Assembly (NCBI GenBank): GCA_902606835.1
Contig: CACLHW010000005.1
Coordinates: forward strand, 1-64,000
Reading direction: 5' to 3'
Length of the DNA: 64,000 bases
Source: an uncultured Pelagibacteraceae bacterium
Lineage (GTDB): Bacteria; Pseudomonadota; Alphaproteobacteria; Pelagibacterales; Pelagibacteraceae
The notes under the pieces were generated by a model. The model ran no database searches. It saw only the letters and a list, made by a program, of their open reading frames with translations, and was not told where the DNA came from. Every line of letters begins with the position of its first letter. Position 1 is the first letter of the stretch. Both the position numbers and the translations under genes were made by a program. Below, one piece after another: positions 1-64,000 of the stretch.

Positions 1-319
1 AGTAGGCGGAGATGCCGGAGCTTTTACAGGATTCATGATGCAAAGAGGAAGAATAATTGTATTAGGAGATGCAGGTATTAATTTAGGAGACTCTATGTAT
101 GACGGAACAATTTTTATTGGTGGAAAAATTAAATCATTTGGCAGTGATGCTATAAAATCAAAAATAACTTCTGATGATATATCTTGGTTAAAAAGAAAGT
201 TAAAGGTTGCAGAAATAGGTTCTGATTTTGATTTCAGTAAAATGACTAAAGTAGTGGCAGGTAAAAAACTTTGGAATTATGATGCTTTAGAACCTTCTGA
301 AAAAAAAGGAGCAATTTAA
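1..319 (+). CDS. glxC: GlxC-like glutamate-synthase GXGXG-domain subunit (5' truncated by window edge)
   Basis: The open frame runs unbroken from the window edge (frame beginning at base 2), so only the last ~105 residues are visible and the true start lies upstream. The visible part carries the glycine-rich right-handed beta-helix pattern of the C-terminal GXGXG domain of glutamate synthase (GGDAGAFTG, VLGDAGINLGDSM, GTIFIGG). Stand-alone versions are subunit B of N-methylglutamate synthase (MgsB/GlxC), which structures the complex rather than carrying the flavin. It lies one base upstream of the FMN-domain partner at 321, as in known glxBCD/mgsABC operons. Identification as this family is firm. 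The substrate (methylamine adduct rather than ammonia) is inferred from the GMAS-like gene at 4095. The amidotransferase subunit would lie outside the window. Confidence 0.8.
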   Translation, partial: VGGDAGAFTGFMMQRGRIIVLGDAGINLGDSMYDGTIFIGGKIKSFGSDAIKSKITSDDISWLKRKLKVAEIGSDFDFSKMTKVVAGKKLWNYDALEPSEKKGAI

Positions 320-320
320 A

Positions 321-1694
321 ATGGCTAAAAAGAAAAAAACTAATGGTAGTCTTAAAGTTATAAAAGGTAGAAATAAAAGTTTATTAGGTCAAAATTCAAT
401 TTTCACACCTGAGGTAATTGACGACATACATATAAAAGCACAACTAGGTCGTTACAGAATGCGCGGTATGGCGCTAATGAGAAAAATACCAACATTTGAT
501 GATTTAGTTTTTCTACCAGGGACTCTTACGAGATTTGTTATAGAAGGTTATAGAGAAAAATGTGAAACAAAAACAATTATTGGTCCTCGTTGCAAAAATC
601 CAATTGAATTAGATATCCCTGTTTACATAACAGGAATGAGTTTTGGTGCTCTTTCTTATGAAGCTAAAACAGCATTAGCAAGAGGAGCTACTATGGCTGG
701 AAGTGCCACATGCTCAGGTGAAGGCGGTATGATCCCAGATGAAAGAAGATATTCAGAAAAATGGTTTTATCAATGTATACAATCACGATATGGATTTAAT
801 CCTCACCACGCACAATTAGCAGACGGCATAGAAGTTTTTATAGGTCAAGGTCAAAAAGTTGGAATGGGTGGTCATTTAATGGGACAAAAAGTTACTGACC
901 AAGTAGCTGAAATGCGTTCACTTCCATCAGGAATTGATCAACGTTCTCCAGCTAGACACCCTGACTGGTTAGGGCCAGATGATCTTGCTTTAAAAGTACA
1001 AGAGTTAAGAGAACTAACAAATAATCAAGTGCCTATACAATTAAAATTAGGAGCTGCTAAAGTGTATGACGATGTTCGAATGGCTGCAAAATGTGATCCT
1101 GATTCAATATATTTGGATGGTATGGAAGGATCTACAGGAGCTGGACCTCACATTGCTGCAGCAAATACTGGTATTCCAGGTATAGCAGCAATCCGTGAAG
1201 CACGTAGAGCTTTAGATGATGTCGGTCAAACAGGAAAAGTAACTTTAATTTATGCAGGAGGAGTTCGAGATGGAGCTGACTTGGCAAAAGCTTTGGCATT
1301 AGGTGCTGACGCAGTAGCTATTGGAACTGGCTCAATGATAGCTTTAAATTGTAATAAAGAAATCCCAGGAGTTGATTTTGAGAAAGAAATGGGAGTTAAA
1401 GCCGGACATTGCTACCACTGTCATACAGGTCGTTGTCCAGTTGGTGTAGCAACACAAAATCCTAAATTAAGAAAAAGATTAAACCCTGATGATGCAGCGT
1501 TAAGAGTTTACAATTATTTACATACAATGGCTTTGGAATTACAATTATTAGCTCGTGCTTGTGGTAAAACAAATGTTCATTCTTTGGAACCAGAAGATTT
1601 AGCTGCTTTAACTATGGAAGCTTCCGCGTTAGCAAAAGTTCCATTAACAGGAACAAATCATACTGTTGGAGTGGATGATTTCCATAAAATTTAA
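321..1694 (+). CDS. glxD: GlxD/MgsC-like glutamate synthase FMN-domain subunit
   Basis: 457 residues, covering the central FMN-binding alpha/beta barrel of glutamate synthase without its amidotransferase domain. Diagnostic features are the barrel segments ITGMSFGALS, SGEGGMIPDE, QLKLGAAK, EGSTGAGP and IYAGGVRDGADLAKALALGADAVAIGTG, followed by the cysteine cluster C364, C367, C372 (CYHCHTGRCPVGVATQ) expected to hold a 3Fe-4S centre. Stand-alone proteins of this size are subunit C of N-methylglutamate synthase, which moves the methylamino group of gamma-glutamylmethylamide or free methylamine onto 2-oxoglutarate. The ATG is one base after the glxC stop, so the two are translationally coupled. 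The alternative is a conventional ammonia-dependent GOGAT-like enzyme. The nearby GMAS-like gene and amt favour the methylated-amine role. Confidence 0.85.
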   Translation: MAKKKKTNGSLKVIKGRNKSLLGQNSIFTPEVIDDIHIKAQLGRYRMRGMALMRKIPTFDDLVFLPGTLTRFVIEGYREKCETKTIIGPRCKNPIELDIPVYITGMSFGALSYEAKTALARGATMAGSATCSGEGGMIPDERRYSEKWFYQCIQSRYGFNPHHAQLADGIEVFIGQGQKVGMGGHLMGQKVTDQVAEMRSLPSGIDQRSPARHPDWLGPDDLALKVQELRELTNNQVPIQLKLGAAKVYDDVRMAAKCDPDSIYLDGMEGSTGAGPHIAAANTGIPGIAAIREARRALDDVGQTGKVTLIYAGGVRDGADLAKALALGADAVAIGTGSMIALNCNKEIPGVDFEKEMGVKAGHCYHCHTGRCPVGVATQNPKLRKRLNPDDAALRVYNYLHTMALELQLLARACGKTNVHSLEPEDLAALTMEASALAKVPLTGTNHTVGVDDFHKI

Positions 1695-1699
1695 TTAAT

Positions 1700-2095
1700 A
1701 TGACTAAGAAAAAAAATAAAAAAATAAAAAAAATCTCTAAATCTAAAGAAAAAGAGAGCGCAAGAGAGAAAATGATTGGTCAGCATATTGGTTACCGATA
1801 TGATGTAAACTTGCTGCCTGATTACAAAAAAGTTACTCCTTTTCTTAAAAAATATATTGAGCATATGGGCTGGGATGATTTAAATTGGTTAGAAGATGTA
1901 CACATGGGATATGAAGAAGGTCGTCCAGCTGTTTTCTGCAGAAACGCAAATGGCTGGGTTACAATTCCAAAAAAAATTAAACTACCTGCAAGTCAACAAG
2001 ATAGAGATATGATTGCAAGAGAGTTATTAATTAAATTTCAAATGTCACCTAACCATCCTCTTGTAGATTTGAAAAAAGCTTATAAAAAATTCTAA
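1700..2095 (+). CDS. Small basic protein of unknown function in the glx-amt cluster
   Basis: 131 residues, not recognised. The first ~22 residues are almost entirely Lys, Ser and Glu (a disordered, highly basic tail), followed by a compact, Trp- and Tyr-rich soluble region (YRYDVNLLPDYKKV, HMGWDDLNWLEDVHMGYEEG, NANGWVTIP). There is no signal peptide or membrane segment. It starts 5 bases after glxD and ends ~120 bases before amt, so it probably belongs to the glx transcript. Its position between an N-methylglutamate-synthase-like operon and an ammonium transporter suggests an accessory role in nitrogen metabolism, but nothing in the sequence indicates a reaction. Confidence 0.6.
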   Translation: MTKKKNKKIKKISKSKEKESAREKMIGQHIGYRYDVNLLPDYKKVTPFLKKYIEHMGWDDLNWLEDVHMGYEEGRPAVFCRNANGWVTIPKKIKLPASQQDRDMIARELLIKFQMSPNHPLVDLKKAYKKF

Positions 2096-2157
2096 AATAA
2101 TACAATCTCAAGTTGTTTCAGTAAGTAAAAACGTTGGTAACTAAGGACTCTGTCTTG

Positions 2158-2185
2158 TTGTAGTGTTTGCCGCACCTAATAGAAT
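2158..2185 (+). promoter_or_regulatory. Possible promoter of amt
   Basis: The 121-base gap before amt contains TTGTAG and TAGAAT separated by 16 bases, a partial match to a sigma-70 promoter. It would give a leader of roughly 25 bases ending in the strong ribosome site GGGAGGA (2204-2210). The match is weak. I see no recognisable NtrC or sigma-54 site. Confidence 0.25.
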
Positions 2186-2216
2186 ATTTAGCAGTTTTAT
2201 TAAGGGAGGAAAAAAT

Positions 2217-3608
2217 ATGACTGATGGATTAGGCGCTCTAATGACCATCTTTACAGAATTTTACTACTGGATCACAGTAGTACTCATGTTTTTAATACAC
2301 GTGGGATTCTGTATGTATGAAGTTGGAGCTTCACGTTACAAACACCATCAACACACTCTAATGAAAAACACAATGCTGATACCACTGGTAACAGTAACTT
2401 GGTTTTTCTTTGGTTGGTGGATTTATTGGGCATTTCCAACAGGACCGGGACTAGCACCTTCAATTATGAACGAAAGTGCTGCATTAATTACAGACGAAAG
2501 TTTGTTTAGTGCAAAATGGTACGTAGCTACAAGCAATCTAATGGCGGTTAATTTAGGTGACCACATTAGTGGAGTATTCTGGGCAGCGTTCCTTTTATTT
2601 TCTTGGACTGCCGCATCAATCGTTTCCGGAGCAATCATTGAAAGAATTACAACTTTTGCATTTGGTATTTTAGCCATAGCAATTGGTTCTGTATTTTGGA
2701 CAATCGATGCTGCTTGGGGATGGCACTTTGATGGTTGGATGCTTAAATTACTAGGTTATCACGACGCGTACGCATCGGGAGTAATTCATGCCATAGCTGG
2801 TGGATTTGCACTAGGAGTTCTGGCTGTATTAGGACCACGTATAGGAAAATTTTCATCTAGTGGAGAACCAAGAAATATTGGGCCAAGAAATCCTTGGCTA
2901 GTTTGTATAGGTTTATTTTGTATTTATACAGGTTTCTGGGGATTCTACGCAGCATGTAATATACCTATATTCGATCTTGGACCAGAATATGGTTTAGGAG
3001 ATGGAGTAACTTTCTATACCGCAACAAGTATTTATGTAACACCAACTACGCTTAGTGGTATTACATTTAACTTCTTGATGTCGTTATCAGGAGGATTGTT
3101 GGCTGGATACTGGGTTTCTAAAGGAGATCCGTTCTGGACTTACTCTGGTGGACTAGCAGGAATTATCACTGCATCTGCAGGAAATGATTTATATCATCCT
3201 CTGCAAGCAATGATGATTGCAGCTTTCGGTACATGGTGTGCTTATAAATTACATTATTATGTTGAACGTAGATTCAAAATTGATGATGCGGTAGGAGCTG
3301 TAGCTGTACACGGTTACGCTGGTGTTGTCGGTCTTCTTATTTGTGGTTTCGTTCTATGGGGATATCCTTCATCTGGATACAGTGTAGGATCTATGTGGGT
3401 TGGTACTGATTATGCACCAATCAATCCTCTTGGGATGGCTATCGGAGCTATAATAATGTTCGGTGTTCTTGGTTTCTTGCCAGGTTGGATCTTAGCTAAA
3501 ATACTTCATGGAGCAGGTAAATTACGTATACCTCGTGAAGTTGAGTTAGCAGGTCTAGACTACAATATAATGGAACAGGCTAGAAAAGACGAAAGAGCAG
3601 TCGGTTAA
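2217..3608 (+). CDS. amt: Ammonium/methylammonium transporter, Amt family
   Basis: 463 residues from the ATG at 2217, chosen over an upstream GTG at 2163 because GGGAGGA sits 7 bases before it. The protein is almost entirely hydrophobic with about eleven predicted membrane helices. It has Amt features: the paired-histidine regions (HFDGWM, then VAVHGYAGVVGLL), SGVIHAIAGGFALGVLAVLGPR, and LSGGLLAGYWVSKGDPFWTYSGGLAGIIT. It conducts ammonium, and often methylammonium, across the inner membrane. The gene follows glxCD and precedes a GMAS-like glutamine synthetase, so import and assimilation of ammonium or methylamine are encoded together. A long N-terminal half with an extended first helix pair (EFYYWITVVLMFLIHVG) is typical of the divergent marine Amt subgroup. 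Family assignment is secure; methylamine preference is inference. Confidence 0.93.
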   Translation: MTDGLGALMTIFTEFYYWITVVLMFLIHVGFCMYEVGASRYKHHQHTLMKNTMLIPLVTVTWFFFGWWIYWAFPTGPGLAPSIMNESAALITDESLFSAKWYVATSNLMAVNLGDHISGVFWAAFLLFSWTAASIVSGAIIERITTFAFGILAIAIGSVFWTIDAAWGWHFDGWMLKLLGYHDAYASGVIHAIAGGFALGVLAVLGPRIGKFSSSGEPRNIGPRNPWLVCIGLFCIYTGFWGFYAACNIPIFDLGPEYGLGDGVTFYTATSIYVTPTTLSGITFNFLMSLSGGLLAGYWVSKGDPFWTYSGGLAGIITASAGNDLYHPLQAMMIAAFGTWCAYKLHYYVERRFKIDDAVGAVAVHGYAGVVGLLICGFVLWGYPSSGYSVGSMWVGTDYAPINPLGMAIGAIIMFGVLGFLPGWILAKILHGAGKLRIPREVELAGLDYNIMEQARKDERAVG

Positions 3609-3632
3609 ACAATATATAGGGAGGAATAAATT

Positions 3633-3875
3633 ATGGCACAAGTAACAGATTGGATAAAACATCTGACAACAGATGTTGATGCAGCAACTGAAGGAGTACA
3701 AGTAGCTGACATTTATCCTGCGGTTGGCATGGAATGGATGTGGTTAACTGTTGCGATAGTTTTTTGGCTTTGGTTCCATGTTTCTACTGGAGCTGGAGAA
3801 GCTGAAGAGCAGCAAAAGTTAGCTAGAAAAAGACCAGGAGCTAACGACTATAAAAAGAATATTGCCGAGTGGTAA
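3633..3875 (+). CDS. Small single-pass membrane protein downstream of amt
   Basis: 80 residues preceded by a strong GGGAGG ribosome site (about 3619-3625). It has an amphipathic N-terminal stretch, one Trp-rich membrane helix (MEWMWLTVAIVFWLWFHV) and a charged C-terminal tail (EAEEQQKLARKRPGANDYKK). It lies 24 bases after amt and directly before the terminator at 3896, so it should be co-transcribed with amt. No family is recognised. Position and topology suggest a small accessory subunit or regulator of the transporter, but this is inference only. Confidence 0.7.
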   Translation: MAQVTDWIKHLTTDVDAATEGVQVADIYPAVGMEWMWLTVAIVFWLWFHVSTGAGEAEEQQKLARKRPGANDYKKNIAEW

Positions 3876-3895
3876 TATAAATTACTAAAAAATTT

Positions 3896-3926
3896 GGGCG
3901 CTAATTTGCTTAGCGCCCTTTTTTTT
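3896..3926 (+). terminator. Rho-independent terminator after amt operon
   Basis: Perfect 9-bp stem GGGCGCTAA / TTAGCGCCC with a 5-base loop (TTTGC), followed by eight T residues. It ends the amt transcript just after the 80-residue membrane protein. This is one of the few GC-rich stretches in the region. Confidence 0.92.
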
Positions 3927-3944
3927 ACTAGATTTCTAAAAGCT

Positions 3945-4082
3945 ATGGAAGAAAACGATAAAAATAAAACTCCACCAAAAATGGCTAGGCTAGCCTGGCC
4001 AAAAGCTAAATATGGACTTTATCTAGCTATATTTATTATCGTTATAACTTTATTAGTACTTTACAAAGATTTAATATTATAA
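3945..4082 (+). CDS. 45-residue single-pass membrane protein
   Basis: The ATG at 3945 is preferred over a GTG at 3894, because the latter start would lie in front of and read through the terminator stem. The product has a charged N-terminus (EENDKNKTPPK) and one C-terminal membrane helix (YLAIFIIVITLLVLY) ending at the stop. It ends 12 bases before the GMAS-like gene and is probably co-transcribed with it. No convincing ribosome site is visible, so expression is uncertain. Function unknown. Confidence 0.5.
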   Translation: MEENDKNKTPPKMARLAWPKAKYGLYLAIFIIVITLLVLYKDLIL

Positions 4083-4094
4083 ATAATAAATTTT

Positions 4095-5420
4095 ATGGCA
4101 AAAGATTTATCAAAAATAGCTAAACAAAAAAAAATAAAATATTTTTTAATTAGTTTTGTTGATCTTTTTGGAGTTTTAAGATCAAAATTAGTTCCAGCAG
4201 AAGCAATTAAAGAAATGCAAAAAAATGGTGCAGGCTTTGCTGGATTTGCAACTTGGTTGGACATGACTCCTGCAGATGCAGATATGTTTGCTATACCAGA
4301 TCCTGAAAGTTTAATTCAACTACCATGGAAAAAAGAGGTTGGTTGGTTAGCTTCTGATTTATGGATGAATGGAAAGCCAGTTGAAGCTTCACCAAGAGTA
4401 ATGTTAAAAAACCAAATTAAAAAACTATCTAGAAGTAACATGATTTTAAAATCGGGTGTTGAATGTGAATATTTTTTAATTAACCCTGAAGGCACAGCAA
4501 TAGCTGATAAAAGAGACACACAGTCCAAACCTTGTTATGACCAATCTGCATTAATGAGACAATACGATTTGATAAAGGAAATTTGCAATTCGATGCTCAG
4601 TTTGGGTTGGGGTCCATATCAAAATGATCATGAAGATGCTAATGGACAATTTGAAATGAATTGGAATTACGCTGACAGTCTAACAACTGCAGATCGTCAT
4701 GTTTTTTTTAAATTCATGGTTAAAACAATTGCAGAAAAACATGGTTTAAGAGCAACTTTTATGCCCAAACCATTTGAAAATCTAACAGGAAATGGTTGCC
4801 ATGCACATATATCTTTATGGTCAGGAAATAAAAATTTATTTTTAGACAAGGGAGATAAACTTGGACTTACAAGATTAGCGTACAATTTCTTGGGAGGAGT
4901 TTTACATTCTGCTGAAGGATTAAGTGCTTTTTTCAATCCTTCAGTAAATAGCTATAGAAGAATTGATGCTCCAGCTACTCTTTCTGGTGCAAGTTGGTCA
5001 CCAAATAAAATATCATATACAGGAAATAACAGAACTCACATGGTCAGAATACCTGATCCTGGTCGTTTTGAACTGCGACTGATGGATGGATCAACTAACC
5101 CATACCTTCTGCAAGCGGGGATTATTGCTACAGGAATTGATGGAATGGAAAAAAAACGTGATCCTGGGCAGCCATTATTTATAAATATGTATAAGGATGG
5201 AGACAATTATCCAAATTTAAAAAAACTACCTTTGGACTTAGAGGAAGCATTAGAACACTTAAGTAATAACGAAGTATTGTTATCAGCCTTTGGTGAAAAA
5301 AATATTACTAGTTATCTAAAATTAAAGCAACAAGAACTAAAAGATTTTAACTCTAAAGAAACTTTTTCAAAAAAAGAACCAGTAAGTGAGTGGGAAAAAG
5401 TAAATACTTTAGATTGTTAA
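4095..5420 (+). CDS. glnT: Glutamine-synthetase family ligase, probable gamma-glutamylmethylamide synthetase (GlnT/GMAS type)
   Basis: 441 residues of the glutamine synthetase fold: N-terminal beta-grasp domain (~1-100), then the catalytic domain with metal and substrate motifs (GVECEYFLI, ENDHEDA-like QNDHEDANGQFE, GNGCHAHISLW, NSYRRI, NRTHMVRIP, FELRLMDGSTNPYLLQAGI). It is shorter than GlnA and lacks the classic adenylylation loop, matching the GlnT/GMAS branch that joins methylamine to glutamate using ATP. Together with glxCD it would convert methylamine to gamma-glutamylmethylamide and N-methylglutamate. It reads in the same direction as amt, after an intervening terminator, so it may have its own promoter. 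The alternative is an ordinary ammonia-using GS III-like enzyme. Family certain; substrate inferred. Confidence 0.87.
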   Translation: MAKDLSKIAKQKKIKYFLISFVDLFGVLRSKLVPAEAIKEMQKNGAGFAGFATWLDMTPADADMFAIPDPESLIQLPWKKEVGWLASDLWMNGKPVEASPRVMLKNQIKKLSRSNMILKSGVECEYFLINPEGTAIADKRDTQSKPCYDQSALMRQYDLIKEICNSMLSLGWGPYQNDHEDANGQFEMNWNYADSLTTADRHVFFKFMVKTIAEKHGLRATFMPKPFENLTGNGCHAHISLWSGNKNLFLDKGDKLGLTRLAYNFLGGVLHSAEGLSAFFNPSVNSYRRIDAPATLSGASWSPNKISYTGNNRTHMVRIPDPGRFELRLMDGSTNPYLLQAGIIATGIDGMEKKRDPGQPLFINMYKDGDNYPNLKKLPLDLEEALEHLSNNEVLLSAFGEKNITSYLKLKQQELKDFNSKETFSKKEPVSEWEKVNTLDC

Positions 5421-5422
5421 AA

Positions 5423-6310
5423 TTAAGAAATAAAAGATTTAAGTGGTAAGGTTCTTTTTCCTATTACATTTGTTTTAATTTTAAACAAGCTTCCCGATAG
5501 AGGGTATTTTTTAATTTCAGTTTTATTTAAATCTTTGCATGCTGTTGAAATAAAAAGTTCATTATTTCTATTTCCTCCAAATGTGCAATTGGTGACATTT
5601 TTTACTGGGCAGCTAATCTGATGAATTTTTTTGCCTTTTAAATCAAATACAGATATTTTTGATCCATTATAGTGACAAACCCATAAATTGTTTTTTATGT
5701 CTGTAGTCATGCCATCGGGAAAACCTTCTTTTTTATTAAATTTTATAAATATATTCTTTTTTATTATTTTGAACCTATTATTAATTTTTATTTTATAAAT
5801 TATTCTTCTTTTACTGTCTGTGTGATAGAAATTTTTTTCATCCAAAAAAGCAGGTCCATTAGTTATAAAATATTTATCATCTACTTTATGAAGATTTAAA
5901 TTAGTATCTAAACAATATAAGGATCCAGATCTTTTCTTTTCTTTATTATGCATGGTACCAAACCATAAGTTTCCGCTAGGATCGATTTTTCCATCATTTA
6001 ATCTATTAAAAGGTTTGTTTTTTTCAATGGGAATTGAGTAAAATATTTTTTTAGTCTTTATATCTATTATTCTTAACTCAGATTTTAATCCAATTATAAA
6101 AATATTTTTTTTTATATGACAAATAAAACCTATTTCTTTATCAAATTTTATAATTTTTTTTTTATTTTTTTTAAGATTTAAAATATAAATATTTCCTTTT
6201 TTTATATCTACAAAAAAAATAGATTTTTGACTTTGCAACCACATTGTTCCCTCGCCTAACAATGTATTAAGCTTCCATATACATCTTGGTTTTGTTGTTT
6301 TTATTTTCAA
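5423..6310 (-). CDS. SMP-30/gluconolactonase-family sugar lactonase
   Basis: 295 residues with the six-bladed beta-propeller pattern of the SMP-30/regucalcin/lactonase family. The divalent-metal ligands are recognisable: E in LGEGTMW near the N-terminus, N in RLNDGKIDPSGNLWFGTM, N in ITNGPAFLD and D in FPDGMTTD. Family members hydrolyse aldonolactones to sugar acids in the cytoplasm. It is the last gene of a tightly packed minus-strand operon with an FAH-family hydrolase (2-base gap), an SDR and an aldehyde dehydrogenase, an order typical of non-phosphorylative pentose or deoxyhexose breakdown. It converges on glnT with a 2-base gap. Unusually Lys- and Ile-rich even for this genome. Exact sugar unknown. 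Confidence 0.85.
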   Translation of the reverse strand: MKIKTTKPRCIWKLNTLLGEGTMWLQSQKSIFFVDIKKGNIYILNLKKNKKKIIKFDKEIGFICHIKKNIFIIGLKSELRIIDIKTKKIFYSIPIEKNKPFNRLNDGKIDPSGNLWFGTMHNKEKKRSGSLYCLDTNLNLHKVDDKYFITNGPAFLDEKNFYHTDSKRRIIYKIKINNRFKIIKKNIFIKFNKKEGFPDGMTTDIKNNLWVCHYNGSKISVFDLKGKKIHQISCPVKNVTNCTFGGNRNNELFISTACKDLNKTEIKKYPLSGSLFKIKTNVIGKRTLPLKSFIS

Positions 6311-6312
6311 TT

Positions 6313-7155
6313 TTATCTTGATATTACTTTTGAGTTTTGTTCGCCTAGGTTATCAACGGTTAATTTCATTTGATCTCCAGGTTTAAGAAAAATAGGTGGT
6401 TTTTTCCCCATTCCTACTCCTGGTGGCGTCCCAGTTGTAACAATATCTCCGGGTTGAAGTGACATAAATTTGCTTAAATAAGAAAGTATATAATTTATAT
6501 TAAAAATCATTTTACTTGTATTGCCTGTTTGCATCCTTATTTTATTAATATCTAAACTTAAGTTAAGATTATTAATATCAGAAATTTCATCTTTAGTTAC
6601 TAGATACGGCCCTATTGGACCAAAAGTATCTGCTGATTTACCTTTTACCCATTGGCCCATTTTTTCGATTTGCCATTCCCTTTCACTAATATCATTGACC
6701 ATACAATATCCAAAAATATATTGTGGAGCTTCATCTTCAGAAATAAATTTAGCTTCTTTACCAATTACAAAGGCCACTTCTACTTCCCAATCCAATTTTT
6801 TAGAATTTTTTTCCATTACAACATCATCGTTGGGACCATTAATTGAACTCGTTGCTTTCATAAAGACTATTGGTTCTGAAGGAGGTTTTGCTCCTGTTTC
6901 TGCAGCGTGATCTGAATAATTTAAACCTATTCCTATAAATTTTCCTGGAGAAGATATGCATGAGCCTATTCTGTTTATTTTTGATATTTCTGGTAATTTT
7001 TCTTTGTCTATATTTTTCAAAATAGAAATAGTTTTAAAATTTAAATACTTGGGACTTAAATCAGGTATATAGGAACTAATATCTCTAACTTTACCATTCT
7101 TTTCTAATAAAGCTGGTTTTTCTTTTCCTTTCTCTCCTACTCTTAATAATTTCAT
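6313..7155 (-). CDS. Fumarylacetoacetate hydrolase-family protein (2,4-diketo-3-deoxy-sugar-acid hydrolase or related)
   Basis: 280 residues: a short N-terminal domain (~1-65) and the FAH catalytic domain with GIGLNYSDHAAE, EPIVFMKATSSINGP, KLDWEVEVAFVIGKEA (metal-binding Glu pair), GYCMVNDISEREWQ, GKSADTFGPIGPYLV and TTGTPPGVGMG. Relatives cleave or hydrolyse 2,4-diketo-3-deoxy acids, 2-keto-pentenoates or ureidoglycolate. Beside a lactonase and a DHRS6/KDF-dehydrogenase-like SDR, the best-fitting role is the 2,4-diketo-3-deoxy-L-fuconate hydrolase step (to pyruvate and lactate). Family assignment is certain. The reaction is inferred from context, and the sequence alone cannot exclude ureidoglycolate lyase. 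Confidence 0.85.
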   Translation of the reverse strand: MKLLRVGEKGKEKPALLEKNGKVRDISSYIPDLSPKYLNFKTISILKNIDKEKLPEISKINRIGSCISSPGKFIGIGLNYSDHAAETGAKPPSEPIVFMKATSSINGPNDDVVMEKNSKKLDWEVEVAFVIGKEAKFISEDEAPQYIFGYCMVNDISEREWQIEKMGQWVKGKSADTFGPIGPYLVTKDEISDINNLNLSLDINKIRMQTGNTSKMIFNINYILSYLSKFMSLQPGDIVTTGTPPGVGMGKKPPIFLKPGDQMKLTVDNLGEQNSKVISR

Positions 7156-7179
7156 TTTATAATTTCATTATAAATTAAT

Positions 7180-7923
7180 TTAAATTGACATTCCTCCATC
7201 AATTGCATGTACAATGCCGGTAACAAAATTAGACTCATCGCTAGCAAGGTAAACTGCTAAACTAGCAATTTCTTCTGGACTACCTAGCCTACCCATTGGT
7301 TGTCTATCTATAAAATCTTTTTTAGCCTTAACTGGGTCTTTTGCTGTTTTAACCCTATCTTCCCATGAAGGTGTATGAACTGTTCCAGGAGCGATTGCAT
7401 TACACCTGATATTATTTTTTATAAAATCTGAAGCAATAGATTTTGTAAATCCAATTATAGCAGCCTTGGTGGTCCCATAAATAAATCTGTTTGGCAGGCC
7501 TCTTAAACTTGATACTATAGATGAAACATTAATTATATTTCCCTTATTTTGTTTAATCATTTTTGGCAAAATAAATTTTGTCATAAAATACATTGATTTT
7601 ATATTTACATTAAAAGAAAAATCCCAATCTTTTTCATCGCAATCAAGAATTGTTCCATGATGAACAAATCCAACCGCATTAAACAAAACATCAACTTTAT
7701 CCAATGAAGTTGAAAACTCTTCAACTGCTAATTTATTTGTTGAATCTAATTTCTTAACATTAATATTTGGATATTCTTTATTTAATGACTGCAAAGTTTT
7801 CTCGTTAATATCACTAGCATAAACTATGGCTCCTTCTTTGCAAAAAGCTATGGCTGTTGCCCTTCCTATTCCTTGTCCTGCAGCAGTAACAACTATAATT
7901 TTATTTTCTAATCTTTTAGCCAT
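7180..7923 (-). CDS. Short-chain dehydrogenase/reductase, possibly 2-keto-3-deoxy-sugar-acid dehydrogenase
   Basis: 247 residues starting at the ATG at 7923 (MAKRLENKIIVVTAA), which overlaps the upstream aldehyde dehydrogenase by 8 bases; a second ATG three codons earlier is possible. It is a classical SDR: TAAGQGIGRA cofactor loop, NAVG at strand 4, catalytic S-Y-K (NVSSIVSS, YGTTKAA), and APGTVHTPSW. The D in strand 2 (YASDINE) indicates NAD(H) preference. Its pattern resembles the DHRS6/2-keto-3-deoxy-L-fuconate dehydrogenase branch, and it sits between the FAH hydrolase and an aldehyde dehydrogenase. This supports a sugar-acid pathway in which it oxidises the 4-hydroxyl. SDR substrates cannot be fixed by reading. 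Confidence 0.85.
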   Translation of the reverse strand: MAKRLENKIIVVTAAGQGIGRATAIAFCKEGAIVYASDINEKTLQSLNKEYPNINVKKLDSTNKLAVEEFSTSLDKVDVLFNAVGFVHHGTILDCDEKDWDFSFNVNIKSMYFMTKFILPKMIKQNKGNIINVSSIVSSLRGLPNRFIYGTTKAAIIGFTKSIASDFIKNNIRCNAIAPGTVHTPSWEDRVKTAKDPVKAKKDFIDRQPMGRLGSPEEIASLAVYLASDESNFVTGIVHAIDGGMSI

Positions 7924-9358
7924 TAAGTCCAAGGTGGGTATATTTTATATTTAGATAATCTTTTATTCCCATTGAACCACCTTCCCTGCCATAACCACTT
8001 TGTTTTATTCCTCCAAATGGGGTCTCGGCATTTGATATAAATGGTGTATTAACTGCTACCATTCCTGTTTCCAAGGCCTCCGAGGTTTTGTTGGCAAGTT
8101 CAATAGAACTAGTGCATACATATCCAGCTAAACCAGCAACTTGATTATTAGCTTTTTTTATAACCTCATCAAAATTTTTGAATGTTAGCAGCGGTGTTAG
8201 TGGTCCAAATGGTTCTTCTACCATTATTTTAAAATTGTCTTGAACATCGTCAAAAATTGTCGGCTCATAAAAATAACCTTTATTAAATCCAGACGGCCTC
8301 TTTCCTCCGCATAGCACTTTGGCACCTTCTTTTTTTGTTACTTCTACAAGTTTTTCTATTTCTTCTAATCTTTTTTTGGTAGTGATTGGTCCTAACTTAA
8401 CATCTTTATCCATTCCGTTTCCAATTTTTAACTTTAAGGTCTTGTTAACAAAAGATTCTGTGAACTGTTTTTTTTTACTTTCATGAATATAAAAACGACT
8501 AGGTGAAATACAAACCTGCCCGTTATTTCTATATTTAGCTGCCATAGCCATATCAACAGCTTTTTCAACATTGGCATCTTCGTGAACTATGAAAGGAGCA
8601 TGGCCGCTTAATTCCATAGTAACTCTTTGTATTTTTTCTGCTGCTTGTTTTAAAATAATTTTGCCTACCCTGGTAGAACCTGTTAAAGAAATTTTTTTTA
8701 CTATATCTGATGATATTAGTTGTGAAGCAATAGATGGTGGATCGCCAGATAATAAATTTACAACACCGGGAGGAACACCGCTTTGATTAATAATATCTAC
8801 TAACTCCATAACTGTTCCAGGAGTGATTACGTCTGGTTTACAAATAACTGAACATCCCGCAGCTAAAGCGGTTGAAATTTTTCTAGAAGCTAAGATAAGT
8901 GGAAAATTCCAAGGAGATAAAGCCGCTACTACTCCTACAGGCTCGTAATTAATAATAACCCTTGTGTTTTCAAATCTGCTCTGAACAGTTTGGCCATAAA
9001 TTCTTTTTGTTTCTTCAGCATTCCATTCAAAAATATCTGCAGATCCGCTAACTTCGGCTAAAGATTCTGCAATTGGCTTTCCTGTTTCTAATGTCATCCA
9101 CTTAGCTAATTCATTATTTTTTTTTCTCATTAAATCGGCAATTTTTCTAAGGATCGCCGCTCTTTCCCATGGTGAAAGTTTTTTCCAAACGATAAAACCT
9201 TTTTCGGCAGATATAAGTGCTTTATCAACATCAGACTTAGATGCTTTTGAAGCTTTTCCTATTACTTCTTCAGTAGCAGGATTTATAACATCATAGGTTT
9301 CTTTATTTTCTGATTGCTGCCACTTACCATTAATAAATTGACCAAATTTACTATACAT
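7916..9358 (-). CDS. NAD(P)-dependent aldehyde dehydrogenase
   Basis: 480 residues starting at the ATG at 9358 (MYSKFGQFING); a TTG two codons upstream is less likely. Complete aldehyde dehydrogenase: cofactor motif SPWNFPL, KPDVITPGT, SLTGSTRVGK, catalytic Glu in TMELSGHAPF, catalytic Cys in NGQVCISPSR, and EEPFGPLTPL near the C-terminus. It resembles succinate-semialdehyde and lactaldehyde dehydrogenases. In the operon with lactonase, FAH and SDR genes it would oxidise the aldehyde product of the pathway (for L-fucose-like routes, lactaldehyde). It begins 2 bases after the yjbQ stop and overlaps the SDR start by 8 bases, so the genes are translationally coupled. Confidence 0.9.
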   Translation of the reverse strand: MYSKFGQFINGKWQQSENKETYDVINPATEEVIGKASKASKSDVDKALISAEKGFIVWKKLSPWERAAILRKIADLMRKKNNELAKWMTLETGKPIAESLAEVSGSADIFEWNAEETKRIYGQTVQSRFENTRVIINYEPVGVVAALSPWNFPLILASRKISTALAAGCSVICKPDVITPGTVMELVDIINQSGVPPGVVNLLSGDPPSIASQLISSDIVKKISLTGSTRVGKIILKQAAEKIQRVTMELSGHAPFIVHEDANVEKAVDMAMAAKYRNNGQVCISPSRFYIHESKKKQFTESFVNKTLKLKIGNGMDKDVKLGPITTKKRLEEIEKLVEVTKKEGAKVLCGGKRPSGFNKGYFYEPTIFDDVQDNFKIMVEEPFGPLTPLLTFKNFDEVIKKANNQVAGLAGYVCTSSIELANKTSEALETGMVAVNTPFISNAETPFGGIKQSGYGREGGSMGIKDYLNIKYTHLGLNG

Positions 9359-9360
9359 TT

Positions 9361-9780
9361 TCAACTTCCAATTAAATGATGAGATAAAATTCTTATATGT
9401 TTTTCTAAACGATGTTCAAATAAATATAATCCTTGCCATGTTCCAAGCATAAGCTTTCTATCTTTTATGCTAAGTGTAATTTGATTATTAGTTAGTGCAG
9501 ATTTGATATGTGCTGGCATATCATCCTTACCTTCTGTTGTATGTTTATAAAGTTTATTATTCATTGGTGCCAGTTTATCAAAAAAAACTTTTAAATCATA
9601 TAATACATCTGGATCCGCATTTTCCTGCACTACTAACGATGCACTGGTATGCAAAATATTGATATTTAAAATTCCATTATTAATTTTTTGTTTATTTAAC
9701 CACGATACAGTTTCATTTGTAAAGTCATACAAACCTTGACCTCTTGTATTTATTTTTATTTCATGAAAAATTTGGTCCAC
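9361..9780 (-). CDS. yjbQ: YjbQ/UPF0047 family protein
   Basis: 139 residues starting with GTG. All the conserved YjbQ features are present: ILHTSASLVVQENADPDV, the metal-binding His in this block, HTTEGKDDMPAHIKSAL, and LGTWQGLYLFEHR near the C-terminus. Members form compact trimers with a metal-bound His cluster. Some have weak thiamine-phosphate synthase activity, but the physiological role is not settled. It overlaps the end of the SMR transporter by one base and precedes the aldehyde dehydrogenase by 2 bases, so it is part of the same transcript, although no functional link to the sugar-acid genes is apparent. Confidence 0.9.
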   Translation of the reverse strand: MDQIFHEIKINTRGQGLYDFTNETVSWLNKQKINNGILNINILHTSASLVVQENADPDVLYDLKVFFDKLAPMNNKLYKHTTEGKDDMPAHIKSALTNNQITLSIKDRKLMLGTWQGLYLFEHRLEKHIRILSHHLIGS

Positions 9781-10121
9781 TAGTTCACCTTAATATCACT
9801 CATTGTATTTACGATGATTACTCCAACAATAATTAAAATGAGCCCAATTATTGTAGGAATATTGGGTATTTGATTATATTTAAATACACCTATAATTGTT
9901 ATAGCTGCAATTCCTAAACCTGACCAAGTAGCATAGGTTATTCCTACAGGAATATAAGTGACGACATGTGACATTAGATAATAAGAAAAACATATGGTTC
10001 CCAAACATATGGCCGTGGGCATCCATTTGGTAAATCCTGCAGTATCTTTAACAAAGCTAGTACCTGTAATTTCAAGAATTATAGCAAAAGCTAGAAATAT
10101 ATAGGCGTAAGAAAGGTTCAT
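9780..10121 (-). CDS. Small multidrug resistance (SMR/EmrE) family transporter
   Basis: 113 residues from the ATG at 10121 (MNLSYAYIFLAF), selected because the family starts just before the first helix. A GTG 16 codons upstream would add an unusual extra hydrophobic tail. Four membrane helices are present with the essential glutamate in helix 1 (FAIILEITGTSFVK), and the family pattern YIPVGITYATWSGLGIAAITIIG in helices 2-3. SMR proteins are dimeric proton-coupled exporters of cations such as quaternary amines or guanidinium. It is the first gene of the leftward operon. I found no guanidine-type riboswitch upstream. Confidence 0.9.
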   Translation of the reverse strand: MNLSYAYIFLAFAIILEITGTSFVKDTAGFTKWMPTAICLGTICFSYYLMSHVVTYIPVGITYATWSGLGIAAITIIGVFKYNQIPNIPTIIGLILIIVGVIIVNTMSDIKVN

Positions 10122-10240
10122 TTTTAAAAAATTGACTAAATATATAAAGAGTATAGTAACCAAAACCATCTTTTTTACCCTTAAATTTTGTGTGGAAAAG
10201 TATAAAAAACGCCTATTTTACTGACTTTTTTGAACTAAAA

Positions 10241-10268
10241 TTGGCTAGCTATCTATATATAGTATGAT
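10241..10268 (+). promoter_or_regulatory. Probable sigma-70 promoter for small membrane protein gene
   Basis: TTGGCT and TATGAT separated by 16 bases. This predicts transcription starting near 10275 and a structured leader of about 68 bases before the ATG at 10343. It lies in the 220-base gap that divides the leftward SMR operon from the rightward small-protein pair. Confidence 0.55.
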
Positions 10269-10282
10269 ACTAAGACCCATAC

Positions 10283-10306
10283 GCTAACGATAGTTGATTC
10301 GTTAGC
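10283..10306 (+). other. Leader hairpin upstream of first small membrane protein
   Basis: GCTAACG and CGTTAGC form a perfect 7-bp stem with a 10-base loop. It lies in the predicted leader, 22 bases before the strong ribosome site AGGGAGGT (10328-10335). The CGTTAG core recurs in the hairpin after the gene at 10568. Confidence 0.55.
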
Positions 10307-10342
10307 ACTTGTTTAAACGAGTAACTCAGGGAGGTGTTAAGT

Positions 10343-10558
10343 ATGAAAATGCTTGCAGGTTTCGCGGGTACAGTACGTAGCCTAACTCATGTAGTAATTG
10401 CACTACTTGGATTAGGTATCGTTGTTTCCCTTTTGGGTGGAAATGTTCCATTCGTAAGCGGTATAGCTGACAATATAGTCGGACTAGTTCAGTCACTAGG
10501 TGATGCAGGAATAGTCGGCTTAATAGCAGCTATCATTATATTAGGTTTTTATAAATAG
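10343..10558 (+). CDS. Small two-helix membrane protein, paralogue A
   Basis: 71 residues from the ATG at 10343, seven bases after a near-perfect Shine-Dalgarno AGGGAGGT; a GTG inside that site is rejected as start. Two hydrophobic helices (about residues 14-32 and 52-70) flank a Gly/Asn loop, with the conserved centre LVQSLGDAGIVGLI. The next gene (10675) shares this architecture and the core LxxLGDxGIxxLI, so the two are a tandem duplicate pair. The combination of promoter, strong ribosome site and stable RNA hairpins suggests high expression. No known family was recognised. Holin-like, bacteriocin-like or membrane-organising roles are possible but unsupported. Confidence 0.75.
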   Translation: MKMLAGFAGTVRSLTHVVIALLGLGIVVSLLGGNVPFVSGIADNIVGLVQSLGDAGIVGLIAAIIILGFYK

Positions 10559-10567
10559 ATTTTATCT

Positions 10568-10599
10568 CGTTAGTTTTCCCTCTTAATAATTAACTAACG
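10568..10599 (+). other. Hairpin 1 between the paralogous small-protein genes
   Basis: CGTTAGTT and AACTAACG form a perfect 8-bp stem with a 16-base loop, starting 10 bases after the first small gene's stop. There is no following T-run, so it is more likely an mRNA-stabilising or processing structure than a terminator. Confidence 0.6.
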
Positions 10600-10612
10600 T
10601 TTAAAAACCTGA

Positions 10613-10644
10613 CTATCCTAGCCCGTGATTTTGGGCTAGGATAG
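10613..10644 (+). other. Strong 12-bp hairpin between the paralogous small-protein genes
   Basis: CTATCCTAGCCC and GGGCTAGGATAG form a perfect 12-bp stem around an 8-base loop. It is among the most stable structures in the window. It lacks a T-tract and is followed 30 bases later by the second gene, suggesting RNA processing, protection of the upstream message, or partial termination. Confidence 0.7.
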
Positions 10645-10674
10645 GGTTAGTAAAACAATAATTAAGGAGTTTCT

Positions 10675-10911
10675 ATGAAAGCTTGGATTGGAACAATAAG
10701 ATACTATTTAAGACAGTTCATTGAGCTAGGTTTACTATTGATTGGAGTTTCAGTATTTGCCGAGATATTATTTGGGCCCGATGTAGCTTTTTTTGGTTCA
10801 CAAGTTACTAAAAATTTGGTTGCTTTGCTTAATACGCTTGGTGACTCTGGTATAGCGGCACTAATTGTAATACTTGCTTTAATGATTGTTTACAGAAAAA
10901 TCTTAAAATAA
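10675..10911 (+). CDS. Small two-helix membrane protein, paralogue B
   Basis: 78 residues with an AAGGAG ribosome site 7 bases before the ATG. An amphipathic, Arg-containing N-terminus (IRYYLRQF) is followed by a first helix (ELGLLLIGVSVFAEILF), a loop, and a second helix after LLNTLGDSGIAALIVILALMIVY, ending in a basic tail (RKILK). It aligns along most of its length with the 71-residue protein encoded just upstream, sharing the LGDxGIxxLI core. The Pfam-style family, if any, was not recognised. Its gene ends 7 bases before the convergent methyltransferase gene. Confidence 0.75.
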   Translation: MKAWIGTIRYYLRQFIELGLLLIGVSVFAEILFGPDVAFFGSQVTKNLVALLNTLGDSGIAALIVILALMIVYRKILK

Positions 10912-10918
10912 ATTTTAC

Positions 10919-11545
10919 TTAAATAATTTCTGCTAAGCATAACCAAGCATTTACATTTTTGCTTGCAATATAGTCTGATTTAAAGAACTCTTTTACTTTC
11001 CAAGATTTGTTATCGGTTAGTTCTTTTATTTTTTTATCAAAACCGTATTCTTTATATATACCTTCATTAATAGTAAAACAAATAAGACCTTTTTTTTTGG
11101 TAACTCTCACAAATTCATCTAAAGCTAATGGTTTTACATGACCAAAAGTAAAAGTTCCTACACACATTACGGCATCATAAATGTTATTTTTTTTGTTGAG
11201 GGGTTTATTTAAATCAATTTGCTCAAGACATTGATAGTAATCTTTAGGTACTAAATCTAGTAGCTTCTGGGAAAGATCAGCTCCATCAATATTAAAATAC
11301 CCAAATTTTTTTAATTCAATTCCAACCAGGCCTGTACCGCAACCGGCATCAAATATTTTAACATCTTTGTTTTTTGCATATTTTTTAAAAACTTCAACTG
11401 TCTCTTTTGGTCCTGTATAATTCCAATCAATCATATCTTTATCATATTTATTTTTTACACCCCATTCATCATAATATTTCATGACTTCTTCTGTGGTTTT
11501 AAGTTTGTAAATTGGTATTTTGTTTCCGACATCTTTTTGTGACAT
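10919..11545 (-). CDS. Class I SAM-dependent methyltransferase
   Basis: 208 residues. The Rossmann-like SAM site is clear: motif I IFDAGCGTGLVGIEL (~65-79), an acidic residue after strand 2 (IDGADLS), and motif post-II DAVMCVGTFTFGHV, followed by RVTKKKGLICFTIN. It resembles small-molecule methyltransferases of the WBSCR27-like group. It stands alone on the minus strand, between the small-membrane-protein pair and the divergent thioesterase. The acceptor cannot be deduced. Confidence 0.8.
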   Translation of the reverse strand: MSQKDVGNKIPIYKLKTTEEVMKYYDEWGVKNKYDKDMIDWNYTGPKETVEVFKKYAKNKDVKIFDAGCGTGLVGIELKKFGYFNIDGADLSQKLLDLVPKDYYQCLEQIDLNKPLNKKNNIYDAVMCVGTFTFGHVKPLALDEFVRVTKKKGLICFTINEGIYKEYGFDKKIKELTDNKSWKVKEFFKSDYIASKNVNAWLCLAEII

Positions 11546-11651
11546 GGTTGTAAATTATCAACAATTTTGTTAGTAAACAATTATATTTTCAAATAATAAA
11601 AAATATGATTAGCTTGTAATATGGCAAAAATTTAACTGGTAGACTTAATAT

Positions 11652-12116
11652 ATGCTTTTAAAAAATGAAAAAATAATTAAGGAATGGACAGATTATAATA
11701 ATCATTTAAATGTGGCTTTTTATGTTCACATTTTTGATATAGCAGCTGATGTAATGTTAGATAATTTTTTAATGGGAGGCATATCTGCTCAAAAGGATAA
11801 AAAAACTACTTTTGTTGCTGAAATGCATACCATTTATTATAAAGAAATTCGCTTAGGCGAAGAAGTTGAGACTTATTTAACTTATATTGACCACGATAAA
11901 AAAAGAATTCACTATAGACTTTCAATGTTTCATAAAGAAAAAAAATATTTAGCTGCAACAAATGAAGTCATTTCGCTATATGTAGATCTCAACAAAAGAA
12001 AAGTAGTTGAATTTGATTCTGATAGACTAAAGGCTATGGATGAGTTTATAAAAAAAAGCTCGCCAAAGTTTGATACGAATAAACTTATTTTTGTTAATAA
12101 GTTAAAAAAACTATAA
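11652..12116 (+). CDS. Hotdog-fold thioesterase, betainyl-CoA-thioesterase-like
   Basis: 154 residues of the 4HBT-type hotdog fold: EWTDYNNHLNVAFYVHIFDIAAD at the N-terminus carries the active-site Asp/Asn/His pattern, followed by TTFVAEMHTIYYKEIRLGEEVETYL and IHYRLSMFHKEKKYLAATNEVI. The N-terminal signature matches thioesterases fused or adjacent to carnitine 3-dehydrogenase, which hydrolyse betainyl-CoA to glycine betaine. That would fit the quaternary-amine theme around TmpAB and BhmT, but no carnitine dehydrogenase lies in the window. Fold confident; substrate tentative. Confidence 0.75.
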   Translation: MLLKNEKIIKEWTDYNNHLNVAFYVHIFDIAADVMLDNFLMGGISAQKDKKTTFVAEMHTIYYKEIRLGEEVETYLTYIDHDKKRIHYRLSMFHKEKKYLAATNEVISLYVDLNKRKVVEFDSDRLKAMDEFIKKSSPKFDTNKLIFVNKLKKL

Positions 12117-12120
12117 TTTT

Positions 12121-12927
12121 TTAATATTTTCCAGAGACTGGCTTTAATAATTTAAGAATTTTTTTGTGTATTTTTAAGCTTGAACTAGCAAGTATATTTC
12201 CCCCAATCTTTGGATCTTCCCCTTTCCATGTAGAAATATATCCTCCCGAATTTTTAATCATAGGAATCATTGGATGTATATCCCAAATTTTATTATAACA
12301 TTGAATAACTACATCAAGTTTTCCTTCACATAATTGGCAATAACTTAGTGCATCAGAGCAAGGGTACCTCATTAGTTTTGTTAAATTAGATATTTTTTTT
12401 TGCTGTTGAATAGATAGCCATCCGAAAAAATTACCAGCAATTTTAGAATTACTTATTGGTTTTGATTTTAAAACTTTAAGCTTTTTCATTTTATTATTTT
12501 CTACTATGTAAGAACTATTATTTATTCCAGTAATGTAGTATTTTTTCAACATAGGAAAATTGACGAGTCCAAAAGTTGGCTGATTATGATAATTAACGCT
12601 TATTAAATTACTCCAAGTAGGGCTTCCGATAACAAAAGATCGCGTTCCATCAATTGGGTCAATTATCCACGAAAAACCACTTTTTGATTTTTTTTCTTTA
12701 AATTCTTCACCAATAATTCCATCTTTAGGAAATCTTTTACTAATTTCTTTTCTTAAAAAAATTTCTATAGCTTTATCAATATTTGTAACTGGATCAAAAC
12801 CATTTTTTTTTTTTGATTTATTATGCAATTTAAATTTACCTATTAGTTTTTTAAAATATAGATTGTTTATTTTTTTTGGTAGTAAATTTAAAAATCTATA
12901 ATAATTTAATTTATCTTTTTTTTCCAT
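12121..12927 (-). CDS. Inositol-monophosphatase-family phosphatase (HisN-like)
   Basis: 268 residues with the IMPase metal motifs: IIGEEF (~70), IIDPIDGTRSFVIG (~88-100) and WDIHPMIPMIKNSGG near the C-terminus. The RSF after DPIDGT and the presence of GKLDVVIQ resemble the bacterial histidinol-phosphatase (HisN) subgroup rather than SuhB. It could dephosphorylate histidinol phosphate, or inositol or sugar phosphates. The gene is very AT-rich with a lysine-heavy N-terminus. It lies 1 base after the aldehyde dehydrogenase stop on the same strand, so they form a two-gene operon. Confidence 0.8.
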   Translation of the reverse strand: MEKKDKLNYYRFLNLLPKKINNLYFKKLIGKFKLHNKSKKKNGFDPVTNIDKAIEIFLRKEISKRFPKDGIIGEEFKEKKSKSGFSWIIDPIDGTRSFVIGSPTWSNLISVNYHNQPTFGLVNFPMLKKYYITGINNSSYIVENNKMKKLKVLKSKPISNSKIAGNFFGWLSIQQQKKISNLTKLMRYPCSDALSYCQLCEGKLDVVIQCYNKIWDIHPMIPMIKNSGGYISTWKGEDPKIGGNILASSSLKIHKKILKLLKPVSGKY

Positions 12928-12928
12928 T

Positions 12929-14359
12929 TTATTTCCAGCCAGTGATTGTTTTTACTTCTAAATATTCTTCTAATCCCCAAATACCACCTTCGCGACCATT
13001 GCCGGATTGTCTATAGCCTCCAAAAGGCGTTCCTGGATCCATACCTTGACCATTTATATAAACAACTCCTGACCGTAATTTTTTTGCAACTCTTTTTGCT
13101 TTTTCTTTATCTTCGGTTTGCAAATAATTGCCAAGACCATATTCTGTATCATTGGTAATTTTAATTGCTTGTTCTTCAGTTTCAAATGAGATTATTGAAA
13201 GAACTGGTCCAAAAATTTCTTTTTTTGCTATTTTCATATCATTTGTAACATTTGTAAAAATTGTTGGTTTAATAAAATAACCTTTATTTAAATTGTCTGG
13301 CAACTCAGGACCACCGGCAGATAATGTGGCTCCTTCATTAATTCCACTCTTAATTAAATTAATTATTTTATCATATTGCACTTTTGAAACTACAGGACCT
13401 ATATGATCTCCTTTTTTTAATGCAATATCTACTTTAATTTTATTAGCCTCATCTACTGCTTCTTTAATTGCTCTCTCATAGATAGATTTTTGTACAAGCA
13501 TTCTTGTAGGGGCATCACAAGACTGACCAGAATTGCTCATTACGTTTTTAATTCCATCTCTAACAGCATTAGGATACGAGTCATCAAAAACAATATTTCC
13601 ACCCTTGCCGCCTAATTCTAAGCATACTCTTTTAATTGTATTAGCTGCATTTTTAGAAATTAATTTACCAGCTCTTGTAGAGCCAGTAAAAGAAACCATA
13701 TCAATATCAGGATGTCCGGATATATCTGTGCCAACTCCATCTCCATCGCCATTTATTAAATTAAATACTCCAGCTGGAAATCCTGCTTCATCTATCATTT
13801 CAGCAAATAGCATAGCAGAAATAGGAGCTACCTCTGAAGGCTTTAGTATCATTGTGCAACCTGTTGCAAAAGCAGGAATTACTTTTAATGCAATTTGATT
13901 AATTGGCCAATTCCATGGAGTAATTAAACCGCAAACCCCTATTGGTTCATACCTTACATGATTATTCGATTTTGAATCAAAATGTACTTCAAAATTAAAT
14001 TTCTTTAATCTTAATATAAAATCTTCTAAATGAGATTGTCCAGAAGTTGTATGAGTTGAGGAAGAATAATCTATAGGAGATCCCATTTCCATTGAAATTA
14101 CTTTGGACATTTCATTAGATCTTTTTTTATAAATTGTTAGTAATTTTTCTAAAAGATCTATCCTTTCTTCTTTTGAAGTTTCTTTCCATTTAATAAAAGC
14201 TTTTTTTGCTGCTTTTACTGCAGAATCTGTATCTTCTTTAGACCCTAAAGAGATAACAGCAAAAGCCTCTTCGTTTGAAGGATTTATAACCTTGAGGTCG
14301 TTTTGTTTTGAAGGCGTAATCCATTTTCCATCTATGTAAAAATTTCTTTTATCTAACAT
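12929..14359 (-). CDS. NAD(P)-dependent aldehyde dehydrogenase
   Basis: 476 residues with a full set of ALDH motifs: ITPWNWPINQ, LKPSEVAP, SFTGSTRAGK, catalytic Glu in CLELGGKGGN, catalytic Cys in NSGQSCDAPTR and EIFGPVLSI. SGQSCDAPTR is typical of a broad clade of betaine-aldehyde-like and general ALDHs. It is divergent from the tmpA-like gene with a 136-base shared upstream region, and followed by the HisN-like gene. Oxidation of an aldehyde derived from a quaternary amine is plausible from the neighbourhood, but not shown by sequence. Confidence 0.88.
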   Translation of the reverse strand: MLDKRNFYIDGKWITPSKQNDLKVINPSNEEAFAVISLGSKEDTDSAVKAAKKAFIKWKETSKEERIDLLEKLLTIYKKRSNEMSKVISMEMGSPIDYSSSTHTTSGQSHLEDFILRLKKFNFEVHFDSKSNNHVRYEPIGVCGLITPWNWPINQIALKVIPAFATGCTMILKPSEVAPISAMLFAEMIDEAGFPAGVFNLINGDGDGVGTDISGHPDIDMVSFTGSTRAGKLISKNAANTIKRVCLELGGKGGNIVFDDSYPNAVRDGIKNVMSNSGQSCDAPTRMLVQKSIYERAIKEAVDEANKIKVDIALKKGDHIGPVVSKVQYDKIINLIKSGINEGATLSAGGPELPDNLNKGYFIKPTIFTNVTNDMKIAKKEIFGPVLSIISFETEEQAIKITNDTEYGLGNYLQTEDKEKAKRVAKKLRSGVVYINGQGMDPGTPFGGYRQSGNGREGGIWGLEEYLEVKTITGWK

Positions 14360-14495
14360 TTTAAACTACTATTACCATATAAATTATATTTCATAACCTG
14401 CAAATTTCTTCATATAGTTGGTCTTAATTTTGTCGCTTTCTAATTTACTTATCACATTGTATATTAGTAAAATAAACAAATAGATGTAGGCAAAA

Positions 14496-15599
14496 ATGAA
14501 GATAGAAGTAATTGAAAAAAATAGAGTTTTATTTAATTCTTCAAAAAAAAATTTTGAAATTCATCCACTTTGGTTAAGAGAAAGAGCAAACAATTCTAAT
14601 TTAGTTGATCAATTAACAGAACAAAGAATTTATGATCCCTCAACTTTGGATAAATCCATAAAAATAAAGAAAGCTAATTTAAAAGAAGATTCATTAAATA
14701 TTGAATTTACTGATGGAATATCATCAAAATTTAAAATTAGTGAGTTGTGTAAAGAGTTAGATTCTGAAAAAATGAAAAAAGGCCCAGTAGAGGAAAAAAT
14801 TCTATGGGATGCAAAACTCAACTATAGGCCAACATCAAAATTTAATAAAGATTTTGAAAGTAAAGATACTTTTGAAATGCTTAAACAATTTTATAAATAC
14901 GGATTTGTTATTATTACAAAAGTTCCTACTAAAGATAATTACATAGTTAATTTTGCTAATTCGCTAGGAGCGATAAGACCAACAAACTTTGGCGTTTTTT
15001 TTAATGTAAAATCTATTCCTAATTATAATGATTTAGCATACACGCCTAGGCACCTTTATCCCCATACAGATAATCCTTACAGAAAACCTGTGCCATGCAT
15101 TCAATTATTACACTGTATTGAAAACCAAGTTAGTGGTGGTCTATCTACTTTAGTAGATGGATTTGCGGTGGCTAATTATTTAAAAAAAAATTTTAGGGAA
15201 AGTTTTGATATTTTAACAACCACAAAAGTTAGATTTAGATTTATTGATAAAGATGTAATACTTGAAAATTGGGGAGAATTAATTGAGCTAGATGAAAATA
15301 AAAATATTAAACATATAAGATTTAATACTAAAGTTGACTATGTGCCACATTTACATAAAGAAAATTTGGAAAAATTTTATAGCGCAAGAAAAAAAATGGG
15401 CGAATTGTGCTGCTCTAAAAATTTTGAAATAAAATTTAAACTTATGCCTGGAGATTTATTAATGATGGATAATTATCGAACTCTGCACGGGAGAACAGCT
15501 TACGATGCAAGCGAAGGAATGAGACATCTTCAGGGATGTTATATTGATTACGACTCTTCTGAAGGAAAATTGTTGCATTTAATAAGAAAGTTTGAATAA
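14496..15599 (+). CDS. tmpA: Fe(II)/2-oxoglutarate oxygenase of the gamma-butyrobetaine-hydroxylase fold, probable TmpA
   Basis: 367 residues. The N-terminal DUF971-like domain (~1-85; EIHPLWLRERANN) is followed by a TauD-type double-stranded helix. The iron triad is H190-x-D192 (PHTDNPY) and H331 (LHGR), with an Arg for 2-oxoglutarate in the segment after GMRH. This layout is shared by gamma-butyrobetaine hydroxylase and by TmpA, which hydroxylates C1 of 2-(trimethylammonio)ethylphosphonate. TmpA is preferred because the next gene, 2 bases later, encodes a PhnZ/TmpB-like HD-domain oxygenase, the known partner of TmpA, and there are no carnitine genes beside it. Substrate is inferred from this pairing; fold and iron site are seen directly. 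Confidence 0.8.
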   Translation: MKIEVIEKNRVLFNSSKKNFEIHPLWLRERANNSNLVDQLTEQRIYDPSTLDKSIKIKKANLKEDSLNIEFTDGISSKFKISELCKELDSEKMKKGPVEEKILWDAKLNYRPTSKFNKDFESKDTFEMLKQFYKYGFVIITKVPTKDNYIVNFANSLGAIRPTNFGVFFNVKSIPNYNDLAYTPRHLYPHTDNPYRKPVPCIQLLHCIENQVSGGLSTLVDGFAVANYLKKNFRESFDILTTTKVRFRFIDKDVILENWGELIELDENKNIKHIRFNTKVDYVPHLHKENLEKFYSARKKMGELCCSKNFEIKFKLMPGDLLMMDNYRTLHGRTAYDASEGMRHLQGCYIDYDSSEGKLLHLIRKFE

Positions 15600-15601
15600 A
15601 A

Positions 15602-16156
15602 ATGGAAAAAGTTAATTTTAAACAAATGAAGGACGGCACAAAAGAAGAATATCTTTTCTTGGATAAACATGAAAAAAAATACATCAAAGGTACTGCGGAC
15701 CGGATATTAAAATATATGAGTGGATTAAATTCAACACTCGAGGGATACCAAATTACGAGACTAGAACATTCTTTGCAAACCGCTACAAGAGCTTTAAATG
15801 ACAAAGCTGATGATGAAATGATAGTTGCCGCTCTGCTACATGATATTGGCGATGAGTTAGCGCCACTAAATCATGCAGAATACGCAGCCGCAATACTAAA
15901 GCCATATGTGAGTGAAAAAGTACATTGGATTATTGAAAAACATGGAATATTTCAAATGTATTATTACGCACATCATTTAGGTGGAAATAAAAATGAAAGA
16001 GAAAAATATAAAGATCATAAATACTATAAGGACACTATTGCATTTTGTGAAAACTGGGATCAAAAATCATTTGATCCAAACTTTAAATCATTAAATCTTA
16101 AAGATTTTGAACCATACGTTAAAAAACTATTTAACAAAACACCTTACAAACAGTAA
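15602..16156 (+). CDS. tmpB: HD-domain mixed-valent diiron oxygenase, probable TmpB
   Basis: 184 residues. Six candidate metal ligands are present in family order: H56 (RLEHSLQTA), H80-D81 (LLHDIGD), H91 (NHAEYAA), H114 (EKHGIFQ) and D153 (NWDQKS). The H56-to-H80 spacing of 24 equals that of PhnZ (34 to 58). PhnZ and TmpB cleave the carbon-phosphorus bond of 1-hydroxyphosphonates with oxygen. TmpB releases glycine betaine and phosphate from the product of TmpA. Such proteins are usually annotated as HD phosphohydrolases. The gene follows tmpA by 2 bases, so co-translation is expected. A simple phosphohydrolase role cannot be excluded without biochemistry. Confidence 0.78.
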   Translation: MEKVNFKQMKDGTKEEYLFLDKHEKKYIKGTADRILKYMSGLNSTLEGYQITRLEHSLQTATRALNDKADDEMIVAALLHDIGDELAPLNHAEYAAAILKPYVSEKVHWIIEKHGIFQMYYYAHHLGGNKNEREKYKDHKYYKDTIAFCENWDQKSFDPNFKSLNLKDFEPYVKKLFNKTPYKQ

Positions 16157-16217
16157 AAAAATTTATTTTTTATTGTTACTGTTTTAAAATCAGAGAACTT
16201 GGGTTAAGTTATAAATA

Positions 16218-16796
16218 ATGAACGATTATATAAAGTCCATAATGGATAGAGATCCTGCTGCTAAGTCTAAATTAAGTATTATTCTTACATACCCTGGAGT
16301 AAAAGCAGTTTTCTTTCATCGTATCGCTAACTTTTTTTCAAAAGCAGGTTTTGCATTGATAGCGAGAATAATATCTCAGTTCTCTAGATTTTTAACAGGA
16401 ATAGAAATTCATCCAGCTGCAACAATAGGAAAAAATTTATTTATAGATCATGGTATGGGAGTAGTAATTGGAGAAACTTCTGATATTGGTGATAATGTAA
16501 CTATTTACCATTCAGTTACGCTGGGAGGGATATCTCCAAGCATAAAGTCGGACGAGCAAAGAAATATTAAACGTCACCCTACTTTAAAAAATAATGTAGT
16601 AATTGGTTCAGGCGCACAAGTTTTAGGTCCAATTACTGTTGCAGAGTATGCAAAAGTTGGAGCAAATGCAGTTGTAACAAAAAATGTTGAACCGCATGCC
16701 GTAATGGTTGGGATACCAGCTAAAAATATTCACACTAAAAGCACTGATACTACATTCAAGCCTTATGGAATTAGTGAGGAAGATAAAATTGATTAG
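16218..16796 (+). CDS. cysE: Serine O-acetyltransferase
   Basis: 192 residues: an alpha-helical N-terminal region ([38 protein letters not shown]) followed by a left-handed beta-helix of hexapeptide repeats with the catalytic His region ([35 protein letters not shown]). It acetylates L-serine to O-acetylserine in the cytoplasm. It is shorter than E. coli CysE and matches the SrpH/EpsC-like compact form. The cysteine synthase ATG follows its stop by one base, giving a complete serine-to-cysteine operon. Confidence 0.93.
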
Positions 16797-16797
16797 T

Positions 16798-17799
16798 ATG
16801 AAAAACACACAAAATAGCTTTATTGAAGGAATAGGAAATACTCCTTTAATAAAACTACGTGGGGCTTCTGAATTAACAGGATGTAACATTTTTGGAAAAG
16901 CTGAATATTTAAATGCAGGAGGTTCGGTTAAAGATAGAGCTGCTATTGCTTTAATTAGAGATGCCGAAGAGAAAAAACTTATATCAAAAGGTGGTACTAT
17001 AGTTGAGGGAACTGCTGGCAATACAGGTATTGGTCTCTGTCACATTGGTAATTCATTAGGATATAAAACTATAATTGTAATGAACGACAACCAGACTCAA
17101 GAAAAAAAAGATACATTAATAAACATAGGTGCAGAATTAAGATTGGTTCCACCTAAACCTTATAAAGATGATGGCAATTATGTAAAAATTGCTGGAAGAT
17201 TAGCGGACGAATTAAAACATACAAATAATCATGGAGTAGTTTGGGCTAATCAGTTTGATAACACAGCAAATGCTAAAGGACACTATAAATCAACTGGACC
17301 TGAAATATGGGAACAAACTGAAGGAAAAATAGATGGGTTTGTTTGTTCCTCGGGGACCGGAGGTACAATTGCTGGTGTAAGTAGTTTTTTAAAAGAAAAA
17401 AAAAAAGATATTAAAATTTATTTGTCTGATCCTAAAGGTTCTGCTTTATATAATTATATAGAAAATGGTGAGTTAAAAAGTGATGGAGGGTCAATAACAG
17501 AAGGAATTGGCTCAAGCAGAATTACTGCTAATTTTGCTCAAGCTAAAATTGATGGCGCTTTTTCAATAGACGATCATGAATCTTTACCCATTCTTTATGA
17601 TTTAATTTTAAATGAAGGATTAAGCCTTGGAACAAGTTGTGGAGTAAATATTGCTGGCGCTATTAGACTTGGCAAAAAATTGGGTCCGGGAAAAACAATT
17701 GTAACTATACTTTGTGATAGATCTGATAGATACCAAAGCAAGCTTTTTAATAAAAAATTTTTAAAAGAAAAAAATTTGCCTTATCCAAAGTGGTTATAA
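16798..17799 (+). CDS. cysK: Cysteine synthase (PLP-dependent)
   Basis: 333 residues from the ATG at 16798, which follows the cysE stop by one base; a longer frame starting inside cysE is rejected. PLP lysine K45 lies in GGSVKDRAA. Other motifs are GTAGNTGIGL (substrate loop), the phosphate-binding SSGTGGTIAG and EGIGSSRI. The C-terminal SLGTSCGVN segment is typical of the family. It makes cysteine from O-acetylserine and sulfide. The GNTGIGLCHIG pattern and length resemble the cysteine-synthase/cystathionine-beta-synthase-like subgroup found in alphaproteobacteria. Its 3' end overlaps the convergent rhodanese gene by 6 bases. Confidence 0.92.
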   Translation: MKNTQNSFIEGIGNTPLIKLRGASELTGCNIFGKAEYLNAGGSVKDRAAIALIRDAEEKKLISKGGTIVEGTAGNTGIGLCHIGNSLGYKTIIVMNDNQTQEKKDTLINIGAELRLVPPKPYKDDGNYVKIAGRLADELKHTNNHGVVWANQFDNTANAKGHYKSTGPEIWEQTEGKIDGFVCSSGTGGTIAGVSSFLKEKKKDIKIYLSDPKGSALYNYIENGELKSDGGSITEGIGSSRITANFAQAKIDGAFSIDDHESLPILYDLILNEGLSLGTSCGVNIAGAIRLGKKLGPGKTIVTILCDRSDRYQSKLFNKKFLKEKNLPYPKWL

Positions 17800-18153
17800 A
17801 CAGGGTAAATTATTTTTTTTCCAACCAACATTTTCACTATTTCCATCAAAACCATCAGAAATATTTACGCATTTATAATTTTCTTCTTCTAATAATTCTG
17901 CTACAAATTGTGAGCGTACACCAGATCCACATAGAGTTAAAATTTCAAAATCTTTACTTACCCCCAGTTTTTTAAATTCATCACAAAAACTTTCGTCTAA
18001 AACTGTTAAAAAAAAAGTTTTTAATCCTAATTTCTCGCCATCTGGCTTACCTGATTGATCCCACTCTTCTTGAGACCTAACATCAATTAAAACTCTGTTC
18101 GAGCCTGTTTTTAAATATTCCTTAACATCTTTAGAAGCTAATTGTTTAATCAT
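17794..18153 (-). CDS. Rhodanese-like sulfurtransferase domain protein
   Basis: 119 residues, a single rhodanese domain: VLIDVRSQEEWDQSGKPDG at strand 2 and the active-site loop LTLCGSGVRS with catalytic C75, followed by NISDGFDGN. Single-domain rhodaneses carry sulfur as a persulfide in the cytoplasm. It lies between the cysteine synthase (convergent, 6-base overlap) and bhmT (same strand, 35-base gap), so it may be co-transcribed with bhmT and fall under the same SAM-responsive leader. Acceptor unknown. Confidence 0.88.
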   Translation of the reverse strand: MIKQLASKDVKEYLKTGSNRVLIDVRSQEEWDQSGKPDGEKLGLKTFFLTVLDESFCDEFKKLGVSKDFEILTLCGSGVRSQFVAELLEEENYKCVNISDGFDGNSENVGWKKNNLPCL

Positions 18154-18188
18154 AATTTATTTCTTGAAACTATAAATTTATATCACAA

Positions 18189-19274
18189 TTATGCTTTATC
18201 TCTATAGTCTTTCTGGTGTTTTGCAATTCTTTTATGCGTCCCAAACAAAAAGTGAGAAGACATTTTTTCTCTGTATTTGCTAGCAGGAACTTCTAATCCA
18301 ACTGCTTCAGCTACTTCTCTAATTAACATTGGGTTTGCTCCACAACACACTCCAAGATAATTTATACCAAGATCATATGCCTCCTTTGCAAATTTACCAA
18401 GTTCATATCTATTACATTGCATTGGATCTAATGCCGTTGGAAATGGAGTCTTGTGAGGCGTATGACAAGTACATCCATTATTATCTGGTAAATTAAAAAA
18501 AGTAGGATGTTCTTTGGTCGTTCTGAAAGTAATAGGTAAAGCTGCTACATGGCACTTTAAACTTTTCCTAACCTCTTTTAAATAAGGCATCATTGTTTCG
18601 GGACCTCTAAAACAATTCATTCCTACCACATCTCCTCCGCGCTGTTCCAATTCTTTGCAAGTATCTACAATGGAAACTCCGTCTCGCATGATGTTTTCAC
18701 CCATAGGTGCTATTGTGATAACAGATGGAAGGCCAGTTTTTTTCATCACTTTTAATGCCGTATAAGCTTCTTTTGCATAATAAAAGGTTTCACCAATTAA
18801 CATGTCAGCTCCTTCATCTACAGCCCAACCAACCATTTCGGAAAACATTTTTTCAACTTCCAAATGTGTTTTTGGATCTTTGGCATCCCAAATATTTGAA
18901 TTTGAAATATTTCCTGCCATTAAATTGTGTTCACTTCCTAAAGGACTAATTGCAACCTCTTTTGCAATTTTCAGCGCAGATCTATTAAGAGATTCTAATA
19001 AATCCTCTTTATCAATAACACGCATCTTTTCACGATGTCCGTTATAGGTAAACGCTTGAACAATATCTGAGCCCGCGTGCTGAAAATCTCTGTGCAAATT
19101 TGTTAAGGCTTCGGGATGATCTAAAGATACCATAGGCACAAACTCGCCCGAAGACATATATCCTCTTCTTTCTATTTCAAAAAGAAATCCTTCTGCACAA
19201 ATTACTGGTCCTGCATTTAATCTTTCGATTAAACTTCTTTTTGTATTTTTAGACATTTCTTTATTCTTTTTCAT
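18189..19274 (-). CDS. bhmT: Betaine-homocysteine S-methyltransferase
   Basis: 361 residues from the ATG at 19274, which sits 8 bases after the ribosome site GGAGG; an upstream frame starting at 19319 is rejected because it lies within the riboswitch. Homocysteine methyltransferase barrel with zinc cysteines C221 (GMNCFRG) and C310-C311 (LGVCCGANP). N-terminal GPVICAEGFLFEIERRGY and DHPEAL are typical of BhmT-like enzymes. It moves a methyl group from glycine betaine to homocysteine, giving dimethylglycine and methionine. Expression is predicted to be controlled by the tandem SAM-II/SAM-V leader at 19283-19450. The proposed TmpAB reaction nearby would supply its betaine substrate. Confidence 0.93.
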   Translation of the reverse strand: MKKNKEMSKNTKRSLIERLNAGPVICAEGFLFEIERRGYMSSGEFVPMVSLDHPEALTNLHRDFQHAGSDIVQAFTYNGHREKMRVIDKEDLLESLNRSALKIAKEVAISPLGSEHNLMAGNISNSNIWDAKDPKTHLEVEKMFSEMVGWAVDEGADMLIGETFYYAKEAYTALKVMKKTGLPSVITIAPMGENIMRDGVSIVDTCKELEQRGGDVVGMNCFRGPETMMPYLKEVRKSLKCHVAALPITFRTTKEHPTFFNLPDNNGCTCHTPHKTPFPTALDPMQCNRYELGKFAKEAYDLGINYLGVCCGANPMLIREVAEAVGLEVPASKYREKMSSHFLFGTHKRIAKHQKDYRDKA

Positions 19275-19282
19275 GTCTATAT

Positions 19283-19340
19283 CCTCCGTTTTTAGTGCTT
19301 TGACGAATGTCGGGTGCACAATTCGGTTAAATACCCGGTT
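19283..19340 (-). ncRNA. SAM-V riboswitch overlapping the bhmT ribosome site
   Basis: Read on the minus strand, stem P1 is CGGGT (19337-19333) with ACCCG (19315-19311). The loop contains ATTTAACCGAATTG and the 3' part AAAGCACTAAAAACGGAGG, a close match to the SAM-II/SAM-V core. The pseudoknot pairs loop CCG with CGG, and that CGG runs directly into the GGAGG ribosome site (19287-19283) eight bases before the ATG. SAM binding should therefore block translation of bhmT. Confidence 0.85.
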
Positions 19341-19360
19341 TTAAATTGAAATTGAGTTTC

Positions 19361-19390
19361 AAAAAAAAACCACCGACTAAAGCGGTGGTT
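19361..19390 (-). terminator. Intrinsic terminator in the bhmT leader
   Basis: On the minus strand AACCACCG pairs perfectly with CGGTGGTT around a 7-base loop, followed by a run of seven further T residues. It lies directly after the upstream SAM-II aptamer and before the SAM-V aptamer, so it is the expected transcription-level expression platform of the first switch. Confidence 0.9.
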
Positions 19391-19450
19391 CAGGTGTGTC
19401 GCTTTAGCAGGATTTTTAAAGCGCCCGCAATCTGATTCAACTCGGCGCTA
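19391..19450 (-). ncRNA. SAM-II riboswitch aptamer upstream of bhmT
   Basis: On the minus strand, GCGCC (19448-19444) pairs with GGCGC (19425-19421), enclosing a loop with TTGAATCAGATTGC. The 3' portion CTTTAAAAATCCTGCTAAAG matches the conserved SAM-II pattern of an A-rich strand followed by GCTAAAG. It begins at the predicted transcription start and ends at a terminator. SAM-II identification is by motif match and position. Confidence 0.75.
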
Positions 19451-19457
19451 TGTGTTG

Positions 19458-19486
19458 ATTTAACCACTCATATGAATCATTGTCAA
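19458..19486 (-). promoter_or_regulatory. Promoter of bhmT leader
   Basis: On the minus strand a perfect TTGACA (19486-19481) is followed after 17 bases by TTAAAT (19463-19458). This places transcription start near 19451, exactly at the beginning of the SAM-II aptamer. Confidence 0.6.
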
Positions 19487-19504
19487 ATGTATATATAGTT
19501 AATC

Positions 19505-20371
19505 ATGGCCAATATATCCAATAAAAGCCAAAGAAAAGGGATGCTTTTAGCTTTTACAGGTATCATGTTTATTACACCGGATTCCCTTTTAATACGTCTT
19601 GCTGAAGTTAATTCTTGGAATTTAATTTTTTATAGAGGATTCATTCCATTTTTAACTATTTTAATTGGTCTTGCAATTTTTTATAAATTCAATTTATTTA
19701 AAAGAATTTTAGACAATGGTTGGCATGGCGTAGCTTTTATTGTGACATTTGCCATAACAAGTATTGTATTTGTTATTTCAATTGAAAGCACAAATGTTGC
19801 AAACACACTGGTTATGGTAGCTTTAGCTCCAATGCTTTCTGCAGTTATCAGTCTTATTTTTTTAAAGGAAAATCCTGATCAAAAAACTTGGGTAGCAATA
19901 ATTATTACAACACTCGCTGTAATTTATATATTTTATGACGCTGTAGACTCTGGTGATTTTTTAGGAAATTTTTTAGGTTTGATTTGTGCTACCGGATTAG
20001 CTGTTAATGCTGTTATTATAAGATCTGCTAAAAAGATTAGCCTTCTTCCTTCTGCAATGATTGGAAAATTAGCGGTTTCATTATTTGCGCTCTTTTTTGT
20101 TGACCAATTAAAATTAGAAAATAATGATTTAATTATTATTCCTTTAATGTGCGTGTTTTGTATTGCTATACCTTTTGTTTGTGTGACTTTGGCCCCTAGA
20201 TTTATCACTGCTGCAGAAGTTAATCTTTTCTTTCTTCTTGAAACTATTTTTGGGCCTCTTTGGGTTTGGTTAGTAATCAGAGAACAACCTAGTATTGAAA
20301 CAATTGTGGGGGGGTCAATTATCATTATTACTATAGCAATTCATTCTACTTTGGCTTTAAAAAAAGAATAA
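19505..20371 (+). CDS. EamA/DMT-family membrane transporter
   Basis: 288 residues with ten predicted membrane helices in two EamA repeats (about 12-135 and 150-285). Family signs are FYRGFIPFLTI near the first half, LVMVALAPMLSAVISLIFLKE and VNLFFLLETIFGPLWVWLVIREQPS at matching positions of the two repeats. DMT carriers export or import amino acids, nucleotides and other small metabolites. The gene diverges from the bhmT leader, sharing a short upstream region. Substrate unknown. It is one of three EamA carriers in the window (also 22819 and 49775). Confidence 0.85.
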   Translation: MANISNKSQRKGMLLAFTGIMFITPDSLLIRLAEVNSWNLIFYRGFIPFLTILIGLAIFYKFNLFKRILDNGWHGVAFIVTFAITSIVFVISIESTNVANTLVMVALAPMLSAVISLIFLKENPDQKTWVAIIITTLAVIYIFYDAVDSGDFLGNFLGLICATGLAVNAVIIRSAKKISLLPSAMIGKLAVSLFALFFVDQLKLENNDLIIIPLMCVFCIAIPFVCVTLAPRFITAAEVNLFFLLETIFGPLWVWLVIREQPSIETIVGGSIIIITIAIHSTLALKKE

Positions 20372-20421
20372 TAATTATCTAGTTGCATTTGCTTTAACGA
20401 AAGTTTAATTACTCTCTTTCT

Positions 20422-21708
20422 ATGGGAAAAATAATAAAAAATTCTTGGGCTCTTTTTGCTGGATATTTTATACTTATGATTGCCCACGGTTTTCAGGGCA
20501 ACTTGCTCGGAGTTAGATCTGTAATAGAAGAATTTAATTTTTGGGCAACAGGAACAGTAATGTCTGGATATTTTGTAGGATATTTTGCTGGCGCCAATAT
20601 AATTCCTAAACTTGTTGGAAAAGTTGGACATATAAGAGTTTTTGCTGCTTTCGCGTCAATGGCTTCATTAAGTATTTTGGTGCATGCTATTTTTGTTAAT
20701 CCAGCAGCTTGGACTATAGGAAGATTTATAACTGGTTTTAGTCTTGTAGCTATTTTTATTGTAATGGAAAGTTGGTTAAATGATCGTGCAAATAACAGAA
20801 CGCGTGGCCAACTATTATCTATTTATATGATTATTACCCTAGTAGGATTATCAGTTGGAACTCTTTTATTAAATTTTAGCAGCCCTGAAAAATATGAACC
20901 ATTTATATTAGTTTCTTTGCTATTATCTTCTGCATTAATTCCTATCTTACTTACCAAGCGTAAACCACCCAAATTTAAAAAATTAGGATACATTGACATA
21001 AAAGGTTTATATAAAACTTCACCGCTTGCAACGGTCAGTATGTTTTGTACTGGTATTATTCACTCAGCTTTATTTTCATTGGGATCTGTTTATGCTGCTT
21101 CAATGAATTTCACTATTTTTGAAATATCTTTATTGCTCTTTTTAATTACAAGTGCTGGAGGTTTATTTCAATGGCCTGTGGGTTATTATTCTGACAAAGG
21201 TGATCGAAGAATAGTTATAATTTTCTGTACTTTTTTCTCTGCAGTTTTTGCTTATTTGGCAATTTCCTCTTCAGGAACATCTTTAGAAAATATGTATTTA
21301 GCAACAAGTGTCGGGGTAGATAAAATAATGTTTTTTATATATGTAACATTTTACGCAGGTATGGCTATTCCATTGTTTACCTTGAATCTTGCTTACGTAA
21401 ATGACTGGATACCTAAAGAAAAATTCGTTGCTGCTGGTGGAGGAATGCAACTTATTTTTGGATTAGGAGCAATGTCTGGACCTTTTATCTGTTCTTTATT
21501 AATGATTAAATATGGAACTAATGGTTTTTTTGTACACTTATTAATTTTTCATTTGGTCATAGGTATGTTCGGATTGTATAGAATAACTAAAAGAAGTTAC
21601 GAAGATAACCCCGAATCTACTTTTACTCCATTGCCAAGAAATATTACTCCTTTAGGAATTGAGCTTGATCCAACTTCTGGAGCGGATATATCTTCAAACG
21701 ATAAGTAA
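20422..21708 (+). CDS. Major facilitator superfamily transporter
   Basis: 428 residues with about twelve predicted membrane helices. The N-terminal half has AHGFQGNLLGVRSVIEEF and GYFAGANIIPKLVGKVGHIRVFA (MFS loop 2-3 motif variant), and the mid region WLNDRANNRTRGQLLSIYMI. The second half repeats the loop motif as WPVGYYSDKGDRRIV. This pattern resembles the YcaD-like or uncharacterised MFS branch. A short charged cytoplasmic tail ends in ATFTPLPRN-like and SSNDK segments. Co-directional with the preceding EamA gene, 50 bases away. Substrate unknown. Confidence 0.85.
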   Translation: MGKIIKNSWALFAGYFILMIAHGFQGNLLGVRSVIEEFNFWATGTVMSGYFVGYFAGANIIPKLVGKVGHIRVFAAFASMASLSILVHAIFVNPAAWTIGRFITGFSLVAIFIVMESWLNDRANNRTRGQLLSIYMIITLVGLSVGTLLLNFSSPEKYEPFILVSLLLSSALIPILLTKRKPPKFKKLGYIDIKGLYKTSPLATVSMFCTGIIHSALFSLGSVYAASMNFTIFEISLLLFLITSAGGLFQWPVGYYSDKGDRRIVIIFCTFFSAVFAYLAISSSGTSLENMYLATSVGVDKIMFFIYVTFYAGMAIPLFTLNLAYVNDWIPKEKFVAAGGGMQLIFGLGAMSGPFICSLLMIKYGTNGFFVHLLIFHLVIGMFGLYRITKRSYEDNPESTFTPLPRNITPLGIELDPTSGADISSNDK

Positions 21709-21749
21709 TAAACTGGTAATGATAGAGATAAAGCAAGGAAAGAAGAAGA

Positions 21750-21977
21750 GTGAACAAAGAAAACGCAAGTAAACTCTGGAAAATCATACAGGAAGCTGGT
21801 GATTATTTAAAAGGACAACTCCCCGATCACCCTAATCATCCTAAAGGTAGGAATCCATATGCGCATGTAGCTATATGTGTAAAATCAAAATTTCAAAAAA
21901 GCTATAAAGAAATTGAGGATGAAAAATTTCAAGAAGTTGTTAATTACATTGAATTTTTAAAAAAAAACCCAAGCTAA
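21750..21977 (+). CDS. Small conserved soluble protein, unknown function
   Basis: 75 residues starting with GTG (an AAGGAAAGAAGAAG purine stretch precedes it). Mixed helical composition: N-terminal helix NASKLWKIIQEAGDYL, a Pro/His-rich middle (LPDHPNHPKGRNPYAHV) and a C-terminal helix (FQEVVNYIEFLKK). No family was recognised. The first 66 bases are almost identical to a stretch at 54421-54486 on the minus strand, where the copy is truncated by a stop. The gene ends 4 bases before the convergent pseudoazurin gene. Confidence 0.65.
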   Translation: MNKENASKLWKIIQEAGDYLKGQLPDHPNHPKGRNPYAHVAICVKSKFQKSYKEIEDEKFQEVVNYIEFLKKNPS

Positions 21978-21981
21978 AAAT

Positions 21982-22407
21982 TTATAGAGAGTTTATCAAC
22001 TCTTTAGCAATTTTCTTTGATTTACCTAAATATTTTATTTTTTTTATAGCTTCTAAATTAGATTTATTATTACCCACAACAACAAAACCTATCATCCCCA
22101 TACCCTTGTGAGGAGTGCACCAATAAGCATAAATGCCTGGAATTTCAAATTTATATTGTACATCTTGATTAATTTTAGACTTAAATTTTTCAACACCTTC
22201 TGGAACTCCACCTTTAATGAATTCTACATTGTGTCCTTTGGTTGTTGATTTCCAAATAACACTGTCTCCAACTTCAACATTTACGATTTTTTGTGAATAA
22301 ACCATATGTTCTTTGCCTAATTTATTAAGCATTTCTATAGTTTGATCTGCGCTAAACGATGGTTGCGAGATAAATAATATAGAAAGAAATAAAGCTAATT
22401 TTTTCAT
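21982..22407 (-). CDS. Pseudoazurin (type 1 copper electron carrier)
   Basis: 141 residues: signal peptide (1 to about 19; MKKLALFLSILFISQPSFSA), then a cupredoxin domain. Copper ligands are H59 (KGHNVEF), C97 and H100 (YWCTPHKGMG), and probably M105. The C-terminal helical extension is longer than that of plastocyanin, as in pseudoazurins. It shuttles electrons in the periplasm. Likely partners include cytochromes or the sulfite dehydrogenase encoded at 25882, though no partner is directly linked. Its upstream region has the motif TTGTCACAGCGAC, also found before the exported protein gene at 22535. Confidence 0.9.
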   Translation of the reverse strand: MKKLALFLSILFISQPSFSADQTIEMLNKLGKEHMVYSQKIVNVEVGDSVIWKSTTKGHNVEFIKGGVPEGVEKFKSKINQDVQYKFEIPGIYAYWCTPHKGMGMIGFVVVGNNKSNLEAIKKIKYLGKSKKIAKELINSL

Positions 22408-22451
22408 TAAATTAAGTTAATAATAATTTTTCAAAAAATTAAGTTCTAAGA

Positions 22452-22464
22452 TTGTCACAGCGAC
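22452..22464. repeat. Copy 1 of 13-base imperfect palindrome
   Basis: TTGTCACAGCGAC, about 45 bases upstream of the pseudoazurin start. It is 12/13 identical to the copy at 22805-22817 and has dyad symmetry (TGTCxC N GxGACA when extended). Confidence 0.45.
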
Positions 22465-22488
22465 CAAACTACATCTAAATTAGTAAAT

Positions 22489-22523
22489 TTTTAGGGGCGT
22501 CCTATTACCCATAGCCCCTAAAA
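22489..22523. terminator. Hairpin between exported-protein gene and pseudoazurin gene
   Basis: TTTTAGGGGC and GCCCCTAAAA form a perfect 10-bp stem with a 15-base loop. On the minus strand it lies 12 bases after the stop of the 68-residue exported protein gene. The A/T flanks give only a short T stretch, so termination is likely but not certain. Confidence 0.6.
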
Positions 22524-22534
22524 ATATTTTTGGA

Positions 22535-22741
22535 CTAACTTTTAAAAAGTTGAAGAGCCTGATTTAATAATTTTTCAGATTCTGCATGGTTTCCATCTTC
22601 GTGGGCTTTAACACCCGCATCACGCAGTTTTTGAGCTTCTTCGATTTTACTATCAATATTTTGAGCCATCATTGGGCATGAGCCAGCAAACGCTGAATTG
22701 GTCAAAAATAGTAAAGACAATATTATTGCTATTTTTTTCAT
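22535..22741 (-). CDS. Small exported protein
   Basis: 68 residues from the ATG at 22741 (AGGAAA 6 bases upstream), with a clear signal peptide ending AFAG (MKKIAIILSLLFLTNSAFA). The mature part is a short helical hairpin resembling one TPR unit (KIEEAQKLRDAGVKAHEDGNHAESEKLLNQAL), with one Cys and two Met near the new N-terminus (GSCPMMAQ). The CPMM segment could bind a metal such as copper, which would fit the neighbouring pseudoazurin, but this is speculative. Followed by a strong hairpin at 22489. Confidence 0.75.
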   Translation of the reverse strand: MKKIAIILSLLFLTNSAFAGSCPMMAQNIDSKIEEAQKLRDAGVKAHEDGNHAESEKLLNQALQLFKS

Positions 22742-22804
22742 AATTTTTCCTTTTGTTAATATCAAATGCTTAAATAATTTTACTTAAAATGATAAGCTTC
22801 TGGA

Positions 22805-22817
22805 TTGTCACTGCGAC
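22805..22817. repeat. Copy 2 of 13-base imperfect palindrome
   Basis: TTGTCACTGCGAC, about 65 bases upstream of the small exported protein gene and at the 3' end of the following EamA gene. It matches the copy at 22452 at 12 of 13 bases. Confidence 0.45.
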
Positions 22818-22818
22818 A

Positions 22819-23721
22819 CTAGTTTAATCCGATAAACCTTCTGTTTCTCTTGGTGTTTAAACTGTAATACATTAGGGCAAATGTGATAACAAAACCTCCT
22901 ATGATTGTATTAGTTGTTGGAACTTCATTAATGCCAAAGATTGGTAACCAAACCCAAAAAATACCACCTAAAACTTCTGTAAGTGATAGCAAAGTAAGAT
23001 CTGCTGCAGGCAATTTTTTAGAGCCAATTGAGTAAAGAATCAAACCCGAGCAAACTAAAGTTCCATGTAAAGCTGAAAGAGATGAATTCCTAAAAGTCGT
23101 GAAAAAATTGTCTTCATTAAAAATCAAAACAGCAAAAGAAATAATTGCACAAAATAATCCTGCTAAAGCAATAGTTGTAAAAGTTGGTATCTTTTTATTC
23201 CATCTAAAAGTAATAGAACCAATTGAAAAACCTAAAGCTGATATAAGACCAACAACTAAACCAAATAGTGTTCCTAGTTTGTTACTGCTGTAAGCCATAA
23301 AAATAACTCCAATTGCTGCAACAATGATTGATATAAAAGTCGTAAGAGAAACTTTTTCCTTAAGAAAAATATATCCAAGTATTGCTGTCATGAATGGCAT
23401 TGCTGCTAACATTAAAAGAGTGACAGCTGCAGAAGTATGAGTAATTGACCATATAAAACCCATAAAAGCAGTAGCAAAACCTAAACCACCTATAACAACT
23501 GATAAATCAATTTTTTTATAATTTTTAATGAAACTTTTACCCTCTTTAAAAAATAAATATAAATTTAAAATAAAAAAAATAGTTAGCCCTCTGAAAAATA
23601 AATATTGCCAGGGCACTGAGCGTGCATCCTCAATATATCTCACTACTAAAGCTCCAAAAGACCAAATAATTCCAGCCAACAAAACTATTAAAATTGCAAA
23701 ATTAGTTTTATTCTTTGTCAT
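22819..23721 (-). CDS. EamA/DMT-family membrane transporter
   Basis: 300 residues, ten predicted helices in two EamA repeats. Family patterns include GIIWSFGALVVRYI at helix 1, FFRGLTIFFILNLYLFF, LLMLAAMPFMTAILGYIFLKEKVS and LLSLTEVLGGIFWVWLPIFGINEVP. Its ATG overlaps the moaE stop by one base, so it is the last gene of the minus-strand molybdenum-cofactor transcript. This could be coincidence, or could point to export or import of a small sulfur or pterin-related metabolite. Substrate unknown. Confidence 0.85.
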   Translation of the reverse strand: MTKNKTNFAILIVLLAGIIWSFGALVVRYIEDARSVPWQYLFFRGLTIFFILNLYLFFKEGKSFIKNYKKIDLSVVIGGLGFATAFMGFIWSITHTSAAVTLLMLAAMPFMTAILGYIFLKEKVSLTTFISIIVAAIGVIFMAYSSNKLGTLFGLVVGLISALGFSIGSITFRWNKKIPTFTTIALAGLFCAIISFAVLIFNEDNFFTTFRNSSLSALHGTLVCSGLILYSIGSKKLPAADLTLLSLTEVLGGIFWVWLPIFGINEVPTTNTIIGGFVITFALMYYSLNTKRNRRFIGLN

Positions 23722-24179
23722 TATTTAACTTCTTTTTTAGGTCTTAATGAATGTCCAGGAAGCCATTCTTCTTTCCCATCTTCATAATGTTCTTTTTTCC
23801 ATATTGGAGATTGATGTTTAACTTCCTCGAGAATATATCTACAAATTTTAAAAGCCTCATCTCTATGTCCCGAGCCAACTGCTATTAAAATACTTATTTC
23901 ACCTACAGAAGCGTATCCTTTTGCATGTTCCAAAAAAATTTTAGCATTATTATTAAATTTATTCTTGGCGTCATTACATATTAATTGAAAAGATTTTATT
24001 ACAGCTTGATCATGAGCATCATAAGTTACAGCAGTTACTTTTTTTCCACTATTTTCATTTCTTACTCTCCCAACAAAGATAGATTCTGCTCCATGATCAC
24101 TCGAATAAATGAACTTTTTAGCACTTTCTACAGAAATCTTTTGTCCTTCTGTCTTAACTAGAGCAATGTGAATACTCAT
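23721..24179 (-). CDS. moaE: Molybdopterin synthase catalytic subunit MoaE
   Basis: 152 residues with the MoaE fold pattern: GAESIFVGRVRNENSGKKV near the N-terminus, VTYDAHDQAV, then FLEHAKGYASVGEISILIAVGSGHRDEAFK and the catalytic Lys region HQSPIWKKEHYEDG. It transfers sulfur from MoaD thiocarboxylate onto cyclic pyranopterin monophosphate, forming molybdopterin. The start codon overlaps the moaD stop (TAATG), and its own stop overlaps the next transporter start. Part of a moaE-moaD-moaA cluster next to two molybdoenzymes. Confidence 0.95.
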   Translation of the reverse strand: MSIHIALVKTEGQKISVESAKKFIYSSDHGAESIFVGRVRNENSGKKVTAVTYDAHDQAVIKSFQLICNDAKNKFNNNAKIFLEHAKGYASVGEISILIAVGSGHRDEAFKICRYILEEVKHQSPIWKKEHYEDGKEEWLPGHSLRPKKEVK

Positions 24180-24445
24180 TAACCACCGCCAATAGGAGGA
24201 ATGATTGAAATTAATTCTTTATTTTTTAATTTATAGTTGTCATTAATAATTTCATTTTTCTCGCTAAAAAAAGCAGCTGAGTTTGACAAATTATTTAGAT
24301 TATTTTTTGGATATTTTTCGTTAATTAATTTTTTAAGGCTATTTCGAAGTTGGCCTATATTTGAATTTTCAGGTAATTCGACATGTAAAGTTTCATTTTC
24401 ACTTAACATTTTTGAAGATCCGTAAAGTTTTATTTGAATTTCCAT
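24179..24445 (-). CDS. moaD: Molybdopterin synthase sulfur-carrier subunit MoaD
   Basis: 88 residues of the ubiquitin-like fold (beta-grasp), ending in the diagnostic C-terminal di-glycine (PPIGGG) that becomes a thiocarboxylate. N-terminal IQIKLYGSSKML and central NLSNSAAFFSEKNEI fit the family. It pairs with MoaE, encoded immediately downstream with overlapping codons, and lies 8 bases after moaA. Sulfur is loaded by a MoeB-type enzyme not found in this window. Confidence 0.92.
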   Translation of the reverse strand: MEIQIKLYGSSKMLSENETLHVELPENSNIGQLRNSLKKLINEKYPKNNLNNLSNSAAFFSEKNEIINDNYKLKNKELISIIPPIGGG

Positions 24446-24453
24446 AAAAAATA

Positions 24454-25443
24454 TTATCCGCCAGTTACGTTCATATGTCTCGGAACAAATTTTTCATCTT
24501 TTTTTCTTTCGATAACAAAATCATGTCCCTTGGGTTTTTGTGAAATAGCCTTATATATAGTTTCTTTTAAAAAGTCATTATTTTTGCTTTTTCTTAAAGG
24601 AGTCTTTAAATCCGCTTTATCTTGTTGACCTAAACACATATACATCTCTCCTGTGCATGTAATTCTCACGCGATTGCAACTTTCACAAAAATTATGAGTG
24701 TGCGGTGTTATAAATCCTATTTTTTGATCAGTTTCATGACAGTGAACATATCTTGCTGGCCCTCCAGTCTTTAAAGGATCATCAGAAAGACTGTATTTAG
24801 TTTGAATTAAACTTTTTACATCAGTTAATGGCATATATTGATTGGCTCTCTTTTCACCTATTTCGCCCATTGGCATAACTTCAATAAATGTTAAACCAAA
24901 TTTATTTTCTCCACACCAATTTACTAAATTCAAAATCTCATTATCATTAATACCTTTAAGAGCTACAGTATTAATCTTAATTTTCATGCCTTCTTCTTTT
25001 GCAGCATTAATTCCTCTAATAACTTTATTAAAATCTCCAATTCTTGTAATTAATTTAAATTTATTTTTATCTAATGTATCTAATGAAATATTAATTCTTT
25101 TAACGCCATTTTTAAACAAATCCTTAGCATAACGCTCGAGCTGAGATCCGTTTGTTGTAATAGTAAGTTCTTCTAAACCTTTTCCTATTTTTTTTCCAAC
25201 GCCATTAATCAAATATAATATATTTTTTCTAACTAAAGGTTCTCCACCAGTAATTCTTATTTTTTTAACACCAAGTTCTATAAGTACATTGCTTAACCTT
25301 TCTAATTCCTCTAAAGACAAAAGATCCTTTTTGGGAAGAAACTGCATCTCTTCAGACATGCAATAAGTACATCTAAAATCACAACGATCTGTAACTGAAA
25401 TTCTTACGTAGGATATTTTCCGTTGAAATGGATCTATTAACAT
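24454..25443 (-). CDS. moaA: GTP 3',8-cyclase MoaA (radical SAM)
   Basis: 329 residues from the ATG at 25443 (MLIDPFQRKISYVRISVTDRC is the usual family N-terminus); a TTG six codons upstream is unlikely. The radical-SAM cluster is C21, C25, C28 (CDFRCTYCM) and the second 4Fe-4S site is CESCNRVRITCTG near the C-terminus. The protein ends in the essential GG. GGEP motif present (TGGEPLVR). It converts GTP to the cyclic dehydro-GTP precursor of the molybdenum cofactor. First gene of the moaADE transcript. Confidence 0.96.
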   Translation of the reverse strand: MLIDPFQRKISYVRISVTDRCDFRCTYCMSEEMQFLPKKDLLSLEELERLSNVLIELGVKKIRITGGEPLVRKNILYLINGVGKKIGKGLEELTITTNGSQLERYAKDLFKNGVKRINISLDTLDKNKFKLITRIGDFNKVIRGINAAKEEGMKIKINTVALKGINDNEILNLVNWCGENKFGLTFIEVMPMGEIGEKRANQYMPLTDVKSLIQTKYSLSDDPLKTGGPARYVHCHETDQKIGFITPHTHNFCESCNRVRITCTGEMYMCLGQQDKADLKTPLRKSKNNDFLKETIYKAISQKPKGHDFVIERKKDEKFVPRHMNVTGG

Positions 25444-25521
25444 ATGTAAATCTAACCACAAAAACCGAGATTTGTTAATTACTTTAATTATATCTAATAT
25501 CTCTGCGAATATATAATTTAG

Positions 25522-25848
25522 CTATTTTCCAGAACTATTAGCAACATAAAATGATACAGCATCAATCTCTTCTGAAGTTAATATACCCTCCTCTCCAAAC
25601 GCTGGCATTACTCCAAGCCCTTCTGTTACAATAAGTTTCACTTGTTCTTCTGTAGGTTTTAAAATATCTAAATTTGGACCTATATTACCCTCTGAAGCGG
25701 CAGCCTTTAAAATATGACAGGCGCCACATGCCGCTTTATTGTTATAAACATCCAAGCCTAAAGCCATTTTTTCTGAATCTGCTTTTAGATTTATTGTTAA
25801 GGAAAATAAAAATAATAAAATAACAATAAAAATTTTATAAATTCTCAT
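25522..25848 (-). CDS. sorB: c-type cytochrome, probable SorB-like subunit of sulfite dehydrogenase
   Basis: 108 residues with an N-terminal signal peptide and one haem c site C41-G-A-C44-H45 (ACGACH). The distal Met is probably in GVMPAFGEEG. Single-haem class I fold. It lies 33 bases downstream of the sulfite dehydrogenase gene on the same strand, the arrangement of sorAB, in which SorB passes electrons from the molybdenum subunit to the respiratory chain. Alternatives include a soluble cytochrome c5-like carrier. Confidence 0.85.
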   Translation of the reverse strand: MRIYKIFIVILLFLFSLTINLKADSEKMALGLDVYNNKAACGACHILKAAASEGNIGPNLDILKPTEEQVKLIVTEGLGVMPAFGEEGILTSEEIDAVSFYVANSSGK

Positions 25849-25881
25849 TACAAAAATTTTATATACTAAATTTTAAAATCT

Positions 25882-27105
25882 CTATACTACTTTAATATTT
25901 ACGCTATGATCTTTCCAACCGTTATGAGCGTAGCCTCTTCTATTTTCCATTCTTAGCTCGGGTTGAGTATTACCACCGCCAGAAGCCTTGCTTGCAAGAT
26001 TGTAACTTCCGGGTGCTAAATTTGCTTCAAGAACAAACTGTCTCCATGCATATTTTCCAAGATCAGGACCAACAAATTTCGCTTTCTTCCAGCTTTGTCC
26101 TCCATCAATTGAAACTTTAACGCTTCTAACTTTTTTCATTCCGCCCATAGCTACACCAACTATTTGAACATTTCCTGCTTTTACTGTGCCAGTCTCATCT
26201 GTTGGTCTAGTTATCCAAGATTTTACAGGCATTTCCCAACATGAAGGATATTGCGAACCTTTTTTTCCAATTGGAGATATTCGATAACTTGATTTCATAT
26301 ATTTAACGGTTGATTCAGTTTTAGTGAAAGCAACTTGACCAAGATGTTTAACATTATTAATACCGAAATATCCTGGTGTAACCATTCTCAAAGGGCCACC
26401 ATGTGCATTAGGTAAAGGAACTCCATTCATTTCCCAAGCTAACATTGCATCTTTATAAACTTTTTTCGGAACAGATCTTTCAACTTTAGCTTTTTTTGGA
26501 TCTAAACCTGTAGGCTCGTGATCAACACCTGCTGATGTCATAAAAACTGCATCACTATCAACACCGCCACAGGCATCTACTACCAATTTCATAGGAACGC
26601 CTGTCCAAAGAACACATGCTGCTGCTCCAGTTTTCCATTGAGATCCTCTAACTTTATGTGCAAAAAAACCTCTACCATTTCCTGAACATTGTAAAATAGT
26701 TGCCATTGTTGTGTGGCCCAATTTTTTCAATTGTGCTAAAGAAAAAGTTTTAGGATTCTTAACTCCTTTAATACTTACTTTCCAATTATTTCTATCTCCA
26801 ATTTGTGTGTCGGACATAGTTGGCATATTATTTCTAATGTAAATATTTCTATTTGGAGTTATTAAACTTTCCCCAATTGCACTTCTATGTGTCTCGATTC
26901 CTTTATCTGAATGAACAATTAAAGCATTTCTATCTTTCCAGCTAATAAAATCTGGTAAACCTTTTGGGCTAGAATCTTTATGATTAGCCTTTGCTATTGA
27001 AATTGGCAGTACCGACGTTACAGCAGCTACTCCGGCTAAAGTAACTGAGCCTGTTAAAAAATTTCTTTTACTAGTATCAATTTTTTTTATAATTCCTTTT
27101 TTCAT
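25882..27105 (-). CDS. sorA: Sulfite dehydrogenase molybdenum subunit (SorA-like)
   Basis: 407 residues. The N-terminus has a Tat-like signal (SKRNFLTGS, a KR variant, then a hydrophobic stretch ending AKA) for folded export. The molybdopterin domain (~70-260) has the single-cysteine molybdenum ligand C140 (ILQCSGNGRG), followed by TGVPMKLVVDACGG, HGGPLRMVTPGYFG and VKHLGQ. A C-terminal Mo-co dimerisation domain (~290-405) includes SIDGGQSW and the conserved AWRQF. It oxidises sulfite to sulfate in the periplasm. Clustered with its cytochrome and cofactor genes moaADE, moeA, moaC and mobA. Confidence 0.92.
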   Translation of the reverse strand: MKKGIIKKIDTSKRNFLTGSVTLAGVAAVTSVLPISIAKANHKDSSPKGLPDFISWKDRNALIVHSDKGIETHRSAIGESLITPNRNIYIRNNMPTMSDTQIGDRNNWKVSIKGVKNPKTFSLAQLKKLGHTTMATILQCSGNGRGFFAHKVRGSQWKTGAAACVLWTGVPMKLVVDACGGVDSDAVFMTSAGVDHEPTGLDPKKAKVERSVPKKVYKDAMLAWEMNGVPLPNAHGGPLRMVTPGYFGINNVKHLGQVAFTKTESTVKYMKSSYRISPIGKKGSQYPSCWEMPVKSWITRPTDETGTVKAGNVQIVGVAMGGMKKVRSVKVSIDGGQSWKKAKFVGPDLGKYAWRQFVLEANLAPGSYNLASKASGGGNTQPELRMENRRGYAHNGWKDHSVNIKVV

Positions 27106-27238
27106 CGTGTCCCCTTTCTTGTTATTTAGAATTATTATAACTAACTGGTTTATAAGTTCAATGAGCCAATGAGTTGCAATTTTATAAAACTAATATTTTT
27201 TTTATATAAAATTCACTTTTTAATTGAAAAAGGGATAT

Positions 27239-28480
27239 TTAACTTAAAGGGATTAAATTTACCCATTCAATAGTATTTCCTGATTTAAATCTATCTTTGC
27301 CTCCAGGAAAGATGCCCCAGCAGTTTGCTTTTACAAAAGATTCAATTCTATGAGACTGCTGTCCTTGCAAAGCCTTTAATTTCCCCGTCCCCTTGTTATT
27401 AAAATTTATTAAACATCTCGCAAAATGCGTAAAATTCTTTGATTTCGAATATTTGTTAACTAGCTGAGCCCTAAAATTTTTTTCTTTTAACATTCCTAAA
27501 TTATTACGAATTAATGGATAAATAAAAAAGCGAAACCCTGCGGCGCAAGAAATAGGATTTCCCGGCAAACCAAAAAATAATTTATTCTTTAGTTTTGATA
27601 GCATAATTGGTCGTCCTGGTTTTATAGCTACACCCTTAAAACATTTTTTAAATCCGAAATTCTTAATAAGCTTGGGTATAAAGTCATATTTTCCTGCAGA
27701 AATTGCTCCTGAAGTTACAAATAAATCTATATCTGATTTTAAAAATTTTCTTAGTAATTTTTTTAATTTATTTTTTTTATTATCTTTGATCGTACCTCCA
27801 TTTATAATTTCTAAATTTAAACTATCGGCAAAAGCCTTAAAATAGTAATTGTTAGAATTTCTCACTTTCCAAGCTGGAATGTTTTTCTTTTTATAGTCAA
27901 CTATTTCATTACCTGTGCTAAAAAAAATTATTTTAGGTTTTTTTTTGACTTTAACTTTTTTTATACCCAATACTGTAAATGCCATTAAATGTTTTGGATA
28001 AATTAACTCACCTTTTTTAAGCACTATATCTTTTTTTTTATAATCCTCACCAGCGAATCTTACATAAGAAAATTTTTTAACTTTTTCACTTACAATTAAG
28101 TGAGTTGGGTTATTATTTGATGGATAATATTTTGCTTTTTCAACAGGTAAAATGGAATCGTAAAATTTTGGTATTAAACCGCCTGTCATTACTTCAACAA
28201 CTGAATTTTTTTTATAATTCTTTATTTTAGGATTATCTCCTGCTGCAATTGTTTTTAATATTTTAAATTTTTTAACTTTTTTTTTACTTAAATCTTTCGT
28301 TTCTCTAGATAAAATCGCAAATCCATCAAATGCGGCATTATTAGATAAAGGATTATTATTTGGTGAAAAAATATTTTCAGCAGAAACTCTTTTTATTGAA
28401 TTAATTGTAGAAATCTTTTCATTTTTTAAATTAATAGAAATTTTTTCAATTAATCTTAAAGCTTTTGCGTAACTAATCAT
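27239..28480 (-). CDS. moeA: Molybdopterin molybdenumtransferase MoeA
   Basis: 413 residues. MoeA order is present: N-terminal SYAKALRLIEKIS, NAAFDGFAI (usually DGYA), AGDNP and VVEVMTGGLIPKFYDSI in domain 2, the molybdate-binding domain FSTGNEIVDYK, NSNNYYFKAFADS and VTSGAISAGKYDF, then RPGRPIMLSKLKNKLFFGLPGNPISC. It inserts molybdate into adenylylated molybdopterin. The gene is extremely Lys-rich. It lies 133 bases upstream of sorA on the minus strand (sorA follows it in transcription order) and 2 bases after moaC. Confidence 0.93.
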   Translation of the reverse strand: MISYAKALRLIEKISINLKNEKISTINSIKRVSAENIFSPNNNPLSNNAAFDGFAILSRETKDLSKKKVKKFKILKTIAAGDNPKIKNYKKNSVVEVMTGGLIPKFYDSILPVEKAKYYPSNNNPTHLIVSEKVKKFSYVRFAGEDYKKKDIVLKKGELIYPKHLMAFTVLGIKKVKVKKKPKIIFFSTGNEIVDYKKKNIPAWKVRNSNNYYFKAFADSLNLEIINGGTIKDNKKNKLKKLLRKFLKSDIDLFVTSGAISAGKYDFIPKLIKNFGFKKCFKGVAIKPGRPIMLSKLKNKLFFGLPGNPISCAAGFRFFIYPLIRNNLGMLKEKNFRAQLVNKYSKSKNFTHFARCLINFNNKGTGKLKALQGQQSHRIESFVKANCWGIFPGGKDRFKSGNTIEWVNLIPLS

Positions 28481-28482
28481 CT

Positions 28483-29019
28483 TTAAATTTTTAAAATATT
28501 TTTGATTTTTTCAGGTATTCCATCTGGATTTATCCATAAACCTTTTTTTCCTCCAGATTTAACAAGTAATTTTGTGTTAGTGATTTTTAAATTTGGTTCG
28601 ACAATTTTTGAAAGATCATAAATTGCAAGAAGTGCGGAGTTAACACCAGATAATGCTTCCATTTCAACACCTGTCTTAGAATTTGCAGAAACTAAACAAT
28701 AAACAGTAATTGAATTCTTTGTTTCATTAATCTCAGTATGAATAGAAATGTGATCTAAAGACAATGGATGACAAAGAGGGATTAGTTCGCTGGTTTTTTT
28801 AACTCCATTAATCCCTGAAACTTCGGCTATAGCAAGTGGATCTCCCTTGGGCATCTTCTTGCTCTTAATCATTTCTATTACTTCAGAACTTAAAATTATT
28901 TCTCCGAAGGCAAGGGCCTTGCGATGAGTAACTTCTTTACTGCTTACGTCCACCATTTTATAACCCGAGGACGAAAATATTTTATTTAACGAATCCTCTA
29001 TTTTATTATTTTTACTCAT
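28483..29019 (-). CDS. moaC: Cyclic pyranopterin monophosphate synthase MoaC
   Basis: 178 residues with the MoaC signature: MVDVSSKEVTHRKALAFGEI, KGDPLAIAEVSGINGVKKTSELIPLCHPL and KTGVEMEALSGVNSALLAIYDLSK. The family lysines and the CHP motif are intact, although the usual AxxAGI is replaced by AEVSGI. It converts the MoaA product to cyclic pyranopterin monophosphate. An N-terminal extension of ~18 residues precedes MVDVS. It overlaps the mobA stop by 8 bases and precedes moeA by 2 bases, giving a mobA-moaC-moeA transcript. Confidence 0.95.
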   Translation of the reverse strand: MSKNNKIEDSLNKIFSSSGYKMVDVSSKEVTHRKALAFGEIILSSEVIEMIKSKKMPKGDPLAIAEVSGINGVKKTSELIPLCHPLSLDHISIHTEINETKNSITVYCLVSANSKTGVEMEALSGVNSALLAIYDLSKIVEPNLKITNTKLLVKSGGKKGLWINPDGIPEKIKNILKI

Positions 29020-29635
29020 TATTTATTTTTATGCTTAATTTTTTTGCTAATTCTAAATCCTCTTTAGTATTAATATTAAAAAACGGATCATAATCTTTAA
29101 ATTTAAATTCTAAATTTTTTATTTTATTTTTTTCAGTCCAATCTTGAACTTTTCTAATCTTTTTGTTAATTAAATCATCTTTTAGTTTGTCATAAAGATC
29201 CAGTGACCACAAACCAAAAATATTGTGTTTACGCCCGTGTGAACTTGCACAAAGTATTAAAGAGTCTTTTTTCCCTGACTCTTTAATAAAACTTTTAATA
29301 ATACTTTCAGGAAAAAAAGGTGTATCACATGGAAAAGTGGCAACCCATAGATATTTATTTGAACTTTCTTTCGCCCATTTCATTGCAGTTAAAATTCCTA
29401 CTAAAGGTCCAAGTTGACCTTCAATACAATCTTTAACTGTTATCAAATTGTTTTTTAAAAAAAATTCATTATTTTGGCTTGTTATTATAATCACCTGTTT
29501 TAAATATTTTCTAACTTTATCAATTGTGTGTTCAATAAGTTTTTTATTATTAAGCTCCAAGAACAGTTTATCTTTGCCCATTCTTTTTGATTGTCCGCCT
29601 GCTAAGATGGCTCCGAGTATATTGTGTTCGCTCAT
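29012..29635 (-). CDS. mobA: Molybdenum cofactor guanylyltransferase MobA
   Basis: 207 residues with the nucleotidyltransferase signature ILAGGQSKRMGKDKLFLEL at the N-terminus, VKDCIEGQLGPLVGILTAM and the metal-binding VATFPCDTPFFP. It attaches GMP to the molybdenum cofactor, forming the bis-MGD form used by formate dehydrogenase (33107) but not by sulfite dehydrogenase. It is the first gene of the minus-strand mobA-moaC-moeA transcript and diverges from the NifU-like gene across 43 bases. Confidence 0.93.
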   Translation of the reverse strand: MSEHNILGAILAGGQSKRMGKDKLFLELNNKKLIEHTIDKVRKYLKQVIIITSQNNEFFLKNNLITVKDCIEGQLGPLVGILTAMKWAKESSNKYLWVATFPCDTPFFPESIIKSFIKESGKKDSLILCASSHGRKHNIFGLWSLDLYDKLKDDLINKKIRKVQDWTEKNKIKNLEFKFKDYDPFFNINTKEDLELAKKLSIKINNE

Positions 29636-29678
29636 GAAACAAATTATAAATGCTAAATAAAATACAATAAAGTTTTAA

Positions 29679-30089
29679 ATGATAAATAAAGAAATCATTA
29701 AAATAGCATCAAATACTGAAAATCATGGTGTGCTTAATAATCACACTCATTCTTCAAAGTTAAAAAATTCAATCTGTGGTGACGAAATGAAAATTTACCT
29801 AACCCTTAAAGAAGAAAAAATCACAAATTTTAAATATGAATGCGAATCCTGTATATACTGCCAAGCTTCTGTTAGCTTGCTGTCTAGAACTGCCAAAAAT
29901 AAATCAATTGAGGAAGTCAAAAACTTCGCAGAACAAGCAAAAAATTGCTTTAAAAATAATACAAAATCTTTTGATAAAGAATGGAAAGAATTTGATAAGA
30001 TAATGTCAAAAAATAATATTTCTAGAAAGGAATGTTTATTGTTACCCATTTACACAACTCTTGATGCACTAAACAAAAAATCTTTATGA
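29679..30089 (+). CDS. IscU/NifU-N-like iron-sulfur scaffold protein
   Basis: 136 residues. IscU-type cysteine positions are recognisable: C in SICGDEMKI, a cluster in YECESCIYCQASVSLL and a late C in RKECLLLPIYTTLDAL. The conserved Asp after the first Cys is kept. Versions of this protein are often encoded beside formate dehydrogenases and are thought to help assemble their iron-sulfur clusters. Its stop overlaps the next start (ATGA at 30086). The N-terminal ~28 residues are unusual. Family likely; specific role inferred from location. Confidence 0.75.
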   Translation: MINKEIIKIASNTENHGVLNNHTHSSKLKNSICGDEMKIYLTLKEEKITNFKYECESCIYCQASVSLLSRTAKNKSIEEVKNFAEQAKNCFKNNTKSFDKEWKEFDKIMSKNNISRKECLLLPIYTTLDALNKKSL

Positions 30090-30595
30090 AATTAAAAAAA
30101 ATAATTTGCTGGCCGCCATTATTAGGAGGTATTGGCGCAGGAACTACTATTGCAATTCTTGCCTACATAACTTTTCAATCAGTTTTGGCTGGGTCTGTTT
30201 ATGGACTTTGGCTAGCAGCTTCTTTTGGTTCTTCTGTAGTGGTTGTTTTTGGATATCCAGACAATGAATTTGCTCAACCTAAAAATGTAATATTTGGTCA
30301 TCTCCTTTGTGCTCTTGTAGGAATTATATTTGTAATTTTTTTTGAAATATCTCAAGATAGAACAATATTCTTTTTAGCTATAGGTTTAGCCGTAGGTTTG
30401 TCTGTCATGCTTATGATGGCATTAAAAATTACACACCCTCCCGCAGGTGGAAATACAATTGTTGTAATTTTAACTCAGGATTCTTTTCAATATTTAATAT
30501 TTCCAATAATGGTTGGGGCGGCTACTATTGTAATTGGGGGGATAATTTATAATCGTTTTATTTTAAAAAAAAATTATCCTTTGAAATGGTTTTAA
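30086..30595 (+). CDS. HPP-family integral membrane protein
   Basis: 169 residues, four to five predicted membrane helices with the family motif THPPAGGNTIV (~residues 114-124) and GSSVVVVFGYPDNEFAQPKNVIFGHL. HPP proteins are little characterised. Plant and cyanobacterial members transport nitrite. Here the gene overlaps the NifU-like gene by 4 bases and is followed directly by fdhD, inside the formate dehydrogenase operon. A role in moving an anion such as formate, nitrite or molybdate is possible, but only location suggests it. Confidence 0.8.
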   Translation: MKLKKIICWPPLLGGIGAGTTIAILAYITFQSVLAGSVYGLWLAASFGSSVVVVFGYPDNEFAQPKNVIFGHLLCALVGIIFVIFFEISQDRTIFFLAIGLAVGLSVMLMMALKITHPPAGGNTIVVILTQDSFQYLIFPIMVGAATIVIGGIIYNRFILKKNYPLKWF

Positions 30596-30596
30596 T

Positions 30597-31433
30597 ATGA
30601 ATTCAAAATACAAAACTGTTAAATATAAAAAAAATAAACCTTCAAAAATTGAAGATTTAGTGTCTATTGAAGAACCGTTAGAAATGGTTGTGCGTTACAA
30701 AAAAGAAAATAAATGGATTGATAATTCTATATCAATAACAATGAGAACACCAAAAAATGATGAGGATTTAATTGTCGGGCTATTGTTCTGCGAAGGTATA
30801 ATTCAAAAATTTTCAGAAGTAAAAAAAGTTGAATTTTTAGGAGAAAAGGTTGGAAACTTTGATTTACAAAATAAGATTAGAGCTACCCTGGGCAACGGAG
30901 AAAATCTTGATATTAAACATTTAAGAAGAAATTTCTTAACTAATTCTAGTTGTGGAGTTTGTGGAAAAACATCGATGGATTCTTTGGAAATTATTTGTAA
31001 GACAAAAATAAATAAAGAGGTACCAAAGATTAAAAGCTCCCTTATAACTAAAATCCCAGATCTTTTAAGACAAAGCCAATCCGAATTTTCAAAAACTGGT
31101 GGTATACATGCAAGCGCCTTGTTTGGTAAAGAAGGCAAAGCTCTAGTAATTAAAGAAGATGTGGGTCGACACAATGCCTTGGATAAAGTGATAGGTTACT
31201 CTTTTAAAAATTCTTTATTTGATACAAAAAATCAATTTATAGCTTGTTCGGGGCGTTTAAGTTTTGAATTAGTTCAAAAAACTTTAATGGCAAATATTGG
31301 TCTTTTAATGGGTGTGGGTGCGCCAACAAGTCTTGCAATTGATCTGGCAAAACGATTTGATATGACATTAATTGGTTTTGTAAAATCTGATAGCTTTAAT
31401 ATATATTGTGGTGAAAATAGAATTTTAGAATGA
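30597..31433 (+). CDS. fdhD: Formate dehydrogenase accessory sulfurtransferase FdhD
   Basis: 278 residues with family features: EEPLEMVVRYK near the N-terminus, RTPKNDEDLIVGLLFCEGI, the sulfur-relay pair in SSCGVCGKTS (~119-128), GGIHASALF, KEDVGRHNALDKVIG and CSGRLSFELVQK. It transfers sulfur to the molybdenum of bis-MGD to activate formate dehydrogenase. It starts 1 base after the HPP gene stop and is followed 7 bases later by fdhB. Confidence 0.94.
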   Translation: MNSKYKTVKYKKNKPSKIEDLVSIEEPLEMVVRYKKENKWIDNSISITMRTPKNDEDLIVGLLFCEGIIQKFSEVKKVEFLGEKVGNFDLQNKIRATLGNGENLDIKHLRRNFLTNSSCGVCGKTSMDSLEIICKTKINKEVPKIKSSLITKIPDLLRQSQSEFSKTGGIHASALFGKEGKALVIKEDVGRHNALDKVIGYSFKNSLFDTKNQFIACSGRLSFELVQKTLMANIGLLMGVGAPTSLAIDLAKRFDMTLIGFVKSDSFNIYCGENRILE

Positions 31434-31440
31434 AATTATT

Positions 31441-33099
31441 ATGTCAAGAAATATAAGTAAACTTTCTGGAAGAAGAGGTCTTAAAGATAATCTCTTTAAG
31501 CGAATGATTGATGCTACTAGCAAAAATAAAAATGGAAAAGATATTAAACAGCTAGCCGAAGAATACCATGTTGGAATGTCAACAATCCATGGAGCCGAAA
31601 GTTTTTATGAATTTTTAAGACCCGAGCACAAAGAAAAAAAGGCATGGATATGTAATGGAAGTGCATGCATGTGCGCTGGAACACAAGGTAAAGTTAAGGA
31701 AAAATTATCAAAAAAATTGGGAAAGGATAAAATTGGTATGATGTTTTGTTTAGGCCACTGTTATGAAACTAGCGCCTTTCACTACAATGGTCACAATTAT
31801 GCGGGAAGTGATATCGATCAAATTGATGAAATTATTAAGGGTAAAAAATTAAATTCAAAAAAAATGTATTCTAAAAGTTTTGCTACTAAAACAATTTTAA
31901 TGGGTAATGATTTATCTTCAATTGATCAGTTTAAGAAATTAGCTGCTAATGTTTTAAAAAAAGATAAAAAAGAAACCCTTAAAACTGTTACCGACTCTAA
32001 TTTATGCGGAAGAGGAGGAGCAGGATTTCCAACTGGTATGAAATGGAATTTTTGCAGTCAACAAAAAGTTGAAAAAAAATATGTTGTATGTAATGCAGAC
32101 GAAGGAGATTCTGGTGCTTTCTCCGATAGATATCTTTTAGAAGAACAGCCGCTAAAAGTAATATTTGGTATGTTAATTTGTGCATATATCATTGGAAGTG
32201 ATGAAGGTGTTTTGTACATAAGAGGAGAATATCCAAAATCTATAGAAATAATTAATGGAGCTATTAACGAGCTTAAAAAAGCAAACCTTCTAGGAAAAAA
32301 TATTTTAGGTACTAACTTTTCTTGCGACATGACAATTTGTATTGGTCAGGGAGCTTATATTTGTGGAGAAGAATCTGCTCTAATAGCATCAATCGAAGGA
32401 AGAAGAGCAGAAGTTGATGTAAGACCGCCTTTCCCAGTAGTAGAAGGTTTGTATAAAAAACCTACTGTTGTAAATAATGTGGAAACGTTAGCCGCTATAC
32501 CTTGTATATTAAAATTTGGAGCCAAAGCTTTTTCTTCTGTAGGAAATACTAAATCAGCCGGAACTAAACTTGTTTGTTTGGATAGTTTATTTAAAAAACC
32601 TGGTGTTTATGAGATTGATATGGGAACGCCGATGAAAAAAATAGTTCATGAAATTGGTGAAGGATTTATTCAACCTGTAAAAGCTCTTCAAGTCGGTGGA
32701 CCGCTAGGTGGTGTTATTCCAATAAAAGAAGTTGAAAAATTAAACTTAGATTTTCAAGAATTTACTAAAGCTGGCTTTATGTTAGGACATGGAAGTGTAG
32801 TGAGTATTCCAGAAACATTTAGTATGGTTAAGTACATTCATCATTTATTTAAATTTTCATCCGATGAGTCTTGTGGCAAATGTTTTCCTGGAAGGCTAGG
32901 TTCTTACCGAGGTAAAGAAATGTTTGATCAAGCATTAAACAAATCAAACAAAATACCGATGAAACTTTTAAATGAACTCCTTGTAACCATGAAAAAAGGT
33001 TGTTTGTGTGCTCTATGTGGAGCGATTCCAGTACCTATTAGCAACATACTAAAATATTTTACCCATGAATTTAAAGATGATATAAATCAAGGTGCTTAG
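31441..33099 (+). CDS. fdhB: NAD-dependent formate dehydrogenase beta subunit (NuoE-NuoF fusion)
   Basis: 552 residues. Residues ~1-145 are a thioredoxin-like 2Fe-2S domain (NGSACMCAGTQGK, then MFCLGHCYE, four cysteines). Residues ~165-550 are NuoF-like with the FMN/NADH glycine loop GRGGAGFPTGMKW, CNADEGDSGAFSDR, YICGEESALIASIEG, and the 4Fe-4S site SCGKCFPGR with a later Cys. It passes electrons from the alpha subunit to NAD+. The E-F fusion is as in tungsten/molybdenum NAD-formate dehydrogenases. Its stop lies 7 bases before the fdhA ATG; a GTG within fdhB is rejected as the fdhA start. Confidence 0.94.
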   Translation: MSRNISKLSGRRGLKDNLFKRMIDATSKNKNGKDIKQLAEEYHVGMSTIHGAESFYEFLRPEHKEKKAWICNGSACMCAGTQGKVKEKLSKKLGKDKIGMMFCLGHCYETSAFHYNGHNYAGSDIDQIDEIIKGKKLNSKKMYSKSFATKTILMGNDLSSIDQFKKLAANVLKKDKKETLKTVTDSNLCGRGGAGFPTGMKWNFCSQQKVEKKYVVCNADEGDSGAFSDRYLLEEQPLKVIFGMLICAYIIGSDEGVLYIRGEYPKSIEIINGAINELKKANLLGKNILGTNFSCDMTICIGQGAYICGEESALIASIEGRRAEVDVRPPFPVVEGLYKKPTVVNNVETLAAIPCILKFGAKAFSSVGNTKSAGTKLVCLDSLFKKPGVYEIDMGTPMKKIVHEIGEGFIQPVKALQVGGPLGGVIPIKEVEKLNLDFQEFTKAGFMLGHGSVVSIPETFSMVKYIHHLFKFSSDESCGKCFPGRLGSYRGKEMFDQALNKSNKIPMKLLNELLVTMKKGCLCALCGAIPVPISNILKYFTHEFKDDINQGA

Positions 33100-33106
33100 G
33101 GGATTT

Positions 33107-35902
33107 ATGAAAAACGGAAAAAACGGTACAAACGGAAAAGTTCATAAAATTGCATATATTGATGGCGTTGCACATCAGATCAAATCTGAGCATACGTCTG
33201 TCTTAAAATTTGTTCGTGAATACGTAGGAAAAGATAAAGTTCCGAGTTTATGTGATGACCCAAATTTAGCTCCTTATGGAGCATGTAGAGTCTGCTCAGT
33301 AGATGTAGCGCTAAAAAAAGATGGTCCCACAAAAACATTGGCCTCTTGCCATACACCTGTAACAGAAGGTTCGTACATTATTACCAACAACAAAGATTTA
33401 GAAAATTTAAGAAAAAATATAGTTGAGCTGGTTCTTACTGATCATCCAATGACTTGTTCAACTTGTGAAGTTAATAATAATTGCGAACTACAAACTGTAG
33501 CTAACGATTTAGGTATAAACGAACACCGTTATAATAAACCAAAACAAAACAAGGGAATTCCAAAAGATACTTCGCATGCTTATATGCGTATGAACTTAGA
33601 TAATTGTATTAATTGTGGACGTTGTGTAAGAGCCTGCGATGAAATTCAAGGTTCTTTTGTTCTAACAATGAGTGGAAGAGGTTTTGAATCAAAAATTACT
33701 ACGGACAATGACATGTTGTTTGGTGATTCGTCTTGTGTATCTTGTGGTGCATGCGCTCACACATGTCCGACTGACGCCATCTCAGATGTCTTCGCATCTA
33801 AATCAGCTGATTATGATGAAAAAGTTAGAACAACTTGTTCTTACTGTGGAGTTGGATGTAATTTAGAAGCGTCAATAAAAAATGGAAAAGTAGTTTCTAT
33901 TGATACTCCAAAAGAAACTGAAGTAAATGCAGGACATACTTGTTTAAAAGGTAGATATGCATTTGGTTTCTACGACCACCCAGATAGATTGAGAAATCCC
34001 TTAATAAAAAGAAATGGTAAGTTCGAAAAAGCTTCTTGGGATGAAGCTTATGATTACATTAAAAATAAATTACAAAAAATAGTTAAAGAGAATGGTCCTG
34101 ATGCTGTGGCTGGTATTTCTTCTGCTAGATGCACTAATGAAGAAAACTATGTTTTTCAAAAAATGATTAGGGCAGCTATAGGAACAAATAATATTGATTG
34201 TTGTGCCAGAATTTGCCATTCACCAACTGCCTGGGGGATGCAACAAACATTTGGAACAGGAGCTGCCACAAATTCTACAGAAGATATTTATCATGCAGAT
34301 CTATTTTTAGTAATTGGTGCAAATCCAACAAATGCACATCCAGTTACCGGTGCAAAGATTAAGCAACAGGTGATGAAAGGTAAAAAACTAATAGTTTTAG
34401 ATCCTATAACAACTGATGTAGCAAAATTAGCAGATTATCATATTAGGTTAAGACCTGGAACAAATGTAGCAGTTTTAAATATGATGTTGTATTTCATCGT
34501 AGAATCTAAATTACATAAAGAAGATTTTATTTTAAGCAGAACAGAAGGTTTTGAAAACTTCCTTAAAGAAATTAAAAAATTAGATATTGATCATTTGGCT
34601 AAGGTTGCGGGTGTTGATAAACAGCAAGTAAAAGAAGCTGCAATAGCATATGCAACTGCAAAAAATTCAATGGAGTTTCATGGTCTTGGGGTTACAGAGC
34701 AGGAACAAGGCTCAAAAACAGTAATGCTAATTGCCGATCTTGCGATGATAACAGGAAATATTGGAAGAAAAGGTGTTGGGGTTAATCCGCTAAGAGGTCA
34801 AAATAATGTTCAGGGTGCTGCTGATATGGGATGTCAACCACATCAAGGTGCAGGATATTTTCCAGTCGCGGATGAAAAAATCCAAAATTTTTATACTGAA
34901 AAATACGGCGTTGTTCACCCAACGAAGGCTGGATTAAAAATACCACAAATTTTTGATGCAGCAATTAATAAAGAAGTAAAAGCTGTATGGATTATTGGTG
35001 AAGATGTTGTTCAAACAGATCCTAATAGCGCTCATGTTGCTAAAGCAATGAATTCATTGGACCTACTAGTAGTTCAGGAAATATTTATGAGTGAAACAGC
35101 TAAACATGCAGACGTAGTTTTGCCTGGAACAACTTTCCTAGAAAAAGATGGTACCTTTACAAATACTGAAAGAAGAGTTCAAAGAGTTAATAAAGCAGCA
35201 AAACCTTTGCCAGGAACGAAACCAGATGGAGTTATAGTTACAGAAATGATGCAGAAACTTGGTTACAATCAACCAATATATGATGCTGACCAAGTCTTAG
35301 CTGAAATTGCTGATGTAGTTCCTTTCTTCAAAGGAATAACTCGAGAAAGACTTGGAAAACTAGGATTACAATGGCCAGTGAAAGAAGATGGAACAGATAC
35401 AAAAATTCTGCATGAAAAAGAATTCAAATTAGGAAAAGGTAGAATTAAGTATTTTGACTGGAAAGAAAGTAGTGAATTAGAGAAAAATAAAAAAGATTTT
35501 CCATTAATACTAACTACAAGTAGAGTATTACAGCACTATAATGCGGCAACGATGACGAAAAGAACTAAAAATATTAAAATTGTAGATGAAGACGTTTTAT
35601 TAATTCATCCAAAAGATGCAAAGTATAGAGAGTTAAACACGGGTGATATTGGAAGACTTTATTCAGGAAGAGGTGAAGTTTCTTTAAAAGTTGAAGTAAC
35701 GGAAAAAGTTAAAGAAGGTATAGTTTTTACTACTTTTCATTTTCCAGAACATATGGTCAATATGGTAACTGGTCATGGAAAAGATGAAGAAACAATGTGT
35801 GCAGAATATAAAGTGTCAGCCGTTGAAGTTCAAAAAATATCAAATCAATTTAAAACAGAAGTTGTGGCTGAAAAAGATCAAGCTGAAGTATTAAAAGCTT
35901 AA
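33107..35902 (+). CDS. fdhA: NAD-dependent formate dehydrogenase alpha subunit
   Basis: 931 residues from the ATG at 33107 (AGGGG ribosome site 6 bases upstream). Domains: 2Fe-2S ferredoxin-like (CDDPNLAPYGACRVC), NuoG His/Cys motif (HPMTCSTCEVNNNCELQ), two 4Fe-4S clusters (CINCGRCVRAC and CVSCGACAHTC), then the bis-MGD domain with its own cluster C244, C247, C251 (CSYCGVGC). The molybdenum ligand is cysteine, C370-H371 (ARICHSPT), not selenocysteine. QNNVQGAADMGCQPHQ and a C-terminal cofactor-binding domain complete it. It oxidises formate to CO2 in the cytoplasm, relevant to one-carbon oxidation from methylated compounds. Confidence 0.95.
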   Translation: MKNGKNGTNGKVHKIAYIDGVAHQIKSEHTSVLKFVREYVGKDKVPSLCDDPNLAPYGACRVCSVDVALKKDGPTKTLASCHTPVTEGSYIITNNKDLENLRKNIVELVLTDHPMTCSTCEVNNNCELQTVANDLGINEHRYNKPKQNKGIPKDTSHAYMRMNLDNCINCGRCVRACDEIQGSFVLTMSGRGFESKITTDNDMLFGDSSCVSCGACAHTCPTDAISDVFASKSADYDEKVRTTCSYCGVGCNLEASIKNGKVVSIDTPKETEVNAGHTCLKGRYAFGFYDHPDRLRNPLIKRNGKFEKASWDEAYDYIKNKLQKIVKENGPDAVAGISSARCTNEENYVFQKMIRAAIGTNNIDCCARICHSPTAWGMQQTFGTGAATNSTEDIYHADLFLVIGANPTNAHPVTGAKIKQQVMKGKKLIVLDPITTDVAKLADYHIRLRPGTNVAVLNMMLYFIVESKLHKEDFILSRTEGFENFLKEIKKLDIDHLAKVAGVDKQQVKEAAIAYATAKNSMEFHGLGVTEQEQGSKTVMLIADLAMITGNIGRKGVGVNPLRGQNNVQGAADMGCQPHQGAGYFPVADEKIQNFYTEKYGVVHPTKAGLKIPQIFDAAINKEVKAVWIIGEDVVQTDPNSAHVAKAMNSLDLLVVQEIFMSETAKHADVVLPGTTFLEKDGTFTNTERRVQRVNKAAKPLPGTKPDGVIVTEMMQKLGYNQPIYDADQVLAEIADVVPFFKGITRERLGKLGLQWPVKEDGTDTKILHEKEFKLGKGRIKYFDWKESSELEKNKKDFPLILTTSRVLQHYNAATMTKRTKNIKIVDEDVLLIHPKDAKYRELNTGDIGRLYSGRGEVSLKVEVTEKVKEGIVFTTFHFPEHMVNMVTGHGKDEETMCAEYKVSAVEVQKISNQFKTEVVAEKDQAEVLKA

Positions 35903-35923
35903 TTACTAGTTACATTTTTGTAT

Positions 35924-37387
35924 ATGTCTAATAACAATAAAATAGGTTGGCGATTTGATAATACGTATTCAAAGTTGCCAAATAGTATGTTAACTAAATT
36001 GCCTCCAACACCTGTAAAGGCTCCGGAACTCATTGTTTTAAATCACTCTCTATCTAAAATGTTAGGATTAGATTTTACTGATGTAAGTGATAAAAATTTA
36101 GCTTCAATTTTTTCAGGAAATTTATTGCCCGAGGGATCTGATACGATAGCGCAAGCATATGCTGGCCATCAATTTGGACATTTTACTCTTCTGGGTGATG
36201 GTCGTGCAATTATCATAGGTGAACACTTATCAAGAAATAATAAACGTTTTGATATTCAATTTAAAGGTTCTGGGAAAACGCCCTACTCAAGAAATGGTGA
36301 CGGTAGAGCTGCTTTAGGCCCAATGTTAAGAGAATATATTATTAGTGAAGCAATGTTTGGTCTTGGAATCCCTACCACGAGAAGTTTAGCGGTTGTTAAA
36401 ACAGGAGAAAAAGTTATTCGCGAAAATGCTTTGGATGGTGCTGTACTAACTCGAGTTGCTGAAAGTCATATTCGAGTAGGAACTTTCCAATATACTGTTA
36501 TTGCTGAAGATAAAAGAGATTTAAAAACTTTATTTGATTATACAATAGATCGTCATTATCCAAATATTAAAGATTCAAAAACTCCAGCTATTGACTTATT
36601 GAAAATTGTAATTGAAAAACAATCAAAACTTATTGTTGATTGGATGCGCGTTGGTTTTATCCACGGAGTAATGAATACTGATAATATGACTATATCGGGA
36701 GAAACAATTGATTATGGTCCTTGTGCCTTTATGGATACTTACGATCCAGAAACAGTATTTAGTTCAATAGATGAAAATGGACGTTATGCTTTTTTTAACC
36801 AACCTGGAATTGCTAAATGGAATTTGGCTAGGTTCGCTGAATGTCTTGTGCCGTTAATCGCTGAAGATAAAAATACTGGTATTAAGATTGCAACTGAAAT
36901 TGTAAATAGTTTTTCTGAAATATATACCAAAAATTGGTTTGAGATGATGCGTAATAAATTAGGTTTATTAGGAAAAGAAACTAAGGATGAAAAACTAATT
37001 ATGGATTTATTAACTTGGATGCATAAAAATAAAGCTGATTACACAAATACTTTTTGTTTTTTGATGAATCAAAATCTTGAAAAAAACAAAATATATGACA
37101 ATCAAAGTTTTATTGCTTGGGAAAAACAATGGCAAGAACGTTTAAAAACAAATAATAATTCACCCGAAAAATCTTTAAAATTAATGCGTTTAAACAACCC
37201 GTTGGTTATTCCTAGAAATCATAAAGTAGAAGAAGCTTTAGAATCCGCAAATAGTGGCGATTTAAATCCGGCAAAAAACTTACTAAAAATTTTAGAAAAA
37301 CCATATGAAGGTGGTAAAGAAGTTAATAAATATCAATCACCTGCTCCACCTAGTGATAAAATATATAAAACTTTTTGTGGCACTTAA
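35924..37387 (+). CDS. selO: SelO/YdiU protein adenylyltransferase
   Basis: 487 residues from the ATG at 35924; a TTG two codons earlier is less likely. Pseudokinase motifs: AYAGHQFGHFTLLGDGRAIIIGE, FDIQFKGSGKTPYSRNGDGRAALGPMLREYIISEAMFGLGIPTTRSLAVV, and the catalytic loop region HGVMNTDNMTISGETIDYGPCAFMD. The C-terminus ends TFCGT with the conserved cysteine. SelO transfers AMP to protein hydroxyls and is linked to redox stress in bacteria. It follows the formate dehydrogenase by 21 bases and may share its transcript. Close to E. coli length (478). Confidence 0.95.
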   Translation: MSNNNKIGWRFDNTYSKLPNSMLTKLPPTPVKAPELIVLNHSLSKMLGLDFTDVSDKNLASIFSGNLLPEGSDTIAQAYAGHQFGHFTLLGDGRAIIIGEHLSRNNKRFDIQFKGSGKTPYSRNGDGRAALGPMLREYIISEAMFGLGIPTTRSLAVVKTGEKVIRENALDGAVLTRVAESHIRVGTFQYTVIAEDKRDLKTLFDYTIDRHYPNIKDSKTPAIDLLKIVIEKQSKLIVDWMRVGFIHGVMNTDNMTISGETIDYGPCAFMDTYDPETVFSSIDENGRYAFFNQPGIAKWNLARFAECLVPLIAEDKNTGIKIATEIVNSFSEIYTKNWFEMMRNKLGLLGKETKDEKLIMDLLTWMHKNKADYTNTFCFLMNQNLEKNKIYDNQSFIAWEKQWQERLKTNNNSPEKSLKLMRLNNPLVIPRNHKVEEALESANSGDLNPAKNLLKILEKPYEGGKEVNKYQSPAPPSDKIYKTFCGT

Positions 37388-37388
37388 T

Positions 37389-38492
37389 TTACAAAACGTA
37401 AGGTTCTGTTCTTTTTTGCTTAGCAAAAATTCTATCCAGTCCAAAACAGGATAAATCTATAGTTTGATATTTTCCAGTAGTGATTAATTCAGTTAAGCCT
37501 CTACCGATACCAGGTGATTGCATCAAGCCTCTTCCGGTAAATCCAGTTGCCAAAAATACATTTTCATATTTAGGATGTTTTCCAACAATGGCATTATTAT
37601 CTAATACATTACAATCGTAATACCCGGCCCAGCCTCCAGTTAACTTTAATTGCTCGAATTCAGGAACTCTATTTGCTAATGCAGGCCATACAAGACTTTC
37701 AAAATCATCCCATTCTGGTTCTAAATCTGGACAATCAAATTTAGAATTTGGAGATCCGGCCAAATATTCCTTACCTTCAGGTCTCCAGTAAACTCCTGAT
37801 GGCAGATCTCCTGTTAAAGGCATTTCTGGATAATGTTTAGGACATTTTACTCTAAAGACCGTATGTTTTTGGGGTGCAACAGGAATGTCATCGAGCAACT
37901 CTTTAGTCCAACAGCCTGCCGCAGATACAATAGTTTTTGCTTTGATGTCACTAATTTTTTTAACATCTCCTTTTTCAAACTTTGCTCCCAATTCAATAGC
38001 TTTATTTTTTAAAGCATTATGAAACATATGGGGGTCAATCCAACCTTCAATTTTACTATCAGTATAAGTGGCTGTTTCTAAACCTTCAGGATTTATCCAG
38101 CTAAAAACTTCTTTTAACTTACTTGCAGGAATGTTTTTGGTACCAGCATTACATGCTTTATGATTTTTTAATGCTTCATACTGCTCTTTAGCGTGTTCAG
38201 GTCCAAACAATAATAAATAACCATTTGGCACCATGCTTGCAGTTGGGTTTGGATTTTTTTTTGTTTTTAATGTATTGGAAATATCAGAAATAAACTCCAA
38301 AGCAAATTTGCCTAGATTAATATTTTCTTTTTGAAAAAATTGTCTTCTAAAACCACCTAAAGATAAAGGAAAGGATGCTTTTTTATAAGCAGGGTCTCTT
38401 TCAATAACTCTTACTTTTCTTCCCTCTTTTGATAAAAAATATGCTGTTGCAACACCAATAATTCCTCCGCCAACAACAACTACATCATCCAT
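37389..38492 (-). CDS. FAD-dependent oxidoreductase, DAO family
   Basis: 367 residues from the ATG at 38492 (AAAAGGGG ribosome site just upstream); the ORF extends to 38522 but a start there is unsupported. FAD-binding GxGxxG is VVVVGGGIIGVATAYFLS at the N-terminus, SLGGFRRQFF follows, VSAAGCWTKEL near residue ~190 and the C-terminal ATGFTGRGLMQSPGIGRGLTELI. Members include sarcosine, glycine and D-amino-acid oxidases or dehydrogenases. Given the surrounding methylated-amine theme, sarcosine or dimethylglycine-type substrates are possible. Converges on selO with a 1-base gap. Confidence 0.85.
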   Translation of the reverse strand: MDDVVVVGGGIIGVATAYFLSKEGRKVRVIERDPAYKKASFPLSLGGFRRQFFQKENINLGKFALEFISDISNTLKTKKNPNPTASMVPNGYLLLFGPEHAKEQYEALKNHKACNAGTKNIPASKLKEVFSWINPEGLETATYTDSKIEGWIDPHMFHNALKNKAIELGAKFEKGDVKKISDIKAKTIVSAAGCWTKELLDDIPVAPQKHTVFRVKCPKHYPEMPLTGDLPSGVYWRPEGKEYLAGSPNSKFDCPDLEPEWDDFESLVWPALANRVPEFEQLKLTGGWAGYYDCNVLDNNAIVGKHPKYENVFLATGFTGRGLMQSPGIGRGLTELITTGKYQTIDLSCFGLDRIFAKQKRTEPYVL

Positions 38493-38523
38493 GAATCCCC
38501 TTTTTAAGGAAATATACCACAAC

Positions 38524-38994
38524 TTAATTAAGTATAAAAATATAGAAATTTAAAACAAATGCATAACTTAGCCACAAAAGGTAAGGAACCATTAAATATG
38601 AACTAATTTTGTTGATAGGGTAATATAATTTAATTAACCAAATGACGAAAAAAATTATAATTACAATTATTATTAAAGATGCAAGTATTAGGTGAAGTCC
38701 GAAAAAAAATATACTCCAGCTTCCATTAATGAGCAGATGAATAAAGTATATGTAAATGATTTTCTCATCTCTCTTTGGGTTAATCCAAATCAACCATATA
38801 GCAACTGACATAGCTATATATAAAGTTATCCATACAGGAGCAAAAACCCATTCGGGTGGATTAAATGAAGGTTTTACGATCATAGAATACCAAGGCTCTT
38901 TGTATAAATTTGTTACATAACTTCCCCACGCAGAAGCTCCAAAGGCAAGAAGAGTAAATATTAATAAAGAGATAATTTTTTTAGTTAATGACAT
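38524..38994 (-). CDS. tspO: TspO/MBR family membrane protein
   Basis: 156 residues, five predicted membrane helices. Family signs: WYSMIVKPSFNPPEWVFAPVWITLYIAMSVAIWL in the loop 1 to helix 2 region, NGSWSIFFFGLHLILASLI, and VPYLLWLSYAFVLNFYI. TspO binds and may break down porphyrins, and in alphaproteobacteria regulates photosynthesis and stress genes. It lies 31 bases upstream (in transcription order) of the DAO-family gene and its ATG overlaps the end of the next hypothetical gene by 1 base. Confidence 0.92.
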   Translation of the reverse strand: MSLTKKIISLLIFTLLAFGASAWGSYVTNLYKEPWYSMIVKPSFNPPEWVFAPVWITLYIAMSVAIWLIWINPKRDEKIIYIYFIHLLINGSWSIFFFGLHLILASLIIIVIIIFFVIWLIKLYYPINKISSYLMVPYLLWLSYAFVLNFYIFILN

Positions 38995-39410
38995 TAATAA
39001 TACCCTCCTCCTAAAGCTTTATATTTTTTTGCTAATAGTTGAGCTTTTCGTGCTGACCACTGTCCTGCTTTGGTCCCGTGTGTTTTGCTAGCTTTAATTT
39101 CATTAAACAATTTTTTCCTAAGATTAGGTTTTGTATAATTGCTGTGTTTAATTTTATTATCAATTTTCCATTCGTTTCTATACTTTCTTATTTTTTCAGC
39201 TATATATTTCGGTTGTTTTGAAAATTGTTTGCCTATTTTTGAAGCGTTTCGCTTCATTTTTGTCGTAAGTCTATATTCAAAAGAAGAAAGAGCCTTAATA
39301 GCTTTTTCTGGCAAATAACGCTCTCCCGTCACCGAAGATTTTTTTCCTGATTTTGTTCTCCAATTTTGCATCATCCAAGCTTTTAAATTTATCTGCTTTT
39401 TTGAAAACAT
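38994..39410 (-). CDS. Small basic conserved protein (DUF5872-like)
   Basis: 138 residues, strongly basic (over 20 Lys plus many Arg) with no membrane segment. Two recognisable conserved pieces are KSGKKSSVTGERYLPEKAI near the N-terminus and SARKAQLLAKKYKALGGGY at the C-terminus. Proteins with both pieces occur in marine bacteria, phages and large DNA viruses, and I associate them with DUF5872. This family name is from memory and uncertain. Function unknown; basic composition suggests nucleic-acid binding. Co-directional with tspO (1-base overlap) and the SDR at 39415. Confidence 0.6.
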   Translation of the reverse strand: MFSKKQINLKAWMMQNWRTKSGKKSSVTGERYLPEKAIKALSSFEYRLTTKMKRNASKIGKQFSKQPKYIAEKIRKYRNEWKIDNKIKHSNYTKPNLRKKLFNEIKASKTHGTKAGQWSARKAQLLAKKYKALGGGYY

Positions 39411-39414
39411 GATT

Positions 39415-40131
39415 TTAAGCTATTGTTGCTCTGCCTCCGTCGACTCCAATTATTTGTCCAGTTATCCATGAGCTATTTTTAGAAAGCAAAAATTTGGCTA
39501 AATTTGCTGCATCCAGGCCTTCTCCAATTCTTTTTAAAGGATGTTGTTTGGATATAGAATCTATACTTTTCAAGTTTTGTAATAAAAATGACGACATTTT
39601 TGATTTGGTTAAACTAGGAGCAATACAATTTACTCTAGTATGTGGAGCTAGCTCAGCAGCAAGAGCTACTGTTAAACCTTCAACAGCAGCTTTTGCGGGG
39701 GAAATTATACTATGATTTGGAAATCCTTTTTTTGCTGCTACCGTAGAAAACATTACAATTGATCCATTGTTTCTTTTTAAATTATCCTGAAATGTTCTAA
39801 TAATGTCGGTAGCGGCTACTAAATTTAAAACATAGCTAGAAACGAAATCTTTTGCTTTTGTTATTCTAAGTGGTTTCAAATCAATTGAACCTACACAATA
39901 AGCCATTCCTAGAACTTCGGTTTCATTTAAATCTTTAAATAACTTGTCGGCAAAATTAAGTTTAAGCACATCGCATACTGAATAAGAGTAATTTAGATTG
40001 CTTGCAATTTTTTTTAATTCTTCTTCATTTCTTCCTATTAAATGACAATCTTGTTTTTCGTTATACATTTGGTTTGCTAGGCTTGAGCCAATAGAACCTG
40101 TGGCACCGAATATGAGATATTTTTTCTTCAT
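39415..40131 (-). CDS. Short-chain dehydrogenase/reductase
   Basis: 238 residues with SDR motifs: FGATGSIGSSLA cofactor loop, CDVLKLNF, MAYCVGS, SIVMFSTVAAKKG (catalytic Ser), and an active-site SPAKAAVEG in which the usual Tyr of YxxxK is replaced by Ser (N-H-S-I-I-SPAK). The C-terminal TGQIIGVDGGR is intact. Loss of the catalytic Tyr suggests altered or absent dehydrogenase activity. It is first of the leftward set that includes the hypothetical gene, tspO and a DAO oxidoreductase. It diverges from the SDR at 40229. Confidence 0.85.
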   Translation of the reverse strand: MKKKYLIFGATGSIGSSLANQMYNEKQDCHLIGRNEEELKKIASNLNYSYSVCDVLKLNFADKLFKDLNETEVLGMAYCVGSIDLKPLRITKAKDFVSSYVLNLVAATDIIRTFQDNLKRNNGSIVMFSTVAAKKGFPNHSIISPAKAAVEGLTVALAAELAPHTRVNCIAPSLTKSKMSSFLLQNLKSIDSISKQHPLKRIGEGLDAANLAKFLLSKNSSWITGQIIGVDGGRATIA

Positions 40132-40228
40132 CTAAAAATAATATATAAATTCAACCTTTTTTAATTCTACGCACATCTTGTCGCACATTTTCTATTACAT
40201 TTTTATAAAAAGTGTTTAAATTAAGATT

Positions 40229-40984
40229 ATGTTAAAAAATGTATGGATTACAGGTGCAAGCAGTGGAATAGGAAAAGCGCTCGCAATAAAATTTGCAAAC
40301 GAAGGTTGGCAAGTTGCCGCATCTGCTAGAAGAGAAAATTTACTTAAAGAACTAAACAGTCAAAATCCTAATATTCACCCTTTTCCTCTGGACGTGAAAA
40401 ATGAAAGCGAAACTAAAAATATTTTTCTTAACATAGTAAAAAAATTTAAAACAATAGATATTGTTGTTTTTTGCACAGGAATCCATGACCCGGACGCAGA
40501 AAAAAAATTAAGTTCAGAAAAAATTAGGGAAATAATGGAAACAAATTTTTTTGGAACTTTAAACTCAATTATGGCTGTTAATAATCATTTTAGAGAGAAA
40601 AAAAGTGGCCACATTTCTATAGTTTCCTCGGTGGCTGGTTATAGAGGTTTGCCAGCAGCTTCGGGATATTGCGCTTCAAAAGCTGCGCTAACAAGTCTAG
40701 CTGAAAGTCTTTACTTTGATTTTAAAAGATACAATGTAAGAGTTTCATTGATAAGCCCTGGTTTTATCAAAACTCCTATGACAGATAAAAACAAATTCCC
40801 AATGCCACTGATTAAATCTCCTGAATTTGCTGCAGAAAAAATGTTTGTTGGTTTAACAAAAAAAAATGTATTTGAAATTCATTTTCCTATAGCTTTTACA
40901 ATGATAATGAAATTATTAAAAATTATGCCGAATTGGTTATACTTTTTTATAATAAAAAAAGGAATGAAAACTATTAAGTATTAA
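40229..40984 (+). CDS. Short-chain dehydrogenase/reductase with membrane-associated C-terminus
   Basis: 251 residues. TGASSGIGKALA cofactor loop, catalytic Ser in IVSSVAGYRG, and Y-x-x-x-K in SGYCASKAALTS. The C-terminus is hydrophobic (FPIAFTMIMKLLKIMPNWLYFFIIKKG), indicating a membrane-associated enzyme. Similar SDRs are encoded with COG2907, DUF1365, CFA-synthase and DUF3833 genes in other alphaproteobacteria, and here it converges on DUF3833 with a 4-base overlap, completing that set. A role in lipid modification is inferred from this partnership. Confidence 0.87.
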   Translation: MLKNVWITGASSGIGKALAIKFANEGWQVAASARRENLLKELNSQNPNIHPFPLDVKNESETKNIFLNIVKKFKTIDIVVFCTGIHDPDAEKKLSSEKIREIMETNFFGTLNSIMAVNNHFREKKSGHISIVSSVAGYRGLPAASGYCASKAALTSLAESLYFDFKRYNVRVSLISPGFIKTPMTDKNKFPMPLIKSPEFAAEKMFVGLTKKNVFEIHFPIAFTMIMKLLKIMPNWLYFFIIKKGMKTIKY

Positions 40985-41502
40985 TCTTTTACGAACAAAA
41001 CGGTTAATTCTGCAACTTTTATTCCAAACTTAGTCATTTTGGCTCTATTAATTGCAACTTTATCATTTTGCATAAATATCCAGTCATCAAAAGTAATTTT
41101 CATTTGTTTGCCTTTGACAGGAACTAATAAGACATATTCAAATTTAAATGCAGGTCCATACGAATAGCCTTTGGCTTTACCAATAACATCATTTGCTGTT
41201 CCTTCGTAATTATTTTCATCAATTTTATTTATTTTCCATTGCCTTGTTTGAACTTCACCGTCAGACCAGTTAAATTTTTCATCTAAAACTAGTTGTTTTC
41301 CGTCCCATTTTCCATTTAAATTAGCTGAAAATTGCCTTATCACTTTACCGGATCTATTTTGCAAAATACCCCAAGCTTTTACATTGCCAGATAAATAATC
41401 TTCTATAATAAGTCTTGGTTTTTGATTTATATAATCTATTGGTTTCATTCCTGAACAACTGTTCAATGTTAAAATTAAAATTAATAATGTTACAATTCTC
41501 AT
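40981..41502 (-). CDS. DUF3833 lipoprotein
   Basis: 173 residues with a lipoprotein signal (LLILILTLNSC, cysteine at about residue 16) and a beta-rich domain containing LNGKWDGKQLVLDEKFNWSDGEVQTRQWKI and ANDVIGKAKGYSYGPAFKF, matching DUF3833. Members accompany cyclopropane-fatty-acid-like synthases in membrane-lipid or stress operons. Function unknown. Its ATG overlaps the end of the CFA-like gene (41499-41502), so it is the last gene of the COG2907-DUF1365-CFA-DUF3833 transcript. Confidence 0.82.
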   Translation of the reverse strand: MRIVTLLILILTLNSCSGMKPIDYINQKPRLIIEDYLSGNVKAWGILQNRSGKVIRQFSANLNGKWDGKQLVLDEKFNWSDGEVQTRQWKINKIDENNYEGTANDVIGKAKGYSYGPAFKFEYVLLVPVKGKQMKITFDDWIFMQNDKVAINRAKMTKFGIKVAELTVLFVKD

Positions 41503-42681
41503 TTGTTACAAAGTGAAAATTGAACTAAATCAATGTTTTTTGATTTAAACCCAGCATCACAATAGGAAAAATAAAAATCCCACATTTTTTTAAAATTAAT
41601 ATCGAAACCTTGCCTAGAAATAAGATCCCACGAATTTAAAAAACTTTCTCTCCATTTTTGTAAAGTACTAGAATAATGTGAGCCATATAGGTAATAGTCA
41701 TCAATTTTTAAACCAGATTTATTTGATAATTTGTTTATAGATTGAAAAGAAGGCAGAAAACCGCCGGGGAAAATATATTTTTGTATAAAATCTTCTTTTG
41801 TTCTGTATCTATTATATAATTCATCTTTAATAATAATTGCTTGAATGGCACCTCTTCCTCCTGGAGATAAATTTTCTTTTATGATTTCAAAATATTTGTC
41901 TAAATATTTCTCTCCTACAGCTTCAATCATCTCTATGGAAATTATAACATCATATTTATTTTTAAGATCTCTAAAATCCATCATTTTAACATTCACTTTA
42001 TTATTTAATCCACTAAGTCTAATTCTTTCTTTTGTAAAAATATATTGTTTCTTTGAAATAGTAATACAATCTAATTTTATATCGTAATTTTTTGCAAGAT
42101 GTTCAGCAAAACCACCCCAGCCACATCCAATTTCTAGAACTTTATCTCCTCTTTTTGGTTTAACCATACTAATCAATTTGTTGTACTTATTTATTTGAGC
42201 TTGTTCTAAACTTTCTTTTGAAGAATGGAATATGCCACAGGAATATGTAAGCGTTTTATCAAGCCAAGTAGAAAAAAAACTATTTCCTAAGTCATAATGT
42301 AAAGATATATTTTTTTTTACTTCTCTTTTTTGTATTATTAAATATATTTCTTTTTAAAAAATTTTTTAGTAATGAAAATTCAAAATATCCAGAAAATTTA
42401 TGTGTTATATTTATATTTTTAGCACTTAACTCTATTAGTGATGTTAAATCATTAGTTTCAAATGATCCTCGCATATAACTTTCCGCCAATCCTGCGCTGC
42501 CCTTTCTAAGTATATTGTAACAAAAACTTGGATCATTAATTTTTATTTTTGCTTTTGGAAAGCTATCGTTTTTTCCAAAAAAATATTCTTTTTCATTTGC
42601 ATCAATTAAATTTAAATACCCGAAAGAAATTCTTTTTAAATTCCAAATAACAAACAAATCTGCAATACGGTTTAAAATCAT
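41499..42681 (-). pseudogene. Cyclopropane-fatty-acid synthase-like methyltransferase, interrupted by a frameshift
   Basis: Two adjacent ORFs together encode one CFA-synthase-like protein of ~390 residues. The first (42681-42292) has the N-terminal domain and stops after ...KKKYIFTL. Read in the other frame from the run of nine A residues (minus strand; 42318-42310), translation continues without interruption as ISLHYDLGNSFFSTWLDKTLTYS and joins the second ORF, which has the SAM motif VLEIGCGWGGFAEHLA and IEMIEAVG. The break is therefore a one-base change in a homopolymer. Possible causes are sequencing or assembly error, a real mutation, or slippage on A9. Family members methylate unsaturated fatty acyl chains using SAM. 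Confidence 0.85.
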
Positions 42682-42683
42682 AT

Positions 42684-43457
42684 TTATTTTTTTTCTATAG
42701 ATAAATTATTTCTTATTCTTTTTTTTCTTGGTACATGTTTAACCCCTTTAATCCATAATCTTAATGCTTCAAAATGTATCGCCGCAATTACCTTGAAAGA
42801 CATGAGAGGATGTTTCAAAAATTGAAAAAGCAAATTTTTACTACTCATTTCTAGCCTTTTTCCTACCTGACATGCTGTAAGCAAAGGACCTTTGGAATCT
42901 GACTGTTTAATAAAAACTTTTAAAATTTTTCCAGGTTTTAACAATCTAAAGTTGTATATTGTTTCCATTTCCATAAAAGGAGAAACATAAAATTTTTTAT
43001 TACATTTGTGCAAAATTAAATTTGAAGAGGATGAAGCCGAAAAAACGTAAGTGTGTTGTTCATTAAAAGTATTTTTTACTTCGTAAAGAATCGCTTTTAA
43101 CTGAAAATAATCATCATAACAGTAAAAAATGCTTAACGGATTAAACACATATCCAAAAAAACGTGGATAACAAAGTAATTTAATATTTCCTGATCCAATA
43201 TTTATTTTGGCTTCGGAAAGTGTTTTTTTTACCCAATAAATTAAGGAGCTTCCATCTCTTGGTCCGTGATCAATATCATAAAAACTTAATATATTTAATT
43301 TGTTATAGGAAAAAAATTTTATTTTTTTTTCAAGAGTTTTTATCTCTTTTAGATCAACTAATAAAGAAAATGTTTTGTAGGTAAAAAAATGTCTTTTGGG
43401 TTTAAATCTCCTGTGAGTTACAAAACCTGTGTATATGCATGAATTAAATGAATTCAT
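42684..43457 (-). CDS. DUF1365 family protein
   Basis: 257 residues matching DUF1365: N-terminal SCIYTGFVTHRRFKPKRHFFTYKTFSLLVDL, central DHGPRDGSSLIYWVKKTL and FGYVFNPLSIFYCYD, then KKFYVSPFMEMETIYNF. Function not established. It is consistently found next to COG2907 and CFA-synthase-like genes, as here: its ATG overlaps the COG2907 stop by 4 bases and it ends 2 bases before the CFA-like gene. A role in unusual fatty-acid formation is inferred from this conserved neighbourhood. Confidence 0.9.
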   Translation of the reverse strand: MNSFNSCIYTGFVTHRRFKPKRHFFTYKTFSLLVDLKEIKTLEKKIKFFSYNKLNILSFYDIDHGPRDGSSLIYWVKKTLSEAKINIGSGNIKLLCYPRFFGYVFNPLSIFYCYDDYFQLKAILYEVKNTFNEQHTYVFSASSSSNLILHKCNKKFYVSPFMEMETIYNFRLLKPGKILKVFIKQSDSKGPLLTACQVGKRLEMSSKNLLFQFLKHPLMSFKVIAAIHFEALRLWIKGVKHVPRKKRIRNNLSIEKK

Positions 43458-44695
43458 AATTTATTTGACACATCTATTCCTGAATTTAATCCATCTTCGT
43501 GAAATCCATAACCAAAATAACTTCCACAAAACCAACTATTATTAACTCCTTGAAGATCTGAAAGATATTTTTGGGCATTAATTGTTTTCATGTCATAAAA
43601 AGGGTGGGTGAACTCAACTTTTTTTATAATTTTATTATCAGATATTGATAAAAATGGATTTAACGTAAGAAAATAATTTTTATCACTTTTTAAATTTTGC
43701 AGTTTATTTAACCAATATGTAACACAAATTTTATTTTTTTCATCTTTGTCTAAAATTACGTTCCAGCTGGACCAAGCATTTTTTCTTTTAGGCATTAAAC
43801 AATCATCATTGTGAAGGTATCCTATATTTTTTTTGTATTGGAAATTTTTTAATATTTTTTTTTCATTTTCTGTTGGATTGTCAATTAATTCTAATGCTTC
43901 ATTTGCATGAACGGCAAACACAACTTTGTCGTATTCAAAATATTCATTTGATGATCCGTAATATAACTTGACGCTATTTTTATTTCGCAAGACATTTCTG
44001 ATTTTGTAGTTTTTAAAATATTCACCATTAATAGTTTCTAAAATTTTTTTAACATAAGTTTTGCTTCTACCTGAAACTGTGTACCACTGTGGCCTATTTT
44101 TAAATTTAAAAAGTCCATGATTTTGAAAAAAATTTATAAATAATGACATGGGCATTTCATACGCAGAATTATTTGGCACTGACCATATAGCTGATACCAT
44201 AGGAATAATATGAAACTTAATAAAATAATCTGACATTTTTTTAGAATGTAAAAATTCTCCTAATGTTTGATTTTTAAAATTTTTATTGTTCATTTTGTCA
44301 GCAATTTTATAAAAAAAAAATATTTCTTTAATCATTTTTATAAAACTTAGATTTAAAATATTGTATTTGTTTGCAAACAGTCCTTTTAAACCTGCTCCTG
44401 AATATTCGATATTTGATCCTCTAACCGAAACTGAAAAAGACATATCGCTTTTTTCATAATTAACTTGAAGTTTTTCAAATAAATTTAAAAGATTAGGATA
44501 GTTTATTTTATTAAAAACTATAAATCCTAAATCTATTGAGATTAGTTCTTTTGAATTTTTTGAAGAAACTTCTACAGTGTAAGAATGTCCGCCAAAATGA
44601 TCATTTTTTTCAAACAAATCAACTTTATGATTTTTAGATAAAAAATGAGCAGCGCTCAGACCAGAAATGCCTGAACCTATAACAGCAATCTTCAT
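43454..44695 (-). CDS. COG2907-type NAD(P)/FAD-dependent oxidoreductase
   Basis: 413 residues with the amine-oxidase/protoporphyrinogen-oxidase FAD fold: IAVIGSGISGLSAAHFLSKNHKVDLFEKNDHFGGHSYTV at the N-terminus, DLGFIVFNKINYPNLL, and the C-terminal FCGSYFGYGFHEDGLNSG. Members are annotated as amine oxidases but are encoded with DUF1365 and CFA-synthase genes and probably act on lipids. First gene of the five-gene lipid-modification set, 9 bases downstream of the gcvP stop, so read-through from the glycine operon is possible. Confidence 0.9.
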   Translation of the reverse strand: MKIAVIGSGISGLSAAHFLSKNHKVDLFEKNDHFGGHSYTVEVSSKNSKELISIDLGFIVFNKINYPNLLNLFEKLQVNYEKSDMSFSVSVRGSNIEYSGAGLKGLFANKYNILNLSFIKMIKEIFFFYKIADKMNNKNFKNQTLGEFLHSKKMSDYFIKFHIIPMVSAIWSVPNNSAYEMPMSLFINFFQNHGLFKFKNRPQWYTVSGRSKTYVKKILETINGEYFKNYKIRNVLRNKNSVKLYYGSSNEYFEYDKVVFAVHANEALELIDNPTENEKKILKNFQYKKNIGYLHNDDCLMPKRKNAWSSWNVILDKDEKNKICVTYWLNKLQNLKSDKNYFLTLNPFLSISDNKIIKKVEFTHPFYDMKTINAQKYLSDLQGVNNSWFCGSYFGYGFHEDGLNSGIDVSNKL

Positions 44696-44704
44696 ATTAA
44701 TTTT

Positions 44705-47572
44705 TTATGCAGCAGATTCTTTGTAATCATCCATTGAAGGGCAAGAGCAGAAAAGATTTTTATCTCCATAAACATTGTCTACTCTAGCAACAGGGGGCCA
44801 GTACTTATAAGATTTTAAAGTCGCAGACGGATATGCTGCGCTCTCTCTATCATATTTATGTTTCCATTCATTGGCGGTAAGTTCTATATGCGTATGTGGT
44901 GCATTTTTTAAAGGGTTGTCTATTTTATCAAATTCTTCATTCTTAACTTTATTAATTTCTTCTTTTATTTTAATCAGCGCATCACAAAATCTATTAATCT
45001 CTGACAAATTTTCACTTTCCGTCGGTTCTATCATCATTGTACCTGGAACAGGCCAAGACATCGTAGGTGCATGAAAACCAAAATCGATTAATCTTTTTGC
45101 TATATCTTCTTCTGTAATTCCTGTTTCCTTTTTAATTTTTCTAATATCTATAATGCATTCATGAGCTACATTTCCATTTTTTCCTTTATATAAAATTGGA
45201 AAGTGATCTTTAAGTTTATGTGCTATATAATTTGCATTTAAAATTGCATTTTGAGTAGCAAGTTTTAAACCTTCTGCGCCCATCATTTTAATATACATCC
45301 ATGATATAGAGAGAATGCTAGAGCTTCCCCAAGGAGCTGCTGAGATTGCCCCTATTCCAGAAGGGGTGCCGCAATCAATCACTGGATGACTTGGTAAATA
45401 AATTTCTAAATGTTTTTTACAGGCTATAGGCCCCATTCCTGGACCGCCTCCACCATGAGGTATACAGAATGTTTTGTGTAAATTTATATGACAAACATCA
45501 GGGCCGAAATTTCCTGGTTTTGCAATACCAACTAATGCATTTAGATTTGCTCCATCCATATAAACTTGACCACCATGTTTATGAACTAAATCACAAATAT
45601 CCTTTATTTTTTCTTCAAAAACTCCGTGAGTTGACGGATAAGTTACCATTAGTGTGGACAAAGTATCTGAATATTCTTCGGTCTTTTTCTTTAAATCTTC
45701 ATAATCTACATTTCCATATGAATCGCAATTAACAACAACAACTTTCATACCGGCCATTTGAGCGCTTGCTGGATTAGTTCCATGCGCAGAGCTCGGTATT
45801 AAACAAACATTTCTATTTTTTTGACCATTTTTTTCATGAAACTTTCTAATAACCATTAAGCCAGCAAATTCTCCTTGGGCCCCAGCATTTGGTTGCAAAG
45901 AAACACCAGAAAAACCTGTTATTGTTCTTAGCCAATTTTTCAAATCAGTAAATAATTCTCTGTAACCATCCATTTGTTCGATGGGAGAATATGGATGTGG
46001 ATGTGAAAATTCTTTCCATGTTACAGGTATCATTTCAGAAACTGAATTTAATTTCATTGTGCATGAACCTAAAGCTATCATTGATCTATTCAACGCAATA
46101 TCAGAGTCTTCTAATTTCTTTAAATATCTAAGCATTGCGGTTTCAGAATGGTAACTATTAAAAACTGGATGATCTAAATATGTTGAACTTCTTAATAAAG
46201 TTTTTGGTAGATTAGATAAGCTTTTGTTTGTCGTTTCTTTAGTCGTTTCCTTAATTGTTTCTGAACAGTTAAAAATTTTTAAAACCTGATTAGCTCTATA
46301 AAGATTTTTTCTTTCATCAAATGAAACTGCTAACATCTCAGAATTGACTTTTCTTATATTTACTTTTTGATCTAGTGCGTTTTTATAAATTTTATCTGTT
46401 TTATCTAATGTTTTTACAGTAACGGTATCAAAGAAATAATCTGAGTAAAGTTCATAACCAGATTGTTTTAATTTATCAGCAAAATTTTTAGTAAGTTGTG
46501 AAACAGTATCTGCTATTTTTTTAATTCCTTTTGGGCCATGGTATACAGCATATGCCGCTGAAACTATAGCAAGCAAAGCCTGTGCGGTACAAATATTGCT
46601 TGTAGCTTTATCTCTTCTTATATGTTGTTCTCTCGTTTGAAGAGCTAGTCTGTAAGCTTTGTTGCCATGCCTGTCCACTGAAACACCAACTATTCTTCCA
46701 GGCATTGATCTTTTGTATTCATCTTTAGTAGCGAAAAACGCGGCGTGGGGACCTCCATAACCCATTGGGATTCCAAAACGTTGTGCGCTTCCCACTGCTA
46801 TATCGGCTCCTAATTCAGCAGGTGTTTTAATTTTGGCAAGAGCCAATAAATCACAAACCAATACTGCTTTTCCATTTTGTTTATGTATTTTACTAATAGC
46901 TTCACTAGGATCCTTTATATCTCCTAAAGTTCCTGGATATTGTATAATCCCACACACAATATTCTCGTTAATGTCTTTGTCTTCATCCCCTACTATTATT
47001 TTTAAACCTAATGGTTCGGCCCTTGTTTTAATCACATCAATGGTTTGAGGGTGACAATTTTTAGAGACAAAAACTTTTTTGGTGTCACTTTTGCAAATTC
47101 TATAACTTAAACCCATAGCTTCGGCTGCGGCTGTACCTTCATCTAAAAGAGATGCATTCGCAATATCCATCCCTGTAAAATCAATTACCATCTGCTGAAA
47201 ATTTAAAAGCATCTCGAGTCTTCCCTGAGCCACTTCTGGTTGATACGGAGTATAAGAAGTATACCATCCAGGATTTTCCAAAATATTTCTTAGTATTACA
47301 TATGGTGTATAATTTCCGTAATATCCCATTCCAATAAAATTAGAATAAATTTTATTTTTTTGAGATATATCTCTTAATTTTCTAAGTGCTTTATACTCTG
47401 AATTAGGTTCACCAATACTTAGATTTTCTTTTAATAAAATTTTCTCTGGCACTGTTTTAGAAATTAACTCATCTAAGTTATTATAGCCCAATTCTTTAAG
47501 CATAACTTTTTGCTCTTCTTTGGAAGCTCCTATGTGCCTTTGGATAAAATCTTTCTGGGCGTTTTTTAACAT
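44705..47572 (-). CDS. gcvP: Glycine dehydrogenase (decarboxylating), P protein
   Basis: 955 residues, the fused alpha-beta form. PLP lysine K700 lies in NLHKTFCIPHGGGGPG. Other hallmarks are FIGMGYYGNYTPYVILRNILENPGWYTSYTPYQPE near residue 90, LLDEGTAAAEAMG, ALGSCTMKLN and SAHGTNPASAQM. It decarboxylates glycine and passes the aminomethyl group to lipoyl GcvH. Third gene of gcvTHP, its ATG 1 base after the gcvH stop. In this genome it is the main route from betaine-derived glycine to one-carbon units and ammonia. Confidence 0.97.
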   Translation of the reverse strand: MLKNAQKDFIQRHIGASKEEQKVMLKELGYNNLDELISKTVPEKILLKENLSIGEPNSEYKALRKLRDISQKNKIYSNFIGMGYYGNYTPYVILRNILENPGWYTSYTPYQPEVAQGRLEMLLNFQQMVIDFTGMDIANASLLDEGTAAAEAMGLSYRICKSDTKKVFVSKNCHPQTIDVIKTRAEPLGLKIIVGDEDKDINENIVCGIIQYPGTLGDIKDPSEAISKIHKQNGKAVLVCDLLALAKIKTPAELGADIAVGSAQRFGIPMGYGGPHAAFFATKDEYKRSMPGRIVGVSVDRHGNKAYRLALQTREQHIRRDKATSNICTAQALLAIVSAAYAVYHGPKGIKKIADTVSQLTKNFADKLKQSGYELYSDYFFDTVTVKTLDKTDKIYKNALDQKVNIRKVNSEMLAVSFDERKNLYRANQVLKIFNCSETIKETTKETTNKSLSNLPKTLLRSSTYLDHPVFNSYHSETAMLRYLKKLEDSDIALNRSMIALGSCTMKLNSVSEMIPVTWKEFSHPHPYSPIEQMDGYRELFTDLKNWLRTITGFSGVSLQPNAGAQGEFAGLMVIRKFHEKNGQKNRNVCLIPSSAHGTNPASAQMAGMKVVVVNCDSYGNVDYEDLKKKTEEYSDTLSTLMVTYPSTHGVFEEKIKDICDLVHKHGGQVYMDGANLNALVGIAKPGNFGPDVCHINLHKTFCIPHGGGGPGMGPIACKKHLEIYLPSHPVIDCGTPSGIGAISAAPWGSSSILSISWMYIKMMGAEGLKLATQNAILNANYIAHKLKDHFPILYKGKNGNVAHECIIDIRKIKKETGITEEDIAKRLIDFGFHAPTMSWPVPGTMMIEPTESENLSEINRFCDALIKIKEEINKVKNEEFDKIDNPLKNAPHTHIELTANEWKHKYDRESAAYPSATLKSYKYWPPVARVDNVYGDKNLFCSCPSMDDYKESAA

Positions 47573-47953
47573 TTAGTTTGGATTCTCCTTTGCAAACTTG
47601 TCGTAATCAGCTTTGCTCATTAATTTATCTAATTCTGATTTGTTTTTTATTTTAATTTTAAAAAACCAGGCTGCACCTTCTGGATCTTTGTTCACGGCAC
47701 CGGGATCGTTTACAATAGATTGATTTGTATCAGTAATTTCTCCAGTTATTGGTGTATAAACATCGCTAGCTGCCTTTGTTGACTCTACTACTCCCGCCTG
47801 TCCTTCTTTTTCTACATTCTTTCCTTTTTCCGGTAACTCAACAAATACAACATCTCCTAGCATTTCAGCAGCGTGTGCCGTAATACCGACAGTCGCAACA
47901 TCTCCTTCTATAGTAACCCACTCATGTTGTTTTGAATATTTTTTTTCACTCAT
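47573..47953 (-). CDS. gcvH: Glycine cleavage system H protein
   Basis: 126 residues with the lipoyl-domain fold; the lipoylated lysine is K60 in [16 protein letters not shown]-terminal [37 protein letters not shown] and C-terminal [13 protein letters not shown] are standard for the family. It carries the aminomethyl intermediate between GcvP and GcvT. It lies between gcvT (5-base gap) and gcvP (1 nt before the gcvP ATG), all downstream of the glycine riboswitch. Confidence 0.97.
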
Positions 47954-47958
47954 TTTTT

Positions 47959-49053
47959 TTACCTCACATATCTTTTTTTATAAAAAGGAAGTTCTGATAT
48001 CTTGGCTTCATGCTTCTTACCTCTAACTTCCAAGAAAACCTTCGTTCCTGGTTTTGAAAAATTTAATTTTACATAACCCATCGCAATAGGCCCGTTTACG
48101 CTTGGACCAAAAGTGCCACTTGTAATAGATCCAATTTTATTACCATCGTCAGAAAAAACCTTAACCCCTTCTCTGGCTATAATTTTTCCTTCAGGTTTAA
48201 TACCAACTCTCAATCTGCTTAAACTTCCATTTAAATCTGATTTAATTTTTTCATACCCTACGAAACCACCCTCTTCTCTTCTTCTCTTAGATATTGCCCA
48301 TTTAAGATTTGCTTCAATCGGACTTGTAGATTTATTTATGTCGTGACCGTAAAGACACAATCCAGCTTCTAATCTTAGAGTATCTCTAGCTCCCAAACCA
48401 ATTGGTTTTACATTTTGTGATATTAATTTTTTTGCAAGATCTTCGGCTAGTTTATTTGATATAGAAATTTCAAATCCATCTTCTCCTGTATAACCAGATC
48501 TAGTGATATAAACTTCTTCACCATTATAAGAAAATTTATTTCCATTCATAAATTTAAGAGAAGAAACTCCACTAATTATTTTTTCTAATATTTGTGATGA
48601 TTTTGGTCCTTGCAAAGCAAGGAGAGATAAATTCTCATGCAAAGTTATTTTAAATTTATTTTTAAGTGAACCACTTATTATTTTAAAATCATTATTTTTA
48701 CATGCGGCATTGAGAATAATATTAAAACCTTTTTCAACTTTAGTTACAATTAAATCATCATGAATTCCCCCTTCTTCGTTGGTAAGGAAAGAATATTTTG
48801 ATTGATTAAGTTTTATTTTCCTTAGATCTATAGGAATAATTTTTTCCAATTCAATTGCTATTTCTTCGCTTCCTTCTATTGATAATTGCCCCATGTGCGA
48901 GACATCAAACATACCTGCGCTACTTCTAGTTAGTTTATGTTCGTCTACGATTCCTGAAGAGTATTGCACGGGCATTTCATAGCCAGCAAAAGGAACAAAC
49001 TTGGCTCCAAGACTTTTGTGATAATCGTACAAAGCTGTTTTTTGTGTTTCCAT
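47959..49053 (-). CDS. gcvT: Glycine cleavage system T protein (aminomethyltransferase)
   Basis: 364 residues from the ATG at 49053 ([31 protein letters not shown]); a GTG five codons upstream is rejected, because an AAGGG ribosome site precedes the ATG. Folate-binding motifs present are [34 protein letters not shown] and [20 protein letters not shown]. It transfers the methylene group to tetrahydrofolate and releases ammonia. First gene of the gcvTHP operon, immediately after the tandem glycine riboswitch, so all three proteins should be induced by glycine. Confidence 0.96.
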
Positions 49054-49065
49054 AATAACCCTTAC

Positions 49066-49218
49066 CAAGCCCCCTCTGTCTAGTTACCTGAGAGATTTAC
49101 TCCTTCGGTGAGGCTAAGCCTTCTTTCCAGAGTTATTATGTGTACGGTCCTTCTGCCTGAGAGTTTCCGGGGTGGTTGCTCCTTCGGCGCTGCAATATTT
49201 AGCAGTCTCTCCCGCTTA
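49066..49218 (-). ncRNA. Tandem glycine riboswitch
   Basis: On the minus strand two glycine aptamers occur in series. Aptamer 1 (about 49218-49145) has GCGGGAGAGACTGC, CCGAAGGAGCAA and CTCTCAGGCAGAAGGACCG. Aptamer 2 (about 49140-49066) has CTCTGGAAAG, CACCGAAGGAGTAA and CTCTCAGGTAACTAGACAGAGG. It ends about 12 bases before the gcvT start, so control of translation or early transcription of gcvTHP is expected. Motifs are textbook examples of the class. Confidence 0.95.
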
Positions 49219-49233
49219 TTAAAGCTAGTCGAG

Positions 49234-49261
49234 GTTATCACAACATAAGCAGTTGTATCAA
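49234..49261 (-). promoter_or_regulatory. Possible promoter of the gcv leader
   Basis: Minus-strand TTGATA (49261-49256) and GATAAC (49239-49234) with a 16-base spacer, placing transcription start about 10 bases upstream of the first aptamer. Moderate match only. Confidence 0.35.
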
Positions 49262-49275
49262 CAATTGTGTTGCTT

Positions 49276-49500
49276 TTATTTTTGTGGATTTATTAACCTA
49301 AATTTAGTTAATTTTCTATGTTTTGCTGGTCTTCCTCGTACACGTTTCCGCCATAAAATATAACTTCTTTTTTTAAGGACTTTTCTCATAATTTTGATGA
49401 CTTCTTTCTCAGAAAATCCAATTTTTTTTTTAATTTCCTCAAAAGATATTTTATCAGACCAAGCCATTTCTACTAAAACTGATATTTTATCAACTTTCAT
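49276..49500 (-). CDS. DUF2805 / TIGR03643 family small protein
   Basis: 74 residues with a helix-turn-helix-like layout: ISVLVEMAWSDKISFEEIKKKIGFSEKEVIKIMRKVLKK followed by SYILWRKRVRGRPAKHRKL. This pattern, with AWxDxxxFxxI and RVxGRxxKH, is typical of DUF2805 proteins. Basic and small, it could bind nucleic acid, though nothing is known. It lies just upstream of the gcv leader on the same strand, with its own upstream region containing TTGTCGC on the minus strand. Confidence 0.85.
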   Translation of the reverse strand: MKVDKISVLVEMAWSDKISFEEIKKKIGFSEKEVIKIMRKVLKKRSYILWRKRVRGRPAKHRKLTKFRLINPQK

Positions 49501-49612
49501 ATAACCAGCTACTTATCAAAAAAATTTGTTTGGGATCTGCGACAAAAAGTTTTATTTTTTATTTTTCTTTTAATAGTGTTTACATATTTTTAACACAATC
49601 TAAGAATACATA

Positions 49613-49696
49613 ATGCGACAAATGAGATTTGTAATATTTTATACTTTTTTGTTATTTTATTGGTCAATTTTAGTAATTGGACCTTTTATTAATTAA
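49613..49696 (+). CDS. Putative 27-residue membrane peptide
   Basis: ATG to TAA frame encoding MRQMRF followed by one hydrophobic helix (VIFYTFLLFYWSILVIG). It lies in the 274-base gap between DUF2805 and the EamA gene. No clear ribosome site. Listed because a second tiny hydrophobic frame follows 3 bases later; expression is unproven. Confidence 0.3.
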   Translation: MRQMRFVIFYTFLLFYWSILVIGPFIN

Positions 49697-49699
49697 TTT

Positions 49700-49771
49700 A
49701 TGAAAATTTTATTCTATTTATCGTGGTCAGTAACTTTTTTATTTTTATCGGCTGCAGTACTATTAGCTTAA
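49700..49771 (+). CDS. Putative 23-residue membrane peptide
   Basis: ATG to TAA frame starting 3 bases after the previous tiny ORF. It encodes a basic start (MK) and one hydrophobic helix (ILFYLSWSVTFLFL), resembling a leaderless membrane peptide. Ends 3 bases before the convergent EamA gene. Speculative. Confidence 0.3.
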   Translation: MKILFYLSWSVTFLFLSAAVLLA

Positions 49772-49774
49772 TAA

Positions 49775-50644
49775 TTACTTAATTTTTTTACTGAAAAAAA
49801 ACTCAAAAATTATAGCAAATATAATTATTCCACCACCAATTATGACACTTATTGGCGGAATTTCATTTATAAAAAGCCAAGCCCATATAGGTCCAAATAC
49901 TGCTTCTGTTAACATTAAAATTCCTACTACGGCCGCTGGTGTAGTTTGAGATCCAATAGTAATCATTATAAATCCAAAACCAATTTGAAAAGTGCCTGCT
50001 AAAAATCCTAAAAATAAATCATGAGGTGAAATAGATAATTTGCCAGCAATTAAATATCCAATAAAAGCAGCAAAAATTCCTGCAACAAATTGTGCTGGAA
50101 TCATATCAACTTTTGGATATTTTCTGACTATTACAATTAATACAGCAAACGAAATAGGCATTATAAAAGCAATAATATTACCAAAAAATTGGCTGCTTGT
50201 TTGAATAGATAACGAGCTGCCAATTATAATAAGCACTCCTGACATACCCATAATAATAGAGATTAATGTTACTAAATTAATTTTTTCCTTTAAAAAAATG
50301 TATCCAAATAACGCTAAAAAAATTGTTTCTGTTGAAATTATAAAAAGTGTATTAGCAACAGTGGTATGATACATTGCAAAAACATAGGCGGAAAAACCAA
50401 TTCCCAAAAATACCCCAGCTACAAATCCTGGTATTCCTGAAGTATGAAAAGATTTAAAGAAATTTTTTTTATACGTAATTAATAAATACAAAGCTACAAT
50501 AATTGAAAAAAAAATCTGTCTCCAAAAAAGAATTTGCCACAAATTGGCGCCCTCAAAAGATTTAACAATTATGCCTCCAAAACTTAAGCATAAAGCTCCT
50601 AATAAAACTAAAACTGAACCGGGAATTTTATTTAATAAAGTCAA
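49775..50644 (-). CDS. EamA/DMT-family transporter in the 5-oxoprolinase cluster
   Basis: 289 residues, ten predicted helices in two EamA repeats (LGALCLSFGGIIVKSFEG at helix 1, NTLFIISTETIFLALFGYIFLKEKI and GILMLTEAVFGPIWAWLFINEIPP at equivalent places). Its ATG overlaps the pxpC stop by 4 bases, so it is co-transcribed with pxpB and pxpC. This suggests transport of 5-oxoproline or a related amino acid, but substrate assignment is inference. Confidence 0.87.
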   Translation of the reverse strand: MTLLNKIPGSVLVLLGALCLSFGGIIVKSFEGANLWQILFWRQIFFSIIVALYLLITYKKNFFKSFHTSGIPGFVAGVFLGIGFSAYVFAMYHTTVANTLFIISTETIFLALFGYIFLKEKINLVTLISIIMGMSGVLIIIGSSLSIQTSSQFFGNIIAFIMPISFAVLIVIVRKYPKVDMIPAQFVAGIFAAFIGYLIAGKLSISPHDLFLGFLAGTFQIGFGFIMITIGSQTTPAAVVGILMLTEAVFGPIWAWLFINEIPPISVIIGGGIIIFAIIFEFFFSKKIK

Positions 50645-51597
50645 TTTATCTCTTTAATATTTTTTATTATTTCTGAAATACTATTGAGATGTTCTTTATA
50701 CAATTGCTCAGCTTCACGCAACTTAATAAGCTTAAAAAGTATTTTCTGTCCTGGAGTTTTTTGAATCAATAAATTGTAATCTACAGATGTTACGTTTGCT
50801 ATTTTAGGATATCCCCCTATTGTTGGATAATCAGTTAATAATATAATTGGCTGACCATCAGCCGGTACTTGTATAGCACCCTTGGTAATTCCTTCTGATC
50901 TAATATTTGTATTAAAAATATTTTTCATGACTGCGCCTTTTAGTCTCATGCCCATTCGATCTGTTAAATTAGAAATTTTATATTCTTCAGAAAAAAAATT
51001 TTTGTGACTTTCTTTTGAAAAATAATCAAATTGAGGCCCTTCTAAAACTCTGATTATATTATTGTTATTTGTTTTAACTTTAGTTGAAAAACTTTTTTTA
51101 TTTTTACTATTCATTTTAAAATTTATTTTATCATTTATTTTAATTTTTTTTCCCTCATTGGGTCCAATTGCTGCTCTAGACAAAACTGAAATGCTTTTAC
51201 AAAAAGGTTTTACATCAAACCCTCCTTCTATGGCCATATATCCATAGGTCGATTCTTTTGTTGCTAAAATATCAATCTCATCTTCTTCCTCCAAAAAATA
51301 GCTTCTATTACATTCACCGTCTATTTTTTTATTTGATTTAATTATTTGAAAAAAAACGTTTCCCGTAATAGAAATTTTTGCATTACCTTTAATTAATTTT
51401 AACAAGGGTCCCTGATACGCAAATTCCAAAACACCTTCATTTTTAGAATTGCCAACTAAAGCATTTGCAATTAAAAATGACTTTAAATCCATACATCCTC
51501 CTGGTGTTACCCCAAGATGTTGCATATGAAAACGACCTTGGTCTTGAAAAGTAGTGTTAATACCTGGCCTTAAAATTTTGAAAAAATTATTACTCAT
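50641..51597 (-). CDS. pxpC: 5-oxoprolinase subunit C (biotin-dependent-carboxyltransferase-like, KipA family)
   Basis: 318 residues with the AHS2/KipA domain: ILRPGINTTFQDQGRFHMQHLGVTPGGCMDLKSFLIANALVGN at the N-terminus, LEFAYQGPLL, RVLEGPQFDYF, SNLTDRMGMRLKG, SEGITKGAIQVPADGQPIILLTDYPTIGGYPKIANV. With PxpA and PxpB it forms the ATP-dependent 5-oxoprolinase that opens pyroglutamate to glutamate. Overlaps pxpB by 8 bases and the transporter by 4. Pyroglutamate arises spontaneously from glutamine and gamma-glutamyl compounds, including those of GMAS-type pathways. Confidence 0.93.
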   Translation of the reverse strand: MSNNFFKILRPGINTTFQDQGRFHMQHLGVTPGGCMDLKSFLIANALVGNSKNEGVLEFAYQGPLLKLIKGNAKISITGNVFFQIIKSNKKIDGECNRSYFLEEEDEIDILATKESTYGYMAIEGGFDVKPFCKSISVLSRAAIGPNEGKKIKINDKINFKMNSKNKKSFSTKVKTNNNNIIRVLEGPQFDYFSKESHKNFFSEEYKISNLTDRMGMRLKGAVMKNIFNTNIRSEGITKGAIQVPADGQPIILLTDYPTIGGYPKIANVTSVDYNLLIQKTPGQKILFKLIKLREAEQLYKEHLNSISEIIKNIKEIN

Positions 51598-52276
51598 TTG
51601 CTAATTTTTTATATTCTTCTTTTGAAATTGATTTAAATGTTACTGTGTCACCTGGTGATAAAAGACATGGGTTAGTTTCTTTTTGTGTATCAAAAAGCTT
51701 AATAGGAGTTCTTCCTATTATATTCCAGCCTCCCGGACTTTCATAAGGATAAATATTACAAAATTTTTCCACAATTCCAACTGATCCGGGTGGTATTTTA
51801 ACTCTCGGGGTTTTTAAACGATTTAAAAAAAGTTTTGAATTTAAATCACCCATAAAAGGATGCCCTGGTATAAAGCCAATCATATACACAAAAAAAATAG
51901 TATTTAAGTGAATATTTATAATTTCTTCTTTATTTATCTTTAATGTTTTACTCATATTCTCTAAATCCATCTCAAAATCATAACAAATAGGAATTACCCA
52001 TTTTTTGCTCCTTTGAGAAAGACTTATTTTGGAAAAATCTACTGATTTTAAAAAATTTAAAATTTTAGACGAATTTATTTTTTCTAGGTCAAAATTTATA
52101 ATTAATTTATTATATGATGGTGTGTAATTTAATATTCCCTCTAAATTACCTTTTAAAACCTCCATCTTTACGTGGTGAAATAACTTTATAACGTTTGTAT
52201 TTATTTCTTGATTTACCTCTTCGCCAAAATCACAAACAATGCCACAATCGCCAATATTTTTTAGTTTCTTGAACAT
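51590..52276 (-). CDS. pxpB: 5-oxoprolinase subunit B (KipI family)
   Basis: 228 residues of the AHS1/KipI family. The C-terminal half has the characteristic IGFIPGHPFMGDL, LKTPRVKIPPGSVGIV, IYPYESPGGWNIIGRTP and LSPGDTVTFKSI. The N-terminal half begins with GDCGIVCDFG. Partner of PxpC (8-base overlap) and of PxpA, which is encoded divergently 52 bases away. The more common arrangement places pxpA in the same operon, so the divergent layout is slightly unusual. Confidence 0.93.
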   Translation of the reverse strand: MFKKLKNIGDCGIVCDFGEEVNQEINTNVIKLFHHVKMEVLKGNLEGILNYTPSYNKLIINFDLEKINSSKILNFLKSVDFSKISLSQRSKKWVIPICYDFEMDLENMSKTLKINKEEIINIHLNTIFFVYMIGFIPGHPFMGDLNSKLFLNRLKTPRVKIPPGSVGIVEKFCNIYPYESPGGWNIIGRTPIKLFDTQKETNPCLLSPGDTVTFKSISKEEYKKLANE

Positions 52277-52328
52277 AAACTGATATAATAATCGCTATTA
52301 TTTATTAAATAAACTAAGGACTTAAAAG

Positions 52329-53102
52329 ATGGAAATTAACATTAATTGTGACTTGGGGGAAAGTTCAAAGTTACATTCAACCAAAAATGACCCATTATTG
52401 CTAGAAATAGTTAACTCAGCAAATATTGCTTGCGGATATCACGCAGGTGATAAACCGACAATGGAAAAAACAATTGAAATTTCAAAAAAAAATAACGTAA
52501 GTATAGGAGCTCATCCTTCTTTTAATGATCAAGAAAATTTTGGCAGAAAGAAACTTGATTTACCAGCTAAAGAAATAAAAAAACTGATTATAGATCAAAT
52601 TAATATTTTAACAGACATCGCTAGTAATAAAGAAATCAAGGTCACTCACGTGAAACCGCATGGAGCTTTAAATAATATGGCTTGTGAAAACTATGATTTA
52701 GCAAAAACAATTTCTGAATCAATTATTGAAGCAAATAAAGATTTAATTTTTTTAGTTCCAACTGGATCACAAATGGAAAAGGCTGGAAAAAAACTTGGTC
52801 TAAAAGTTGCTGCTGAAATATTTGCAGATAGAAACTATGAAGACGATGGTAATTTAGTTTCTAGAAAAAAGAGTAATGCAATGATAACGGATCCGGAAAT
52901 TGCAAAAAAACATGTAATAAAAATGGTCGAAACACAAGCATTAAACTGTTACTCGGGAAAACAAATTCCCTGTGACATTGACTCAGTTTGTGTGCATGGT
53001 GATGGAAAAACTGCAGTATTAACAGCAAAAAAAATAAAAGATGGTCTTATAAAATCTGGTGTGACTCTTCGACCATTAGATAAGTTGAAAAAATTTTTGT
53101 AA
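52329..53102 (+). CDS. pxpA: 5-oxoprolinase subunit A (LamB/YcsF family)
   Basis: 257 residues. Family start INCDLGESSKLHSTKNDPLLLEIVNSANIACGYHAGDKPTM, then IGAHPSFNDQENFGRK, VKPHGALNNM, AAEIFADRNYEDDGNLVSRKKSNAMI and the C-terminal SVCVHGDGKTAV. All belong to the deacetylase-like YcsF fold. It phosphorylates and opens 5-oxoproline together with PxpB and PxpC. Divergent from pxpB over 52 bases, implying paired promoters; followed 9 bases later by a TPR gene. Confidence 0.95.
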   Translation: MEININCDLGESSKLHSTKNDPLLLEIVNSANIACGYHAGDKPTMEKTIEISKKNNVSIGAHPSFNDQENFGRKKLDLPAKEIKKLIIDQINILTDIASNKEIKVTHVKPHGALNNMACENYDLAKTISESIIEANKDLIFLVPTGSQMEKAGKKLGLKVAAEIFADRNYEDDGNLVSRKKSNAMITDPEIAKKHVIKMVETQALNCYSGKQIPCDIDSVCVHGDGKTAVLTAKKIKDGLIKSGVTLRPLDKLKKFL

Positions 53103-53111
53103 AAAAGTTTA

Positions 53112-53591
53112 ATGATAAAAAAAATATTTTTTATTTTAGTATCTGGATTTATTTTTTTACAACTTGTTGCTGTATCACATGGAGCTAGTAGTGGCGGCAT
53201 CACCAGTGGTAAAGATTTGTACTCTTCTGCAAAAAAATTTGTATTAAGAGCAAAAAAATTAGAAGAAAAGAATAAAATTGATAGAGCCAATAAACTATAT
53301 TCTAAAGCTTTAGAAAAATTAAAAAAAGCATACAAAAATGATAAAAATAATCCTGATATTTTAAATTACTTAGGATTTACACTTAGAAAAACTGGAAAAT
53401 TAGAGGAAGCTGAAAAATATTATTTAGAAGGTTTAAAAATTAAACCAGATCACAATGGTATTAATGAGTATTTGGGAGAGCTTTACGTTAATACTGATAG
53501 AATAGAACTAGCTAAAAAAAGATTAGCTGTGTTAAAAAATTGTAATTGCGAAGAATACACAGAACTAAAAGAAATTATTGAAAAAAAATAA
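53112..53591 (+). CDS. Exported TPR-repeat protein
   Basis: 159 residues with a signal peptide (IFFILVSGFIFLQLVAVSHGAS) and about three tetratricopeptide repeats (AKKLEEKNKIDRANKLYSKALEKLKKAY, PDILNYLGFTLRKTGKLEEAEKYYLEGLKI, HNGINEYLGELYVNTDRIELAKKRLAVL). Ends in CNCEEYTELKEIIEK. TPR proteins bind peptides or partner proteins, here probably in the periplasm. Lies 9 bases after pxpA and its stop abuts the DoxX start. Partner unknown. Confidence 0.82.
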   Translation: MIKKIFFILVSGFIFLQLVAVSHGASSGGITSGKDLYSSAKKFVLRAKKLEEKNKIDRANKLYSKALEKLKKAYKNDKNNPDILNYLGFTLRKTGKLEEAEKYYLEGLKIKPDHNGINEYLGELYVNTDRIELAKKRLAVLKNCNCEEYTELKEIIEKK

Positions 53592-53984
53592 ATGCACATA
53601 GTAGAAGTATTTGGAAGAATATTTATATCAGCTCTTTTTTTAATTGAAGCGATAAGAAAATTTTTTAACCCAGACATGAGTATGATGTATATGTCTGATC
53701 ATGGCGTTCCTGAGTTTCTTTTTTATCCATCAGTAGCTTTTGAAATTATAATTCCATTATTATTAATAGCTGGCTATAAGACAAGAATCGTTGCTTCTCT
53801 ACTAGCTTTATTTGTATTTATTGTTACTATAATTTTTCATACTCACCACATTTTTATTGATGCCGCGCAGCTTACAATTGTATTAAAAAATATAGCTATA
53901 ATTGGCGGTTTATTAGTTATAATTTCGAATAAACCTCAGGTTTGTACTTTAGATTATTATTTAGAATCAAAAAAAGGTAATTAA
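53592..53984 (+). CDS. DoxX-family membrane protein
   Basis: 130 residues, four predicted membrane helices with DoxX features: FGRIFISALFLIEAIRKFFNPDMSMMYMSDHGVPEFLFYPSVAFEIIIPLLLIAGYKTRI and a late TLDYYL tail. DoxX proteins are little understood; some accompany redox or sulfur oxidation systems. The ATG immediately follows the TPR stop and the gene is 2 bases from the next, indicating one transcript. Confidence 0.83.
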   Translation: MHIVEVFGRIFISALFLIEAIRKFFNPDMSMMYMSDHGVPEFLFYPSVAFEIIIPLLLIAGYKTRIVASLLALFVFIVTIIFHTHHIFIDAAQLTIVLKNIAIIGGLLVIISNKPQVCTLDYYLESKKGN

Positions 53985-53986
53985 TT

Positions 53987-54433
53987 TTGCCAAAAGAAAA
54001 AGACCCAATTAATAAATTATTTAAACCTCAACTAACTCCAAAAGAAATGCTTGGGCTGGGAGTATTTGGTGGATCTTATTTTAATGAAAAACAAATGAAA
54101 GAATTTCCCAAATCTTGGTTTACGAAAGCAAAATTAAGTAAAAAGTTTGATGTAACACTGAACAGATTTAAAGTTAAATCAGGTTTAACGAGAGAAGAAT
54201 GGATAAAAAAAGGATGGATTTTTAAAGAAGATCCTCTTGGATGGTTCCAATGGTATTGCAGATATGCAAATGGAAGACGAATTCAAAATATTGATAGAAT
54301 TCAAATTCAAAGATGGTTAAATTTTACAAGGCACGTAAAAGCAATAAAAAAAAACTGCGAAGAAGGGGATTTATTTTGCAGAAGAAGACAGAGACAGGCA
54401 ATTCTACAATGGGCTTACGATCCTTTTATTTAA
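53987..54433 (+). CDS. Conserved hypothetical protein, Trp-rich
   Basis: 148 residues starting with TTG 2 bases after doxX. Not recognised. Soluble, rich in Trp, Lys and Arg, with FGGSYFNEKQMKEFPKSWFTKAK, LTREEWIKKGWIFKEDPLGWFQWYCRYANGRR and a final CEEGDLFCRRRQRQAILQWAYD. The regular spacing of Trp and the RRxR tail recall small conserved proteins of unknown role. Its last codons overlap the 66-bp copy of the gene at 21750 (54421-54486). Confidence 0.65.
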   Translation: MPKEKDPINKLFKPQLTPKEMLGLGVFGGSYFNEKQMKEFPKSWFTKAKLSKKFDVTLNRFKVKSGLTREEWIKKGWIFKEDPLGWFQWYCRYANGRRIQNIDRIQIQRWLNFTRHVKAIKKNCEEGDLFCRRRQRQAILQWAYDPFI

Positions 54434-54486
54434 TCGCCAGCTTCCTGTATGATTTTCCAGAGTTTACTTGCATTTTCTTTGTTCAT
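54421..54486 (-). repeat. 66-bp near-identical copy of the 5' end of the gene at 21750
   Basis: Read on the minus strand from 54486, this matches 21750-21815 at 61 of 66 bases. The copy begins with ATG instead of GTG and encodes MNKENASKLWKIIQEAGD followed by a stop where the original has Tyr. It overlaps the end of the gene at 53987. The copy is a truncated remnant rather than a full gene. Confidence 0.85.
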
Positions 54487-54548
54487 ACCAGTGTCAGGAT
54501 AAGTATTAATATAATCAAACCAATTATAGGAACAAAGAAATGTTGCAT
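54483..54548 (-). CDS. Putative 21-residue membrane peptide upstream of the repeat
   Basis: ATG at 54548 to TGA at 54483, encoding MQHFF followed by a hydrophobic helix (VPIIGLIILILILTLV). Its stop overlaps the ATG of the truncated repeat ORF (ATGA). Interest is positional; translation is unproven. Confidence 0.3.
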   Translation of the reverse strand: MQHFFVPIIGLIILILILTLV

Positions 54549-54634
54549 ATTGTTATTCCACCACGATCCCTAAAAGTTTTTTCATAATTAAATGCTATCA
54601 AAAGACATAAAAATTGACCATTTGATTTATCGGC

Positions 54635-55945
54635 TTATTTAAGTTGTTGAATCATTTGTTCGGGCAACCACAATGCTATATCAGGAAAAATAATTATTAC
54701 TACGACAGCTAGAATCATTAAAAGAAATAATGGAAAAGCACTTTTGGCAATAAACCCCATATCTTTATTTGCCATACCTTGAAGTACAAACAAATTAAAT
54801 CCAACAGGAGGTGTGATTTGAGCCATCTCGACTACAATCACAAGAAAAACTCCGAACCAAATCATATCGAAACCAGCCTGTCTTATCATTGGCTCAATAA
54901 TTGCCATTGTTAACACAACAGCAGAAATGCCGTCCAAAAACATACCAAGAATAATATAAAAAATTGTCAGCACTAAAATTAAAACATATGGAGATAAATT
55001 CATTTCTTGTATCCATATTGCTAAACCTCGAGGAAGCCCTGTAAATCCCATTGCTAGAGATAAAAATGAAGAACCTGCAAGAATAAAAGCTATCATACAT
55101 GAAGTTTTTGTTGCTCCTAATAAAGATAATTTAAAAGTTTCTTTGTTTAAACTTTTTTGAAAAAAAGATAAAATTAATGCTCCAACCACACCCAGGGATG
55201 CAGCTTCAGTAGCTGTAGCAATTCCTACATATATAGAACCAATTACAGCTGCAATTAAAACAATAACAGGAATAAGTTGACCTGAATCTTTTATTTTTTG
55301 TGAAAAAGAAAAGGTTTCATCACTTTTTGGCATACTGTCTTTGTTAAGAACTGACCAGCCAATAACATAAAACATAAAAAATATCGCAATCATGATCCCT
55401 GGAATTATTCCAGCTATAAAAAGTTTTGCGATGGATTCTTGAACTGTTACACCATAAATAATTAATATAATAGAAGGCGGTATTAACAATCCTAAAGTTC
55501 CTGAGCCCGCTAAACTTCCTAATAATAATTTTTCTGGGTAATTTCTTTTTCTCAATTCAGGAATAGACATTTTTCCAACTGTAGCTACAGTGGCTGCTGA
55601 TGATCCTGAAATAGCAGCAAATAAAGCGCAACCTACAACGTTAACATGAATTAATCCGCCGGGAAGACGGGACATCCATGGTGCCAAACCTTTAAACAAA
55701 TTTTCAGATAATTTAGTTCTAAATAATATTTCTCCCATCCAAACAAATAATGGCAAGGCTGTTAATGTCCAAGATGAACTTGTTCCCCAAATTGTAGTGG
55801 CCATGGCATCTCCAACGGGGCGTGATGTAAAAAGCAACATTCCGATTGCAGATACACCTACCATGCTAAGAGCCACCCATATTCCAGTACCTAAAAAAAT
55901 TAGTAAAATTGAAATGAAAAAAATTGTTAAAAATAATTCAGGCAT
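54635..55945 (-). CDS. dctM: TRAP transporter large permease (DctM)
   Basis: 436 residues with about twelve membrane helices. TRAP large-subunit motifs: ALPLFVWMGEILFRT, GLIHVNVVGCALFAAISGSSAATVATVG, GTLGLLIPPSIILIIYGV, TATEAASLGVVGALI and MFLDGISAVVLTMAI with VEMAQITPPVGFNLFVLQG near the end. It is the sodium-coupled translocation subunit for a solute delivered by DctP. Starts 1 base after dctQ stop. Preceded (in transcription order) by dctP and dctQ. Substrate probably a carboxylate, not determinable here. Confidence 0.94.
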   Translation of the reverse strand: MPELFLTIFFISILLIFLGTGIWVALSMVGVSAIGMLLFTSRPVGDAMATTIWGTSSSWTLTALPLFVWMGEILFRTKLSENLFKGLAPWMSRLPGGLIHVNVVGCALFAAISGSSAATVATVGKMSIPELRKRNYPEKLLLGSLAGSGTLGLLIPPSIILIIYGVTVQESIAKLFIAGIIPGIMIAIFFMFYVIGWSVLNKDSMPKSDETFSFSQKIKDSGQLIPVIVLIAAVIGSIYVGIATATEAASLGVVGALILSFFQKSLNKETFKLSLLGATKTSCMIAFILAGSSFLSLAMGFTGLPRGLAIWIQEMNLSPYVLILVLTIFYIILGMFLDGISAVVLTMAIIEPMIRQAGFDMIWFGVFLVIVVEMAQITPPVGFNLFVLQGMANKDMGFIAKSAFPLFLLMILAVVVIIIFPDIALWLPEQMIQQLK

Positions 55946-55946
55946 A

Positions 55947-56438
55947 TCAAATATTATTTTTTTTTAAAATTAAGAGAATAAAATTGTGCAATACGCAAAT
56001 AAAGAATATAGTAGAACCTAAAGCCACTGAAACTTGAGGAATCCAAATTAAAATTTCATCTGCTCCTTCACTTCTTTCTTGAAAATTAAAAGAAATCATC
56101 AACATTTTTATAAAATAAAAAGATAGAAACCCTGAAAAAAAAGTTGCTATAGATAAGCACCAAAATTCTAAATATCTTCTAATTTTTTTATTAGATTTTT
56201 CCAAAAATAATGTAATTCTTATATGTCCTTTTTCTCCAAACGTATAAGCTAGAGCAAGAAAAGAGGAGGCGGCCATGCAGTAACCTGAATATTCTGCTAA
56301 ACCTCGGATATAAAAACCAAATATTCTAGAAGCTATTCCTGTAAGTATAAATGTTGCTACTAGTATAAGAAAAATTGCAGCTATATAACCTGATAACCGG
56401 TAAAGAGTTCTTAAATAATTATCAATTTTACAAAGCAT
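55947..56438 (-). CDS. dctQ: TRAP transporter small permease (DctQ)
   Basis: 163 residues, four helices: GYIAAIFLILVATFILTGIASRIFGF, GLAEYSGYCMAASSFLALAYTFGEKGHIRITLFLE (typical DctQ segment), and a third and fourth helix. It pairs with DctM. The ATG at 56438 directly follows the T-run of the hairpin at 56439-56473, with no room for a normal ribosome site outside the hairpin, so its translation may depend on structure or coupling. Confidence 0.9.
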   Translation of the reverse strand: MLCKIDNYLRTLYRLSGYIAAIFLILVATFILTGIASRIFGFYIRGLAEYSGYCMAASSFLALAYTFGEKGHIRITLFLEKSNKKIRRYLEFWCLSIATFFSGFLSFYFIKMLMISFNFQERSEGADEILIWIPQVSVALGSTIFFICVLHNFILLILKKNNI

Positions 56439-56473
56439 AAAAAAAGGCCGTTTAATTATACGGCCTTTTTTTT
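56439..56473 (-). terminator. Hairpin terminator/attenuator between dctP and dctQ
   Basis: AAAAAAGGCCG pairs with CGGCCTTTTTT around a 10-base loop, with a T-run on the minus strand that ends at the dctQ start codon. It lies 14 bases after the dctP stop. The position suggests that most transcripts stop after dctP, giving more binding protein than permease. Confidence 0.8.
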
Positions 56474-56487
56474 AAGAATTAAATTTA

Positions 56488-57462
56488 TTATTTGAAAGCT
56501 GCGAGAACGGCTTGCCCACGTGAGCCTGCTCTATCGGCCCATTCTTTAGACATTTTAGCTCCCACTTCTTCAAAATGTTTCTTTAAAGCGGAATTAACTT
56601 TTCCAACTTTCATGCCAGCATCTGAAAGGGCTTTTTTATCGTTTTTATTTCCTTTTTTAGATAAATCCCATCCTTTCTTTTCTGCTTTAGCAGCTTCTGA
56701 CATTACTAATTTTTGTGTTGCTGCATCTAATTTGCTCCATGCATCTTTGTTCACGATCACCATATTTTTTGGAAACCAAGCAGCTATATCATAAAAATAA
56801 CCTACGCCATTTTCCCAAATCTTTGAATTTTTTCCTGTTGTTGGTGAAGTAATCATACTTTCAACAGCACCAGTTGAAAATGCTTGACTTATTTCTGCTG
56901 CTTCAATTTTTGTTGGAGCCATTCCTGTCAATTCAGCAATTCTAATTGTTGCAGAGTTATAAGCTCTAAATTTTAAACCTTTTAAATCTGCTACACTGTT
57001 AATTTCTTTCTTGCTGTATAAACCTTGAGCTGGCCAAGGCACTGCATATAAAAATACAAGACCTTTGCTATCTAAACTTTTTACTATTTCAGGTTTAGAA
57101 GCTTTATATAGTCTCATAGCAGCTCCGTAAGTTGTAGCCAAAAATGGCTGCGAGTCTACTTCAAGTAGTGGATCCTCTTTTCCAAGAGCTGACATAAATC
57201 TTTCTCCGATAGGAGCTTGACCAGTTCTAACTGCTCTAAAAATTTCTCCACCTTTAAATAAAGATCCGCCCGGATGAGTAACGATTGTTAATTTACCACC
57301 ACTTTTTTCTGTAACATTTTTAGCAAATTCTGTTGCATTTGCTGAATGGAAATTTCCTGCTCCATAAGCAAGGGCCATATCCCATTTTTCTCCAGCACTA
57401 GCAATATTTGCACTAAAAATTAGCGCAGCTAATGTTACAAGAATATTTTTAATTAATTTCAT
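56488..57462 (-). CDS. dctP: TRAP transporter periplasmic solute-binding protein (DctP)
   Basis: 324 residues with a signal peptide (LVTLAALIFSANIASAG) and DctP fold. Conserved features are YGAGNFHSANATEFAKNVTEKSGGKLTIVTHPGGSLFKGGEIFRAVRTGQAPIGE near the N-terminus, ADLKGLKFRAYNSATIRIAELTGMAPTKIEAAEISQAFSTGAVESMITSP with the Arg that usually contacts a carboxylate, and FPKNMVIVNKDAWSKL. A GGAGGG ribosome site precedes the ATG. Captures the solute for DctQM. Substrate unassigned; a small carboxylate is likely. Confidence 0.93.
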   Translation of the reverse strand: MKLIKNILVTLAALIFSANIASAGEKWDMALAYGAGNFHSANATEFAKNVTEKSGGKLTIVTHPGGSLFKGGEIFRAVRTGQAPIGERFMSALGKEDPLLEVDSQPFLATTYGAAMRLYKASKPEIVKSLDSKGLVFLYAVPWPAQGLYSKKEINSVADLKGLKFRAYNSATIRIAELTGMAPTKIEAAEISQAFSTGAVESMITSPTTGKNSKIWENGVGYFYDIAAWFPKNMVIVNKDAWSKLDAATQKLVMSEAAKAEKKGWDLSKKGNKNDKKALSDAGMKVGKVNSALKKHFEEVGAKMSKEWADRAGSRGQAVLAAFK

Positions 57463-57557
57463 ATTCCCTCCATAATTTTATTAATTTCTTATTTCACAAT
57501 GTAGAATGAGTAATTGCAATACAATTATTAAGATTATAGAATTAAAAATATAAAAAA

Positions 57558-58169
57558 GTGCTAGAAGAAACCCTAATATTTATTCAAATTGTACTTATCG
57601 ATATAGTAATGGCTGCCGATAACGCCATTATCATTGGAATGGTTGCGGCAAATTTTGCTCCTAAAAATAGAAAGCAAATCATTATGTGGGGAGTTTTTGC
57701 TGCATTTATTTTTAGGGTTATATTTGCTTTTTCAGCAACTTTTTTACTTCAATTTGCTTTTATTAAATTAATTGGTGGTGCACTTCTTTTATGGATAGTT
57801 AATGAGCTTAGAATAGATTTATTTACAGTAAAAAAAATAAAATCACCGACCAAGCAATCTAAAGAACCTTCTTTCATGAGTGGAGTTTATAAAGTTTTAA
57901 TCGCTGATATTACTTTAAGTTTCGATAATGTTTTGGGAGTAGCCGGGGCAGCAAAAGAACATTACTTACTATTACTGTTTGGTTTAGTTTTATCAGTAAT
58001 TTTGGTGGGAACATTAGCTTCATATTTTGCAAAATATATTCAAGATCACAAATGGATTGGATATGTTGGACTAGCAGTAATTTTATTAGTAGCCGTTCAA
58101 TTAATTATCGGAGGCCTAATAGATTATGGCGTGCTTACGATTAATGAACCTTTTGCTTCTTGGTTTTAA
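57558..58169 (+). CDS. TerC-family integral membrane protein
   Basis: 203 residues starting with GTG, six or seven membrane helices. TerC signs: IVLIDIVMAADNAIIIGMVA with the conserved Asp pair, GALLLWIVNELRIDLF, and ADITLSFDNVLGVAGAAKEH matching the second half of the repeat. TerC proteins are linked to metal ion (manganese or calcium) export and to membrane-protein maturation. Alternative of tellurite resistance is historical. Lies divergent from dctP across 95 bases. No yybP-type riboswitch seen. Confidence 0.9.
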   Translation: MLEETLIFIQIVLIDIVMAADNAIIIGMVAANFAPKNRKQIIMWGVFAAFIFRVIFAFSATFLLQFAFIKLIGGALLLWIVNELRIDLFTVKKIKSPTKQSKEPSFMSGVYKVLIADITLSFDNVLGVAGAAKEHYLLLLFGLVLSVILVGTLASYFAKYIQDHKWIGYVGLAVILLVAVQLIIGGLIDYGVLTINEPFASWF

Positions 58170-58180
58170 TTTGTTAATCT

Positions 58181-58477
58181 TTATAGATTGACTTTACTCA
58201 ATTCATACATTTCAACAACTTCGATACATTCATCGAAAATAGGTTTTGCTATCGGGTTATTACCTGAAGAGAACTTCTTCATTTCTGCTTCATTATGAAC
58301 TGATACTTTAAACATAACATAACTTTTATCTGGTCCTATTGCTGGAACTGTTTTTTCAACATGTGCAATAGTTTTTCTTACAGCCATTCCTTCATCTGAT
58401 TGCATAAATCCCATGAACTTTTCAAATTTTCCTTCACCAGATTTAAGTTTTGCTATTGCAAGCATTTCTTTTGCCAT
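58181..58477 (-). CDS. Small conserved protein, possible dimeric alpha-beta barrel
   Basis: 98 residues, soluble, with a pattern of two short beta-alpha-beta units: EMLAIAKLKSGEGKFEKFMGFMQSDEGMAVRKTIAHVEKTVPAIGPDKSYVMFKV then HNEAEMKKFSSGNNPIAKPIFDECIEVVEMYEL. This resembles small dimeric alpha-beta-barrel proteins (ABM or DUF3764-like), but I do not firmly recognise it. An unusually strong GGGGGG ribosome site precedes the ATG, suggesting high expression. Stands alone between terC (convergent) and prpD. Confidence 0.65.
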   Translation of the reverse strand: MAKEMLAIAKLKSGEGKFEKFMGFMQSDEGMAVRKTIAHVEKTVPAIGPDKSYVMFKVSVHNEAEMKKFSSGNNPIAKPIFDECIEVVEMYELSKVNL

Positions 58478-58520
58478 ATTTTATCCCCCCTCTTTTCTTT
58501 TATTCTATTATTAAAATTTA

Positions 58521-60026
58521 TTAAAAAATAGCTCTATTTGAAATTATATTTTTTTGTAGATCTTCTTTTAGTTGAATATTTAGCTTACTAAGCTCTGTTT
58601 TGTTTAAATTTACCAAGTTTTGAACATCTTTTAAAAATCTTTCTGACTCGTCTATTTCTATAATACCACTTGTGAGTGTTTTAAATTTTTTAATATAATC
58701 TTTTCTTTTGAAAGGATTTTTTCCATTTGGATGGGCGTCCGCTACATCAATTTTTTCTTCAATTTTTGAACCATTTTTCATTTTAATAATTACACGACCT
58801 CCAAAACATTTCTTGTTTGGATTGGGATCATGATATTTTTTTGTCCATTTTTTATCCTCGAATGTCTTTATTTTTTTCCATAATTCTATAGTACTTTTAG
58901 TATTGGCTCTTTCGGGAGTATAAGAATCTATATGGTGCCATCTACCATCTTGTAAAGCCACTGCAAAAATATACATGATGGAATGATCTAATGTTTCTCT
59001 GCTCGCTTTTGGATCCATTTTTTGTGGATCGTTTGCTCCAGTCCCGATTACGTTGTGAGTATGATGGCTTGTGTGAATCTCAATTTTTTTAATATCAGAA
59101 ATATTTTTTATTTTTTTATTTAAACTTCTTGCTAAATCTATTAAAGCTTGAGATTGATATTCTGCCGAATGCTCTTTGGTATAAGTTTCTAAAATAGCTT
59201 TTTTTTCTTCATTAACTTTTGGTAAAGGAACAATATATTTTGCCTTGGATCCTGAAAGAACATAAGCTATTACGCTGTCTTCACCTTCGTAAATTGGACT
59301 CGGCGCCCCTTCTCCTCTCATTGCTCTATCAACTGCTTCAATAGCTAATTTTCCAGCATGTGCCGGCGCAAATGCTTTCCAGCTAGAAATTTCACCTTTT
59401 CTAGATTGTCGTGTTGAAATTGTTGTATGCAAAGCTTGTTGAACAGATTGATAAATGGTTTCAGTATCAAGTTTTAATAAAGAGCCAATACCCGCTGCAA
59501 CACTCGGCCCTAAGTGGGCTATGTGATCAATTTTATGTTCATGCAAACAAATCCCTTTTACAAGATTTACTTGAACTTCATATCCTGTGATAATTCCTCT
59601 AATTAAATCCATACCACTTAAATTTTTTTGCTGAGCCACTGATAAAATTGGAGGGATGTTGTCACCTGGATGACTATAGTCTGCTGCTAAAAAAGTATCA
59701 TGAAAATCTAATTCTCTAACTGCTGTTCCATTCGCCCAAGCTGCCCATTCACAATCGAATTTTTGATCTGAGTTAATTCCAAAAACTGTTGCTCCATTTT
59801 CCCTTGGGTGGGCTAGAGCCATTTCCCTTGCTGAAATAACGGGTCGTCTTTGAAATGATGCTATTGCTACTGAAGCATTATCAATAATCCTATTAATAAC
59901 CATGTCGATAGCATTTTCATTTAAAGGAGCTTTATCAGAAGCAATTTCAGCAATTTTCCAAGCAAGTTGTTCTTCCTTTTTTAATTTAGCTGATGATTTA
60001 TAAACTCTTACTTTAATATTTCTCAT
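58521..60026 (-). CDS. prpD: MmgE/PrpD family, 2-methylcitrate dehydratase-like
   Basis: 501 residues. PrpD pattern: [118 protein letters not shown], and later [46 protein letters not shown]. It dehydrates 2-methylcitrate to 2-methyl-cis-aconitate. Its ATG overlaps the acnA stop (ATGA), so both form the middle of a 2-methylcitrate cycle. prpB and prpC are not in the window. Confidence 0.93.
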
Positions 60027-62683
60027 GATAACATGCTTCTTAAAACGTATTTTAATATTCCATCATTTTTATAATATTCAATCTCATTTGCTGTATCAAT
60101 TCTAGAAAGCAAATTAATTTTTTTTGCTACTCCATCTGCGTACTTAATTTCGCATTCAACATCTTGGCCCGGGGTTATACCTTTTTCTATTCCAATAATA
60201 TTAACTAACTCAGATCCTATGAGATTTAGTTTTTTTCTATTAAATCCATCTTTAAATTGAAGCGGAAGTATTCCCATTCCAATCAAATTTGATCTATGTA
60301 TTCTTTCAAAACTTTCTGCAATGACAGCTTTTACTCCTAACAATTTTGTGCCTTTAGCTGCCCAATCTCTAGAGGAGCCGGCTCCATATTCTTTACCAGC
60401 AATTACAACGAGATCGTTTCCTCTTTTCATATATTCCATAGCAGCCTCGTAAATAGTCATAACCTTTCCTTCGGGATATAATTTTGTATAACCTCCTTCA
60501 GTTCCTGGAGCTATTTCATTTCTTATCCTTATATTTCCGAATGCTCCACGTACCATAACTTCATGATTGCCTCTTCTTGCTCCGTATGAATTAAAATCTT
60601 TTTGTTGAACTTGATGTTTCATAAAATAATCACCTGTAGGACTATCTTTTTTTATAGAACCAGCTGGAGAGATATGATCCGTAGTTACCATATCGCCTAA
60701 TATTACTAATGGCCTTGCATCAGTAATTTTTTTAAATCCTTCAGGATTATCCGACATTTTTTCAAAAAATGGTGGTTTTTTTACATAAGTAGAACTGTCA
60801 TTCCAGTTATAAATGCTACTTTCGGTAGTTTTAATTTTTTTCCAATCATCTGAGCCTTCTGAAACTTTTGAATAACGTTTGGAAAACATTTCTGCATTTA
60901 TTGAAGTTAAAATTAATTCCTCAATCTCTTTGTTTGATGGCCATATATCTTTTAAAAAGATATTTTTTCCTTTTTTATCTTTTCCTAAAGGATCGTTATA
61001 TAAATCAAAATTCATTGATCCTGCCAGTGCGTAAGCAACAACTAAAGGTGGTGAAGCAAGATAGTTTGCTTTTACGTCAGGATTAATTCTTCCTTCAAAA
61101 TTTCTATTTCCAGATAAAACTGAAACTGCATATAAATTTCCTTTTTGTATAGCTTGAGAAATATTTTCTTTTAAGGGTCCTGAGTTACCTATGCAAGTTG
61201 TGCATCCATAACCAACTAGATGAAAACCAAGTTGATCCAAATATTTATTTAGACCTGCTTTTTCAAGATAATCTGTAACTACTTGAGAGCCTGGTGCTAA
61301 AGAAGTTTTTACCCAAGGTTTAACCTTTAGCCCTTTTTCAACAGCTTTTTTGGCAAGCAAACCGGCTCCTATAAGTACGTTTGGATTTGAAGTATTAGTG
61401 CATGATGTAATCGCTGCTATAACAATATTTCCATCCTTTAATTGAAAATTTTCACCTGAAACTATTTCTTCATTTAAATTTTCTCTATTCATATTTTTTT
61501 TGAAAGATGTCATAAAAGATTTGGATGATTCAGATAGTAAAACCTTATCTTGTGGACGTTTAGGACCTGAAATACTTGGAACAACTTTAGATAAATCTAA
61601 ATCTAAAATTTTAGTAAAAGAAATATTTTCATCAACCCAAAGTCCTTGTTCTTTAGAATATTTTTCTACTAGTGAAATTGTGTGTTCATCTCTGCCAGAA
61701 AATTTCAAATATTTTAAAGTTTCTTCATCGATGGGAAAAAAACCACAAGTTGCCCCATATTCGGGCGCCATATTTGCAATGGTAGCTCGATCTGCTAATG
61801 AAAGATTTTTAAGTCCATCACCATAAAACTCAACAAATTTTCCAACTACTCCTTCGTTTCTTAATATTTGAACTATTGTTAGAACCAAGTCAGTAGCAGT
61901 AGTTCCTTCTGAAAGTTTATTTTTAATTTTAAAACCAACAACATCGGGAATTAGCATTGATATTGGTTGTCCTAACATCGCTGCTTCAGCTTCGATTCCT
62001 CCTACTCCCCAGCCAAGAACTGAAAGACCATTAACCATAGTTGTGTGACTATCGGTTCCTACAAGTGTATCTGGATAAGCAAAATTATCAGATGACCAAA
62101 CAACCTTTGACAAATATTCTAGATTAACTTGATGACAAATCCCTGTCCCTGGCGGGACAACTCTAAAGTTATCAAAAGCTTGCTGACCCCATTTTAGAAA
62201 AGAATAACGTTCCCCATTTCTTAAAAATTCTTTCTCAACATTTTTTTTAAAAGAATCTTTAGAAGCATAAGCATCTACCATTACTGAGTGATCAATAACT
62301 AAATCAACTGTTGATAATGGATTTATTTTTTTAGGATCTTTTTTCTTTAATTTTACTGCATCACGCATAGCTGCAAGATCAGCTACTGCTGGTATACCGG
62401 TGTAATCTTGCATAAGAACTCTGGCTGGTCTAAAAGCAATTTCAGTTTTTAAATTTTTTTTATTCAGCCAAGATTTTATAGATAAAATTTGTTCTTTTTT
62501 AACTGATTTTTCATCTTCAAACCTTAGTAAATTTTCTAGCAAAACTTTTATTGATTTAGGCAATTTCGAAATGCCATCCAATCCATTTTTTTCAGCTTCT
62601 TTTAGACTAAATATATTATAAACTTTATTATCTACTTTTAGTTTTTTTAAAGATTTAAACGAATCTTTGCTATTTATCTTCAT
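60023..62683 (-). CDS. acnA: Aconitate hydratase A
   Basis: 886 residues from the ATG at 62683 ([17 protein letters not shown]); an upstream start at 62710 would lie in lysE coding sequence. Aconitase motifs: [43 protein letters not shown], the cluster cysteines in [12 protein letters not shown] and [14 protein letters not shown], and [12 protein letters not shown] near the C-terminus. It interconverts citrate and isocitrate and, with PrpD, can complete methylcitrate rehydration. Overlaps prpD by 4 bases and lysE by 4 bases. A single-chain type A enzyme. Confidence 0.96.
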
Positions 62684-63276
62684 ATTTTTAAATAAATAAG
62701 TATAACACAAACAATTAGTGAAAAGGACATAGTGTAATTAAACACTTGAATAAATTTCTTATTTTCTGAAAAACGTCTAAGAAATTTTCCCAGTAAACAC
62801 CAACTTGTTATACTAGTTATTGCACAAAAAAATGACACCATTATGACCACTAGAGAATGAAATAAATAGTTTGGCCCAAGTTCAACAAAAAGAGAAATGC
62901 TTGTTATAGCTGCAAAGACACCTTTTGGATTAACAAATTGAAATATAAAAGTATCATAAAATGTAACAGGATTTTTAATCTTCTTTTCCTCTATTTGGTT
63001 TTGAAATGAAATTTTATAAGCTAAATATATTAAAAACAAAGATCCAATAATTTTTATTATAGTTTTTAATATTGGATAGGTATTAAATACAACATTTAAA
63101 CCTGCTGCTGATAAAGTTATAAGCGTAGTATAACCAAAAGTTACCCCTAAAATTAGAGGTAATGATTTTTTTATTCCGAAATTAAAACCTGAATAAGATC
63201 CAACTATATTGTTTGGACCTGGGGTAAAAGCTGCAGCAATAGAAAAAAAAATTAGTGGTATTAAGTTAGGATACAT
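62680..63276 (-). CDS. LysE/RhtB-family amino-acid exporter
   Basis: 198 residues, six predicted helices. Family start FFSIAAAFTPGPNNIVGSYSGFNFGIKKSLPLILGVTFGYT has the AxxPGPN signature of RhtB/LysE; a middle VTFYDTFIFQFVNPKGVFAAITSISLF contains the conserved NPK. It exports amino acids such as homoserine, threonine or lysine. First gene of a lysE-acnA-prpD transcript (4-base overlap with acnA). Direction of a link to methylcitrate metabolism is unclear. Confidence 0.88.
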   Translation of the reverse strand: MYPNLIPLIFFSIAAAFTPGPNNIVGSYSGFNFGIKKSLPLILGVTFGYTTLITLSAAGLNVVFNTYPILKTIIKIIGSLFLIYLAYKISFQNQIEEKKIKNPVTFYDTFIFQFVNPKGVFAAITSISLFVELGPNYLFHSLVVIMVSFFCAITSITSWCLLGKFLRRFSENKKFIQVFNYTMSFSLIVCVILIYLKI

Positions 63277-63285
63277 CGCAATGGT

Positions 63286-63627
63286 TTATGCTATTTCTAA
63301 ACCATTTTCAACTTTTTGCGAAGGATGAACCAAAACTACTTTTCCATCTTTTTCAATTGCTCCTAAGATCAAAACTTCAGAAACTACTCCGGCTATATTT
63401 TTTTTGGGAAAATTGCATACTCCAATAACTTGTTTTCCAACCAAATTTTGTTCGTCATAATAATGAGTAATTTGAGCAGAAGATTTTTTAACTCCAATTT
63501 TATCACCAAAATCAACTTCAACAACTAATGAAGGTTTTCTTGCTTTTTCATTTTTTGAAACCTTTAATACTGTGCCGACTTTAATCTCTACTTTATTGTA
63601 ATCTTCGTATGTTATTTCTTGTTTCAT
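63286..63627 (-). CDS. csaA: CsaA-like tRNA-binding-domain protein
   Basis: 113 residues from the ATG at 63627 (MKQEITYEDYNKVEIKVGTVLKVSKNEKARKPSLVVEVDFG). OB-fold of the EMAP/CsaA type, with KKSSAQITHYYDEQNLVGKQVIGVCNFPKKNIAGVVSEVLILGA. The frame starting at 63669 is rejected because the extra residues do not fit the family. CsaA is a small homodimeric chaperone that also binds tRNA. Sits just upstream (9 bases) of lysE on the same strand and diverges from the argE-like gene. Confidence 0.9.
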   Translation of the reverse strand: MKQEITYEDYNKVEIKVGTVLKVSKNEKARKPSLVVEVDFGDKIGVKKSSAQITHYYDEQNLVGKQVIGVCNFPKKNIAGVVSEVLILGAIEKDGKVVLVHPSQKVENGLEIA

Positions 63628-63657
63628 AATAATGATGTATAATATTTTTTTATTTAA

Positions 63658-64000
63658 ATGGCTATGCAAAAGAATATAATTGATGAAGCTTTTCCAGAAG
63701 CTTTGAAAATTTTGTCAGATTTAATAAAATTTCAAACTGTGTCGGGAACATCAAATCTTGCATTAATTGAATATTGCGAAAAAAAGTTAAGCAAAGTTGG
63801 TGCTTCGTCTTTTAGAACATCCGATGATGTAAAGAAAAGATTTAATTTATTTTCAACAGTTAGTGGAAAAGGCAAGGTAAAAGGTGGTGGAATTATTTTA
63901 TCAGGACATACTGATGTGGTTCCTGCGTCTGCAAAAGAATGGAGTTCAAATCCATTTATTTCTAAAGAAAAAAATAACAAAATTTATGGTAGGGGAACTT
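63658..64000 (+). CDS. argE: M20-family deacetylase, ArgE-like (3' truncated by window edge)
   Basis: 114 residues visible from the ATG at 63658, running off the window. M20 peptidase fold: EALKILSDLIKFQTVSGTSN, then the first metal-binding His in GGIILSGHTDVVPASAKEWSSNPFISKEKNNKIYGRGT, a run that matches acetylornithine deacetylase (ArgE) rather than DapE. It would hydrolyse N-acetylornithine in arginine synthesis. A second ATG two codons on is also possible. Divergent from csaA across 30 bases. Confidence 0.85.
   Translation, partial: MAMQKNIIDEAFPEALKILSDLIKFQTVSGTSNLALIEYCEKKLSKVGASSFRTSDDVKKRFNLFSTVSGKGKVKGGGIILSGHTDVVPASAKEWSSNPFISKEKNNKIYGRGT

Follow-up and report, generated by a model that had tools for sequence, protein, structure and literature searches.

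Two adjacent genes in the 64-kb window (the whole stretch of SAR11 DNA analyzed here, from an uncultured Pelagibacteraceae bacterium) encode small membrane proteins, which we denoted P1 and P2, and are accompanied by structured RNA. A preliminary description, made from the sequence alone, had observed this tandem arrangement, and our analysis confirmed it. Beyond what that description expected, P1 and P2 belong to an unnamed family that is spread through the Alphaproteobacteria and has homologues in marine phages. The features of the locus are as follows.

10241..10268, + strand: candidate promoter, TTGGCT-16 nt-TATGAT, located by a scan
10283..10306, + strand: leader hairpin H1, GCTAACGA-TAGTTGAT-TCGTTAGC, 8 bp, with a conserved GATTCG in the loop and 3' arm
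10307..10322, + strand: leader hairpin H2, ACTTG-TTTAAA-CGAGT, a predicted fold directly 5' of the ribosome site
10328..10336, + strand: extended Shine-Dalgarno sequence of P1, AGGGAGGTG, a 7-nt exact anti-Shine-Dalgarno match
10343-10558, + strand: open reading frame of P1, a 71-residue two-TM hairpin protein
10568..10599, + strand: spacer hairpin H3, CGTTAGTT...AACTAACG, with CCCTC in the loop (10578-10582) and stem covariation
10613..10644, + strand: spacer hairpin H4, a perfect 12-bp stem with compensatory changes and no T-tract on the + strand
10664..10669, + strand: Shine-Dalgarno sequence of P2, AAGGAG, a 6-nt exact match
10675-10911, + strand: open reading frame of P2, a 78-residue two-TM hairpin protein and paralogue of P1

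Both open reading frames were present at the lengths reported in the preliminary description, which had called the proteins paralogous, and P1 and P2 aligned along their length with 30% identity (blastp, E 9e-8). They share the core LGDxGIxxLI, which reads LGDAGIVGLI in P1 and LGDSGIAALI in P2. The upstream neighbor, encoding an SMR-type small multidrug-resistance protein, and the downstream neighbor, encoding a methyltransferase, both lie on the opposite strand, so P1 and P2 form a unit of their own. Compared with close relatives, dN/dS ranged from 0.02 to 0.11 for P1 and from 0.03 to 0.18 for P2; both genes are under strong purifying selection. For the same genome pairs, dS was 0.25-1.0 in P1 versus 0.85-1.9 in P2, the synonymous divergence of P1 being about half that of P2. 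A lower dS would be expected from stronger expression of P1, and constraint on RNA structure or gene transfer could also produce it.

The preliminary description credited the unit with a good promoter. In favor of this claim, the TATGATA element was largely kept across 28 aligned leaders; the candidate nevertheless matched only 9 of 12 positions, and sites of comparable quality were no more numerous than chance (three found versus 3.1 expected from shuffles). The near-perfect ribosome site was borne out, since the 7-nt anti-Shine-Dalgarno match of P1 is longer than that of any of the 65 open reading frames of at least 100 aa compared in the window (maximum 6 nt). The rank of this site and the lower synonymous divergence of P1 lend indirect support to the suggested high, regulated expression of the pair, which is plausible.

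The leader folds moderately better than its shuffles (z -2.19), and the 8-bp leader hairpin noted previously (10283-10306) is kept in relatives with changing sequence: seven or eight of its eight pairs can form in 39 of 46 relatives. The two arms paired at 7.9 of 8 positions when taken from the same locus and at 5.7 of 8 when taken from different loci, a comparison biased towards structure because the arms were picked for pairing. RNAalifold found no conserved structure in the 28 leaders, apparently because MAFFT set divergent stems out of register, and the arms were therefore matched locus by locus. H2 was absent from the preliminary description; similar short palindromes, as judged by eye, occupy its site in relatives. 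The proposed sharing of a CGTTAG stem by leader and spacer did not hold up, as the leader stem varies in relatives (GCTATCGA/TCGATAGC and others) with no matching change in the spacer stem. It should be noted that a GANTC-type sequence (GATTC or GAATC) is present in the leader hairpin of the window (10283-10306) and recurs in that of most relatives (loci L032-L076). GANTC is the CcrM methylation motif, although here it may be no more than a part of the stem.

The spacer between P1 and P2 folds far better than its shuffles (z -4.16) and contains the two hairpins that had been described, including the perfect 12-bp stem without a T-tract. With loops of 3-12, perfect stems reach 12 bp or more only three times in the whole 64 kb, H4 among them. 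In 16 relatives, standard pairs filled 97.2% of the cells of the two spacer stems, and 12 of 16 spacer pairs showed compensatory change on both sides (three of five counted pairs in H3 and nine of 11 in H4), versus a mean of 2.7 in shuffles and 2-5 in slid versions. Covariation of the stems had been proposed as a check, and leader and spacer stems alike proved to be conserved among relatives; both the leader stem and the long stem of the spacer are real RNA structures, maintained by compensatory changes. A long hairpin is also retained in the 57-92-base spacer of a second, distant SAR11 family. On the coding strand, no U-run follows H4 in the window and its near relatives; other loci, L056 and L063 among them, do have one, and H4 there resembles an ordinary terminator. 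On the minus strand, a T-run follows the 12-bp stem (10613-10644) and might stop antisense transcription.

A CCCTC, CCTCC, or CTCCC motif was found in 35 of 42 distinct spacers, which are related rather than independent, versus 4.2 expected from shuffles. In Alphaproteobacteria, the Cuckoo/CcaF RNAs carry CCUCC loops near small DUF1127 genes. The P1 spacer resembles them in placing a CCCTC/CCTCC-loop hairpin 3' of a small open reading frame. However, P1 is not a DUF1127 protein, and a covariance-model search of the leader and spacer against Rfam gave no match at the gathering score. Moreover, pairing energies between the CCCTC loop and the P1 Shine-Dalgarno sequence were no better than shuffles in the clade of the window and were good only in some other clades. 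Elsewhere in the window, the same search scored above the gathering threshold only for a SAM-V riboswitch (19281-19346, minus strand) and a glycine riboswitch (49135-49224, minus strand), both already known from SAR11.

The puf operon of Rhodobacter offers another parallel in having adjacent genes for small membrane proteins and an intercistronic hairpin loop; deletion of its hairpin region was the subject of a study of segmental mRNA stability, according to the title as cited (Klug et al. 1987, in PMC6238624). The proteins themselves are unrelated, P1 and P2 have no consistent pigment-binding histidine, and a stabilizing effect at the present locus is putative. We suggest that one transcript carries both P1 and P2, and that the spacer hairpin may act as a 3'-end stabilizer in the window and in a terminator-like manner in some relatives. 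With or without a U-run, H4 would favor a 3' end downstream of P1, leaving P1 mRNA in excess of P2 as in the puf analogy. Together with this analogy, the dS values and the strength of the P1 ribosome site lead us to infer that the spacer hairpin sets an output ratio in favor of P1.

Homologs had been proposed as a further check, and the pair turned out to be conserved well beyond one genome, in two families of the Pelagibacterales. In a 247-genome sample, P1 was present in about 31 genomes of the family of the window, nearly all of which also had P2. Within the genus of the window, 17 of the 23 genomes among those listed, most of them incomplete, carried the pair. All single-contig or fully assembled Pelagibacteraceae genomes among those listed were without it, which indicates that the pair is dispensable in that lineage. 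The second family had the pair in 39 of 53 genomes, and in 11 of the 12 that were at least 90% complete. P2 followed P1 at every locus with a long enough contig, and the pairing of the two genes in SAR11 is near-obligate. In a 63-row tree, P1 of both families formed one group (86/92), so that the two genes probably arose by duplication before these SAR11 families diverged; P2 of both families did not resolve as one group in this short alignment. The genomic surroundings vary. Pelagibacteraceae loci have an SMR transporter and a methyltransferase, NlpC/P60 and MFS genes, PALP, or a PQQ propeller as neighbors. In loci L168-L183 of the second family, the pair lies between a gene for an FAD-binding monooxygenase and an amino-acid ABC transporter, one strand being used throughout. 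As the neighbors differ between clades, the pair has no consistent genetic partner.

The family extends further within the class. A profile built from both SAR11 families and the phages (A5) was run on a class-wide sample of 289 genomes and detected members in 30 other alphaproteobacterial genomes (E 1e-14 to 1e-24); in some of these genomes, two copies lie side by side. These members align over their full length with the SAR11 proteins. The result overturned an apparent restriction to the Pelagibacterales that had come from the first profile (A3) and a phylum-wide sample; in the phylum-wide sample, A5 found no genome beyond that of the window. Within the sampled genomes, the family seems to be confined to Alphaproteobacteria, mostly to families that a proportional draw rarely reaches. 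Locus L077, from a Diapherotrites bin, was rejected as a member, since its similarity appears to be a chance resemblance in the C-terminal part of a larger membrane protein. Searches of Pfam, NCBIfam, and PHROG yielded no convincing family match in 64, 61, and 29 scanned members, and neither a PDB sequence search nor a fold search gave a match. In the libraries searched, the proteins are thus an undescribed small-protein system, as had been suggested.

AlphaFold models of moderate confidence (pTM 0.38 for P1 and 0.41 for P2; mean pLDDT 76 and 80) placed helices at residues 2-30, 36-54, and 57-70 of P1 and 3-33, 42-55, and 57-77 of P2. Both proteins share one plan: helix 1 is long, helix 2 is short and follows FG, and a break at LGD precedes the last helix. 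Over 29 members, the N-terminus has K+R versus D+E counts of 62/29, the loop 12/30, and the C-terminus 56/9, so that by the positive-inside rule both termini would be cytoplasmic. Helix 1 would cross the membrane, the short helix 2 with FGxxVxFxGGDIVGN would lie at the periplasmic face, and the chain would return through the last helix after LGxxGLVGLIA.

Glycines occupy alignment columns 58, 61, and 64 in 27, 29, and 28 of the 29 members. This G-x2-G-x2-G run and a few other residues are the nearly invariant positions, and the three-residue spacing of the glycines suggests that the helices pack closely. The acidic residue of LGD is not among the nearly invariant positions, being D in 12 members, N in 8, and S in 7, and a nearby glycine alone is invariant. 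Near-invariant glycines together with a variable acid favor a structural, oligomerizing role over catalysis or ion carriage. Subunit c of ATP synthase has an invariant ion-binding carboxylate in helix 2, and a likeness to it was rejected on account of the same variable residue. The alignment further showed that polar TM1 residues typical of the family are kept in P2 and lost in P1.

We suggest that the proteins, with no catalytic residue of their own, oligomerize into a small membrane assembly that would alter membrane permeability or energetics or steady a larger complex. In SAR11, the gene would have been duplicated, P2 retaining the family-typical residues of TM1 and P1 not. The family, pairing, selection, conserved RNA stems, and phage carriage are computed observations, whereas oligomerization, membrane modulation, the excess of P1, and a benefit to phages are inferred; no neighboring gene recurs steadily enough to serve as a functional partner. 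We therefore hold tentatively, and at somewhat less than an even chance, that P1 and P2 represent a small oligomerizing inner-membrane hairpin protein of roughly 70-80 residues, duplicated in SAR11, with a spacer hairpin biasing output towards P1.

The pair could instead be accessory subunits or regulators that tune one specific transporter, of the amino-acid ABC type. In the second SAR11 family, SBP_bac_3 lies immediately downstream on the same strand in the three loci scanned, with BPD_transp_1 next in the one tested, and the other loci listed for that family have the same layout of open reading frames. The Pelagibacteraceae neighbors named above do not include this transporter, however, and other Alphaproteobacteria and the phages again have different neighbors, which makes this explanation unlikely.

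The phage homologs, all in single copy, were found on IMG/VR contigs in at least three marine phage contexts. In the first (five contigs), the phage is T4-like and the gene, as read on the longer contig, has a gp21-type protease gene on one side and scaffold/gp23-like genes on the other; in the second (two contigs), it lies between dUTPase and Hsp20/DNA polymerase genes; and in the third, with 205 confirmed matches, it comes just after a class II ribonucleotide reductase gene in the contigs read. All 85 phage loci checked had one copy. With tblastn, nothing in the phage collection matched up to a threshold of E 10, for which low-complexity masking is the probable cause, and four isolate or fosmid phage records were instead profile-scanned in parts, with no homolog found. 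IMG/VR contig L163, in which positions 1-252 (the first 43 residues of a SAR11-identical P1) are joined to T7-like structural genes, was set aside as a probable assembly chimera. Loci L085-L162 represent a large group of uncultured, podovirus-like marine phages that carry class II ribonucleotide reductase and whose DNA polymerase is nearest to those of pelagiphages HTVC103P/104P (44% identity); the one 10-kb stretch tried was not closely related at the DNA level to any phage of the collection. Marine phages would have acquired single copies more than once, presumably so as to maintain or change the same membrane property during infection.

The Imm protein of T4 is a small membrane protein that blocks the entry of superinfecting phage DNA. 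By comparison, a host copy of the present protein might block DNA entry and a phage copy might exclude competitors, as would suit a small membrane protein that is patchy in the Pelagibacteraceae and is carried, within differing genome modules, by several lytic-type phage lineages. Such superinfection exclusion or anti-phage action is quite unlikely: the very slow protein evolution and the near-universal presence in near-complete genomes of the second family are unlike most defense genes, and no defense genes were among the neighbors scanned. A holin-like pore, serving phage lysis and persisting as a pore in hosts, would fit the size, the two-TM hairpin plan, and the charged C-terminus, and on one phage contig a candidate endolysin, peptidase-like, lies some 1.4 kb downstream. 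There was no holin family match, though, an endolysin is not adjacent in the head-gene or ribonucleotide reductase contexts, and a lethal pore would harm a host that expressed it strongly, so that we regard this explanation as very unlikely. Assignment as a class II holin by a lysis-cassette test was likewise rejected, the phage neighbors being gp21/scaffold/gp23, ribonucleotide reductase, or dUTPase/Hsp20 genes rather than endolysin. That the chromosomal copies have no cellular function and are left over from phages or mobile elements, as phage homologs and a varying genomic location might suggest, is already disfavored by selection (dN/dS far below 1 in both genes), by the wide cellular range, and by the retention of both the gene order and the spacer hairpin in two families, and is extremely unlikely.

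Two known types of two-TM protein bear comparison with the membrane assembly that we favor. VirB2/TrbC-type pilins and related proteins of conjugative elements are two-TM hairpins of similar length. Weak stray matches to conjugative families were obtained with TIGR03745 (2.5e-4, one member, the best stray match to any family), NF010426 (0.019, three members), and DUF2976 (0.004, one member). VirB2/TrbC pilins have periplasmic termini and a basic cytoplasmic loop. A type IV secretion pilin was rejected, as the charges of the present family predict the reverse topology, most members had no match, and no type IV secretion genes were among the neighbors scanned. Pmp3/YqaE proteins (RCI2, UPF0057) are tiny two-TM proteins with a reported action on membrane potential and ion homeostasis (PMC3278423, PMC7835403). 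They are like P1 and P2 in size, in the two-TM plan, and in having an unclear mechanism; membership was rejected, since PF01679 was not among the Pfam matches of the scanned members.

A broader account is possible though doubtful. It would make the proteins an alphaproteobacteria-wide membrane-assembly family, captured by several lytic marine phage lineages as a host-derived auxiliary gene, and in SAR11 a two-subunit assembly with its stoichiometry written in a conserved intercistronic hairpin. SAR11, a group with tiny genomes, ranks with the most abundant bacteria on Earth, and a conserved gene pair with no family name in such a group is a real gap in knowledge. The occurrence of the same small protein in several distinct phage lineages would suggest that its membrane function is important while phages infect, and the gene goes unnamed in the family libraries searched. 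The spacer provides a testable case of an intercistronic hairpin that would set an output ratio in a streamlined genome; judging by analogy, the folded RNA between P1 and P2 probably sets the amount of each protein that is made.
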